Origin: Artocarpus heterophyllus
Taxonomy: Eukaryota; Streptophyta; Magnoliopsida; Rosales; Moraceae
Direction: 5' to 3'
Length of the DNA: 64,000 nt
Assembly (NCBI GenBank): GCA_025403435.1
Contig: CM046345.1
Location: forward strand, 11,164,235-11,228,234
Both the position numbers and the translations under genes were made by a program. The notes beneath the pieces are model-generated. The model did no database searches. It had not been told where the DNA came from and worked only from the letters and a program-made list of their open reading frames with translations. Shown piece after piece: positions 1 through 64,000 of the stretch (positions are counted from its first letter, which is position 1; every line of letters begins with the position of its first letter).

Positions 1-219
1 TTAGAATCATGTCTTTCGCATAATCTGTCTATCATATGCCTGATTCTTAAAGGTTTAGATCGACAGTGTCAGACTTTTGTTTGCTTAACATACATTCAAC
101 AAATATAAATGTAAAGAGGACAACATTTGGTATGTGAATAATAAATAAATTCTTTCTTGATAAAATGTCTCCAAAAACATATTACAACATTTTACTCCTT
201 AGGGTACACATGTCTAACA
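1..219 (-). repeat. Copia A 3' LTR (partial)
   Basis: On the minus strand the LTR begins TGTTAGACATG directly after the polypurine tract. It aligns with 7600-7818. The rest lies left of the window. Confidence 0.8.
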
Positions 220-231
220 ATCTCCCACTTG
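220..231 (-). other. Copia A polypurine tract
   Basis: Reads CAAGTGGGAGAT on the minus strand, immediately before the 3' LTR. It is the expected plus-strand primer and is identical in copia C. Confidence 0.7.
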
Positions 232-233
232 CA

Positions 234-3200
234 CTAAGTGAGTAAATATGACATATCACGTATCCCCATAGCTTCCATATGCCTCTTGAAAATCATCGTT
301 GTTATTATCTTCGTGAATGGATAAGCTAAATTGTCCTTAGATGCAATTTTGTATATAGCAACATGCCCATCCTCAACAAAGTCCTATATCACATAATACT
401 TTCGATGAATATGCTTACTCTTCTTGTGAAATCTTGGTTCCTTAGCATTAGCTATCGCATCAATGTTATCCCAATATAGCGATACAGTACTATCCATACT
501 AGGAACTACCTCAAGATCCCTAAGGAACTTACGGAGCCACACTGTATCTTTCAAAGCATCACTAGCTGCCACATATTCAGCTTTCATTGTTGAATATGAA
601 GTGTAATCTTGCTTGACACTTCTCCAAACAATGGCACTGCTGCTTAGAGTAAACACAAACCTAAAAGTCGATCTTCTCGAATCCAAATAGGATTGAAAAT
701 CCGAATAAGTATATCCTAAAGGTGTTAAATCCTCACTCGAATATACAAGTATATACCCTCGAGTCCTTCTTAGGTATTTGAAAATATGCTTGACTGCAAC
801 CCAATGGTTTAGTCCAAAATCTGATTAAAATCGACTTATTATCTCGACCGCATACCGTATAACTAATATCCGATCATATACAAAGCATGGCATACATGAG
901 ACTACCCACTGCCGAAGCATAAGGCACATTATTCATGTATTCTCTTTTTTCATCAGACTTTGGCAAGTTTTTCTTAGAAAGAGTAATTCCAGACCCAGAT
1001 GGTTGCACACCTTTCTTGGAATCCTGCATTGCAAACCTTTTGAGAATTTTATCTATGTAGCTTGCTTGGGACAAAGCTATCATTTTGTTCTTCTTATCCC
1101 AAAAGATCTGGATATCAAGAACATAATTAGCTTTACCTAAGTCTTCTATGTCAAATTGCTTGGTCAACCATAATTTGAACGATGGTAATTCGCCAACGTT
1201 ATTGCCAATTAGTAGAATGTCATCTACATAGAGTAGTAGAAAAACTACCTTCCTATCCTTAATGTGTTTATAAACACATGGTTCATCTACAGTTTATTCA
1301 AACCTATAAGTCTTGATCACCTAATCAAATCTCATGTTCCAAGAATGGGAAGCCTGCTTAAGTCCATAAATTGACTTTAGCAGCTTATAAACCTCACCCT
1401 CTTAACCTTTAGTCTTGAACCCATTTGGCTGTACCATATATATGGACTCATCAAGATAGCCATTCAGAAAGGCCGTCTTGACATTCATTTGTCAAATCTC
1501 GTAATCGAAAGTGACAGCTATGGACAAGAGAATGTGGATGGACTTATGCATGGCTATGGGCGAAAAGTTTCCTCATAATCGATTCCTTCCTTTTTGCGTG
1601 TATCCCTTAGCTACTAGTCTAGCCTTATAGGTTTTGACTTTTCCATCTGGTCCTTTCTTTCTTTTGTAGATCCGTTTACACCCTATGGGTTTTACCCCTT
1701 CAAGAAGATCTACAAGTTCCCAGAATCGATTAGTCTCCATAGACTTTATCTCAGTGTTCATGGCTTCTGTCTAGAGTTTTGAATCAACATCCTTCATAGC
1801 CTCTTCATAAGTGTAAGAATCCCTATCATGCTCATCCGGTTCAGCCAAAAAGGCATCACCATTGAACATATACCTCTTGGGTTAACGTCCATCCTCCCGC
1901 TGTACTGAAGCCCCTTAGGTTGTTGTTCGGTTGGTTTTTGTACATTGATTGGATTGGTTTCTACCGAAACCTCTGGAGTGATCGAATCACTCGCCAATTC
2001 CTTAAGTACCACTTTATTTCGAGGCTTAAAGTTGTTCATGTAACTTTCCTCAAGGAAAGTTGCATTTGTAGAAATCACGACTTTATTTTCTTTTGGGTTA
2101 TAGAAATAACCCCCTTTAGTCCCTTTTGGATATCCTACAAACACAAAGACTTCCAACGTGCTTCCAACTTATTCGCTTTCTTATACAGGACATGAGCCAG
2201 GCATCCCCATATGCGAATATGGTTTAAGGATGTCTTCTTCCCTGTCGACAACTCATGAGGAATTTTAGGAACCGATTTTGAAAGCACATTGTTAAAAAGA
2301 TAATATACGGTTTGTAGTGCATATCCCCCAAAAGATAAAGGTAATGATGAATAACTCATCATAGACTTGACCATATCCAACAAAGTCCTATTCCTTCTTT
2401 CAGCTATGCCATTCTGTTGTGGAGTCCCCAGCACAGTTAAATGGAATAAAATCCTATTCTCTAATAAGTGTTCCAAGAACTCATTGGAGAGGTATTCACC
2501 ACCTTGATCAGATCAAAGTGTTTTTATGGGTTTACCTAATTGCTTTTCTGTTTCAACCCGAAACTCCCTGAACTTGTCAAAAGTTTTGCTTTTATGATGC
2601 ATTAGGTAGACATACCTATACCTTGAGTAATCATCAATAAAAGTGATAAAATACTCATACCTTTCTTGTGCCTAGATGTTCATAGGATCACAAACATCAC
2701 TATGCACAAGTTCTAGAGCACTTTTGGCTCTATGGCCCTTAGATCCAAATAGTCTTTTGGTCAATTTGCCCTCCAAACAAGATTCACGTTGTGGTATAGA
2801 TTTCACCTTTAAGTGACTTAAAGGTCCATCCTTTTCCAACCTTTAAATCCTATTTAGGCTAACATGACCTCATCGCAAATGCCAAAGATAGGTCTTTTTA
2901 GAATGAGAAGTCTTAAGTCTTTTAGAGTTATTATCATTAGCCTCAGTGTTAAGCAGCAAGTCCATCTTAGGTTTGATAAAGTATAGATTGTTTTGCATCC
3001 ATCCATCACAGATAAAAGATTTGTTTTTACAAATCATCACTTTATTATTAAAAGAAACTGAATAAGAATATCTAAATAAACAAGCTACAGATATTAAATT
3101 CCCTTTAAGTCTAGGAATATAAAAAAATCACGCAAAACTAAAATCCTATAATTATCAAAATAAAGATAGACGTCTTCCACTACTTCAGTTAACACCAAGG

Positions 3201-4184
3201 ATCTATCGTCAATCCAAAGTGTGAAGTCTTCATGCAGTAGACTTCTTGTTTCTTTGAACCTCTACAGAGAAACACAAACATGATTAATTGCTCTCGAATT
3301 TATAACCCAAGTGTCACTTGATTCCTTAAATAAACAAGTTTCAATAACCAAAAGATCATACCTACCTCCTCGAGAAAGGAAGTCCTTGTAATTATTCTTG
3401 ATGTGCCCGACCTTCCCATAGTAAAAGCTCTTAAGCTTCTTTGGGTTCTTCTTTTTCTTCTTCTTGTTCTTACTGTTTGTAGGAATAGAGGACTTCTTAT
3501 TCTTAGCCTTCTGCTTTCTTCCATTCCTAGGGTTAGGATTAGAACCAGATGCAGTCACCAAGTTAGCCTCGCTACCCGTAGGAGTTTCCTTGGTTAGATT
3601 TTTGAACTCTTGTAACTGCTTCATTAACTTCATTAAGGTCACATCCTGTCTATTACTCACATTATATGAAGCTCTAAACGGGATGAACTCCTTTGACAGA
3701 GTCTAAAAAACCATAGTCATTTGTGACTCCACATTGATATCAGCTCCGTGGGCTTGAGCCTCAGCAAGGTAACCTATGACCAACATTATATGCTTCTTCA
3801 CCGACATCCTCGGTCTTTGTTTATAGTTCAAAATTTTTTGAAGCATCCCTTGCCATTTTGTTATGGCTTGGCCTCTAAACATGTCTTCAAGATTATCTAG
3901 ATCTGCTTCGCAGTCTCATAATCTTCATGTTAAGCCTGCAGTATGCTATTTATACTAGCCATAACATAACACCGGGCCTGATCATTAGCATCTTTTCAGC
4001 GATCATATGCTTGGATTTGCTCATTAGTGGATTCCCTGGTAGGTTTGGGAGGACACGACGTTGTCAACATAAATTTTAGTTTCTCAAATGCTAGGATGAT
4101 ATTTAGGTTCCTTTTCCAATCATTATAATTCTTGCCAGTTAATTTGTTTTTATCGAGTATCGAAGATAAAGTATTTTTAGACAT
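234..4184 (-). pseudogene. Copia A gag-pol polyprotein, decayed
   Basis: Read on the minus strand from 4184. Gag starts MSKNTLSSILDKNKL with the NYNDWKRNL motif typical of copia gag. The CCHC knuckle near 3.43 kb is degraded (FYYGKVGHIKNNYKDF lacks the cysteines), and the protease DSG triad reads NSR near 3.3 kb. Integrase follows (2135-2476, with [14 protein letters not shown]), then the integrase C-terminus (1794-2156), the start of RT (1573-1761, IGCKRIYKRKKGPDGK), more RT (874-1167) and RNase H (384-686). Stops and frameshifts occur between all these segments. Copia C at the right end is a better-preserved relative. The polyprotein cannot be functional. Confidence 0.85.
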
Positions 4185-5145
4185 TTTAATCTATAATAAA
4201 GAATCATATACCGAATATAAGCAAACATTCCATAACAGTTTAGTAAGATAACTTAATCAAGTAAACAAACAATTGTGTTTATGTGTCAAAATCTTGACAA
4301 TATCACAACCTTGCAATGATAATTTCTAATTCAAAATTCAACAAGTCGCCTAGGGGAGACTTGCCAAATTCAATTAGGAACACGGATCCCCTACTGATTG
4401 ATAGATGCCATCTAGGACCCGTCTGATCCAGCATATATTAATAATTGTTTTCTTTGGCCATTAATTTTAGGAACAAAACTCCTAAGGGAGGTTAATAATA
4501 AAAATAACGTGAATGTATAACCACCGTTTTAACTATTTTATCCATTATCTATAATCGGTACCTAAAAGTACACAACTATAAATCATGCTAAAATAAATTA
4601 TCCTTTCAGAGATCCAACCCAGTACATGATGAAGTCCCTTCCTAGGGGTCAGAACCACCATGTGCCATCTATGGTTTAACGATGGAGGCCGTAGGTCTTC
4701 TCTTTATAAACCTACTCCTTCTCAATCTTTTATAAATCAAGGTGTATTTTAAAACATGTATGAATAATTTTTAATGAGTGGCACTCTTTATTCTATATGA
4801 CATGTTATCAACATACATGAAAAATCATATTATAATGCAGATAAGCAAAGTAATCATGCAAAGTCACAAGCAAAGTAATAAATAACTGTAATATCATGGT
4901 TCTACCCTAGAGAAAAGAAATTAAAGATTACAAGAGATCAATCGAAGCATATTATCGATTCTTTATCCTTGTATCTTCAAGTTATATCCGTCTTTATGTG
5001 GCATCCATCTTCAAGTCTTCAATCTCATGTAGATTAAATACTTCACTTTTCTGGTCATCACAAAATTTCATGTTTCTCAAAATTGTCTCAAAAATAAAAT
5101 CAAAACTACACCGAAAGACACACCTTTTCTAAAAAACACAGCTCT

Positions 5146-5282
5146 CTATCGGCATGCCGATCTGTGTAATTGGCCTGTCGGTCATAACACATTAGCTTGC
5201 CGAACTTGGCAGTTTGGCCTGCCGTCAGAGCTGGCTAATCTACCCTATGGTCAAACTTGAGGGTTCGGTCTGTCGACCAAGT
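5146..5282. repeat. GC-rich microrepeat island in copia A leader
   Basis: Five or six degenerate units of about 20-24 nt built around TCGG..TGCCGA and TTGGCCTGTCGG sit in otherwise AT-rich DNA. Similar islands occur in the copia A LTR, copia B leader, copia C LTR and gypsy F LTR. Confidence 0.5.
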
Positions 5283-5367
5283 AGATCTCACGTTTTTTTT
5301 TCCAAAAAATAGTTTTTGCATAGTTTTTAAATCCTATTTTCAATAATTAAAAAAACATAAAAATTTA

Positions 5368-5487
5368 GGGCCCGTTTGGTTCGAGTATTTGAGTAGAGTA
5401 TTTGAATGAAGATTTAAATTTTTGTGAGAGAAAATACTGTAGCAAAATGATTCAAACCTTGATTTAAATATTCAACCAAACATACCC
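5368..5487. mobile_element. Tourist-like MITE (PIF/Harbinger type), 120 bp
   Basis: The left end GGGCCCGTTTGGTT and right end AACCAAACATACCC are imperfect inverted repeats. The element is flanked by TTA on both sides (5365-5367 and 5488-5490), the target-site duplication expected for PIF/Harbinger elements. It is inserted in the leader of copia A and codes for nothing. Confidence 0.75.
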
Positions 5488-5896
5488 TTAGAGACTCAAG
5501 AAATACCTTTGGAATTGCTATTATCTATTTTCTAGATATGTTTTCACTTTGAATGAATATTTAATTACAAAATTTTTATAAATTTAAAATTAAATAATAA
5601 TTCATAGACGGTGATTATAGACTGCCATATAATTACATGAAAAACTAGATACACATTCTAACCTCTAAGGAACCATAACTAGCATGAGTTAATTAATTAA
5701 TTAATAATTAAATAATAATTTAATAAACCATAATTAATTAATAAACATTCACTATATAATCTCATGACAACATATAAATATATAAAAATCATAGAGTGCT
5801 AACTTTTTAAAAAATTAAATTTAAGTATAGGAGAGATCAAGTTCACATAATTTATTATATATAGCGAAATTGCAAACTCGTAAATTTACGTAAAAA

Positions 5897-5914
5897 CCCT
5901 GGCTCTAATACCAA
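5897..5914 (-). other. Copia A primer binding site (tRNA-iMet type)
   Basis: The minus strand reads TTGGTATTAGAGCCAGGG just after the 5' LTR. It matches the usual TGGTATCAGAGC of plant LTR elements, with one C-to-T change. Confidence 0.8.
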
Positions 5915-5915
5915 T

Positions 5916-7818
5916 TGTTGGAAAAGCGAGTACGCAGTAAAATTTTAAATCAGATTATTTTCTAAAACACAAGTTTGACATGCTATATACATAAATTAAT
6001 TAGATCTTACTAACCTTTGTATGCCGAAGAGCTCCTGTAATCAGTGTAGAGAAGAATATTCTAGAAGAGCCCCAACCAACTGGTCTTCTTTGCTATTCTC
6101 TATCCATGATCGGAGTGTGTGTGGGCAAACATCATACAGCTTTTCCATCGGTGACTCTCCTTTCAACCAATTGAGAAGACCCAAAGCAAAGGTTCATGAT
6201 TGTGAACAAAAGCTCTTAGGGAGTTTCAGAGTATCTAACACTATAGTACTTATTCTTAAGTTCTCACATGACCTGAATAACTCAAAAAAATCACTCCTTA
6301 TTTATAAAGGCTAGACCCAAGGTTGGTCATTATCAGATAAGGCCTCAAAAATTTGAATTTGGATCAACTTATGATAAAAACGTATAAAAACACATGATCA
6401 GATTATCATTAGATCGACAGACTGAACTAACGGATTGTCCTGTTGAACTTGCTCCATCGGCAAGCCAAACTAACTGATCGGCTTACCAAACTTGCGATAA
6501 TATGATCCCTAAGAATCTTTTATTTCCCATCCGAGATTGTTTAGACAGAGCCTCAGTTTTAATTCAAATAACCTAAAGGGAAGTTATTTAATTAAAATAG
6601 TCATATATAGATAATCTTAAGGAAAATAAATATTCCTAATAATTCAACAAGTTTATCTTGAATTAATTTACAAAAAAATATTTAACCGATAAAACAGACA
6701 TAAATTATTTGATCCTATCAAATTTTAACTAATCTAATAATTTAACATAAGTTACCAATTCATTGAAAAAGCACGCTGTATCATTATAGGATTTATTATG
6801 GACTACCAAAGGGGACATCATGGACTTCTATAGTTCAAGCTCCGATAATTATAAAATATAATATCTCAGGTACATATTTTATAATTATCAACTTTAACGC
6901 TACTCCATTAAAAGCTTAGAATTGCACCCTTGAACTACATCAAATTATAAAGCTTCAAATTAGCTAAGTGTCCATGACATATCATAATGTATCGTATCCC
7001 CATATGATATTCATAATCTACTTAAAGATAAATTATGTGTTATCTTTTTTATTATTATTATCTTATGTTTCCTTATCTCACCATTAGAAATTTACCATCC
7101 AAGGACAGTAGTTGAGCACTCTAGTTTTCTAATTACAAGATAACACATATAAGAGAATATCATTAACTCCACCAATGGAGCTATGGATTCTATATCTATA
7201 AATAATAGGTGTACGCTATCAAGAGTCATATCTTCAACATACCGATATACGTACCATCGTAAAGTCAAGATGTCACTCTTTGGTATATCAAAAGACGTAA
7301 GTCAAAATAGTGGGCCTATTAGTCATTTCATGATTAAGATACAACACATATGATTATCTCAAGTGAATTAATTTACACATATGGAATTACTAATCTAAAT
7401 CAATTCCACTTTATGTCTCGATCTAAGACATCGTCACTTATGACAATGTACCAATGTTTCTAGTCATGGAGTTCAACTCCAATGGCCAAGATAAACCATC
7501 TCCCATCAGAGATATAGACAATATAACAATCTTAGCATGAATAACGTGCCCAACTTTATTTCCTCGATTGTGGATCTTATGTTTTTAGACCATCACCTTC
7601 AAAATCATGTCTTCTGTATAATCTGTCGATTATATGCCTGATTCTTAAAGGTTTAGACTAATAGTCTTAGACTTTTGTTCGCTGAACATGTATTCAACAA
7701 ATATGAACGTAAAGAGGACAACATTTGGCATATGAATAATAAATAAATTCCTTTATTGATAAAATGTCTCTAAAAACATATTACAATATTTTACTTCTTA
7801 GGGCATATGTGTCTAATA
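5916..7818 (-). repeat. Copia A 5' LTR, 1903 bp
   Basis: In + orientation it runs from TGTTGGAAAAGCG to GTGTCTAATA, the expected TG..CA boundaries with the last base pair mutated. It is homologous to the copia C LTR at 58982-60993 along its length. It carries a weak microrepeat island at 6411-6495. The small ORF at 6021-6314 lies in this LTR and is not considered a gene. Confidence 0.8.
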
Positions 7819-10800
7819 GAGTACACTAGCATATAACCTCTGGTCATTCTCAGGACTTGAAAATATGCTTAACTACAACCCAATGGTTTAGTCTTGGATC
7901 CGACTAAAATCGACTCACTATTTTGACCGCATAACATATGTTTGATCATGTACAAAGCATAGCATATATGAGACTACCTACCGCCGAAGCATAAGGCACA
8001 TTCTTCATGTATTCTCTTTTTTTTATCAGACTTTGGAGAGCCTTTTTAGAAAGAGTAATTTCAGACCTAGATGGTTGCCCACCTTTCTTGGAATTCTACA
8101 TTGCATACTTTTCAAGAATCTTATCTATGTCGGTAGCTTAGGATAAAGCTATCATTTTGTTATTCTTATCTCGGAAGATTTGGATCCCTAGAATATAATT
8201 AGCTTCACCTAAATCCTTCATGTTAAACTGCTTAGTCAATCATAATTTGACTCATGACAATACCCTAACGTCATTGCCAACAAGCAGAATGTCATCTTCA
8301 TAAAGTAGTAGAAACACCACCTTTTCAATCTTAGTGTGCTTGTAAACACATGGTTCGTCCACATTTTGTTCGAACCCATAAGTCTTGATCACTTGATCAA
8401 ATCTGATGTTCCAAGAATGGGAAGTTTGTTTAAGTCCATAAATAGACTTTAACAACTTACAGACCTTATTCTCTTGACCTTTAGCCTTTAACCCGTCTGG
8501 TTGTGTCATATATATGGTCTCATCAAGATAGCCACTCAGAAAGGCCATTTTGACATCCATTTATAAAATCTCATAATTGAAAACGAGAGCAATGGACAAG
8601 AGAACGCAGACGGACTTAAGCATGGCTACAGGCAAAAAGGTTTCCTAGTAATCTATTCCTTCTTTTTAGGTGTATCCTTTTGCTAGCAATTTAGCCTTAT
8701 AGGTTTTGATTTTCTTATCTACTTCTCTCTTTCTTTGTAGACCACTTACACCCTATGGGTTTTATCCCTTCGGGAAGGTCCACAAACTCCCAGCCTTGAT
8801 TAGTCTTCATAGACTTCATCTTAGTGTTTATAGCTTTTGTTTAAAACTTTGAATCAACATCATCCAAAGCCTCTATGTAAGTATCAGGATCCCTGCCATG
8901 TTTAATTGGTTTAGCTAAGAAGGCTTCACCATTGAACATATATATCTTGGGTTGGGGCTTGATCCTTCTATTACACCAAAGCTCCCTAGGTTGTTGTGGT
9001 TTCAACCGAAACCCCTGGAGTGATCAAATCACTCCCTAACTTCTCGAGTACCACTCTACTATAAGACTTAAAATCGTTCATATAACTTTCTTCGAGGATA
9101 GTTGTATTTGTTGAAACCACGACTTTATTTTCTTTTGGGTTATAAAAATAACCCCCTTTAGTCCCTTTTGGATATCCTACAAACATGCACACTTCTAAAT
9201 GTGCTTCTAACTTATTCGCTTCCTTGTATAGGACATGAGCAGAATATCCGCATAAATGAATATGACTTAAGGATGTCTTCCTACCCATCCACAACTCGTG
9301 AGGAGTTGTAGGAGCCGATTTTGAAGGCATTTTATGCAAAAGATAATATGAAGTTCGTTGTGCATATCCCCAAAAAGATAAATGTAATGTTGAATAAATC
9401 ATCATGGACCTAACCATATCCAACAAGTCTTATTTTTTCTCTCAGCCACACTATTCTGCTATAGAGTTTCTGGCGTAGTCAAATGGGATAAAATCCTGTT
9501 CTTTAATATGTGTCCTAAGAACTCATCATAGAGGTATTTTCTACCTCAATCGGATCGAAGTACCTTTATGGGTTTACCTAATTACTTCTCCGCTTAAGCT
9601 CGAAACTCCTTGAACTTGTCAAAAGTTTTGCTTTTATGATGCATTAGGTAGACTTACCCATATTTTGAGTAATAATCATCAATAAAAGTGACAAAATACT
9701 CTTCTCGTGCCTTGATGTTCATGGGACCATAAACATTAGTATGCATAAGTTCTAGAACTCCTTCAGCTTGATTGCGCTTAGACCCGAATAGTCTTTTGGT
9801 CATTTTTTCCTCCAAACAAGATTCACATTGTAGTATAGATTCCAACTCTTAATGACTTAAAGGTCTATTTCTTACCAACCTTTGAATCTTATTCGGGCTA
9901 ATATAACCTAATCGCAACTGCTAAAGATGAGTCTTATTAAAGTGAGAAGTTTTAAGTCTTTTAGAGTTATCATTAATTTCAGTGTTGAGTAGTAAGTCCA
10001 TCTTAGGTTTGATAAAGTATAAGGTGTTTTGCATCCATCCACTACAGATAAAAGATTTGGTTTTACAAATCACAACTTTATTATTAAAAGAAACTGAATA
10101 AGAGTTTTTAAATAAACAAGTGATAGAATTAAATTCCTTTTAAGTTTAGGAACATAAAAACAATCTCGTAAAACTAAAGTCCTACAACTATCAAAGTAAA
10201 GATGGACGCTCCACTACTTTAGTTAACAGTAAGGATTTATCGCCCATCCGAAGCGTGAAGTGCTCATATAGCAGATTTTTCGTTTCATTGAACCTCTTTT
10301 GAGAAACACAAGCATGATTAGTTGCTTTAGAATCTATGACCCATGTGTCACTTGATGCCTTAACTAAACAAGTCTCAATAACCAGAAGTTCACACACACC
10401 TCCTTTAGATTGGAAGTCCTTGCAATTCTTCTTTATGTGTCTATACTTCCCACAGAAGAAACACTTTAGTTTCTTTGGGTTCCTTTTCTTTTTCTTCTTA
10501 TCCTTGCTTTTTGCTGGAATAGAAGACTTCTTATTCTTGGCCTTTTGTTTCTTTCCATTCCCAAAGTTGGAATTGGAACCAGATGCAACCGCCAAGTTCA
10601 CCTCGCCACTCGCTGAAGCTTCCTTGATTTGATTTTCAGGCTCCTACAACTACTCCATTAACTTAGTCAAGGTCATATTTTGTCTATTGCTCAAGTTGTA
10701 TAAAGCTCTAAACGGGATGAACTCTTTAGAAAGACTCTCAAAGACCGTAGTCATTTATGACTCAACATTGATATTAGCTTCATGGGTTTGAGCCTCAGCT

Positions 10801-11053
10801 AGGTAACCTATGACCATCATCATATGCTCTTTCATAGGTGTCCCTAGTCTCTACTCGTAGAGGAGAAGCTTCTGAAGAGCCCCTTGTCGCTTTGTCAAGG
10901 TTTAGCCTCTAAACATGTCATCAAGCTTATCCAAGATCTGTTGAGCAGTATCATAATCTTCATGTTGAGCTTGTAGCATGTTATTCTTGCTAGCCATGAT
11001 ATAGCAGCAGGTCTGATCATCTGCATCATTCTAACAATCATACGCTTGGATTT
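7819..11053 (-). pseudogene. Copia B, 3' part: decayed gag-pol
   Basis: Minus-strand copia sequence closely related to copia A and C but heavily mutated. The recognisable order from high to low coordinate is gag C-terminus with a good CCHC knuckle (CFFCGKYRHIKKNCKDF, about 10.44 kb), protease (DTWVIDSKATNH, DSG changed to DSK), integrase (9654-9845 and 8986-9426) and RT (8252-8560, containing YEDDILL for the usual YVDDILL). RNase H and the 3' LTR are missing because copia A begins at 7818. Gag is interrupted at 11053 by element T and resumes at 19256. Confidence 0.85.
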
Positions 11054-13025
11054 TGTAATGCCCCTATATGGGGGTTAACAGTTTTTAATGAGATAAAATA
11101 AAAATAAATAATAAAAGTAAAACCTTAAAAATAAAATTTGCCCGGGACTTAAATGAAAACTCTCAACTCAAAAATAAAAATATAAACGATAATTAAACCA
11201 CAGTTTAATGTAGCACCTTAAATTTAATAATATAAACTGTTGTCATCATCATTTTAACCCTCAACACATTGTAATACAGTCACAGAAAGTAATAATTGAT
11301 GCTTACATTATCATGAAGAACATTCTCAACGATTGAAGCAGTCCCAATGTAATATAGTTACATCACTTCCTCAACTATATTTCTCGTAGCCACCTCACAC
11401 TTAGTGAGTCCTGAAAAGATATAAACATAAGGGAATGAGCGACACTATGCTCAGTAGAGAAAACCATTACTCACCTTTAGGTTTTTATCATTACCACATT
11501 AAAACCTGCATCGTTAGTAAGTCACATCATATTCCAGATTATGAGGTTTATTATGATCACATCTTATGGATACCGTAGTTAATCATTACCAAGTGTCATA
11601 ATTACACATTTATATAAATATTACCAATCATCATTGTTCCTAGGTATCCATGTTAAATTGAGTATCACTCAACTCATCGAAACCCAAATGGGCGCACTTG
11701 ATCACCCTATAAACATTCCAAGGGTGTTCCGGTGAGGGGACATCAAGCCCCGAGTCCTCACCAAATCGATTCCTGTACAGTGTGTTCTGGGACTTTCAAC
11801 CCAAGGAAGCGTCATCGCCTTCCCCCTACTTTACCTTTTAGGGTATTCATGCCCAAGGACGTAACCGTCGCCCTTTTCATGTCTCACAATTTCTCTATAT
11901 TAAATCATTATTAATAGAGTTAATTTTCCTAACCATGCTTCTCAATTTATAACATGTGTCAATTCATTATGTTCCTCGCCGTACAATACAAGACGAGTCC
12001 ATGTCATAGTTTCATATGTGATACACATATAATATCAGTTCAACATAGATATATATATATTGCGGCAAAACAATCAATTTTAATTCTATAAAAACCTCAC
12101 AAAAGATGAGTAATAGAATCCCTACCTTTTAAGCTTATCAACAGTCTCTTAATCCTGGAATCAATTAACGTTAGCTCCATACTCCCTTGATCCTAAGGCG
12201 TGCATAAGGACAATTAAAACTAAAGCACAACATACAACTACATTCATAAAATTTATTTTAATTTAATCTTAGAATTTCAAGAAATAACCACTGCCCATAG
12301 AGGTATTATAAAGTTTAACAATATAAATTTTCTGTCTAGGGCATATACACTTAGACTTCATACATATGCTCCAAAATAGCAACAAAAATATACTTAGGTT
12401 TAAGAACGCAAATTTGAATAATCCTTTAGTATAAAAGAAAATTTATAAATGAAAGACTAAATTTGTTCATAAGATTCTAACCTCGGATTATGGTTAGTTG
12501 GAAGCTTGAAATGGCTTCAAACAGGTTCCTTTACTTCGGTATGACTGAAATTCTTACTCAAATGGAGGTGATGGTGGCTGATTTTTATGGCTGCCTTGAA
12601 GAAGTTCTCTAAGTATTTTGCTTCAGCAAAGAAATGAGAAGAAGAGTGTGGGAACCGTGGAAGAGAAAGGAAGAAAAGATGAAGTCTTTGAAGAGAAGTG
12701 ATAGAAACAATTATAGAGGAGACATGTTGAAGCATGTCACGGAGGAAATAAAGAAAATGAGGTTCAAGAGTAGTTGGAAAAGATATCCTTATGTCTCATC
12801 TAAAGACTTTAACACACATAATGCCAATATGACATTTTTGAGATTTATTAGAAGTTCTAAGGCTTTTTAGTAATCATACTAAATAAATATAGGAGAATTT
12901 TAGAAAACTTAAAAATAGATAAAAATAAATATTATAAAATAAATTTAAATGAAGCAATTTTTTTTTATACATTAAAAATTAATTTAATTACCTCAATACC
13001 CGTTAGGAGAATAACGGGTGTCACA
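11054..13025 (-). repeat. Gypsy T 3' LTR, 1972 bp
   Basis: In + orientation it starts TGTAATGCCCC and ends GGGTGTCACA. It is nearly identical to 17284-19255, with differences mainly transitions. The short ORFs at 11732-11914 and 12634-12870 recur in the other LTR copy and are not considered genes. Confidence 0.92.
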
Positions 13026-13041
13026 GCTCTACCCCCCTTAA
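13026..13041 (-). other. Gypsy T polypurine tract
   Basis: The minus strand reads TAAGGGGGGTAGAGC and abuts the 3' LTR. The preceding AAATTTCGAGGACG stretch is typical of Tekay-like gypsy elements. Confidence 0.75.
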
Positions 13042-13979
13042 AGAAATTTCGTCCTCGAAATTTCAATTCTAGCAATACTAGTAAAAATTATGATTCCACT
13101 ATGATTCCAATTCCGAGTCTAAACCGTTAATGTTGTATGTCCTCCAAATTTAAGTTATCGTATCTCCACTTATTTACTTGCATAATAAATCTTACTCCTA
13201 AATCCCTCAATAAGAGTATTTCTGATAAGTTTCAACTTATAACACCGTATAATAGTCTAAGAATCTGATCAGGCCTACATATTGACCATATCATGATTCC
13301 AGTCCTTCATTGTCCATGGACTGTGATTTACAATCACATTTAAGGAGATTGCCAGAGAAATTTTATATACTTCATCTTTAGGTTCCTTTTCCTTTTTGAG
13401 TAAGGAAAAGTCAAATATATTTGATTTCATACCTCAACTAATAAACTAAAACATAATCATAAAACATATATCACAAACACTTATATTCAAAACCATACAT
13501 TAAACTTATTCATAGAGATATTAAACGGAATCTCTGGTTGCAAACATACCCGACATATTTTTCATTAAACAGCTATCCTCATGACACAAACATTCAACCC
13601 AAATAATATACTCATATTTCATATGGAATATCCCCATAACTGACTCTGGTACTTCCACATAATATTAACAGAATATTACACATTACAAACATGATACGGA
13701 TATGTTTCGAGAGTACAAGGCACTCCGTATACCAGCTATCCATATCATGCATGCTTATAGGATACAAAAACATCGATAAACAAAAGATCGGACCTTAAGA
13801 AGGATGCGTTTCGAGAGCATCAAGTACTCCGTATCCAGCCATCCCGGCATTAGGCTCAATGAATCTAAAAGATTTAACAACGACGTACCACAAGAAACAC
13901 AGAATACAAGGCAAACGGTTATTCGTAACACACGAAATACGGACACACATGCCTACATGCCAAAGATAAAACAAAAAGA
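13042..13979 (-). other. Gypsy T 3' noncoding interior
   Basis: 938 bp between the LOG-like ORF stop and the PPT. No ORF of note. It contains a diverged direct repeat of about 45 bp (13697-13745 and 13804-13850) sharing TTTCGAGAG and CTCCGTAT. Confidence 0.5.
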
Positions 13980-14669
13980 TTACAGATGGAGATTCAAATC
14001 AATTGGCCGCTCCCGGCTTTCCCTTTCCCATTCAAGCTTGGATGTTGCAGTGTCGGATTCTGGATGTATGATTTGCATTTTATCTATCAATTCCTCAGCT
14101 ATTGAAGCAGTAACAAAGATTTGTCTCTCCGATTCTGTAGTGATGTTTTCTTCCACAGCGTAATCTAGAAATTTCAAAAGACCGTCATAAAAACCCTTTA
14201 CGTTCAGCAGTCCCAAAGGTTTGGAATAAAAGCCCAACAATTGCCCACAAGCAACTATAAATATTTCCTCAAGAGTACCTAGACCACCAGGTAATGCTAT
14301 AAAAGCATCAGAATTATAGATTATGTCTTTAAAATTTTTAGGGATACTCCTGACTCCTTCTCCCTTACCTATGGCTTCCTTACAAAGGTTTCCTTCAACT
14401 GGAATATGAGGCCAAATTCTTACATCAGTAGCGTCGCTAGACCTAGCTGCTAGTGCCATATTTACCATCATTTTTATACTACCACCCCCATAGATTATGT
14501 TAATCTTCTTGCGTGCTAGGACTTGCCCTAAGTGATTTGCAGCTTCTAAATAAGCTTTATCTTTTCCAAGGCTGGAACCACAAAAGACACAGATATTCTT
14601 TATTTTCTTCGTGGACTGGGAGGTAGACATATTTGGTTTATAGAAGTGGTTGCTTAATGTCTGCTCCAC
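13980..14669 (-). CDS. LOG-like protein (PGGxGTxxE Rossmann family) carried by gypsy T
   Basis: A 229-aa ORF of the plant LOG family, enzymes that release active cytokinin bases from riboside 5'-monophosphates in the cytosol. Features in order: NICVFCGSS (about residues 25-33), IIYGGGS (about 59-65, normally YGGGSxGLMG but here GGGSIKMM), DAFIALPGGLGTLEE (about 122-136) and KPLGLLN (about 151-157). Length is normal. The conserved M-x-x-R-K helix before SDAF, which holds catalytic Arg/Lys in known LOGs, is replaced by IPKNFKDII, so activity is doubtful. The extreme C-terminus PIDLNLHL fits a DLNxxL/LxLxL EAR-type motif. Plant LOG genes usually have several introns; this copy has none, implying capture through mRNA. 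Start at 14669 gives the longest frame; Met14 (14630) is an alternative. Family assignment is firm, function is not. Confidence 0.85.
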   Translation of the reverse strand: MEQTLSNHFYKPNMSTSQSTKKIKNICVFCGSSLGKDKAYLEAANHLGQVLARKKINIIYGGGSIKMMVNMALAARSSDATDVRIWPHIPVEGNLCKEAIGKGEGVRSIPKNFKDIIYNSDAFIALPGGLGTLEEIFIVACGQLLGFYSKPLGLLNVKGFYDGLLKFLDYAVEENITTESERQIFVTASIAEELIDKMQIIHPESDTATSKLEWERESRERPIDLNLHL

Positions 14670-15273
14670 TTAGACTTCGGGTTCTACATGAGATTTTAAA
14701 GATGAGAAATATACAAAAAGGGCTAAAGAGATAGACGAGTAGGTAATGAAAAGGTAATCCAAAGATTTAAACAAAATCTTGTGCGGATAAGAAAGTAAGA
14801 TAAGGTGATTGATAGTTTACAAAAAATCTGATTCGCTTTTTGAAAAAGATTAGACTCTAATTGTATAACTTTTGACAATTGAGAACAATTTGACAGAAGA
14901 CCCTCTTGACACAACTGTAGACTTTTTGACAAATATACACCAAGTCTAAAAATTTAATATAAACGACAAATACTGTAGAACTTTTGAAATTTGAGACACA
15001 AATCTTGAAATATCTGGATAAGCTTTTCAAAATTCAAACATATTACTGTATCGTATGTAACGTGTCTGATAAGATAATATATTTTATTATATATATATTT
15101 AAGAAAATCATAAATTAAATAAGATATTAACACTTACTGTATCAATCTAATAATCACAATTATTTCAAACACAAAAGAAAATATTCTGAGTAAAAGAAAA
15201 ACACAAACTGTTGAACATCAGCTAAAACTGCTTCAAATAAGCAAAGACTAAATAACCTTTATAGTGCGATGAC

Positions 15274-15795
15274 TTATTCCCCATCCAGTTTTCTTATGGC
15301 TTGGCAAACAGGATCTAGAAATACCATATTCCTGAGGCGTTGTCTTTCTGTATAAAATTTAGGCCAGAGTTTAAAAATAGCTCCTTGAACATATCCACTA
15401 GGGTGACCGTGAAGAGGAGGATGGATGCTATCCAAGTTCTCCTTTGAAAGTCCATCCCTACAAAACCTTATTTTATCCTCTCTATTCGTAGACATATAAC
15501 CAGGTGAAGTACATTTACCGTTACAATTTTGTCTTCCACATTTGTTACAAGTGACCACGATGGCACGAGCTCTTCTTTTCATTACACTACGACTGGTACC
15601 TGTTCCTGGTAAACCGACATCTTGACTAAAGTCACTCGGACGGATTTTCCCCTCTATTAACATTCTCACATCACAAGGGATGCCAAAACGCATAAGAATC
15701 CACAACCGAGTAATTCTAGCCTTGTATTTCTTTCTAAGAATCTTTTGGGAGAGTGATGGGAAATACTTTCTCAGATGTTGGTACTTTGGGTCCAT
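15274..15795 (-). CDS. Small basic Cys-rich protein in gypsy T, resembling viral nucleic-acid-binding proteins
   Basis: An intact 173-aa ORF, Lys/Arg-rich, first in the order of element T. Its centre has GTSRSVMKRRARAI followed by CNKCGRQNCNGKC (C-x2-C-x4-C-x3-C) and then a NREDKIRFCRDG stretch. A basic Arg-rich patch, a small zinc-binding Cys cluster and an N-x-x-K-[IV]-x-x-F/C-x-x-x-G tail follow the plan of the small cysteine-rich nucleic-acid-binding proteins of carla-like flexuous RNA viruses (Viral_NABP family), some of which suppress RNA silencing. The order and spacing fit, but I judged this by eye. The C-terminal 45 residues (GAIFKLWPKFY region) match nothing I know. Alternatives are a cellular zinc protein or a remnant nucleocapsid; the Cys cluster is not CCHC. 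Start ATG at 15795 is the only good one. Confidence 0.5.
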   Translation of the reverse strand: MDPKYQHLRKYFPSLSQKILRKKYKARITRLWILMRFGIPCDVRMLIEGKIRPSDFSQDVGLPGTGTSRSVMKRRARAIVVTCNKCGRQNCNGKCTSPGYMSTNREDKIRFCRDGLSKENLDSIHPPLHGHPSGYVQGAIFKLWPKFYTERQRLRNMVFLDPVCQAIRKLDGE

Positions 15796-17261
15796 GATGA
15801 GATGAAAGAAGAGTAAATAGAAAGAAAAAATTAAGATAGTAAATTGCAGAATCCTAGAATTCCTTCTTCTTTTAGAGAAAAAGAAGAATTTTTAATGAAA
15901 AAGAAGAGGATTTGCGATTTAAAGAGAAAATAACAAATTAAGAGAGAAAAAGTGAACTCGGAGAAATAAGCTCCTATGCACAGTAAACGTATATGTAAAC
16001 AATGATTAAACCACTGTATATGACACGTATAGAAACCACGTGGGAGAGATAGTGTGAATCAAACTGATTTAAGATTTGAACTAGGCCCAAATGTTCTTAG
16101 TTGAAAATGGTCAGGTTGTTTCGGGCCTTAACACATTTAGAACAAGTTAAATAACAAACATAAAATTGAAAACCAATTTGTATGAATCTTAAACCCAATT
16201 CAAAGCCCACTATAGATAAAGTTAATTATGAACAACAAATCTAATTTAACGACAACAAGGATCTTCCTGAATGATATTTAAAATCATTTCATAACAACAT
16301 AATCTTCCAGCAACTCGAATAATTTTGTTTTAATCAAAACCTTATTGAACAATACATACACCCATATGTTATTCATAATACTTAACATCTATCAATGGAT
16401 TCATCATCATTGCTACCAAGGGTTTAGAATGTGACTAACCTTGAAATCAATACGATTTACGTCTTTCAACGTAGACCATATCAACGAACAAAGACACTTG
16501 ATGTTACTACTTAAGAACATCTACAATCCTCACAATTCTACTTATACAATATATAATTTCCTCATATAACAAAACCTTAGGTAACCAAAAGATTCACTGA
16601 TACACTTAAATACAATGTACGTAACGAAATATTCCAATTTTGAGATTCATGCATTCTAGACTTTACACAGTCTCAACAGACCAAAAGTCTAACATTTATC
16701 TCTCTCAAAATTCAATACCATGATTCCCAACTTATATCATATTCCTCAAATATATAGAACTTTTAAGAAAAGATATTGATACTTATGTGCTCCATCGAAT
16801 CCATACATAATCATTACTTAGGTTTGAATCAATTACGAAAAATTTGGCATATCTATGTCAAACTTTAAAATCAATAAATCAAGCCTTATATTTCTTATTG
16901 TTTTTCACGAGACAAAAGGCTTTTAAATCCTCGTATCTATACGAATTCTCATCGTTTATACGAATTAGATATGCTTATAGATCCAAATATTATACGAATC
17001 TCTCATAAGCATTCTACTTATAAACTCATTCCATATAATTATCATTCCCTCATAACTATTAATACTTTCCTTCTATATAATTATCGTACTCATATAACTA
17101 TTAATATTTTCATTCTATGGCCTTTCCATGTTACATCCTTCTAGACTGTATAAATCAATGTGAAGGTTCATTTTGATGATGACAATGAAAATTCAGCTTC
17201 AAAACCATCTCAAAAATATATTTTTTTAAAGTGGTGCTACACTCCCTAGGTTAACCGAACC
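15796..17261 (-). other. Gypsy T 5' leader (noncoding)
   Basis: About 1.47 kb of AT-rich sequence between PBS and the first ORF. No ORF above background. The part just upstream of the Cys-rich ORF (15830-15960) is very purine-rich on the + strand. It presumably holds packaging and untranslated sequence. Confidence 0.45.
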
Positions 17262-17277
17262 TAGGCTCTGATACCAA
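17262..17277 (-). other. Gypsy T primer binding site (tRNA-iMet)
   Basis: The minus strand reads TTGGTATCAGAGCCTA, a perfect match to the usual plant tRNA-iMet primer site, six bases from the LTR edge. Confidence 0.85.
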
Positions 17278-17283
17278 AAATTC

Positions 17284-19255
17284 TGTAACGCCCCTATATG
17301 GGGGTTAACAGTTTTTAATGAGATAAAATAAAAATAAATAATAAAAGTAAAACCTTAAAAATAAAATTTGCCCGGGACTTAAATGAAAACTCTCAACTCA
17401 AAAATAAAAATATAAACGATAATTAAACCACAGTTTAATGTAGCACCTTAAATTTAATAATATAAACTGTTGTCATCATCATTTTAACCCTCAACACATT
17501 GTAATACAGTCACAGAAAGTAACAATTGATGCTTACATTATCATGAAGAGCATTCTCAACGATTGAAGCAGTCCCAATGTAATATAGTTACATCACTTCC
17601 TCAACTATATTTCTCGTAGCCACCTCACACTTAGTGAGTCCTGAAAAGATATAAACATAAGGGAATGAGCGACACTATGCTCAGTAGAGAAAACCATTAC
17701 TCACCTTTAGGTTTTTATCATTACCACATTAAAACCTGCATGGTTAGTAAGTCACATCATATTCTAGATTATGAGGTTTATTATGATCACATCTTATGGA
17801 TACCGTAGTTAATCATTACCAAGTGTCATAATTACACATTTATATAAATATTACCAATCATCATTGTTCCTAGGTATCCATGTTAAATTGAGTATCACTC
17901 AACTCATCGAAACCCAAATGGGCGCACTTGATCACCCTATAAACATTCCAAGGGTGTTCCGGTGAGGGGACATCAAGCCCCGAGTCCTCACCAAATCGAT
18001 TCCTGTACAGTGTGTTCTGGGACTTTCAACCCAAGGAAGCGTCATCGCCTTCCCCCTACTTTACCTTTTAGGGTATTCATGCCCAAGGACGTAACCGTCG
18101 CCCTTTTCATGTCTCACAATTTCTCTATATTAAATCATTATTAATAGAGTTAATTTTCCTAACCATGCTTCTCAATTTATAACATGTGTCAATTCATTAT
18201 GTTCCTCGCCGTACAATACAAGACGAGTCCATGTCATAGTTTCATATGTGATACACATATAATATCAGTTCAACATAGATATATATATATTGCGGCAAAA
18301 CAATCAATTTTAATTCTATAAAAACCTCACAAAAGATGAGTAATAGAATCCCTACCTTTCAAGCTTATCAACAGTCTCTTAATCCTGGAATCAATTAACG
18401 TTAGCTCCATACTCCCTTGATCCTAAGGCGTGCATAAGGACAATTAAAACTAAAGCACAACATACAACTACATTCATAAAATTTATTTTAATTTAATCTT
18501 AGAATTTCAAGAAATAACCACTGCCCATAGAGGTATTATAAAGTTTAACAATATAAATTTTCTGTCTAGGGCATATACACTTAGACTTCATACATATGCT
18601 CCAAAATAGCAACAAAAATATACTTAGGTTTAAGAACGCAAATTTGAATAATCCTTTAGTATAAAAGAAAATTTATAAATGAAAGACTAAATTTGTTCAT
18701 AAGATTCTAACCTCGGATTATGGTTAGTTGGAAGCTTGAAATGGCTTCAAACAGGTTCCTTTACTTCGGTATGACTGAAATTCTTACTCAAATGGAGGTG
18801 ATGGTGGCTGATTTTTATGGCTGCCTTGAAGAAGTTCTCTAAGTATTTTGCTTCAGCAAAGAAATGAGAAGAAGAGTGTGGGAACCGTGGAAGAGAAAGG
18901 AAGAAAAGATGAAGTCTTTGAAGAGAAGTGATAGAAACAATTATAGAGGAGACATGTTGAAGCATGTCACGGAGGAAATAAAGAAAATAAGGTTCAAGAG
19001 TAGTTGGAAAAGATATCCTTATGTCTCATCTAAAGACTTTAACACACATAATGCCAATATGACATTTTTGAGATTTATTAGAAGTTCTAAGGCTTTTTAG
19101 TAATCATACTAAATAAATATAGGAGAATTTTAGAAAACTTAAAAATAGATAAAAATAAATATTATAAAATAAATTTAAATGAAGCAATTTTTTTTTATAC
19201 ATTAAAAATTAATTTAATTACCTCAATACCCGTTAGGAGAATAACGGGTGTCACA
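17284..19255 (-). repeat. Gypsy T 5' LTR, 1972 bp
   Basis: Runs TGTAACGCCCC to GGGTGTCACA in + orientation and is followed by target-site duplication GATTT. It is the promoter LTR for the two cargo ORFs, both of which lie downstream on the minus strand. Confidence 0.92.
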
Positions 19256-20565
19256 GATTTGTTCGTTAGTGGATTTGCCAATACGCGCAGGAGGACTCAG
19301 TATTGTTAGCACAAAATTCAGTGTCTTGAAAGATAGGATGATACTTAGGTTTCGTTTCCAATCATTATAATTCTTGCTAGTTAATGTGTTTTTGTCAAGT
19401 ATTGAAAAAGCATTTTTATACATTTTAATCTACAATAAAGAATCATATACCAAACATAAGCAAATATTCCTTTACAATTTAGTAAGATAACACAAATAAG
19501 TAAGCATACAATGTGTTTATTTGTCAAAACCTTGAAAAAACCACAACCTTACAACAATAATCTCTATCCAAAATTTAACAAGCTGCCTTAGGGAGACTTG
19601 CCAAATTCAATTAGGAATACGGATCCCCTTCGATTAATATATACCATCCAAGACTTATTTGATCTAGCATATATTAATAATCGTTTTCTTTAGCCATTAC
19701 CTTTATTAACAAAGCTCCTAGGGAGTTTAATCTTGAGTGTATAGCCATTAACTTAAGATTAATAAATTTAATTTTGAGTGTATTACCATCATTTCAACTA
19801 CTTTATCTATGGTTTATAATCGACACCTTGGGGGAACAACGACAAACCTTGCTAAAACAAATTATTCTCTCGGAGATCCAACCCAGCACATGATGTAATC
19901 CCTTCCTGGGGTCAGAATCACCATGTGTTACCTATGGACTAACGATGGAGGCCTTAGGTCCTCTCTTCGAGAATCTTCTCCTATTCAATATTTTAAAAGG
20001 TCAAGGTTTTATGTTAATATGCATGAACAAGTTTTAATGAGTGACACTCCTTATTCTACATGGTATGTTATCAACATACATGATAAAACAAATTATAATG
20101 CAGACAAGCAACGCAACATACAAAGCTACAAGCAATATAATAAATAGCCGCAATATCATGGTTCCATCCTAGAGAAAAGAAAATAAAGATTGCATAAGAT
20201 TAATTGAAACATATATCGATTCTTTATCTTGTATCTTTTTGTTGTATCTTTCTTTTGTGACATCCGTCTTCAATTTTTGAATCTCATATAGATCAAAAAA
20301 ATTATTTTTTTGGTTCTCATGAAATTTCATTTTCTCAAAATTGTCTCAAAAAACAAAAATAAAAACTACACCAAAACATACACTGTTTAAAAAAAAACAG
20401 CTTTGCCTACTACCGGCCTGTCGATCTGTGACCATCGGCCTATTGTTCTGCGACCATTAGCCTATCGATATTGATAACTTGCTAGCTGACCGACGTTGAA
20501 CCAACATTTTTCTAAACTTTTGTAAAAATAATTTTTAAGCAGTTTTTTTTTAATTTATTTTGCAT
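19256..20565 (-). pseudogene. Copia B, 5' part: gag N-terminus and leader
   Basis: Minus-strand continuation of copia B beyond gypsy T. Gag starts at 19423 (MYKNAFSILDKNTL, NYNDWKRNLSIIL) and is cut by T after STNEQI; copia A continues there with QAYDR, which confirms the join. The leader to about 20565 aligns with the copia A leader, including a weak microrepeat island (20411-20500). Similarity stops near 20565, where host-type sequence begins. No 5' LTR or PBS is present, so this end is truncated. Confidence 0.75.
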
Positions 20566-23343
20566 CTTTGCTATGTACACACACACATATCCTCATAGAA
20601 ACAATTTCCATTAAGCTTTGAAATGTGAATGGAAATGTGAGTGTTGCAAAGCATATAAATACACACACACATATATCAAGAGGCCCTACTCGTTAGTGAC
20701 TTGGGAAAAGGCAAAAATTAGGCGTCAGTTGTCTCATACTCTATTGTTGTTGTTGAAATTAATGGCTATCTATAGATGTGAGGACATATTTATACGTATC
20801 CACTACTCCGGCCATATTGACTCTAAATAAATAAATAAATGTCCAATGTTGACCGTTTAAAAAAAAAAAAGAAAGAAAACAAGGAGTAATTTGAACTTAA
20901 TTTTCATATTTTATTCACTCTATTAATCGTCAATAAGTCAAGCATTTCGATTTTTTTTTTTAAAGAACCAAAAGCATAGTTGCCCAAAAAAGTGTTGGGC
21001 GTCAATGATCTAAACACCCAAAGACATGAATGAGAATGTTCCCATTGCTTGAGAATTTGATGATGAGCTTGTCTTGACCAAGTCTCATTTAGAAAGGGCT
21101 TTATGGCCGTTGCTGACGCTAGTGACTATCTTCAACCTAAAGCTAATAATTAGGAGTTTCTACGGATTTGGGGTTCAATAAGCAAGTCAATTCAATATTA
21201 TCTGATTGGGATAATCACAATTTGTTATCAATCAAAAATTTCCCCAACCCAATCCAATCTAATCTAAACCATTAGATCCCGGGGAATGGATTCACGAATT
21301 CTATGGATAGAGACTTATTGAAATATTTTCTATGAGAGAGGGAATAACGTTTATCCTCTAGCTTTGTACCCACTAGCATGCCCAACTAGGTTGGTACTCA
21401 TTAGGTGCATTCCATCCCATACTAAACCTCTCACTCAAATATATTAATATAAAAAGAAAATACAATAAAAAAAAAATGAGAGTCAAAAATTTCAAATAAC
21501 AATCAAGCCTTACAAACCAGGAAACCCAGATGAGGTCAACAAGGCCCACGAGAGAATCTGTAATGACACCAATGCCTTTTAGGCTAAGACTATTGAAAGG
21601 CCCAATTTTTCATCAGTAAGAATTAAAATATAAAACCACAAAATAGTCAAATAAAATTCTATTAATTATGATAGACTAGCTTCAATAAAACTAAGGATGA
21701 AGTCTTTATCTTTTATTAACATTATTCTATAGTTCTAAATTTATAAATTTCACAAATTGAGAAATGTTTAATCTGCAAACCAACCTTCAATAGATTTTGA
21801 CTTTTAAGATGACTAAATTATTCCTAAGTAAATTTCAAAAAAAAAAAAAAACCCTAAAACATTAAAAAATAAGAAGAAACAAGGCAAAAAAACACATAAA
21901 AAAACCAATTTATGAGGTTATTCTTGGCATTTCTAAGGTCAAAATTTTAGTTTAAAGGTTTTATTTTAAGTTTTTTTTTACTTTTTTTAATTTTTATATT
22001 GGGGTATTTCCATAGTTTTTAGCTCCAAATGAAGAGTTGGCCAGGAAAAAGATATAAATTCGTATACTAAATCTAACATGAAGGTATATATTTAATAAGA
22101 AAAATGTTTTTTTTTTTGAATTGGGCATTGGAAATTTGACCTATTCACATTGCGGAGGAGTCGAGAGCAGTTTACTATTAGCCTGCAACCACTCAAAAGT
22201 ATAGTTTTAAATAAACCTAGAACACAATAAATAAAAAGGTACATGCTAGAAACTTAACATAAATATACAAGATTAGTTACAAATTTTCTTCTCTTCGTTA
22301 TAAACCGGATCTATGAATATGTTGGTAGACATGTCTCTAATAGTTACTGATGATATGATTGGGATCAAGATCAACTCCGCGAGCTGCTCTTCGGCATGAG
22401 AACTTCCAGGGCGAAGAGTGTGCTAAAGGTGCCATTGGTACAATGCTTGAAGTTATTAAGGAGTCTCATCAAGAGTGGCCAGAAATATTATCTTGATATC
22501 CGAATATAAATACTTCTACCATAATCCCTCTAGGATTTTCTTTAGATCGGTTCTAGCTCCGCCCGTCTCGCAATGCTCAAGAAAACTTTCTAAGAGTAAT
22601 TGGCCCTGGTTCTCTATATAGATAATGTTGGTTTCGCAAACCAAAATCAGTGAGAACAATAGAAGCGGAATAGACGGTTGACATACAACCAAAGTTTTAA
22701 TAAAACATTTGGCTGTGCACTATGGATATGTTAATTAGTATATCAAAAACTTAAATTTATACCATCGTTTGATTAAATCGATAACTTGATCAGTTGAAAA
22801 AAAAATCTTACTAATTAGATCTTCAATGTCTAGTCTTCCAAATTAAAACCGTACCTTACCGGCATAGGTTTTTTTTTTTTTTTTTTTTCTTGGCCTCCAA
22901 TTGCAAAATATACGAGAGAGATCGAGAGAGAGATATGAAAGAATTTTACACGATAGTCGTTGAAAAGGCAAAGTATTAAGCTTTAGACGCTGGTTCAACA
23001 ATCTTCATCTAAATTAAGCATTCAATATTCAGATGTTAACATTATTAGCTGAACGAAAGTCAATGCTAGTCTCTTAATTTGCTCTTTTTTCTTTTCTTTC
23101 CTTTTTTTTTTTTTTACACGATACTTCAGAGCATCAAATCAGATAACATGGCAAGGAGAAACGAAGGGGAAGAAAATTGCTTATTCATCCGCAAAACAAC
23201 AACAACAACAACAACAATAATAATTTCAATGTAGTTGACAAAGATGGTTTTACATATACTGTGAATGTAGTAGTGCTTCCCGACCATGCTTTTAAGACTA
23301 CATGAGGCTCCGATATTCCTAAAATTTATTGGCTCACTTTCAT
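20566..23343. other. Host intergenic sequence; duplicated upstream flank without its gene
   Basis: 20566-20870 is a diverged copy of the block upstream of the peptide pseudogene at 36.3-36.6 kb (CATAGA-ACAATTTCCATTAA, TGTCTCA..CTATTGTTGTTG), and 20990-21110 matches 36.72-36.80 kb. This implies a further peptide gene once lay to the left and was lost where copia B now ends. 22270-22640 is less AT-rich; one short + frame there reads GTMLEVIKESHQEWPEIL before a stop, and I could not place it. The rest is AT-rich with homopolymer runs. No complete gene seen. Confidence 0.4.
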
Positions 23344-23642
23344 TTATTTATATAGCTGGAGGAGGATTTCTAAAAACTGGACTTTTACTTTGACCCAACG
23401 TGGCGCAGGTGGCCAAGAAGGTCGACCAAGGTTTCCTCGACCCGCGTTACATCCGATCAGTGGCCTCCTGAAAGAAGAAAACAAAGACGGATTATAACAT
23501 GCTAGAGACTCTAACTCTAATCTTAATTGCTTTTTTAGTTCATAGAGCTTACAGACCGGTTAACGCGATCACCGAACGGTGGATTGAAGAGAAGGACGAT
23601 GAATAGTATCCAACATAAACACAAAAACCTTAAGCACTTCAT
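23344..23642 (-). CDS. SSP1: predicted small secreted peptide, two exons
   Basis: Exon 1 is 23557-23642, exon 2 is 23344-23467. With the donor at the position conserved in the family (GTCTGT) the product is 69 aa: a hydrophobic N-terminal signal (MKCLRFLCLCWILFIVLLF) ending near FGDR, then a short mature part with GRPSWPPAPRW. The acceptor is good (TTCTTTCAG before GAGGCC). A stronger donor, GTAAGC, lies 4 nt downstream; using it would stop the frame after about nine codons, so this copy may be decaying. The second exon differs much from the other copies and its last 20 residues may be read-through. Not a family I recognise. It belongs with the copies at 35.9, 39.5, 44.0, 47.8, 53.3 and 56.7 kb. 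Confidence 0.4.
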
Positions 23643-23972
23643 GATCCCTCGCTTTCCTAGCTTTTTGTTTCAGCTTGTAAGCTAGCGTTATGACCTGCAT
23701 TTATAAGTTATAGCTTATAATTTTACACGTGCTTAAATGGCTGGAATTTATTTAAACACAATATTGAGAGGCTCTGGTCTGTTCACACAGCTGGAAACTA
23801 CTTGGAAGATAGTCAACAACCAAATTCTAATTTTATTTAAAGTAGGTTCAATAATTGATTTATTCTCCGCGGCAGAGACGATTTTATCAGAGTCAAACAT
23901 TGTGGTCAAAATTAATGGCCAAGTCTTTATATGTGAGGACAGGTATTTATCCATATCTTTTTGACTAGCACT

Positions 23973-24011
<39 letters not shown>

Positions 24012-24455
24012 TTGACCACCGTTCTTTTAATTAAAAAAAAGTAGGAATTTGACTTCAACTTAAGCATCCTATAAGATTTTAGATTCAATTTGAAGTAATG
24101 GCCAATAGTCGCGTATTTAAAATTTATTTTAAAAAAATTAATAGAATCATAAGCACAGAGAATATTTACGATATAAAATTTTTGCTGAAAAATGAAAACG
24201 ACAACAATGTTATACAGAACAAGGCGATGAAACGACAATCTTTGCAAACGTCAAGAGCACTAAAACGACAGGAACAATATAGTGGGATTGGTTCAAGGCT
24301 CACATCTCTCTTGTAAAGTTTCCAGGAGGTAATTCTTTTCTTATCGAAACAAGACTGATGAACTAAGATACAATGGCATGGAACTGAGGCTTAGTAAGGA
24401 CAAAACTCATCATTTTTAATCATCAATTCGTTAAAATAATAACAACAACAACAAC
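23643..24455. other. Intergenic sequence left of copia D
   Basis: Upstream flank of SSP1 (TGTGAGGACA-GTATTTATCC matches 20.79 and 36.51 kb), an A34 run at 23974-24007, then AT-rich DNA ending in an AAC microsatellite into which copia D inserted. No gene seen. Confidence 0.45.
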
Positions 24456-24807
24456 TGAAAGTGTTCATAACGTTATGACAACAAAATTATACGAAGCGGA
24501 AGCAAATCATTGAATCATCAAATTACCTCCAGCCATTGCTTAATGCTCTGTAATTTGGCCCGTTCTGCAACAGTGGTTTATGCTGTGTTTTGTTCCTTTT
24601 TCTGAGCACTCACAAACCTTTCTTGATGGTGTGATGAATTCATTTTTGTTTGTATGCTCAGGGACCAAGAGAATGAAAATTCACGTGTGTTAAACCGTAA
24701 CCATCACACGGTTTTAAAAACGTTGCCGAACGGTTAATTGCCGAAATAACCGTTCGGCGGTTGATGTCCAATTTGAATGCTCCACGTGGGCCAATCAGAG
24801 TTTAACA
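24456..24807 (-). repeat. Copia D 3' LTR, 352 bp
   Basis: TGAAAGTGTTC to GTTTAACA in + orientation, paired with 30554-30904. Contains repeated CCGTTCGG-type and CACGTG motifs. Confidence 0.92.
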
Positions 24808-24820
24808 TTCTCCCACTTGG
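24808..24820 (-). other. Copia D polypurine tract
   Basis: The minus strand reads CCAAGTGGGAGAA, adjoining the 3' LTR. Confidence 0.75.
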
Positions 24821-25084
24821 CCCATACATCCCATCAACCATTTCAATAAGAAACAAAATACATGAAACATGGCGATAGGTCCTCTAAATGACGAGTATTA
24901 TCTTCCATATATTACAATATATCTTGTCTCTTAAAATTTGCACGTGTAACTTAATGAATAAACCCTATGTTTATTCAAGGTCCAAACTTTAGTGATATAT
25001 TTCTCAGAAATAAAGTTGTGCACTTAACTGAAGTTAAAATGAGAAAATATCATAAATATAGAGTTTCATTACAAGGTACAACAA

Positions 25085-25627
25085 TTACATGAGGGAACCA
25101 AGTCCCATTCTGTCCACATGATCCCTAAATTTTACTGGTGGCATGCCTTTAGTCAAGGGATCAACAATCATCAATTCAGTGCTTATGTGTTCAATGATCA
25201 CTGCTTTATCCTTAACATGCTCTCTTATGGCTAGATACTTAATGTCGATATGTTTGCTTCGACTACCGCTCTTGTTGTTTTTAGCCATAAAAACAGCAGC
25301 TGAATTGTCATAGAATATTCTCAATGGCCTAGAGATAGAATCCACAATCCTAAGCCCAGAAATGAAACTCTTGATCCATACACCATGCGAGGTAGCCTCA
25401 AAACAGGATACGAACTCGGCCTCCATAGTGGAAGTAGCAGTCAAGGTTTGTTTGGCACTCCTCCATGAAATAGCTCCACTAGCTAGCATGAAAATGTATC
25501 CGGAAGTTGATTTCTGTGAATCAATGCAGCCAGCAAAGTCAGAGTCAGAGTAGCCAATGACTTCCAAGTTGTCAGTCCGTCTATACATAAGCATGTAGTC
25601 TTTGGTTCCTTGTAGGTACCTCATCAC
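25085..25627 (-). pseudogene. Copia D RNase H segment
   Basis: 180 aa read on the minus strand: MMRYLQGTKDYML, then the copia RNase H core with YSDSDFAGC, STSGYIFML, AISWRSAKQ, TMEAEFV and SKHIDIKY. It is complete to the natural C-terminus but separated from RT by a TAG in place of a Trp codon (after SDH), typical of C-to-T decay. Confidence 0.85.
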
Positions 25628-25642
25628 CTTCTTTGCAGCCTT

Positions 25643-26362
25643 CTAGTGGTCTGATCTTAGATCACTCTGATATCTGCCCAACATTCCTATAGCAAATGCA
25701 ATGTCAGGTCTTGTGCAAACCTGAGCATACATAAGACTTCCAACAGCTGAAGCATATGGAATATTGCGCATTTGTTCTCTTTCAAGGTCATTTTTTGGGC
25801 ACTGATTCAAATTGAATCGGTCACCCTTCACAATGAGAGCTATACTCGGTGAACAATTTTTTATCCGAAATCTCTCCAAAACTTTGTTGATATAGGCCTC
25901 TTGAGACAGACCCAAAGTGCCTTTATATCTATATCTGTGTATCTTAATGCCTATAACGAAGGATGTATCACCCATATCCTTCATGTCAAAGTTTTTAGAG
26001 AGGAATTGTTTTACCTCATGTAGCATACCTTTGTCGTTGGTTGCAAGTAGAATGTCATCCACATATAGAACCAAGAAACAAATTTTACTCTCACTGACCT
26101 TTTGGTATATGCATCGATCCATGATGTTCTCTACAAATCCAAATGAAGAGATGACATCATGAAATTTCAAATACCACTGACGGGAGGCCTGCTTCAACCC
26201 ATATATGGATTTCTTAAGCTTACATACCAACTGCTCACCATTACTAGAGGAGAATCCTTCTAGTTGTTTCATATAAACCTCTTCCTCTAGTTCACCATTG
26301 AGAAATGCCGTTTTCACATCCATCTGTTGCAACTCTAAGTCAAAATGAGCAACAAGTGCCAA
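25643..26362 (-). pseudogene. Copia D reverse transcriptase segment
   Basis: 239 aa on the minus strand with [34 protein letters not shown], catalytic YVDDILLA, SQEAYINKVLERF and YASAVGSLMYAQVCTRPDIA. These are RVT_2 hallmarks. The upstream RT start (IGCKWVYKAKKDS and KARLVAKGF) is present at 26.4-26.55 kb but broken by TAG in place of a Gln codon. Confidence 0.85.
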
Positions 26363-26605
26363 GATAATGCGGAGAGAATCTTTCTTGGATATAGGAGAAA
26401 AGGTCTCCTTGTAGTCGATTCCTTCTTTCTAAGTGAATCCTTTGGCGACGAGTCTTGCCTTATATCTTTCGATGTTGCTCAATGAGTCTTTCTTCGCTTT
26501 ATAGACCCATTTACACCCTATGGCTTTTGCACTATCAGGCAACTTGACAAGATCCCAGACTCCATTGGATGCCATAGAATCCATCTCATCCTTCATTGCA
26601 TCGTA

Positions 26606-28777
26606 CTAAAGTTTCGATTCTTGGCAACTTATGGCTTGTGAAAACATTTTGGGATCATTTTTGGCTCCAATGTTATAGTCTGATTCTTGCAGATACACAA
26701 CATAATCACTAGAAATTGTCGATTTCCTTTCTTTAGTAGATCTCCTTAATGTTGGTTTAACATTTTCCTGAGGAATCTGTTGTCCAACTTGTTGCTCGAC
26801 TGTTTTCAGTGGTTCTTGAGCAACTTGACCTTCTAGATTATTATCAGCAATTTGTGGAACCTCAATGATCGGTTGCACAACACTCGGTTGAACTATAGGA
26901 GTGCTATGAACTATGATCAACCGATCACTTGATGTAGATGGTTGAGCTTCAGTATGATCTCTTTCAGAAACTATGTTCCAAAATTGATCGCTCCCACTAA
27001 TCAAGTCATTCTCAAGAAACTTGGCGTTCCTTGATTCCACAAATCTAGTGCTGTGAGTTGGATAGTAGAATCTATATCCTTTGGACCTTTCGGCATATCC
27101 AACGAAATACCCACTAATGGTCCTCGGATCTAGCTTCTTCTCTTGTGGGTTGTATACTCTTATTTCAGACGGACATCCCCAAATGCGTATATGTCGCAAA
27201 CTCGATTTCCAACCCTTCCATAACTCAAATGGCATCCTTGGAACAGTCTTAGTCGGAACCCGGTTTAATATATACACAGCTGTCTTAAGAGCTTCAGTCC
27301 ACAAGGACTTAGGCAGGTTGGAGTTACTCTGCATGCTCCTCACCATGTCCATTAATGTTCGGTTTCTTCTTTCTGCTACACCATTTTGATCCGGAGAACC
27401 AGGCATGGTGTATTGGGCAACTATCCCATGCTCTTGAAGAAAACTCGCAAATGGACCTTGAGCTTGTCCATCCTCAGTGTATCTACCATAATATTCTCCA
27501 CCTCTATCTGTCATCACGATCTTTATTTGCTTTCCGCATTGTTTCTCTACTTCAGCCTTAAAAACTTTAAAGGCGTCTAATGCTTCGTCCTTTGTATGAA
27601 GCAAGTAGAGATACATGTACCGTGAGTAATCATCTATGAAAGAGATGAAGTATCTCGGACCATATGAGTCCATTACTGGACTACAAATATCTAAATGTAT
27701 GATTTCTAATATTTCTGAACTCCTCTTGGCACCTTTCTTAGACTTGTTGGTTAGCTTTCCCTTAATGTAACCTACACAAGTCTCGAAGTCAGTAAAATCC
27801 AAAGTACTAAGTACTCCGTCAGTCACTAACCTCTTGATTCTCTCAATGGAGATATGTCCTAATCTCCGATGCCACAACATAGAGGAATCCTCATTTATAA
27901 CACAACGTTTAATGCCAGATTGAACATGCATAGCAGTATGATGTGGTTCATTTTGCAAATTAATTGAGAAAAGACCATCAGACAAAATACCATTCCCAAC
28001 AAGATCAGATTTATAAAATAAACTGAAATATTTGTCTGAAAAGGTAAAGGAATATCCCAAAGGTACAAGTCTAGAAACAGAAATTAAGTTCCTAGAAAAG
28101 TTTGGAACATAAAATGTCTTATCCAATTCCAAAGTAAAACCACTACTTAAAACTAAGGTGCATGTTCCGATGGCTTCCACATGTGAACGCATCTTGTTTC
28201 CTGAAGAGATGCTTAGCTCACTTCCCACTGGCTTCCTTAGTTTTCGCATACCCTGCAAGGTATTCAAAACATGGATTGTAGATCCAGAATCAATCCACCA
28301 TGTGTTATAAACAACATCAACCATATTAGATTCATAACAAACCAATGAGATTGGATTACCTTTCTTCTCAAGCCAACTCTGAAATTTTGTGCAATCCTTC
28401 TTCATGTGTCCCTTCTTTTTACAGAAGAAACACTTGGATTCCTTCTTAATGATAGCTTTGGGAGGTATTTTACTCTTCCCTTTGTCCTTGGCTTGATATT
28501 GGTCTTGATTCTGATTCTTTCCTCTCGTGGTTGTCAGTGCAGTTTCACCCATTTCCATTACAAGTCGCCCTTCTTCTTGAGTACACATGGTCAAAAGTTC
28601 ATTTATTGACCATTTCTCTTTATGTGTATTGTAGGAAATCTTAAAGGGCCCATATTGTTTTGGAAGGGTGTTCAGAATGTAGTGCACCAAGAAAGATTCA
28701 GACATATCCACCTCAAGGTTCTTTAATTGAGCTGCTATGTCCCTCATCTCCATGATGTGCTCACGCACACCTTTCAC
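26606..28777 (-). pseudogene. Copia D gag C-terminus, protease and integrase
   Basis: 723-aa open frame on the minus strand. Domains: gag C-terminus (1-110), CCHC knuckle CFFCKKKGHMKKDC (116-129), aspartic protease WWIDSGSTIH (DSG at 163-165), GAG pre-integrase with LWHRRLGH (301-308), integrase core with D363 (HLDICSP), D424 (MTDRGGEY) and E469 (PDQNGVAERRNRT), then the C-terminal copia region (GYFVGYAERSKGYRFYYP). The D-to-E spacing is about nine residues longer than the usual DD35E. Continuous over 2.1 kb, but cut off from gag N-terminus and RT by stops. Confidence 0.88.
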
Positions 28778-29207
28778 ACTAGTGAGCCTTAAGGATCAGA
28801 ACCTCATGATTAGGGTGTTGGCAAGTGCCTTGTCTGAAATTTCAAATTGCTCATCAATAGCCTTCAGTAATGCCCGGACTTTCTCATACTGTTCGACAGA
28901 ACCACGTATGCCAGCAGAGACTTTAGTCTTTATGAACATGACGCTAAGGCGATTAGATCGCTCCCAATGTTCATAAAGAGCAATCTCATCCTGAGTGCTG
29001 GTTTCAGTAATTACGGGCTCATCTTTCTATAGCATAATCAATGTCCATCCACCCCAAGTGAAGGAAAATTCTCTCCTTCCAGACCTTATAGTTATCCCAT
29101 TTCAGCTCAGGGATATCATATCGAACATCAGAGAAATTCACAGGTTGTATGACTGCATAATTAAAATAAACATGCTTATGATCCAAAATATTGAGGCTAA
29201 TAAACAT
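28778..29207 (-). pseudogene. Copia D gag N-terminal segment, broken
   Basis: Frame from 29207 contains NFSDVRYDIPELKWDNYKVW and HLGWMDIDYAI, a copia gag start. After a frameshift near 29.02 kb gag continues (EHWERSNRLSVMFIKTKVS, EQYEKVRALLKAIDEQF) and meets TGA just before the 26606-28777 frame. The Met at 29207 may not be the true start. Confidence 0.75.
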
Positions 29208-30539
29208 AAATCATGCTTTACCAATGTAAATCATGCATAATATCATGAATTTATGACATAAAACTTGCATGTGGGCTAAAGTTTTAATTCAATTAGATCC
29301 ATTTCATTGTATGACAAAACTATCAAATTATGTTCTCTTTTCTAATCCCTGTGGGTAAATCAGAAAACATAATTTGATATTTTATCCCAATTAGTCATAC
29401 CAATATAATAAAAATTCCTGTGAGATAAAATTTATTATATTAAGTACAACTAATTACAATAAATGTCCTTTAACCAAATGTGATCCTTAACCAATTAATA
29501 TATAATTTTATATAATTAGAGTTGCTGTGGCTAAGCTCCAATTATTTAAAATTATATGGATCACTTAGACATTTAATTTTATTCACAAATTATTCATGAA
29601 AATTGCATGTTCTATAGGCAATATAATAATTATGAACAAAATCTCAATTTGTGCTAAATAGGTTAATTAACTTAATAACATGCATAATAAAACTCAAAAC
29701 TATGCATATAACAATAATTAGCACAACAATTATCACAATATGTTTTTCAATAAAACATTCATTAATATAGAACATTTTCTAAATGATATGCATAATTAAT
29801 TTCATAATTTATGCATAAAAATGTATTTCCAAAATTATGTACATAACAACAACAATAAAATTATGCACATAAAACAAATACTTGGCACATAATGTATAAA
29901 TTGAATTTCCCATGAAATTATTGCAAAAATTATGTGCATATCCAAAAACCAAAAATTAAATAAAAATATTTTTTTTAATTTTTGGATATATATATATATT
30001 TTTAATTTCCCCTTAAACAACGTCGTTTTACTTAAGAGGGGTTAGGGGTCCAAAAACGGCGTCGTTCTGTCTTAGGGGGGTTCTCACACCAACAAAAACG
30101 ATGGGTTGTTTACTTGTGGAGGGGACGTCCATTGGCATGTCAAAACAACATGTCATTTTGAGCCTCAGCGCTTGAAACGACATGTCGTTTCATTGCAATG
30201 AAAACACCAATTCATCAGGCTAAACGACATGTCGTTTGCCTGACAAAATGCTAAACGACATGTCGTTTTCTGGTCGTCTCCTTCACCCGAAATTGGGTCC
30301 TGTTGACCCGTTTGATCCATATTACGACCTGATTTTGGACCCGTTCGAATTTTCATGTTCCGGGCATCAATTTCAACGTTTTAAATCATAAAATTGTTAG
30401 AAATCCAATTACCCAATGATTTCTAACTTTAGTTTTGATTAAAAACTTCAAACCAAGAAACCCGAATTCACAAAAAATTTTGAACATGAACTGTAAAAAA
30501 AACAGATGTTCAACAGCAAACAGAGGCATTTTTAAGTTA
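29208..30539 (-). other. Copia D 5' leader
   Basis: About 1.3 kb, very AT-rich near gag and GC-richer from 30.0 to 30.36 kb, where palindromic 16-mers cluster. The ORF at 30165-30356 spans those palindromes and is judged spurious. Confidence 0.5.
30142..30268. repeat. Palindromic 16-mer cluster in copia D leader
   Basis: Three exact copies of the perfect palindrome AAACGACATGTCGTTT (30175-30190, 30222-30237, 30253-30268) and one degenerate copy (about 30142-30159). Related AACGTCGTT and GGCGTCGTT palindromes occur near 30.02 and 30.06 kb. Confidence 0.85.
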
Positions 30540-30553
30540 GCTCTGATACCAAA
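30540..30553 (-). other. Copia D primer binding site (tRNA-iMet)
   Basis: The minus strand reads TTTGGTATCAGAGC directly inside the 5' LTR. Confidence 0.85.
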
Positions 30554-30904
30554 TGAAAGTGTTCATAACGTTATGACAACAAAATTATACGAAGCGGAAG
30601 CAAATCATTGAATCATCAAATTACCTCCAGCCATTGCTTAATGCTCTGTAATTCGGCCCGTTTGCAACAGTGGTTTATGCTGTGTTTTGTTCCTTTTTCT
30701 GAGCACTCACAAACCTTTCTTGATGGTGTGATGAATTCGTTTTTGTTTGTATGCTCAGGGACCAAGAGAATGAAAATTCACGTGTGTTAAACCGTGACCA
30801 TCACACGGTTTTAAAAGCGTTGCCGAACGGTTAATTGTCGGAATAACCGTTTGGCAGTTGATGTCCAATTTGAATGCTCCACGTGGGCCAATCAAAGTTT
30901 AACA
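30554..30904 (-). repeat. Copia D 5' LTR, 351 bp
   Basis: Matches 24456-24807 with roughly ten differences by eye. Followed by the AAC repeat target. Confidence 0.92.
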
Positions 30905-32668
30905 ACAACAACAACAACAACTCTGTTGAGAATAAATTTAGACGAATTCAAATGTGACAAAAAATCATCAATATTCCCTCTCACATCTTTATCATCCAGA
31001 GGAATATAAAGCTCAACATACCTCATCAGCAAAAACGGAGGCTACTCCAAAATGCAACAGTAATAGAAAATGACAACAATCTGAAAACAACGATGCATAA
31101 TAAAAACAACCACATAGAAACGACACTACTATAAGAAGACAATAGAAACGACAACACTACAAAACTATATTAATTTTTTTGGGTAAACGGGAACACAGAT
31201 AAATTACATATGTCTACGCTAAAACGCAAATCGTATCGAAACGATGACATTCTGAATATGGCCTCATAAAATTACCAAACGAAAAACAAAAATTAAAAAT
31301 ATAAGGCGACAGAGAAACAACAACAACAACAAAAAGAGAGAGAACTTACCAAAAACAACAACCACCTTGAAAAATGACAATATAGTAAAACAATTTTTAT
31401 TTCAATTTTTGATACCAACTTACATGGCACATTTAGTTGTATTATTCTTGTTGTTTAGACACTTATCAATTAAAAAAAAATGATATCCTACATCTTACAT
31501 AAGCAGACTAAATTTTTTGTTAGATTTTTAATATGAATTTTAATTGGCATTTATTATCACAAGTAATTATTATTGTAGGACTAATTTGTTGAGCTCAAAT
31601 TCAGGTTTATCAAAGATTGTTTCTTTCTTTATTCGAATTATTGTTTTTGGCTTTTTTGAATGGGACCCCTTAAACTTTACATGTTTGACAATTCAATCCC
31701 TGAACTAAGAATTTTGGCAATTGATTTCCTAAACTTCTATATATGTTATTTCTCAAGTTTAATTGATGACACTGTCAAAAATTTAGACGGAATTGTCATG
31801 TGTTCATCATGTGGTAACTTATGAGGGGCCAAATTTAAATTTAACACAGAAAAGGGTACATTTTTTAAACATTGCAGTTCACTGCAGATAATAGTGAGAT
31901 CTTGATAAAAGAACGTAAATAAATAAATTAGATGAAGGAGGATAAACTCTCGAACCACTATTTGATGGGACGAATTACGCCTGATTGGAAGTCCAGAATA
32001 TTTGCTTTTTTCTGAAGTTCTGAGATTATAGAAATTGGTTTGTTGACTTTGCTTAAGTTGTTTATTGCTTTAGTGATTACGGTTCATAATTGGTTTTGGT
32101 ACTTGCAGAGGCTTTTGTAAAGGTTGTTTTGCAATTCGATTCGGAATTAATGGTTTCCTTATAAAGCTGAGTTGCTGGGATAAGCAATTTACAAGTAAAA
32201 CCATTGATCACATAAAAAAGTTTTAGTTGCACCAAAAAGTTTCCGTGATTAAAAATACTGACTTTAAAGTACTTGTAGCTACATTACACAAAAATGTTGT
32301 GGACTCTAGGTGTTACAATAAGATGTTGCAGCGATATTAAAGCACAGAAAAGCAAAATGCATCTACGTAGTTAGTTTCAAACACTGATCTTGATCCTCAC
32401 ACTAAAATTTAGGAAAGTCTCAGATGAAAAAGAAGCGATAGATGTCAAACATCAAACCATATAACGTATCGCAAAGAAATGAAAAATTTATTAGTTGTTA
32501 TGTATATCCATAACTTTATTCAGTTGCCAAAGATGATTTTTATTTTACGTCAAAGTTGTGATTTCTGACCGTACAATAGTAAAGATTTGATGACCCTTTG
32601 GTCTTTAACATTTATTGGAGACAATTGATTTATTGCGGAGAAGCATATATTTTTAGAGTTAGTCAACT
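30905..32668. other. Intergenic sequence between copia D and copia E
   Basis: An AAC/ACAACA-rich stretch (30905-31400) followed by AT-rich DNA. 32515-32580 (CCAAAGATGATTTTTATTTT) matches the 3' flank of SSP4 at 43.81 kb, so it is the original downstream flank of the peptide pseudogene now separated from it by copia E. No gene seen. Confidence 0.45.
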
Positions 32669-32682
32669 TGTTAATAACAGTT

Positions 32683-32889
32683 TGTTAATAGTCCGTTAGT
32701 CATTGTTGAGCTGGCAACCAACTTGTATATGTTAGTTGTAACTAACTTATTTGTCAGTTTTATTATTTTGTTTTACAATTATATAAGCTGAAGTGTAACT
32801 CATATTATCGGTTGAATAAGAAATCAATTTTCTTCTTCCGTATCTTTCTCTCTACAACTTTTCTTCCTGAAATTGATATGAGATTCAAT
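32683..32889 (+). repeat. Copia E 5' LTR remnant (approximate)
   Basis: TGTTAATAGTCCG-like start, TATATAA at about 32782, CT-rich end, and PBS-like TATGGTATTAG from 32890. There is no second LTR to fix the ends. Confidence 0.4.
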
Positions 32890-33002
32890 ATGGTATTAGT
32901 TTGATTTTCCATTCCTTTTGTTGTTTCCTTTGTTCGATTGCTGTTGTTCTTCTTCATCGATTCACTCTCTATGATTTCATTTCTCCCGTCTCGGCTTGAT
33001 CC

Positions 33003-34840
33003 ATGGAAGCTTCGAATTTAGGAAGTTCCACGCTGTTCATGGTAGATCCGCCATTGACGATAGTTCAAGTCCGTATTTCCTCCATCACTCTAACAGTCCA
33101 GGCCTTTCTCTTGTGTCGCAGCAGTTGACAGGAGAGAACTATGCCTCCTAGAGCAGAGTGATGCAAAATTGTCCTCTCTGTCAAGAACAAGCTAGGTTCA
33201 TCGATGGTTCGATCCTAGAGCCTGAATCTTCTCAATTCTTGGATTAGGAACAATAATATTGTGATTTCTTAGATCCTCAATTCAGTGTCTAAAGAAATTT
33301 GTGCTAGCATTATCTTCTCAGAATCTGCTTATGAGATCTGGCTTGATCTCAAAGATCAATTCCAACATAGCAATGGACTGATTACGTCGTGATTTGGCTA
33401 ATCATAACCAAGAGCAAAATACTAGCACTGTTTATTTTACAAAATTAAAAACACTCTAGGAAGAACTAAGTAATTTTAGACCCATATGTATGTGTGGGAA
33501 ATGCTCTTGTGGTGGAGTTAAAGAACTCAACATGTATTACCAAATGGAATACATCATGGCTTTACTCTTGGGCTTAAATGACTCAAATGTTCAGGTCAGG
33601 AGTCGATTGTTGTTAATGGACCCTCTTCCAATAATTGACAAAGTGTTTTCCTTAATTTCTCAAAAGGAATGCCAGAGAAAAATTGGTTTTCAATCTACTA
33701 GCAATTCAGACTTGCCTAATACTAAAAATTGATTCTTTGAGAAGATCTATAGGTGGTATGACACTCATGATTCTGCACATGGAAGTTACAAGAGTCAAAA
33801 TAAAGATAGACCTTTTTGCACTCATTGTAATTTTCATGGACACACCATTGAGAAGTGATATAAACTGCATGGTTATCCTCCTAGAGTTAAGCCTCACCAA
33901 AAAATTCTCCTCATATAGCTACTGTCACTCAAGTAGCTGTTTCAACTTGTCCTAAAGATAAGCTTCAAAATTATACCAGTGACATGGGAAATTTTCTACA
34001 AAACCTAAATGCCACTCAGTATCATCAATTCATGACCATGCTTTCCCGTCATTTGGCTACTCTAGTGAAAACTAGTGATCAACAGGACATTGCCACAACA
34101 TCCTTCTTTACAGATACTTGTTTTTCAGTATCATAAATCCTATCCTATCCTATCCTCTGCCAAATTTTTTATTGTTGACTTTGATGCCTCTAAACATATC
34201 TGTTGTGATGCTGATGCTTTTTGTCCCTAAAACCAATTATGAATTCCAATGTTACACTGCCAAATCATATGAGCATTGTTGTTCATTGTAGTGGGAATGT
34301 CAAGCTTAGTTCTCACTTAATTTTCAAGGATGTTCTCTTTGTTCTATAGTTCAAGTTTAACTTGATTTCTATGAGTGCCCTTACTACTAGTTCCCAAGCT
34401 ATAGTCATGTTTCTTCCTAGTCATTTTATGATTCAAGAACTTCACACCAAGAGGATGATTGGCAAGGGTGAAAAGATGGCTGACCTATATATCCTTGACA
34501 CAAAGAATTTAGTCAAAGAATCTCAGGCTCTAGTCACTCATGTCTCAGCTCATATTTGGCATAGCAAGCTCGGTCACTTTTCTTCCAAAAGATTGGAATT
34601 CTTGAAGCCCCAGTTGAACTATAGTTATTCCAACTTTGATCATGCTAATCCTTGTTGTATTTGTCCATTGGCTAAATAAAGGTGATTATCTTTTGTATCT
34701 CAACACAATATGTCTCAAATGCCATTTGATTTGATTCATTGTGACATATGGGTACCTTATCATGTAACAGCTTACTCGGGCCATAGATATTTTGTGATTC
34801 TTGTTGATGATTGTTCTCATTTTACTTGGGTTCTCTTACT

Positions 34841-34874
<34 letters not shown>

Positions 34875-35860
34875 AATGTAGGAGTTGTTATTCCAAAGTT
34901 TTTAAATATGATTGCTACACAATTTGGTATCTAGATGAAGGCTTTTAGGTTTGATAATTGTAGAGAATTAGCTTTTACTGATTTCTTTAATGCACAAGGT
35001 GTATTGCACCAATTTTCTTGTACTGAAACACCTCAATAGAACTCGGTTGTTAAGAGAAAACACCAACATTTATTGAATGTTGCTAGAGCTTTATATTTCT
35101 AGTCAAGAATACCTATCCAATACTAGACTGAGTGTATCTTGACTACCACTCATTTGATTAATTGCAACTAAGTTATGAAAAGCTCTACAAGAAATCTGTA
35201 GATTTTTCTCACTTCAGAGTTTTTGGCTGCCTAGCATTTGCATCCAACTTATCATCTCATCGATTTAAATTTCATCCTCGAGCTAGAATGTGTGTGTTTT
35301 TGGGATATCCCACAAGTATAAAAGGATATAAGCTACTTGATATTCAATCCAAATAGGTCTTTATATCTAGGGATATTGTTTTCCATGAGGAAAACTTCCC
35401 TTTTCACTTGGTTACAACCGCTGAGCATATGATGGATCCTTTTCCCGATCTCGTAATTCCTATTCCAACATCCGAGCTTATCTCATTTCCCCAACCACAA
35501 TCCAACCCATTTCCTAACCACATCTTTCCTCAACTCACCAAATTCCACCTGCAATTTCAGATCATATTTGGCCTAGACTATCTTCCAAAATTATCAAGCC
35601 TCTCTCATACTTACAAGACTACCATTGTGCCTTACTTACTCATTCTCCTATTCATAAACTAACTCCAATAAGCCATATCCTCTACCCAACTTTATCTCTT
35701 AAAATTCCTTATCCCCATTCCACAGATTACTCTTAATGTGTCCTCACACTTTGAACCACAGTTCTACCACCAAGCTGCCAAATTTCCTCATTGGAGGGTA
35801 GCTATGCAAGCTGAATTGGATGCCATGGAGCTTAATCACACATGCTTGCTTGACCGGCGT
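33003..35860 (+). pseudogene. Copia E gag-pol, broken and truncated
   Basis: Begins MEASNLGSS, with SPYFLHHSNSPG and LTGENYAS in a shifted frame, followed by TAG where Trp is expected (YASWSR motif). A gag frame at 33490-33732 contains EYIMALLLGLNDS. The knuckle near 33.82-33.87 kb has TGA in place of the third Cys. Pre-integrase HSKLGHFSSKRL (34362-34679), integrase HRYFVILVDDCSHFTWV (34710-34934), a C-terminal integrase piece ARMCVFLGYPTSIKGYKL (35162-35356), and RT start [18 protein letters not shown] near 35.80 kb. Not functional. Confidence 0.75.
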
Positions 35861-36076
35861 TACACCTTTTCAGTAGCGGACTGTTGAAACAATGAAACAG
35901 TATTTGTGATAGAATTAATTAATAAGCCGGAGTTGGTGAGACCAAATTAATAAATTATAATCTAAACTATACTCCATAAAAGAGGTATTAGCCAACGCGA
36001 TCTCCAAGCGGTGGATTGGAGAGAAGAACAATGTTTAGGATCCAAAATAACCTTAACCAAACCCTAAGGACTTCAT
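35848..36076 (-). pseudogene. SSP2: peptide pseudogene, split by copia E
   Basis: Exon 1 relic (35990-36076) starts ATGAAGTCCTTAGGGTTTG like the other family members, but a 2-nt deletion then brings TAA after seven codons, and the CCG-GTATNN donor has become GGCTAATACC. A piece of exon 2 survives at about 35848-35890, aligned with SSP1 through TGTAACGC.GGTC. Copia E replaces the remainder; the original 3' flank is recognisable at 32.52 kb. Confidence 0.55.
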
Positions 36077-38599
36077 TTTCTTCTCGAGCTGGCTGTCTCA
36101 GCTTGTGCATGATGACTAATATTTAAAGGGCCAAACGGCATTACAAGGAAGATATCAAATTAGTAAAAATATTATTTCAAGAAGATATATGAAGCAAAAA
36201 ACAATATTAATTAACATAAAAAAATAAATTAAAAAGAAGAAGAAGAAAAAGAACGTGTTCAACATGTCCAAAAACAATGTTGTTGAGAGGCCCTTTTATG
36301 TCTCTTTATGTAAGAATCTACTTGGAAACTGAGAACTTTGAATCTTTGATAAATGCTCATAGAGACAATTTCCATTAATCTTTGAAATGTGACTGTTGCT
36401 CTTATCTATATATTAGGCCCCGGTACTCCATATTGTCTTAAAAATTAGGCATGAATTGTCTCAAAATCTATTGTTGTCGTTAAACTTACTCATCAAATTT
36501 GTATATGTAAGGATATGTTTATCCGTATTTACTAACTATTAGACATTGACTTCAATAAAATATAAATTTGATGAATATTAATGACCACCTTTTTTTAAAG
36601 GATTGAAATATTCAATTTTGATATCCTATTCAGTACTCTATTGAATGGTCAATATGTCAGGTATTTGAAAATTTGCAAAAAAAGAAACCAAAAAAAAAAA
36701 AAAAAAGATATATGATTGATTGAATGAGAACATTCCTGTTGCTCGAGAATTGGATTGAGGAGCTGGTCTTGACGAAGTCTGATTCTGGAAGGGATTAGTA
36801 CGTACTGTACATATTGACGATTTTGATTATCTTTGATCTAAAGCTAATTAGGAGTGTTTAGGGATATGATTTCAGAGGAGGGTCAATTGTACTCTAATCC
36901 AATGGATTTGAAAAATCTCAATCCATTACTAAAGTAAAAGTTCACTGAACCCAATCTAATCCAATTTAAAACTATTGGATTTAGTTGAATATTGGATTCA
37001 TGGATTCAAAACTACCAATTGAATCTTGACTTACATGTATTAAGTTAAGACTATTGAAGGCCTAATTTTTCATTATGAAAAATTGAAATAAGCATGCCAT
37101 AACATAAGCTAGTTAAATAGAATTTAGCTTGTTGCAACACAATCAATCATAACAATCTAGCCTTAAGAAAACTTAAAATTAAATCTTCATAGTTCATCAT
37201 CATTAATTAATAGTTTAGATTATTAGATTTCACAGATGGATAATTAAAGGTTTAATTTGCAAACTAATCTAAAACCTTTGCTTTAAGATTTTCTAAATCC
37301 ATGTTACCAAAATAAAATACCTCTCAACCTTATTTATGATCCAACAGATTCCTTTGGACTAGAGAGATTGAACAGAATTGCAGATATTTTATGAACAACC
37401 TTGAAGCTAATCTCGTGGCCTAGGTTGCTTTGATACGGAAAACTTTCATTCTGAAGAAATGCTCAATACTTGTATGTATGACTGAACCTATGTTTGATTT
37501 GGGCATCATTTCCACGTATGCTAGTCATATTCTTTCAAAGCGTAGCAGATGTTACGATATTTAGCATAACGCAAATGTTAAAAAAGTGTATCACAAAGAT
37601 ATTCAGTTATCATAAATTATTGTTACACCTTTAATTTTATAAGTATATTAAAAAGTGTCGCAATAATAGTTGGAGACAACTATGTGCATTTTTAAGACAA
37701 CTAACATCTACGTATTACGGCAAAAGAATGGTTATCGATGCCTATAAATTATTTAGGATTAATTACAAAAAGTCCTCTTGAATTATAGCTTTTATAACAC
37801 TTTGACTTTTAAATTTCAAAAAGTAACATTTGTTTTTTTTTAAGTATGAATGTTAACAAAAATGATCACTTGATTAGAATTTCAACATAAAATTGACAAA
37901 TGACTATAAAGTTAGGGGTATTTTGATAATTTTGATTATAAAAATGACCATAAAAATTAAAAACTATAACATAAATAGTCTTTATTGATGATTGAAAACA
38001 AAAAAAAACAATTAAAACAATATACCATTAGAATCTTTATTTTTTTATACACTAAAATTTTCTTCAAAATATTTTTTTTAACACCTAAAAAGTATTTTAA
38101 AATTTTAAAAGTTTTATATTGGTGAAATGAAAAAGGATGTAACATAAATATATTCAATGTAATAAAAAATTTTCAAAGACAAAAAACTCTGATGGTATTA
38201 ATATAATTTATTTTATATTTGAAGTTTTTATTGCCATTTGTATCTTTTAAAATTTTAAAATATTTTTTGATAGCAAATTTTTAATTTCTCGCCATCCAAC
38301 GGATGTAGGTAATTTTTTCGAACAAAGTAAATACTTGTCTTCTCTATTTTCGTGTTGATTTCTGTTTTTATTTCTTTTTCTGTTGCGTGATGTAAGGGTG
38401 TGTTTTGACATTGGATGGTTTGGTCTCTGCTTAACAATATCAAGTATGATAATACCTAGAGTTTATTTATAATACGGCTAATTCTTTGATTTGGCATTTT
38501 GTCAGACAAGTTGATTTGCTTAGCACTAATTCCATAAACTGTGGTGAAGATGACTTGCTTTCTCTACAAATGTTGCTCCACGTCATTTGGGCTAAGTTG

Positions 38600-38627
<28 letters not shown>
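38600..38627. repeat. (TG)14 microsatellite
   Basis: Uninterrupted dinucleotide tract. It creates spurious ORFs on both strands. Confidence 0.95.
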
Positions 38628-38630
<3 letters not shown>

Positions 38631-39372
38631 GAACTTTTCCTCACTTTTGTAAAGCGGGCTGTGCTATTTATACTGACAATCAATTGACGGGTGTCATCAT
38701 GGGAATTAATTTTTGTGGTTGAAAAAATCTTTGCTTTGAGTGTCATTTCGACTTATGTTAAAGTCATATATGTTCTCTTGGAGCACGGCAGATGTTACGA
38801 CTTTTAGCATATACACAGATGTTAGAAACGTGCCTAACTTTTGTGCTCAAGCTTTTAGTCATGATCTGGCTGGTCTCCCTAGCTATCCTTTCTCCAGACG
38901 TGCCGATTCTTAAAATAAATATGTACTCTTTAATTTTTCCCTTTTGATTTTTTTCCCATTGCGTTTTGGTGATCAGGAGGCTCTTAACGGGGCATATTTT
39001 GTCCTCTTCCATGGTGTAATTTCAGTGCTATCCAGTGGGACGGACTTTCAGTTGTGGGCTTTTATTTTTAGTGGTTTTATCCTTATAAGTTGGATTGTTG
39101 TTTTCATTATCTTTTTGTTCTTTTTTGTTTCCTTTTGGAACTATATATAGTGTAATACATACATTAAAAAGGTTTAACAATAGTTGGAGATAACTAAATT
39201 TTTAGACGTGCATTTTCAACGTAAATGTTATGTGTCATTTTACGCTTCTTTCACTTCTGCATGTTAAATGCCCATTAATTGTATTTTATGCGGTAAAAGA
39301 AGAAGAAGAAGAAGAATTTATATACTTTTACATGTCACAATTGTTACAAACTAAAAGATAAAATTTTGAGAT

Positions 39373-39386
39373 ATAATAATAATAGC

Positions 39387-39419
<33 letters not shown>
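39373..39419. repeat. (AAT)n microsatellite
   Basis: Trinucleotide tract with one GC interruption. Confidence 0.9.
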
Positions 39420-39420
<1 letters not shown>

Positions 39421-39513
39421 TAATTATAATTATATCCTTTGATTCTTAACATCTGCTGGACTAAAGTAATTAATTATAGTATAGCGGCATTCCGTGGTGA
39501 ATTATTTTCTTCA

Positions 39514-39802
39514 TTATTGATGAACCGTGCCACCCCCAACGGGAGAAGGTGTTGAGCTTCCCGTATCATCTCCGCGACCATTCATCAGCTTCCTGAAAGA
39601 ATGGAGAAAAAAGAAATTAGAATAAAAGTTGTGATTGAATCAATAATGTAATCCAAGCTACTATTCATCGTCTCTAAAACTACTTTAAATTAAGTTGTTA
39701 GGTGCAATTATACCGGCCGAAGCGATGGTCAAGTGGGGGATTGAAGAGAAGAACAAGGATTATGATGCAACATAACCATACCACAAACCCTAATGGCTTC
39801 AT
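39514..39802 (-). CDS. SSP3: predicted small secreted peptide, two exons
   Basis: Exon 1 39714-39802, exon 2 39514-39592. Product 55 aa: signal peptide MKPLGFVVWLCCIIILVLLF, then NPPLDHRFGRKLM and the tail DDTGSSTPSPVGGGTVHQ. The intron (121 nt) has GTATAA donor and TTCTTTCAG acceptor and is phase 2 at the family position (FG-R). The signal cleavage region has DHR instead of GDR. The short Ser/Pro/Gly C-terminus ending in a His-Gln resembles the layout of plant peptide-hormone precursors, where the active peptide is at the C-terminus. I could not assign it to CLE, CEP, PIP or IDA. Confidence 0.5.
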
Positions 39803-41442
39803 TGTGCTCCCTAGCTTGTCTCAGCTAGCTTGTGTACAACGATCCTCTAACCAGGCAATTATACTCGTGAAAAAGGATTACACTTTTTTTTGTTGCTTGA
39901 AAAAATATTGAAATATATATAGTAGAAGAAAACAAATGATCATGGAAGAGCTTTAACTTTGTCAAGTCTTGTTTCAATGGCGTGTATATGGCTCAGTCCA
40001 TTCAACTCCCTGCCATTTTCCCCCATTTGACTTGAAAGGAGAGAAGAAGTCAAGGAGGAGAAGTTTGACAGTTGGCATGATCCAAACATGAATTTTAGTA
40101 TGTATTTTATGCCATAGGATTCATAATTTGTTTTTGTTTTGCCACATGGGCCAGTAAACTGACGCCAAAAGAAAAAGTCCATAGTAAAACTTCTCAATAT
40201 TCCTTTCTTCCTCCAACAACACGATCGCATCTCTCTCTCTCTCTCTCCCTCCTCTTCCTTCCGTGATAATGTTTATAATGAATTTGAGTTGTGTTTCTCT
40301 GAAGTGTTCGTTAATCATCCACTAGTGCTTCCTCGTGTTTTTTTGTATTTTGCCTACTACGTGCTTCCATATTTGGTGATATGCAGGCAACGCATATGAC
40401 ACACACACACAGAGACACCATCAGGTTTGGTCTATATAGTGACTATACGAAGCAGTTTCTAACGCCATGTCAAATTATAAAAATTGATAGTGCCAAAACA
40501 CTTAAAAGGTCAACTTAATCAAAATATTTTAAGTGACGTAGTGTGATTTTGTTAGGGATGCAGAAGGAGACAAGGAAAAGGGAAACACATGAGCCAAATT
40601 TTTCGGCATATACATATTTGGACCAACATACCACTTATACAAAATTTATTCTTCCAGTTTTCTCATTCTCCCATATATCCTATGTTAAGTTAGGTATGTG
40701 TTAATCTGAAGTGTTTATTAATCAATTTAAACCATCATATGTTTGAAAGTTGAAAAAATTGCACCTCATAATTTGAAACAAGTCCTAAAAAACCTAGTTT
40801 TGATCGTTTGAAGAATGCAATGTTTGAAAGGCACATGGTCTAATGTTTCTTTGTTTATGCACAAGTGCAGAATTGATTCTCCTAGTCTACATAGATGACA
40901 GTCTAAGAACAGAGGAAACAGTGTTATTAATTACAATTTCAAAACTGATTGTTCCAGTCTTCCAGATTTGAACAGCCGCCTTGCGTTAAAAGATGATGAG
41001 AAATAGTTTTTGGCGTTAAATAGTTTTGAACAACAGCAAAGTTGAGTCTTTTTTATTTTTTAATTTTTTTCGAAATCCAAGTGAACAGCGAGTACTTCGA
41101 TATCTTAAGGAACAATGTTAATTTCAAGCCTTCATCAGTCTTGGAGAAAATCTAGTTTCATAAAGAAGCAAGCAATATCGAGTCAACTTGCCTGAATCCA
41201 CTGCTATTAGAGGTGAGAACGTCTCCAAAGTTTAAATCAATTATTTAGCACATGACAATCGATTCCTTAGCAGCAAACCCGGTGTTTGATGTTAGGACAA
41301 AGCACATTATGGAGTGTGTCAACATTCAATAGAAGTGGACCCGGATCTAATTTTCTGGGCTGACCTTGTGTCTAACTTGACAATCAAAGGGGACTGTTGG
41401 TCCCCCAAATTCTTAAGTGGGTGACACTTTAGCTCTCATTCT
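39803..41442. other. Intergenic sequence
   Basis: Upstream of SSP3. Contains CT-rich and CA-rich short tracts (40231-40260, 40399-40410). No gene or structured element recognised. The minus-strand frames at 39940-40318 overlap each other and have no family features. Confidence 0.4.
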
Positions 41443-42017
41443 TAGGGCTAGCAATTTTGGACACGGCACGATGACACGATACGAAAACGACACTAGATAA
41501 ACGGGTTTGGACCTCACATTTATTAATTGGGCCATAAATGAGTTAGCGCGAATAACACAAAATAAACAGTCTAGATTCATGTTAACACGTCTAACACGCC
41601 TTAACACGTTTAATTAAATAGGCCGTAATTGTGTTGACAAGATACTATACGACCCGCCCGTTTATAACACATTTGAGATTAAAAATAAAAATATTTGAAA
41701 TATTTGTAGTATGTTAGTATTAATTAGATATTGTGTTTTTTTGTTGATTTTCTTTATTGGCTTTTTTTTTAATTTTTTTTTAATTTTTAGTTAATTGGAC
41801 CATAAACGTATCATATACGTATTATTATCGTATCAACCCATCACCGTATGTTTAGTAATCGTGTCGTGCAGTGTTACACGTGCCATAAGCGGGTCATGTT
41901 TGTGTTTGCATTTTTAGAACGTTTGTTAATCGTGTCATATTCATGCTCGGCCTAATCGTCTCGTGCTGTAAACGTGATAATACAAATACGACACGTGACA
42001 CGATTTTGCCACCCCTA
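41443..42017. mobile_element. Non-autonomous hAT-type element, 575 bp
   Basis: Terminal inverted repeats TAGGGCTAGCAA at the left and TTGCCACCCCTA at the right (TAGGGGTGGCAA reversed). Perfect 8-bp target-site duplication CTCATTCT at 41435-41442 and 42018-42025. Both 8-bp duplication and TAGGG ends are hAT hallmarks. The interior contains repeated CGTGTC / GACACG motifs in both orientations that could fold. No transposase. Confidence 0.8.
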
Positions 42018-42679
42018 CTCATTCTTTTAATTTTGGCAAACACATCCTCAAACTCTTATTAGTATTTCCAATTAAAGGTTTTCTCGTCAACTTCCAGCAC
42101 TTTCTGGATGAATTAACCTCACTTTCTATCCTTTTACCTTGAAACACTCAAATACCCCTTTTTTGTAATGAGGGATTAAATTAAAAAAAATTAAAAAGCA
42201 AAAAAGTTTAGCGATGTCTAGAATACATTTTCAGTTACAATTATACCTCTAATGGTAACGCTAGAACCTTTCCTTTCATTTTTTTAATGAATGAGAGGAG
42301 AAGATCAAGAAACTCTAGGAGATCCTAACTAGGTTGGCCCTATATTGAATCTCATCCTAATTTGTTAATTAATAAAAAAATAAAAATATACAGCAAGTTC
42401 AGTATGAGACATAAGCAAACAATCGAAAAACTTACGCAAGCCTGAGACAGAAAGTTCTGAAGATGGGCCTTGTTAAAAACTTTATCGGTAAATTTTGTAA
42501 GGAAAAAAGAGTATCAATGCTTTTAGAAATCTACAAAGAACTTATCTTAAGATACAAACATTAGAACATTTCATTAGTTCAGTATTGTAGGATAAATTCA
42601 GTAAACAAATGGGTTTCAGCTAATTACCATCCTTAAAATCAGGAATACAATTAGTTTTTAGGATAAGTATTGATTGTGC

Positions 42680-43400
42680 GGTTTTTTCAAGGATTTGGTC
42701 GTTAAGGGACGTTTCGGCTATCCTTTATTTGGGGATTTTTTGTGCATTTGAGGTGGAACTTATACTCAGAGAGTGTTTCATGTTGTGCTTCCCATATATA
42801 TGTGACGAATCTATTTTCTTTAGATCGTTTAACGTTCCTTTGAGATTTAACGGTAGTTGGACTTTGGCGCTAGATTACCCTTCCCTCATTTTCTTCGTGG
42901 CTTCACATGTCTATTTTTGTGAAGGGAATTATGAGGCTGATAAATTGTCTTCTTACCTTGTTCAGCTAGAGTCAAGGCTTTGGTGGTGCTCAACTCTACA
43001 AGTTCGCAGACGATTGGTCGGGTCACGGCAAGGCTCTTGAATTATAGATTTGTCACATAACGCATTTTAGTATTCACAGTGTTCACTATTTCAATATTTC
43101 AGTTTATTCATAGCGTTCCTTTTTCCTTTTTTGGATTTTTTAGTTTTGGCTTTGTGCTTTTTTGCCTTTTGGTGGTTTTCTTTATTTCAATATTGTATTT
43201 TTCTTCTTTTTAAATCTAATACATGCATGGAGGCTTTAGTACCAATCTACTTGGGATATTTTTCTGTCTCTGATCCTGATAGTGTCCTCTCACAAAATAA
43301 TGGAAGTAACAATAATTTATTGGTGTTCAAAACATATATTTGTTTGGGAGAAAATATCAGCTTTCAAAATAATTTTTTGTTTTCTTTAAGTTTTTAATAA
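42680..43400 (+). pseudogene. LINE (L1-type) 3' fragment: RNase H end and 3' UTR
   Basis: The + frame 42729-43040 contains FNVPLRFNGSWTLALDY and SHVYFCEGNYEADKLSSY, matching the plant L1 RNase H pattern SHIFREGN-x-x-ADKLAN, followed by LWW. Downstream is a T-rich tail. Isolated and 5'-truncated, as expected for LINE insertions. Confidence 0.55.
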
Positions 43401-43970
43401 ATTTTAGTGGAGGATTTACTCCTCTCTCTATTTACTTAAAAAAAATCATTATTGTCAAGAGATTATCTTAGCAAACTATAGCTAGGCAGGCATGATAATT
43501 AAAAACCAGAAAATGTGGATCATACCAATAGGGTTGCAAACTTGGAGTCTAAAGAGTCCATCACAATATTAAAGCTAAAATAACTATATACGAGATAAGC
43601 TTGTGGCAGAAGATGTGTCTCATCTCAAATATCCAGTAAGAAAATCCAAATTAAAAGAACAAAAATAGAGAAGCCAAATAGAGGAAAATAATTAACTACA
43701 TATGCATAAAGAAGCTCAAGTAGGCTTCAATTACATTATTATTACAATTATCTCCTAATTTCCCTATAGTATACGTTCACACTTACCATCTGCCCGCAAC
43801 TTTATTCAGTGACCAAAGATGATTTTTGTTTTGGGTACACACTAATTTTGTTGTTAATCTTGACCACATATGAGCATAGAGATCATGATCATCATAACCA
43901 TTAACTTCAAGATCCGTTAAACTTAATTGATTCATAGAGGAGGGGAACATTCCGTACGAGAAAATTTTGT

Positions 43971-44309
43971 TCATGGACTAACTCGAAAACCTCGGTTAGG
44001 AGAAGGCATTGGCGAAAAACTTTCCCTCTCATCATCTACCCTGCCAAGACCTGCAGTTACTTCACTCGCAAACTTCAGCAGCCTCCTGAAAGATTCATGA
44101 AAAAAAGTTCTTATATCAATTAGCATGTTGATCATGATCAAATGACTGGATTAATTATTTAAATAAGAGACTTCTCGCCTCTAAAACGTTTTTATATTGC
44201 TAGATCTATATGCATACCGGCCAAAGCGATCGCCAAGTGCTGGATTCAAGAGAGAAACAAGAATTATTACCAGACAACATAACCATAAAACGAACCGTAA
44301 TGACTTCAT
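43971..44309 (-). CDS. SSP4: predicted small secreted peptide, two exons
   Basis: Exon 1 44218-44309, exon 2 43971-44085, intron 132 nt with GTATGC donor and TTTCAG acceptor. Product 68 aa. The signal peptide MKSLRFVLWLCCLVIILVSL ends near NPALGDRFG. The mature part begins RRLLKFASEVTAGLGRVDDE and ends FSPMPSPNRGFRVSP. The intron sits after the second base of an Arg codon, as in all copies. It is 96-97% like SSP6. A TATA-like AATATATATTTAA lies about 60 nt upstream. Not a named family that I recognise; the dibasic site and Pro/Ser-rich C-terminus suggest a processed extracellular signal (inference). Confidence 0.58.
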
Positions 44310-44365
44310 CTCGCTTCTGAACTCCTAAACTTGACTTATTATATTGATTAACCACAAATACATGC

Positions 44366-44380
44366 TTAAATATATATTAG
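44366..44380 (-). promoter_or_regulatory. TATA-like box upstream of SSP4
   Basis: The minus strand reads CTAATATATATTTAAG, followed by CATGTATTTG. The CAGCTA-TATATA-AAGCATGTATT block is conserved at SSP5 and SSP6, while neighbouring spacing varies. Confidence 0.4.
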
Positions 44381-44399
44381 CTGGTTAAAAAAGGCACCA

Positions 44400-46880
44400 A
44401 TAAACGAAATAAGATAGAAAACTATAATTCAAGGCATATAAGGAAAACGAAAGCTTTAGCCTACGTAGTTTCTCTTCGGCTTTTTGAATACTTTTTTTAA
44501 TTTTCTCGTAGTGAGGTCTTCGTCAATGGCGTGTCGCCCAAGCATGCTGGTACGTAAGTTTTTTTTTTTTTAATTTGAAGCCTATCCTCTTATTTCTGTT
44601 TTTTAATTGTTGAGCAACTAATTAATCGCTTTAAAAATAGTGATAATAACAACTTCTTTGAGCAATATTTTCGTTGCAGCCATGATCCATGCCAGTGTAA
44701 CCACCAAGAAAATATTGTGAAGCCCTTGAACATATTTTCAATGAATTTCTGAATTTGCTTGACGATTTATGGTCGTTGTTTGGAAATTAATAAATTGATA
44801 TTGTTGGAGAAGCCCTTTCTCGTAATTTTGAATTACAGGGAATCTACTTGGACAATGACCGAGAACGTATATCTGAAGCTGGTCGTTAGTCAAGAGTCAA
44901 TTATTACTTTAGACTTTGCTATGGTGCCCTAATTAAAAAACATTTTTCCATTGTTTGATTGAGATGTGAATATTGTAATTAACATATATGGATCAAGAGG
45001 CCCTACCCTTTAGACATCGGAGCTCGGACTATCAAAGGAACCGGACAAAATCAACAAATTAAGTTTGTAACTGATTTTTCTTCATTATACATTCTAAAAC
45101 CAAAATCAAAGGAAAATTTCAAATCTAAAACTTGATATTTCATTTTAATTTTTTTGATCATTTTTTAATTTTACAATTTATTTTTCTATTTAATATATTT
45201 TAAACTAATAGGACGTAAACGAGATTTTTATGTTCCAAAATAGCATCTTAATAGGATAATTGAATCATATATATATATATTAAAAACCAATATTGGAAAA
45301 CCCAACGAGATTATATAAAATATAAATTCGATACAGTTGAGAACTATAAGATATTATTCTCTAATGAAATATATATATATATATATATATTTATTTAAGA
45401 GCAGTGACGAAACCATGAATTTATCTTGGGGCTAATAACTACAACAAAACTTTATATAAATTCAACAACTGTTAATGCATTACAATTGTTTATAATAAGT
45501 TTTCATGCCTTGAAAATGTTTCATAATAACTTGTTATCATGCTATTGAAAATGTTTCTATTAACATAAGGAAAGTATCATAAGAGTGGGTGCACGGAATA
45601 TATACCTTTTTCTCTTTCTTTTTTTAATTATTTCTGTCCCACTTCAGTTTATGTTTGGATTTTCTTTTTTGGACTTTACTGATGGGCTTTGGGGGGTGGG
45701 CTTTATGTTTGTTTGTTTTTTTTTTTTTTAACTGAACAAGGGGGGCTTATATTATACATGGCACTTGCAAACAATCGGTTCCAGTCATAAACTAAACAAA
45801 CGAGATAGACACGCAAACTATCGAGTAACAACCATCAAATTAATTACAAACTCAAACCAAACAACATAGAAGGGGAAAAAAAGCTACCCCAAACGACGAC
45901 ATGATAGCGTTTACTAATGGAGATACATGACTATCAACACCCCAAGCAAAAAGAAAAGTACAATGGCCGCTGAACACCACTCAATCGACGCTATCGGATG
46001 CATAATTTTACCAATGGAGACGAGATCTTAAGAAAAAAGAATGCTAGAGAAACGATATGCTTAGAACACCACCGCTGAAGATAGCTAGCACAACCCTTTG
46101 CCCATTTTGTCTCATATCTGACATTTGTGTCTTGCACTAGTAAACATCATCCGCTCTACTGTATCAATTAGCCTTGTTAGTGCGAGCTTGTGGACAAAAA
46201 TATAGAGCTAAGAGACCAATGACGAACTTGAAGAGTGTCGGGGGGCTCCGGCAGAAAACTCTCTCTAATTTGCTTGTGTATATCTTTAGGTGTGTATGCT
46301 TACACATAAATGTTATTAATATGATTGCTTCTAGTTTAAAAATTTGTTTAGTTTTATTTTTTGTTCAATTTTGTAGAGAAAAAACATACATTGTAAGAAA
46401 CATATCACCCTTAAAACCGCAGCTTCAAAAGGAAAAATAATACCCAACACTGCATAGAAACAACCTTTGAGAATGCCTTGAAAAATTCTAAAAACACTCC
46501 CACAACAGGCCAATCCTGGAGAGCCCTGTGCCGCCTCATTTGTATAAACTTTAAGCCAACAAGAAGGAGGAATATCAGAAGACCTAGAAGCTTTCCCATG
46601 AGCTAGAAGATTATTAAGAACAAGAAAATCTATTTGCGAATTATACATGTAGCTTGTGTTTAAATAATTTGTATCCTTAATTGCCACCAAATCAAAAGCC
46701 TTGGAGGAATATTTAAAGATGAAAATCTCCTCTAACAATCAATTTACTTCGAGCAAACCATATGGCCAAACAAACAGCAAAAATGGCAGCACATGCTATT
46801 CAATACTATTCAACCAAAAAAGAAAACTAATCCATAGAAACAAATCGAACAAGCAGAAAAAGAAAACTCCTTCCTTTCTC
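44400..46880. other. Upstream flank of SSP4 and intergenic sequence
   Basis: The region to 46292 is duplicated at 53.7-55.6 kb, including AT microsatellites and a C/T-rich tract with GGGGGCTT. No convincing gene on either strand; frames at 46174-46440 and 46331-46738 are not conserved in the duplicate. Confidence 0.4.
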
Positions 46881-46889
46881 TGATACTAT

Positions 46890-47120
46890 CTATAACGACC
46901 CACACACTTTGGGACTAAAGCCTCATGGTTTTGCTATCGGGTTTCGCCCTAAAAGGCCTATAACGACCCACACACTTTGGGACTACAGCCTCATGGTTTT
47001 GCTATTGGGTTTCGCCCTAAACGGCCTCATGCCAACCACTACCTAAGACCATTCTGATACCATCTATGACGACCCACACACTTTGGGACTAAAGCCTCAT
47101 CGTCCCAAAAAGCCTCATGT
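46890..47120. repeat. Three direct copies of a 55-70 bp repeat with PBS-like sequence
   Basis: The block ACGACCCACACACTTTGGGA followed by CT.AAGCCTCATGG starts at about 46894, 46962 and 47068. ATTCTGATACCATCTATGACG at 47053 looks like a reversed tRNA-iMet primer site next to an LTR edge. Likely debris of an LTR element. Confidence 0.55.
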
Positions 47121-47719
47121 CATTGGGAGGTAGTGTCATTACTTATGAACCATTACCTATGACCATTCTTAGGCAATGTAGGAATATACAACGTACCCTT
47201 TCTTGGTCCTTTTTGCCTCAAGAGACTTATGGTTGTCACACAAGATGATTACCTTCTCCATAAATATGAAATTTTTAGAAACTCAAATCGTGGTTGAGAA
47301 ATCTTAGAAAAGGATTTGTACATTTTATTTATACAAGCATCGTGAAAATTAATGACTAAAAAAATACGGATTTCGCCAACGGGATGCAAATTTTTAAATC
47401 TGGACTAAATAGAGAGTCGATCGAATAATATTGAGCTAAAGTAATATAACGTAAATTACTGGCAGAATAAAAAGAAGAAAAATAATAGGGAAGCCAAAAG
47501 AAGAAATTATAATACTTATGCATATAGAAGCTCAAGCAGGCTTCAATCATTATTATACGCACAACCATGTTCTAATTACCGATGCAGGTACTTCAGATCA
47601 CATCCACTAAAATTATATCCCAAATTTAGATAAATGAAAATTTATTATCCGCCTATAACTTTATTTAGTGACCAAAAAAAGTTTTCTTTTGGGTACACGT
47701 GTTGTGATTAATCCTGACC

Positions 47720-47758
<39 letters not shown>

Positions 47759-47839
47759 TAGTAGAGATCTCATGATTACATCTGTCGGACTTGACTAATT
47801 CATAGAGGAGCTGGAGAATTCCGTGCTGGAAAATTTTGT
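47121..47839. other. Intergenic, 3' flank of SSP5
   Basis: 47640-47710 matches the SSP4 3' flank (TTATTTAGTGACCAAA, GGGTACACG). A long (AT)n follows. No gene seen. Confidence 0.4.
47722..47755. repeat. (AT)17 microsatellite
   Basis: Uninterrupted AT tract. Confidence 0.95.
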
Positions 47840-48162
47840 TCATGGCCTGCCTCCGACACTCGGGTTAGGAGACGGCGGTGAAAATTTTCCCTTAACATCA
47901 GATCCGCTGCCATAATGAGATCCGTGGCCATAATCGTAATCATGAAACCCAGTTGTCAGAAGCCTCCTGAAAGATTAACGAAACAAAACTATAATTAGTA
48001 CATTAGCTAGTAAGTTGATCATGAAATGACCTGATTAATTATCTAATTATAACAAATTAAATACCGGCCAAAGTACTGATCGCCAAGTGCTGGATTCAAG
48101 AGAGGAAGAAGAATTATTACGATGCAACATAACCATAAAACGAACCCTAATGACTTCATCAT
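47840..48162 (-). CDS. SSP5: predicted small secreted peptide with Asp-Tyr motif, two exons
   Basis: Exon 1 48065-48162, exon 2 47840-47966, intron 98 nt with GTATTT donor and CTTTCAG acceptor. Product 74 aa. Signal peptide MMKSLGFVLWLCCIVIILLP, then LNPALGDQYFGRRLL. Exon 2 is unlike SSP4 beyond RRLL: it contains HDYDYGHGSHYGSGSD and ends FSPPSPNPSVGGRP. The two Asp-Tyr pairs are candidate tyrosine-sulfation sites of the kind seen in several plant peptide hormones. Two Met codons in tandem; either may start translation. The intron position is conserved. Family unknown to me, but the open frame across a conserved intron in three diverged copies argues it is real. Confidence 0.6.
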
Positions 48163-48249
48163 CTCGCACCCCATTTCCGAAGATCTGTAACGACTGATTT
48201 TTTTCCCTAAAATATGTCGCTGTAGTGATACTATTGATTACGAATACAT

Positions 48250-48270
48250 GCTTATATATATATATATTAG
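48250..48270 (-). promoter_or_regulatory. TATA-like box upstream of SSP5
   Basis: An alternating TA run (48253-48268) flanked by CAGCTAA and AAGCATGTATTCG, in the same context as at SSP4 and SSP6. Confidence 0.4.
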
Positions 48271-48279
48271 CTGGTAAAA

Positions 48280-50786
48280 GGCCAATAATATAAGAAATAA
48301 AAGATCAAAATCTAATACAAGACATATGAGGAAACGGAGATAGGTCTCAGAGTGCGTATCTTCTCTTTGACTTCTGAATATTGTTTTCATTGACTAGTAC
48401 GGGTCGAAGTCTTGGTCAATGGCACATGGCCCATGCATGCTAGAAAACCATAATGTTTTTGAAAAACATATCGTTACGTTTTTCAAATGTGCAAAATAAT
48501 TTCTCCTATATATTTTCCTAGCAGTCCATGATCCAGAGATTTCCAACTAATTAATGACTCTGGACCAAATTAACAATTAACGTTTTTTGTGTTTTTTCCT
48601 CAGGCTGATGATTGTACTAGCCTTTGCAGTATTGCTAATCTCTTGTGAACTCTTAATTTGCATTTTTGTTTTAATGATATAGATCGCTGAGGAGTTTAGC
48701 GTGGACTAGGAGCTTTAAGAGGTGCCAAATCTAAAAGATATATAAAAGAAACCCGAATATCACGTCAAAATGTTTTACTAATTTATAAAAATATTAAGTT
48801 ATCCCACTCAATAGGTTGAACTTTTAAATTGAAGCCCAAGTCAAGTCCTTAGTTCCCACTAGGCGAGGTGTTTAAGTTAAGGAATTTTCATTAAGGGAAG
48901 TTCCAAAAATATCCTTCAAGTTACGGGTCAAGGCTCACCCGCAGATGATAGCGTTAGTGTAACTACCAAGAAATTGTTGGTATTTGCTCGACGATATATG
49001 TGTGGTTGTTTGAATTTAATACAACGTTGAGAAGCCCTTTCTCGTTTTGAATTATAGAGGGGCGTGAAAACCTTTTGAGGCTGATAGTCAACAGTCAGTC
49101 GTTCTTTTTAGAGGTTAAAACACTCAATTACTTAGATTTTGATACTGTCCACAATTATGTGGACATTTTTTTATTGATTGATTGAGTCAAGAGGCCCTAC
49201 TCGCTAGACTATATGGAGCTGAGACTAATGGGGACCGAACAAAAGCAGCAAGTTGTGAATGATTTTTCTTCATTATAAATTTCAAATCCAAAACCAACGG
49301 AAAAATTCAAAGCTAAGACTTGGAATTTCATTTTTTAATCTTTTTTTTTTTTAATTTTACATCTTTTTCTTTTTAATACATATTAGACCAATGGGACATA
49401 AATGAGATTTTACGTTCAAAAAAGCATCATAAGATACTTGGATGATTTTTTTCAACCAATATTGGATATCCCAATTGAATTATATAGAAGTATCAATCTG
49501 ATAAATCGCAAAACTACTCAGTATAATTTCTCGATGAAAAAAAAGAAGAAGCATATATAGTTAAAAAGGCAAAACAAACACCAATCCGCACTGCCTCACC
49601 TACTACGAAAAATAAGACACTTGCAAATAATTGGTTCTAGCTGTAAACTCGATTAAAATGTTCAAGGAAAATTGTGGAATTTCACAAAAAAAATACTCAG
49701 AGGTACACTAAAGTACCGATATCAAAAAGTTCATAGCACCAACGCTACAAAAAAAAAAAAAAAAGGAAAAAAAAAAGAGAGAGGCATATATGTTAAGAAT
49801 TATGGAGTCTAATTTACACGCTGACAAATTATCACCTTATGCAAAGAATTATCACCCTAAACTAGCACCGGGACTTGAGCACGACGACACTGAAGAAGCG
49901 TGCAACATTGTTGCAAAAAATCTACAAGTGTACAGAATCGTAGACAAGTAATAAAGAGTAAGTAGAGTATCGTTCTCATGAGGATTGCATTAATCTAACT
50001 AAGTACCAAAATTAGTTAACCCTAAAATTATTTGAACAATCAAACATAAAATAGAAAAATAACAAAAAAAAAATGAAAACCTAAATAAATAAAAGACTAG
50101 GGCATCCGATTTCACCTAAATTAATTCTATTCAACTTATTTAATTTAATCAACTGATGTTTACTCCTATGCCGATAACGAATTTCTCTTAGGTAGTCATT
50201 AATCTTTCTCAAGCATTAATAATTTATCCTATTTAGTAAATTTCTTACATCTCTGTGGAAACTCTAAACTTATCAAGATTTATTAAAAACAAGAAATTCA
50301 CCAGTTACACAAGTCTCATAGATTTTTCTATCCTATGATGATCTCATGGCATTCAATCATGGTCTAATTTAATTATCGCTTCTCATCTTCCAATTAAATC
50401 ACAAATCATGCAAAAGGTGTGCAAACTTTTACAAGCATTAAGATTAGATTAAATACTCAGCATAGATAATGAATAAATATCGAATTGAATTAAATTAAAT
50501 AAACTAAACATTCATAATCTGGCTACATCGTAGCCCTAGAAAAAGGAAAATTAGTTTCTAATGAGACTAGAAATCATCCTAAGCAATGTCTTAAACATAA
50601 GGAGTAGAAGAAAAGAACTATATGTTTGGATATGAAGATGGATTCCGTCTCTAGGTTGCACCGTTTTTCTTCTCCAAAGTAGTGAGTTCTCTCCACTTTT
50701 TTGCAGCTTCTATCTGTCAAAATTACTCCTTAACTGAATGGCGCCTTGGTGCTTTTCTCTCAGGTTTTTGTATGGAACTTCATCTG
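48280..50786. other. Upstream flank of SSP5 and intergenic sequence
   Basis: 48280-49650 is a diverged third copy of the SSP upstream flank (AGAAGCCCTTTCTCG, TCAAGAGGCCCTACTCG). 49650-50786 is AT-rich with no similarity recognised inside the window and no gene seen. Confidence 0.4.
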
Positions 50787-52953
50787 TGTCACACCCCGAA
50801 GTACAGGAGTTGACATGGCGGATTAATTAGGTTAATTAAGTTAAATTTTAATTAAAATCACAAATTTAAGAATTTAATCAATTATGAAAAATGAGACAAT
50901 TTAAAACTTTTTAAGACGATTATTATATTAATAAAACAAATAGGCAGAAAATGAAGTAAAATAAAATAAAGAAAAGGGGTTACGGTTGGGTCCCACCGGG
51001 CCCACATCTTGTGCACACACATAGCAACGACATAAATTAAATTTAACAACCACAGTCCAATGGAAAAGAAATTAATACGATACATGCCTTGATTAATTAA
51101 TATAATTAACCTACTCGGGGTCTTCTATTGCTCGTGAGTTCGATCGGTGGACTCTCCATCGAACTTAAGCTGTATTCCACTCAAAGGAAAAGGGTTTGAA
51201 AACAAGAAAAAAGTGAGCGAAAGGCTCAGTAGAACTATGCTTTAAAACAGATAAGTAATTTGAATATAAAATTTATCTAAGAAAATAATTAGAAAACAAA
51301 ATTAAATAAATAAATTCATTTAAATTAAATCTTATCAAAATCCGATCATCTAGAAAGTACCTTTTTGTCTTTCTTGGGCAAATCATAATTATCACCACCG
51401 TAGTTGCCTAGCTGGGTTTCGGGACCTGCCTCCAAGGTCACATGCTATACGACCCGATCCCTAAATATGGCATCATACTCGTCTATGTATTTCTATAGTT
51501 ATTAAAATCTCATTTTACCAAGTGTATTCATTTACATTCATTATACGATTCATTATGATCACCTCATTCTATTGTTTATGAAAATGACTGATAAAAACCT
51601 TTTTCAATCAATCATTGAAAAATATTTTGAAAGAAATCGTTTTGAGGCCAAAAATCATTTTAAAAACTTGGCTACTAAGGAAGGGAGTAGAAGTCCTACC
51701 TCAATATCGGTGCTGATGTCCAACACCATAGTCCCGATCTGCTATACGTTAGCTCTACGAAACCATGAACAACCTTAAATATAAACTATGTTTATCAGTA
51801 TCTAGCTTAAGATATCCTATGTTGCTAAACTATCCTATGGTGTCCTAGTGTGCTATTTAAGTCCATAAAATCACACTACAAGATTAAAATCTCTATCGGG
51901 GTTCAAAATAGTGAAAACGGGTGAAAAAAGACAATTTTTTTGCAAAGCCCAGGAGGCCTGCAGGTTCCCCTGGTCTGGCATTCTGAACTGTGCAATTCGG
52001 CCTACTAGCCAATCAGGACCAGCTTGCCAAACTGTTTCTAGGTTTGGCTTGCCGAAGGTATGAGTCCGGCCTGCTGGACTCATGAATCTGTCTTGTCTAA
52101 CTGGAAAATTTTGGAATTTTTTAGAACTCAAGTCTCGGCCTCCCCGAGCTCAAATCTTCATTTTCAACGTGTTTTCTTAATTCCCAGGCATACAAAACAT
52201 TCATAGGAGATAGAAAAACATAATATAACACCTTCAAACTAATTTAAACAAGATTTGCATAGAAAAATTCAAGAAAATCCGAAGATAGAAAAATAGAAGA
52301 AAACTAGAAAAACTTGATTCAAATCCGTTTTTCATCAAACCAAGCCTAGATTCTGGATGTTTTGGGTTCCACTAACTTAGATTCAAGGTTTCCTAAGCTC
52401 AAAGAAGCTCGAATTTCAAAATGCAAAGAAAATAGAAAAATTTAGAAAAAGTTTGAAATTTTAAAAACTAACCTTGATTTAATCTTTGAATCGAGTTTGT
52501 AGTTGCTTAATCACGTTCCCAAGCTTCCAATTCAATGGAGAACTGAAGTTTGAACTCAAAAGTTTTTGAATTAAAAGAGAGAGAAGAGAGAAAGAGAGAG
52601 GCAGTGAGTGAGAGAGACGAGAGAGAGAGTAAGCTGAGAAAGAGACAGTGAAAGAGAAAGGGAGAGGAGATATTAAATAAAGAGGAGGGGAGGTGGTTTT
52701 CAGCAAGAAAACCGTGTGCAACACACAGATTTCAAATGGGACGTGTTTGGTATTTGACAAATTGTTTTGTTTTAAAATTCAAAAATAACAAACAAAAATA
52801 ATCAAGAGAAATTAAAAATAATTAAAATAACTAGAAATATCATTAATTTAGAAATATCACAAAATAGTCAGATTAAGTTTAAAAAATACATCATGGCACA
52901 CTAATTCACCATTCTTCACACTAATATTACTTAATTAAATTCAGGGTGTTACA
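50787..52953 (-). repeat. Gypsy F LTR, 2167 bp
   Basis: In + orientation runs TGTCACACCCC to GGGTGTTACA, matching the TGTRACACCC ends of Tekay-like elements, and is followed by PPT and the pol tail on the minus strand, so it is the 3' LTR. It contains the microrepeat island (51947-52100) and an AG-rich tract (52576-52680). Not the same family as element T at sequence level. Only one LTR remains. Confidence 0.75.
51947..52100. repeat. GC-rich microrepeat island in gypsy F LTR
   Basis: Degenerate 20-23 nt units (AGCTTGCCAAACTG, TTGGCTTGCCGAAGG, ATTCGGCCTACTAG) resembling those in the copia A leader (TAGCTTGCCGAACTTG, ATTGGCCTGTCGG). Confidence 0.5.
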
Positions 52954-52969
52954 GCTCTCACCCCTAAAA
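52954..52969 (-). other. Gypsy F polypurine tract
   Basis: The minus strand reads TTTTAGGGGTGAGAGC beside the LTR. Confidence 0.6.
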
Positions 52970-52999
52970 GAAATTTCGCCCTCAAAAATGCAAATTAAC

Positions 53000-53265
53000 T
53001 TAGAAACAAGATAAATACGGATACAACTCCTGCATGGTCGATTCTAACTCCCAAGTGGCTTCATCAACCTCGTGATGTTACTACACGACTTTCACTAACA
53101 GTATGTCGCGACGTCGTAAGTTGATCACTTTTCGATCAATAATCTGAATTGACACTTCCTCGTATGTCGTGTCTTCTTGGATCTGCACGTCATGGAATGA
53201 AACTATCTTGTTTTGGTCGGGCGGACACTTACGAAGCATCAACACATGAAATACATCGTGAACAT
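53000..53265 (-). pseudogene. Gypsy F pol C-terminal fragment (integrase tail / chromodomain-like)
   Basis: The minus strand reads HVHDVFHVLMLRKCPPDQ, then SFHDVQIQEDTTYEE and VDEATWELESTMQELYPYL to a natural stop. This is the C-terminus of Ty3/gypsy chromovirus pol (the N-V-F-H-V-S-x-L-R-K motif and the ATWE chromodomain motif). Two stops sit together where W and a neighbouring residue are expected. The fragment ends abruptly about 14 nt from the SSP6 stop codon. Confidence 0.75.
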
Positions 53266-53278
53266 GAGAAAATTTTGT

Positions 53279-53617
53279 TCATGGGCTAACTCGAAAACCC
53301 TGGTTAGGAGAAGGTATTGGCGAAAAACTTTCCCTCTCATCGTCTACCCGGCCAAGACCCGCAGTTACTTCACTCGCAAACTTCAGCAGCCTCCTGAAAG
53401 ATTCATGAAAAAAAGTTCTTATATCAACTAGCATGTTGATCATGATCAAATGACTGGATTCACTATTTAAACAAGAGACTTCTCTCGTCTCAAACGCTTT
53501 TATATTGCTAGATCTATATGCATACCGGCCAAAGCGATCGCCAAGTGCCGGATTCAAGAGAGAAACAAGAATTATTACCTGACAACATGACCATAAAACG
53601 AACCGTAATGACTTCAT
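53279..53617 (-). CDS. SSP6: predicted small secreted peptide, two exons, intron open
   Basis: Exon 1 53526-53617, exon 2 53279-53393. Spliced product 68 aa, near-identical to SSP4: signal peptide MKSLRFVLWSCCQVIILVSL, mature tail FSPIPSPNQGFRVSP. The 132-nt intron keeps GTATGC and TTTCAG, is a multiple of three and has no in-frame stop, so an unspliced 112-aa form could also be translated; in SSP4 the corresponding intron is interrupted. The gene ends 14 nt from gypsy F sequence, so its own 3' UTR and terminator have been replaced by retrotransposon DNA. Confidence 0.55.
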   Translation of the reverse strand: MKSLRFVLWSCCQVIILVSLLNPALGDRFGRYAYRSSNIKAFETREVSCLNSESSHLIMINMLVDIRTFFHESFRRLLKFASEVTAGLGRVDDERESFSPIPSPNQGFRVSP

Positions 53618-53672
53618 CTTGCTCCTGAACTCCTAAACTTGACTTATTATATTGATTAACCACAAATACATG

Positions 53673-53687
53673 CTTAAATATATACTA
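53673..53687 (-). promoter_or_regulatory. TATA-like box upstream of SSP6
   Basis: The minus strand reads CTAGTATATATTTAAGC, then CATGTATTTG, as at SSP4. Confidence 0.4.
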
Positions 53688-53699
53688 GCTGGTTAAAAA

Positions 53700-55690
53700 A
53701 GGCACCAATAAAAGAAATAAGATAGAAAACTATAATTCAAGGCAAATAAGGAAAACGAAAGCTTTAGCGTACATAGTTTCTCTTCGGCTTTTTGAATACT
53801 TTTTTTAATTTTCCAGTAGTTAGGTCTTGGTCAATGGCATGTGGCCCAACCATGCTGGCACGTAAGTTTGTTTTTTTTTTTTTTTTGAAGCCTAGCCTCT
53901 TATTTCTGTTTTTTAATTGTTGATCAACTTATTAATCGCTTTAAAAATAGTGAGAATAATAACTTCTTTATGCAATATTTTCGTTACGGCCATGATCCAT
54001 GCCAGTGTAACACCAAGAAAATATTGTGAAGCCCTTGAACATATTTTCAATGAATTTCTGAATTTTCTTGACGATTTATGGTCGTTGTTTGGAAATTAAT
54101 AAATTGATACTGTTGGAGAAGCCCTTTCTCGTAATTTTGAGGGACAGAGAATCGACTTGGACAATGACTGAGAACGTACATTTCAAGCTGGTCGTTAGTC
54201 AACAGTCAATTATTACTTTAGACTTTGACATGGGGCACTAATTAAAAAATATTTTTTTCATTGTTTGATTGAGATGTGAATATTGTAATTAACATATTTG
54301 GATCAAGAGGCCCTACTCGTTAGACATCGGAGCTCGGACTATCAAAGGAACCGGACAAAATCAACAAATTAAGTTTGTGACTGATTTTTCTTCATTATAT
54401 ATTTTAAAACCAAAATCAAAGGAAAAATTCAAATCTAAAACTTGAAATTTCATTTTATTTTTTCTATCATTTTTTAATTTTACAATTTATTTTTCTATTT
54501 AATATATTTTAAACTAATCGGACATAAATGAGATTTATATGCTCCAAAATAGCGTCTTAATACGATACTTGAATCATATATATATATATATATATTAAAA
54601 ACTAATATTGGATAACCTAATGAGATTATATAGAATATAAATTCGATACAGTTAGAAAGCTATAAGATACAATTCCCTAATGAAAATATATGTACTTAAG
54701 AGCAGTGACGAAGCCATGAATTTATCTTGGGGCTAATAATTATAGTAAAACTTTATATACATGCGACAACTGTTAATGCATTACAATAGTCTATAACGGA
54801 TATTCATGCCTTAGAAAATGTTCACAATAACTTATTATCACGCTATTAAAAATGTCTTTCTCTATTTACATAAGGAATGTATCATAAGAGTGGATGCACG
54901 GTATATATACCTTTTTCTCTTTCTTTTTTTTATTATTTCCGTCCCATTTTAGTTTAGACGGGAGGGCTTTGGGGGTGGGCTTTTTCCTGACTAGAGGGGA
55001 GGGCTTTGCGTTTTTTTGTTTTTTTATATAAACTGAATAAGGGGGGCTTATATTATATATACTTGCAAATAAGGCACTTGCAAACGACCAATTCCAGTTG
55101 TAAACTAAACAAACGAGATAGACACACAAACTAGTCCGAGTAAGAACCATCAAATTTATTACAAACTCAAACCAAACAACATAGAAAGGGAAAAAAAAGG
55201 CTACCCCAAACAACGACATGACGGCGTCTAGTACCCCAAGCAAAAAGAAAAGTAGAAATGCCGCCCAACACCACTCAATCGACGCTATCGGATGCATAAT
55301 TTTACCAATGGGGACGAGATCTTAAGAAAACAGAGACGCTAGAGAACACGATATGCTTAGAACACCATCGCTGAAAGGTAGCTAACACGATCCTTTGCCC
55401 ATTTTATCTCATATCTGACATCTGTGTCTTGCAGTAGTAAACATCAACCGCTCTACGGTATCAATCAGCCCTATTGGTGCGAGCTTGCGGACAAAAAATA
55501 TAGAGCTAAGAGCGCAAGGACGTACTTGAAGACAGTGTCGGGGGCTCCGGTAGAAAACTCTCTTTAATTTACTTGTGTTTGTCTTTAAGAGAAAACAAAT
55601 GTCGTTACCAAAATTATACGAGACAAAGCTCCAATGAAATCTGGCATACTCAAAATGAATAAAAAGATGATCTATTGAGAAAGCTGAGGT
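53700..55690. other. Upstream flank of SSP6 and intergenic sequence
   Basis: Duplicate of 44.4-46.3 kb. The ORF at 54866-55297 depends on T-rich and A-rich tracts and is not kept in the other copy. No gene seen. Confidence 0.45.
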
Positions 55691-56080
55691 TTTAAGTTTT
55701 ATTTTGGCCATTAAGAAATATCTGGAATTGAAGTGGCAGTATCCCTGGATTGAGTGCGATTTTATTTACGTGGTTAGTTCCTTGGAAGCTATATCCTTTG
55801 TTGTTCCTTGGCACCGGTTCAGTAGTTGTTCATATGTCCCATAATTTTTAGGGATCTAATGGTGTTATGGACAAATTGGCTGTTTCGGTTTTTCAAGAGA
55901 TCAATTGTAGTGGTGGTCTTCAGCTCCTGAATTCCTCGTACTTTTGGATATTTGATTTTGCAGATTCTTATTTTCTTGGATCATGCATTCTTTTTCTTCT
56001 TTTTTTTTTTCTGGATTTTTTCATCTGGGTTTTTTCTGTTGATAAGATTTTAGTAAGCACCTTTCTTTTTTGAGTGAGGG
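55690..56080 (+). pseudogene. LINE (L1-type) RNase H fragment
   Basis: The + strand encodes KYLELKWQYPWIECD and VVPWHRF, then, after a stop, NGVMDKLAVSVFQ (the plant L1 motif GN-x-VADKLA). Stops break the frame. T-rich 3' tail. Confidence 0.45.
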
Positions 56081-56735
56081 TAGATCCTTTAGAATGGCTC
56101 TATGTTATGTTTTTTTTATAGGTGATCAAGTGGTTGTAATTTTTTTATTACAGGTTGACTTATAGTTTTTTCTTTTATTAATAATAATAGGAAGAAAGCT
56201 TAGTACATGATAGGTTGTTTTAGTGACTGTCAACTTAGTTAAGATGTAAAAGGGTGTTAATATTAATTTTTCTTTTGTTAAAATAAAAAGCATATAAAAC
56301 TAGAAATGTTTCTATGGATGTTTCATCCGTTCATCTTATACACACACACACTTTAAAGATAGAAATCACTCAGCGACCCACTGTATCAATTGTCATTATA
56401 TATAAACAAAAAGATGTGGGATGTTGGTTTCTTTTTTACGTCAATAAAATTTCACGAGCCGTAGTAGGAGCGAAAGAGAGAGATCAGTGTTTTGGCACAA
56501 GTCAACGATGAACATGATAATGAGTGTTTGGGTAGACCTCTTTGAGAAAATAGGGGGAGTGATTTGTGATGTTTCGAGAAAAGCTGAGAAGTTTTAATCG
56601 ATAATAAATACTAGATATTCAGTACGTGGTATCAAAATATTCTATAATCATTACACATGTCACAATTTCAGGCTAAGAAATAATTGAGATTTTATAATTT
56701 TTAGTGGAACGTCATTCCATGATACATTATTTTGT

Positions 56736-56784
56736 TCATAAATGATGACCCGGACGGCCCCCACCAGCGAAGGTGGTGATTTCC
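56736..56784 (-). pseudogene. SSP7: orphan exon 2 of the secreted-peptide family
   Basis: An acceptor GATCTTTCAG at 56785-56794 precedes a short frame ITTFAGGGRPGHHL and stop, in the family phase. The 3' flank (TGAACAAAAT) also matches other copies. No exon 1 is found upstream; sequence beyond about 56800 is unrelated repeat-like DNA, so the gene is broken. Confidence 0.35.
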
Positions 56785-56827
56785 CTGAAAGATCATGAAG
56801 AAACAATAAGTTATCATATTATGGATA

Positions 56828-57834
56828 TTTTTCATACTCAGATTAAAACTTAAATGCATATCTAAACGCTAATTCAGATAATAATTCAAATCACTAACTT
56901 AAATCACACTAACCCAAATCAAATCACTGATCCGAATCTATTTACCAAACATACCCCTGAAAACTTAAATTCTTGATACTCAAATGATTCAGATTTTGAG
57001 GGAAACAAACGCGTATCCAAAAGATTCTTGATACTTGAATCTAAATTTGAGTCTATTAAGTTCAAAGAATGCATGAAACAAACATACCCTAAGTGATTGA
57101 TTAAATTAGTTATATTATTGACTAGCTTATGACCTATGGACTTTCTCTTTTCTCTTTTGTAAGTATTTTGGTCAACTTATTGGGCTAAAGAACCTCTCTA
57201 ATATAATTGATAAAGCCCAATTATCCTACAAGATTTAAGCCCATTAATCTTAGGATAAAACATCTGTGTGTGTGGGTGGGGGGTTTGGCTAGATGGACGT
57301 AGGATTGTGTGCGGTGTGTTGAGTGTTGAGAGAGGCTATGTGTGGAAAAGGGTTCATCACCTTTAAGCTCTCTCTGTTAGTTTCAACACCTCGATGACAA
57401 CACCGCCTCTTCCAATAGGTAACTTACGAACTTTTATTGTTTGAATCATCATTTTGTATCAGAGCATCCTATTATGTATCAGAGCATCCTATTAATCATC
57501 ATTTTGAATCATCATTTTATTGTTAGCAACTTTTATTGTCTTAGACACTAAATAGGCATAATTAATTTCATCATTTTGTATCAAAGCGTCCTATTATACT
57601 ATACTTAAGATTGTCAGAATTTTTAATTATAGGATTTTTTCTCTGTTAGTTACATAATAGTAGGGTTTCTAGGCGTCCTACTAGGAAAATCATTACTGTC
57701 TTGGATTGCAATAGGAGTATGTGGCGACTACGACTATCATTTTGGCCATGGTTCTTGCATGGAGATCAACTTCTATGATCATTAGGAGACATTAACGCAA
57801 AGTTTGATTGTTGTTATTGATGTTGAATGTTATG
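56828..57834. other. Repeat-like intergenic sequence
   Basis: 56828-57090 has MITE-like phrases (CCAAACATACCCC, GAAACAAACATACCCT) without clear ends. 57240-57600 is a purine/GT-rich stretch followed by three TGTATCARAGC motifs (57455-57585), likely degraded LTR/PBS sequence. No gene seen. Confidence 0.35.
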
Positions 57835-58741
57835 AACATGGACAAAAATTTCTCCTATATTTCCGAAATTTCCGCCTAAATTTTCATAATTCGAAGGTCT
57901 CAAAATATGTTTTAGGTGTAAACAATTTTTTTCGATATTTATCGAAATTTTTAAAAAAAGTTGAAAGATGTTTTAATTTAATCCTAGAGGATGTTTTGAG
58001 ACTTTAGAAATTCTAAAATTTTGTAGGAAATTTTAAAAATATTGAGAACTTTTTTTGTCCGAATGTTGAAATTTAAGGAAAATTTTAGTTAATACTATAA
58101 TAAATTAGTAAAAATATTGACTTATCAGGGGTTGTAGGGTATTGTTTTTTACACAATCTTAGTTTATATAAAATTTCAATATAAAATAAATATTCATTGT
58201 GTTTGAACTTTTTTCAATATTTCCACTTTTATCAATATTTTCTTCAAAATTTTTGTAAATTTAGAGTACCAATATTTCTACCGATATCGATATTTTCATC
58301 CTTAATCCGAACATAACACTGCATTCTCAGGCAAACAATTGAAAAAATTCACAGTTTCCAATTTGTAGAAATACAGTGGGAAGTGATCAATAAACCTATA
58401 TGTAGCATGTTCGTAACTATGTTCAACATTATTCAAATAATATGACATGATACCAATCCTGTTTGAATCAAGATGGGATCTCGACCACATCTGAGTCTCA
58501 TAGAACTTCCTTTTGGCATTAACAATGTAATATATCTGATTTTTTTAATGTGAAACTTGTTTATTTATGTATCTTTTTAATGTTCATGCTATCAAAAAGT
58601 ATTAAAGTCATTTTCTAATGTAAATTTTAGTAATTTTCATAAATTTTTTTGATATTTCCACCAATATTGATATTTTCTTCGATATTTTCATAGATTGGAG
58701 TACTGATATTTCCACCGATATTGATATTTTTTTCCATGGTT
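57835..58741. mobile_element. Possible non-autonomous TIR element, about 0.9 kb
   Basis: Left end AACATGGACAAAAATTTC and right end inverted AACCATGGAAAAAAATATC pair, and the interior has many GATATTT / TTTCC-CCGATAT repeats in both orientations. I could not define a target-site duplication. Superfamily undetermined. Confidence 0.4.
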
Positions 58742-58751
58742 ATGAATGACA

Positions 58752-58981
58752 CACTACAACAAATTCGAGATTATATGACTTTCATTTAATGACTTTTTCT
58801 CAAAAACCGTTGTGATAAGGAAAAAAATACGTGGAGTTATGCCTGCGAGGACAAAAACTGTCATAGTAAGTGCAACGTTTACCACAATGATTTTTTAAAA
58901 ACCATCGTGGTAAGCTTAACATACCACGACAGTTTTTTGTTAAGCACGATAGTTTTTTAAATAGTGGTAAAAGGGGGGCAT
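58752..58981. mobile_element. CACTA-type element end, truncated
   Basis: Starts CACTACAACAAATTCGAG, a typical plant CACTA terminus, followed by subterminal motifs AACCATCGTGGTAAG and ACCACGACAG in both orientations. It is cut at 58981 by the copia C LTR. Confidence 0.6.
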
Positions 58982-60993
58982 TGTTGGAAACAAAGTGCGC
59001 AGCGGAATTTTAAAAATTTTTCATCAGAGTAATTTCCAAAATACAAGTTTGACATGTTTTATGTATAAATTAAACAGATCTTACTAACCTTAGTGTGCCG
59101 AAGAACCTCCGCAGCCTGTGTAGAGAAGTAACGTTCCAGAAGAGCCTCAACCAACCGGTCTTCTTTGCTATTCTCTATCCACAACCGGAGTGAGTGTGGG
59201 CTCACATGTACAGCTTTTCCACCAGTGACTCTCCTTCCAACCAATAGAGAGAACCTAAAGCTAGTGTTCGTGACTTGTGAACAAAAGCTCTCAGGGAGTT
59301 TTTTGATGCTCACTAGAAGAGTATCACTCTTAATCTCTCAAATTGATCTGAGTAAATCATGAGACTCACTCCCTTTTTATAGCTATTGGTCCTGGGGTCA
59401 GTCCGTATCAGATTAGGTCTCAAAAACTCGAAACATAATCAAGTTCGGATCAATATCTGATAAGATCCGTATGAAAACGCGTAATCTTTTCTGCCATTGA
59501 TCGGCAGGCCGAACAGGCCTATCAGCAGGCCAAACACGTCATTCGGCAGGCCAAACTCCCGAGAAAAAATCTCCGCGAATCTTTTATTTTCCACCAGAGA
59601 TTCTAAAGGATAAAGTCTCAGTTTTGATTCAAATAACCCAATAGAGAAGTTATCTGATCAAAACAAACTTTATCAAGATAATCTCTAAGAAAATAAATCA
59701 ATTCACAATAATTCTATAAGTTTATCTTGTTCTAATTTGCCCAAAATTAAAACAACCGATAAACAGACAAGAATTATCTGATCGCAATAATTCAAAAAGT
59801 TTATCTTGAAAAAATTTCTTACAAAATTAATTCAACCGATAAATAGACATGAATTATTTGATTCTTACAAATTTTAAACCAATATGATAAATCTGACATA
59901 AGTCACCAATTATTGAAAAAGCACGGCGTGTCGTTACAGGACTTTGTGAGCTAGCAAAGGGGAACAAAATAGACCTATAAAGTTCAAGCTCGTGATAATT
60001 ATGAAACCCAATATCCTAGATATATATTTCACAATTATCAACTCCAACGCTACTCCACTAAAAGCTTGAAGCTGCACTCTCGAACTTTATAGAATTATGA
60101 AGCTCGTGTAGCTAAGTCTCCATGACTTGTTATAGTGTATCGTATCCCCATATGATCATCCATAATCGGCTTAAGGACAAGTTCTGTCTCACCTTCCCGA
60201 TTATTTTTATCTTACGTTCCATTGTCTCACCATTAGAAAACTTACCATCCAAAGATAGTATACCATTTGGTTACACCTATGTATCTAAATGGTTGAGCGC
60301 TCCAGTTTTTCAATTATAGGACAACGCATATAAGAGGATATCATTACTCCTATAGAGGAGCTATGGATTCCATATCTTTGAATAACAAGTCTACGCTATC
60401 AAGAGTCATGCCTCCAATGTACCGGCATGCATACCACTATTGAGATGTGGGTGTCACCCTTTGGCACATCAAAAGACACAAGTCGAGACAATGGGCCCAG
60501 TATTCATCTCAAGATTAAGATACAATACAAATGACTGTCTAAAGTGAATCGATTTGCCAAGGCAGAATTATTAATCCAAATCAATTCACTTTATGTCCCG
60601 ATCCAACACATCGTCACCTATGACAACGTGCCAATGTTTCTATTCACGGAGTCCAACTCCGATGGCCAAGACAAACCATCTCCCAAAAGGGATATAGACA
60701 ACATAACAATCTTTACATGAATAAAGCGCCCAACTTTATTCCCTCGATTGCAGATCATATGTTTTAGACCGTCACCTTAAGAATCGTGTCTTCCGCATAA
60801 TCAGTCCATCATATGCCCAATTCTTAAGGTTTAGACTGACAGTCTCAGACTACTGTTTGCTTATCATACATTCAACAAATATGAACATAAAGAGGACAGG
60901 ATTTGGTATATATAAATGAATAAATTCTTTATTGATAAAAATGTCTCCAAAAACGTATTACATTTTTACTCCTTAGGGCATACATGTCTAACA
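58982..60993 (-). repeat. Copia C 3' LTR, 2012 bp
   Basis: TGTTGGAAACAAAG to CATGTCTAACA in + orientation, homologous to the copia A LTR. It contains the clearest microrepeat island (59495-59569: CGGCAGGCC three times plus AGCAGGCC). The other LTR lies beyond the window. Confidence 0.85.
59495..59569. repeat. GC-rich microrepeat island in copia C LTR
   Basis: Units TCGGCAGGCCGAACAGG, ATCAGCAGGCCAAACACG and TTCGGCAGGCCAAACTCC, about 21-24 nt apart. Confidence 0.65.
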
Positions 60994-61005
60994 ATCTCCC
61001 ACTTG
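60994..61005 (-). other. Copia C polypurine tract
   Basis: The minus strand reads CAAGTGGGAGAT, next to the 3' LTR. Confidence 0.75.
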
Positions 61006-61007
61006 CA

Positions 61008-61526
61008 CTAAGTGAGTAAATACAGTAAATTTCGCATCCCCATAGCTTCCACATGCCTCTCGAAGACTCTCCCAGTAAGTGTCTTCGTAAATGGATCAGC
61101 TAAATTGTCCTCTGACGTGATCTTGCACACTGTGACATGCCCGCCCTCAACGAAGTCCTTTATCACATGATACTTCTGATCAATATGCTTACTCTTCTTG
61201 TGAAATCTTGGTTCCTTAGCATTAGTTACCGCCACACTGTTATCACAGTACAGTGATACCGCTTTATCCATACCAAGAACTACCTTAAGATCCCCAAGGA
61301 TCTTGCGGAGCCACACTGCTTCTTTCGAAGCATCACTAGCTGCCACATACTCAGCCTCCATCGTTGAATCCGAAGTGCAATCTTGCTTCGCACTTCTCCA
61401 ACTGATAGCACCGCCACCCAGAGTAAACACAAACCCCGAAGTCGATTTCCTAGAATCCAGACAGGATTGAAAATTCGAATCAGTGTATCCTAGAGGAGTT
61501 AAATCCTCACCTGAATACACAAGCAT
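61008..61526 (-). pseudogene. Copia C RNase H segment
   Basis: 172 aa on the minus strand with LGYTDSNFQSCLDSRKSTSG, GGGAISWRSAKQ, TMEAEYVAASDASKEAVWL, SLYCDNSVAVTNAKEPRFH and KHIDQKYHVIKDFV. Complete to the C-terminus. A TGA for Arg separates it from RT. Confidence 0.85.
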
Positions 61527-61532
61527 ATACCC

Positions 61533-62087
61533 TCAAGTCCTTCTCAGGTACTTGAAAATATGCTTTACCGTAACCCAATGGTTCGGTCCTGGATCCGCCT
61601 GAAATCGACTTACAATCCCAACCGCATAGCTAATATCCGGTCGTGTGCAAAGCATGGCATACATGAGACTACCCACTGCCGAAGCATAAGGCACCATCTT
61701 CATGTATTCTCTTTCTTCATAAGACTTTGAAGAGTCTTTCTTAGAAAGAGTAATTCCAGACCTAGATGGTTGCCCACCTTTCTTGTAATCCTGCATTGCA
61801 AACCTCCTGAGAATTTTATCTATGTAGCCGGCCTGAGACAAAGCTATCATTTTTTTCTTCCTATCCCGAAAAATCTGGATACCGAGAACAAAATTAGCCT
61901 CACCTAAGTCCTTCATGTCAAACTGCTTGGTCAACCATAATTTGACTGATGACAACGCACCAACATCATTGCCAATTAGCAGAATGTCATCTACATAGAG
62001 CAGTAGAAAAACCACCTTCCCATCCTTAATGTGTTTGTAAACACATGGTTCATCCACGTTTTGTGAGAACCCATAAGTCTTGATCAC
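61533..62087 (-). pseudogene. Copia C reverse transcriptase, C-terminal segment
   Basis: 184 aa with YVDDILLIGNDVGALSSVK, FDMKDLGEANFVLGIQIFRD, LSQAGYIDKIL and YASAVGSLMYAMLCTRPDIS. The catalytic YVDD is intact. It is cut from the upstream RT part by TAG for Trp (HSW-x-IRF). Confidence 0.85.
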
Positions 62088-62143
62088 TTGATCAAATCTT
62101 ATGTTCTAAGAATGAGAAGCCTGCTTAAGTCCATAAATAGACT

Positions 62144-62635
62144 TTAGTAGCTTACAAACTTACCCTCTTGACCTGCGACCTTGAACCCGTCTGGTTGTTC
62201 CATATAAATGGACTCATCAAGATAGCCATTTAGAAAAGCTGTCTTGACATCCATCTGCCAAATCTCGCAGTCGAAAGCGGTAGCTATTGACAAGAGAATC
62301 TGGATGGACTTAAGCATGGCTATAGGCGAAAAGGTTTCCTCATAGTCGATTCCTTCTTTTTGCGTATAACCCTTAGCTACCAGTCTAGCCTTAAAGGTTT
62401 CGACCTTTCCATCCACTCCTCTTTTCCTCTTGTAGAACCACTTACACCCTATGGGTTTTACCCCTTCGGGAAGATCCATAAGCTCCCAGAGCTGATTAGT
62501 CTCCATAGACCAAATCTCTATGTTCATGGCCTCTGTCCAGACTCTTTTATCAACATCATCCATAGCTTCTGTGTAAGTATAAGGATCCCTGTCATGTTCA
62601 TCCGGTTCAGCCAAGAAGACCTCCCCATTGAACAT
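62144..62635 (-). pseudogene. Copia C reverse transcriptase, N-terminal segment
   Basis: 163 aa with [59 protein letters not shown] and [21 protein letters not shown] one-base loss near 62158 shifts the frame (GKFVSY instead of KVCKLLKS). Confidence 0.85.
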
Positions 62636-62766
62636 ATACCTCTCAGGTTGACGCCCGATCCTCCCACTACGCCGAAGCCCCTGAGATTGTTATTCAGGTT
62701 TGTTTGGTTTTTCTACACCGATCAGAATGGTTTCGTTCGGAACCTCCGAAGTGAACGGATCACCCC

Positions 62767-63813
62767 TTAACTCCTCAGCACCACTTTGCTTTGAGGTTTA
62801 AAGTCGTCCATGTAACTTTCCTCAAGGAAAGTTGCATTAGTTGAAACCACGACTTTATTTTCCTTTGGGTTATAAGAATAACCCCCTTTAGTCCCTTTTG
62901 GATATCCTACAAACATGCAAACTTCTGAACATGCTTCCAACTTATTTGGATCCTTAAACAGGACATGAGCCGGACATCCCCATATGCGAATATGGTTTAA
63001 GGATGTCTTCTTACTTGTCCACAACTCGTGAGGAGTTTTAGGGAACGATTTTGAAGGCACATTGTTCAAAAGATAACATGCGGTTTGTAGTGCATATCCC
63101 CAAAAGGATAAAGGCAATGATGAATAACTCATCATGGACCTAATCATGTCTAACAAAGTCTTATTCCTTCTCTCTGCTATGCCATTATATTGCGGAGTGC
63201 CCGGTGCAGTCAAATGGGATAAAATCCCATTTTCTAATAAGTGTCCCAAGAACTCATTCGAAAGGTATTCTCCACATCGATCGGATCGAAGTGGCTTTAT
63301 GGGTCTACCCAATTTCTTTTCCACTTCGGCCCGAAACTCCCGGAACTTGTCAAAAATTTCGCTTTTATGGTGCATCAAGTACACATACCTATATCTTAAG
63401 TAATCGTCAATAAAAGTGACGAAGTACTCATACCCTCCTCGCACCTGAATGTTCATCGGTCCGCAAACATCACTATGCACAAGTTTTAGAACCCCTTCCG
63501 CCCTATTGACCTTAGACACGAATGGTCTTTTGGTCATTTTACCCTCCAAACAAGACTCACATTGAGGTATAGATTTCACCTTTAAGTGACTTAAAGGTCC
63601 ATCCCTTACCAACCTTTGAATCCTATTCAGGTTAATATGGCCAAGGTGCAAATGCCAAAGATAAGTCTTATTAGAGTGATAAGTTTTAAGTCTTTTTGAG
63701 TCATTATCATTTATCTCAGCATTAAGCAATAAGTCCATCTTAGGTTTGATAAAATATAGATTATTTTGCATCCATCCAGAACAGATAAAAGATTTGTTTT
63801 TACGAATCACCAC
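62767..63813 (-). pseudogene. Copia C pre-integrase and integrase
   Basis: 348 aa. Pre-integrase [17 protein letters not shown] (about 52-68) and [14 protein letters not shown], then the integrase core with [18 protein letters not shown] (usually SDRGGEY) and [15 protein letters not shown] (usually PQQNG); all three acidic residues remain. Ends with the copia tail [20 protein letters not shown]. The best-preserved of the related A/B/C copies but separated from RT and protease by breaks. Confidence 0.87.
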
Positions 63814-64000
63814 TTTTTCATTAAAGATACCACGTAGGAGTCTTTAAATAAAGAAGATACAGAAATTAAATTCCTTTTAAATTTAGAAACATAAAAACAA
63901 TCTCGCAAAATTAAATTCCTATAATTATCAAAATAAAGATGGACATCTCCCACTGCTTCTGCTGAGACCAAGGATCCATCGCCCATCTGAAGCGTTAAGT
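63814..64000 (-). pseudogene. Copia C protease C-terminal part (continues beyond window)
   Basis: The minus strand reads LTLQMGDGSLVSAEAVG, then LRDCFYVSKFKRNLISVSSL, the copia protease tail, ending in TGA before the integrase frame. Gag and the 5' LTR lie outside. Confidence 0.7.

Follow-up and report, generated by a model that had tools for sequence, protein, structure and literature searches.

The analysed window, a stretch of 64,000 nucleotides from Artocarpus heterophyllus, contains a complete LTR retrotransposon with two protein-coding genes in its interior (Table 1). The element has the paired TG...CA LTRs, primer binding site (PBS), polypurine tract (PPT) and target-site duplication that are characteristic of LTR retrotransposons, and its two LTRs, which align without gaps, differ by six transitions and one transversion (K2P 0.0036). 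The PBS is presumably complementary to the 3' end of the initiator Met-tRNA, and we take the label Ty3/gypsy, or Tekay, to express a resemblance in LTR, PBS and PPT only, as the element has no pol from which an RT or integrase phylogeny could be inferred. The earlier note had described 1972-bp LTRs with about seven differences, a perfect GATTT duplication and two complete sense-strand ORFs in series; we count seven differences, find the duplication on both flanks and confirm that both ORFs are intact.

Table 1. Coordinates of the element and its parts in the window
Feature	Position	Strand	Description
Element	11054-19255	-	complete LTR retrotransposon
5' LTR	17284-19255	-	1972 bp; starts TGTGACACCC, ends GTTACA
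Primer binding site	17265-17276	-	TGGTATCAGAGC
ORF1	15274-15795	-	173 aa, NABP-like, intact, sense strand
Spacer between ORF1 and ORF2	14631-15273	-	non-coding; served as neutral reference
ORF2	13980-14630	-	216 aa, LOG-fold protein, intact, sense strand
Polypurine tract	13026-13039	-	AAGGGGGGTAGAGC
3' LTR	11054-13025	-	1972 bp; ends ATTACA
Target-site duplication, left copy	11049-11053		GATTT
Target-site duplication, right copy	19256-19260		GATTT

Besides ORF1 and ORF2, the interior contains no frame longer than 127 amino acids. Neither ORF matches any gag or pol family in Pfam, and no Pfam match at E ≤ 0.1 was obtained for 10 of the 14 further stop-to-stop frames of at least 55 amino acids, which agrees with the previous claim that no retrotransposon protein is encoded between PBS and PPT. 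The interior frames scanned do not provide the gag and pol of an autonomous LTR retrotransposon. TR-GAG elements are defined by an ORF with a gag domain, and gag families are absent from the Pfam matches of the present element. In the 3' UTR, a stretch of 33 nucleotides is duplicated. The region of this duplication does not fold significantly better than shuffled sequences (z -1.17), and a search of the element against Rfam for an RNA element found nothing.

The junction between LTR and PBS occurs in 2,701 exact copies genome-wide, while the reversed pattern, used as a control, gave none; the cargo is thus not limited to one insertion. If most junctions represent full-length copies, the family makes up about 2% of the 985-Mb genome. 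Ten copies were fetched for LTR dating, and the seven that were measurable all have 5-bp target-site duplications and LTR K2P values of 0-0.0015, with no LTR substitution in four of them. Judged by these counts, the family is very abundant and recently active, and the recent movement supposed in the earlier note is borne out by the near-identical LTRs. In a sample of 38 copies picked by non-coding 5'-UTR DNA, both ORFs are intact in 28 (NABP in 32, LOG in 33). NABP is present at all 10 sampled LTR-PBS junctions and intact in seven of the eight copies in which it is fully visible. Four of 50 copies share a stop at codon 138 of NABP, and truncated copies may nonetheless have transposed.

ORF1 belongs to a family of proteins of about 180 amino acids (roughly 173-182) with a conserved C-terminal part, which resemble the nucleic-acid-binding proteins (NABPs) of carlaviruses and are known from six or more named plant genera; NABP-like genes are present in Populus, Xanthoceras, Acer, Hibiscus and Orobanche. 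While ORF1 itself scores 13.7 bits against PF05515, below the cut-off of 23, PF01623 is matched by 65 and PF05515 by 64 of the 72 members of the family alignment (E ≤ 0.01). A basic KRRAR arm adjoins a putative zinc finger, C-x2-C-x4-C-x3-C, and the key residues of the arm and the finger, including its four cysteines, are each retained in at least 49 of the 50 copies. The finger spacing C-x2-C-x12-C-x4-C, described for one carlavirus in the available text of PMC10141686, is absent from ORF1. A comparison of NABP with viral protein folds gave no match at E ≤ 0.001, a scan of IMG/VR with a 15-protein NABP alignment gave 31 pattern matches with no confirmed relative, and no NABP relative was found in phage records. 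The PDB sequence matches of NABP are at chance level only. The predicted structure is helical in its N- and C-terminal parts, with low overall confidence (pTM 0.42). The conserved arm and finger, and the fact that purifying selection is strongest on ORF1, would also suit a replacement of gag, namely a nucleocapsid-like RNA binder that favours the RNA of the element in the particles of its partner. However, the helical model is of low confidence, the homology of ORF1 is to viral NABPs and a Pfam gag match is absent, and we consider this replacement unlikely.

ORF2 has the fold of the LONELY GUY (LOG) proteins. It scores 75.3 bits against PF03641, and its best match in Foldseek is 2a33 (E 2.6e-17); when structurally aligned with Arabidopsis LOG, it is 40% identical. 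It carries the motif PGGLGTLEE, in agreement with the PGGxGTxxE signature of LOG proteins; this phosphate-binding motif is unchanged in all 52 copies at those PGGxGT and EE positions that were checked. Glu122 is retained, but the catalytic Arg99 is replaced by Asn in 52/52 copies, and the prenyl site is altered at five positions (Met96 to Ile, His97 to Pro, Lys100 to Phe, Glu125 to Ile and Trp129 to Gly), none of which is restored in any of the 52 copies. Arg99 is present in 40 of 41 aligned LOG relatives, the exception being P0015, a public copy of the same element; the aligned relatives are also variable at positions 97, 100 and 125. Among the sister-family LOGs examined, Arg99 is retained in nine of 11 (it is lost in L119 and L127), and one family also retains Trp129. 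Searches of the genome with LOG yielded, among the matches listed, uninterrupted copies of the element type, and no intron-bearing host LOG was picked out. The virus-like nucleic-acid-binding protein and the LOG homolog pointed out previously thus do stand side by side, but the role in hormone metabolism ascribed to the latter is unsupported for the present family because the catalytic Arg and the prenyl pocket are gone in all copies. An ordinary cytokinin enzyme is disfavoured by this loss of the active site, and cytokinin activation by ORF2 of this family is unlikely. According to the available part of the study of CgLOG (PMC4979012), the prenyl site is located at the dimer interface, where the neighbouring subunit supplies Glu125 and Trp129. 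Since both residues and Arg99 are among those lost in ORF2 while the fold is retained, ORF2 might join the LOG subunits of the host, spoil the shared active site and alter hormone or nucleotide levels; the identity to Arabidopsis LOG, just 40%, speaks against such a dominant-negative effect, which we regard as quite unlikely.

The same pair of NABP and LOG is found in older families of the same genome, with protein identities down to about 50%. All four loci examined upstream of other LOG copies contain NABP, including a family in which NABP is 53% identical, and the order of the ORFs and the distance between their starts (about 1.16-1.20 kb) are alike in the sister copies and in the family of about 50% identity. 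In a tree of 41 LOGs, the 12 from this genome all lie on the same side of a branch supported at 100/99. In public data, P0148 (NABP) and P0058 (LOG) each have a longest contig of 8723 bases, which hints that the two genes occur together in another plant.

Selection within the burst was analysed in 37 copies. The shared variants of NABP comprise 8 nonsynonymous and 13 synonymous changes (omega 0.19, p=0.0002), and those of LOG 9 and 8 (omega 0.39, p=0.047, borderline). LOG singletons look neutral (omega 0.91-1.07), while NABP singletons have an omega of 0.40-0.55 and hence do not form a clean neutral class; Fisher tests of shared versus singleton variants were mostly non-significant (NABP p 0.27/0.049; LOG p 0.22/0.11). 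Across families, omega is 0.17-0.29 for LOG (dS 0.75-2.0) and 0.12-0.28 for NABP, the values from old sister copies being based on pieces of the gene because NABP is broken by stops or frame-shifting indels in 4/4 copies examined. Omega is higher, 0.49-0.59, between the LOG of the window and that of the nearest other type, and ranges from 0.37 to 1.12 among old copies of one type. Taken as a measure of constraint, these substitution patterns show purifying selection on both ORFs. The alternative that a single master copy with captured genes gave rise to the burst, and that the ORFs are intact merely through its youth, agrees with the near-identical LTRs, the neutral-looking LOG singletons and the four pairwise comparisons within older families that reach an omega of 0.77-1.12. 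It is, however, very unlikely in view of the same gene pair in a family of about 50% protein identity, the omega of 0.12-0.29 in the deep comparisons and the low value for the shared NABP variants. The earlier note had left the choice between recent capture and a maintained cargo. Maintenance is favoured: the copies number in the thousands and most of those sampled are intact, the pair recurs in more deeply separated sister families, and omega is well below 1. The copy number, the sister families and the omega values likewise rule out a one-off recent capture. None of the three outcomes that would have spoken against the earlier note turned up in the material analysed.

That ORF2 acts as a cytokinin-activating enzyme and stimulates cell division wherever the element is expressed is highly improbable: the LOG fold, the conserved motif and the residues kept in sister families would allow it, but the present family has lost Arg99 and the prenyl-site residues, and in the available part of PMC4979012 alanine mutants of the AMP-binding and catalytic residues of CgLOG, except Ser19, are nearly inactive.

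We conclude that ORF1 and ORF2 are long-standing genes of the element, kept under selection in a non-autonomous element that is presumably mobilised in trans. Our preferred reading, to which we assign a probability of about 0.6, is a non-autonomous LTR retrotransposon of high copy number and recent activity, in which the two ORFs are accessory genes aiding its spread. Gag, protease, RT and integrase would be supplied in trans by a partner element. We infer this mobilisation, since a search for the partner that looked for an altered base following the PBS found none; it gave 19 matches, and all 10 loci cut out belong to the same family. By analogy with the cysteine-rich proteins of carlaviruses and their virus, ORF1 would keep the RNA of the element expressed, and its most likely role, proposed tentatively, is that of a nucleic-acid-binding counter-defence or a transcription or RNA-handling factor. 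ORF2 would be a nucleotide-binding LOG-fold protein that has lost cytokinin production; whether it acts via nucleotide binding or via pairing with host LOG subunits, each route is doubtful when taken singly. Still more broadly, and with some reserve, the element may represent a distinct, satellite-like class of plant LTR elements that has discarded its replication genes, depends on a partner and has long kept a two-gene accessory module of a viral-type counter-defence NABP and a LOG-fold pseudoenzyme. If so, the NABP-like family, whose clusters in several eudicots have many members, would serve as a widespread marker of such elements, and carlavirus NABPs might even derive from it or have given rise to it.

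Non-autonomous retrotransposons are usually viewed as coding-poor passengers. The present element, with no detectable gag or pol, has two protein genes under selection and has reached thousands of copies, and if these genes serve trans-mobilisation or counter silencing, it offers a natural system for learning what retrotransposon parasites need. Some plant gene models annotated as 'LOG' or 'carlavirus NABP' may also be transposon genes. Among the matches listed in the open-licence PMC literature, there is no report of a retrotransposon that combines a LOG-type gene with a carlavirus-type NABP gene.

Among known systems, LARDs are non-autonomous LTR elements for which no conserved coding capacity is described. 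They share LTRs, PBS, PPT, target-site duplication, the absence of gag and pol and a presumed trans-mobilisation with the present element, which differs in having two ORFs conserved across families. VANC of the VANDAL elements is an anti-silencing protein encoded by a DNA transposon; the likeness lies in a possible transposon-encoded counter-silencing, only predicted here, and VANC is unrelated to ORF1 and ORF2. LONELY GUY phosphoribohydrolases (2a33, 1ydh, 5its) have the fold, PGGxGTxxE and Glu122 in common with ORF2, which however lacks Arg99 and the prenyl-pocket residues and is an uninterrupted ORF in a high-copy element. The carlavirus NABPs (PF01623, PF05515) likewise have an Arg-rich basic motif beside a C4 finger, as far as described in PMC10141686, and match at the Pfam family level, but ORF1 has another finger spacing, a conserved C-terminal part and a length of about 173-182 amino acids, and is borne by a retrotransposon. 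In the available parts of PMC11963269 and PMC7264820, plant LTR elements with additional ORFs contain all gag/pol domains in 53 of 63 clusters; most of their extra ORFs run antisense, and TRP28 is the prevailing type. Retand and similar elements resemble the present one in being recently active and in the suspected nucleic-acid-binding or regulatory role of their extra ORFs, whereas here gag and pol are absent, both ORFs are in sense orientation, and one has a viral-like and the other an enzyme-like relative. Finally, maize Bs1 and the gene-capturing LTR elements of rice and sorghum also contain non-retroviral sense genes between their LTRs, but their cargo is described as host-derived in the accessible text of PMC7264820 and PMC3726574, while the pair reported here is old and common to sister families.

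The two LTRs of the element differ at seven sites, six of which are transitions (K2P 0.0036), and the target-site duplication GATTT is present at both flanks. ORF1 (NABP-like, 173 aa) and ORF2 (LOG-fold, 216 aa) are both unbroken and lie on the sense strand of the element. The remaining interior frames are short, the longest being 127 aa, and no further Pfam match was found in the 10 scanned of the 14 frames of at least 55 aa. Together with the PBS and PPT, these features therefore confirm the earlier note, which had described a young element with near-identical LTRs, two complete sense ORFs in series and no gag/pol between PBS and PPT. The 3′ UTR contains an imperfect pair of 33-nt direct repeats (79%), and this region did not fold significantly more stably than shuffled sequences. 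Outside the element, two long open frames resemble gag-pol of the Ty1/copia type, with the family assigned by eye.

Features of the element and of its surroundings in the window
Feature	Position	Strand	Description
5′ LTR	17284-19255	-	1972 bp
3′ LTR	11054-13025	-	1972 bp
PBS			TGGTATCAGAGC, seven bases downstream of the 5′ LTR
PPT			AAGGGGGGTAGAGC, directly adjoining the 3′ LTR
3′ UTR repeat, one unit	13698-13730		
3′ UTR repeat, other unit	13802-13834		
Gag-pol-like frame	25643-28795	-	outside the element
Gag-pol-like frame	62767-63843	-	outside the element

The 985-Mb assembly containing the window was searched for other copies, as the earlier note had proposed, which gave 6,116 first-look candidates for the LOG ORF and 5,820 for the NABP ORF; the best 150 matches to each were all 99-100% identical. 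Exact matches to the 31-base LTR-PBS junction number 2,701 in the genome (control, 0), with 19 further occurrences in which the next base is changed. Provided that most copies are full length, the family would occupy about 22 Mb at 8.2 kb per copy. Among ten 10-kb copies taken from the best LOG matches, an entire LTR pair was visible in seven. In these, K2P ranged from 0 to 0.0015, four pairs lacked any substitution, and all seven copies had a perfect 5-bp target duplication, which supports the recent movement proposed earlier. Two of the ten copies (L017 and L022) have an LTR that is longer by an extra stretch of about 0.38 kb, and therefore subfamilies exist. Because gag/pol is absent and the movement is recent, the element would have been moved in trans by machinery supplied by a partner.

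The integrity of the ORFs was compared among copies, with a first sample consisting of the 40 top-scoring 5′ UTR matches, chosen so as not to select on coding sequence. Setting aside the window's own match and one that was not retrieved, the ORF region was read in the other 38. NABP was intact in 32 and LOG in 33 of the 38, both were intact in 28, and neither in one. In a second sample, each tenth among 100 listed LTR-PBS junctions (n = 10), NABP was in place at every junction and was full length and intact in seven; one copy (L136) has an early stop, and in two (L128 and L137) it was open where visible, the fetched sequence ending within it. LOG was intact in 14 of 15 in-register copies chosen by NABP (5 of 20 were out of register and dropped), and NABP in 10 of 13 copies chosen by LOG (7 of 20 dropped). 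Of 50 family copies, 4 have in common a stop codon at position 138 of NABP; some truncated elements may therefore have been mobilised, and copies with a truncated NABP may still spread.

For dN/dS (omega) across copies of the burst, the expected ratios of nonsynonymous to synonymous changes were derived from the mutational spectrum of the inter-ORF spacer, excluding the truncated copy L100. Variants shared by at least two of 37 copies comprised 8 nonsynonymous and 13 synonymous changes in NABP (omega 0.19, p = 0.0002), and 9 and 8 in LOG (omega 0.39, p = 0.047). With cross-selected copies added, omega was 0.20 for NABP (n = 50) and 0.45 for LOG (n = 52). Singletons behaved neutrally in LOG (omega 0.91 and 1.07) and not in NABP (0.40 and 0.55), and direct tests of shared against singleton variants were mostly non-significant (NABP, p = 0.27 and 0.049; LOG, p = 0.22 and 0.11). 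Within the burst, there is therefore good evidence for selection on NABP, and that for LOG is borderline.

With the Populus LOG (public protein P0021) as the query, the genome yielded at least 150 LOG matches without interruption, which are 46-56% identical and fall into several groups, and the Xanthoceras LOG (P0113) again gave at least 150. The 1.8 kb upstream of LOG was read at four of these loci. Each of the four carries an NABP, with gene order as in the window element and comparable spacing, and in each the NABP is broken, by stops in L113 and by indels in L114-L116. Three of the loci are 89-95% identical in DNA to the window element. The fourth, L113/L120, is a separate family, with a NABP that is 53% identical to that of the window and 78% to the public protein P0002, and a LOG about 50% identical to the window LOG. 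In a tree of 41 LOGs, the 12 from this genome were placed on one side of a branch with support 100/99. NG86 comparisons of LOG between families gave omega values of 0.17-0.29 at dS 0.75-2.0 (five pairs), and 0.35 for the window against L119, a LOG of its own type. NABP pieces gave 0.14 against L113, at a dS of 2.5 that is near saturation, and 0.12-0.28 against the three nearer loci. Weaker constraint was seen between the window LOG and the nearest other type (0.49-0.59 at dS 0.34-0.41), in four L117-type pairs (0.37-0.48) and, as expected for post-insertion decay, in four pairs among L120- and L121-type copies (0.77-1.12). The two genes therefore form an old pair that was constrained along the element lineages, in line with the second of the two options in the earlier note, that the cargo is maintained. 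At the L114/L117 locus, the LOG dS from the window (0.41) exceeds the NABP dS (0.17), which hints that the LOG segment has been exchanged between element lineages; the values differ less at the other two loci (0.34 and 0.23; 0.10 and 0.08).

ORF2 matches PF03641 (75.3 bits), and the top structure for its model (pLDDT 75.7) is 2a33, an Arabidopsis LOG (E = 2.6e-17). Passages of PMC4979012 propose Arg99 and Glu122 as the catalytic residues of CgLOG and describe a prenyl site that seemingly consists of Met96, His97, Lys100, Glu125 and Trp129, with Glu125 and Trp129 supplied by the dimer partner; alanine mutants of the AMP-binding and catalytic residues, except Ser19, nearly abolished activity. 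The window family has Ile96, Pro97, Asn99, Phe100, Ile125 and Gly129. The checked PGGxGT and EE positions are intact in all 52 family copies, and ORF2 may act by nucleotide binding, or it may interfere with host LOG dimers. Activation of cytokinin is unlikely in the window family, where Asn99, Phe100 and Gly129 are found in 52 of 52 copies; the LOG-like assignment of the earlier note holds for the fold, and a role in hormone metabolism is not supported for this family. The 11 further LOG copies read in the same genome form a graded series: the three of L120 type keep both Arg99 and Trp129, those of L117 and L121 type keep Arg99 (His in L127) and have lost Trp129, and L119 resembles the window LOG. 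Judged from these residues, loss of the active site seems to have been stepwise.

ORF1 has 14 public relatives by sequence, and a profile search identified 856 at E ≤ 10 among 2,377 candidates. The best 120 of the 856 are mostly about 180 aa, some in large clusters of up to 566 members, and their named hosts are Xanthoceras, Populus, Acer, Rhamnella, Hibiscus and Orobanche. In another plant, P0148 (NABP-like) and P0058 (LOG-like) possibly share a contig, the longest being 8723 bases for each. Among 72 NABP-like family members (set A3), 65 match Carla_C4 and 64 Viral_NABP at E ≤ 0.01, and the window ORF1 alone scores under the Pfam cut-off. Its structure model (pLDDT 74, pTM 0.42) matched no viral fold at E ≤ 0.001. 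PMC10141686 describes the chrysanthemum virus B CRP as a pathogenicity factor that also suppresses silencing, and the title of a work cited there claims a transcription-factor role. Among roles for ORF1, we put first that of a counter-defence or expression factor; a nucleocapsid-like role would be the rival. ORF1 contains KRRAR followed by C-x2-C-x4-C-x3-C, whereas the carlavirus finger described in PMC10141686 is C-x2-C-x12-C-x4-C adjoining an Arg-rich motif; a basic motif thus adjoins both.

A search of the open-licence PMC literature aimed at the NABP and LOG pair found no retrotransposon report containing it among the papers listed. LARD, TR-GAG and VANC are among the known precedents. Non-autonomous, gene-capturing and additional-ORF elements have also been described, in parts of PMC7264820 and PMC11963269.
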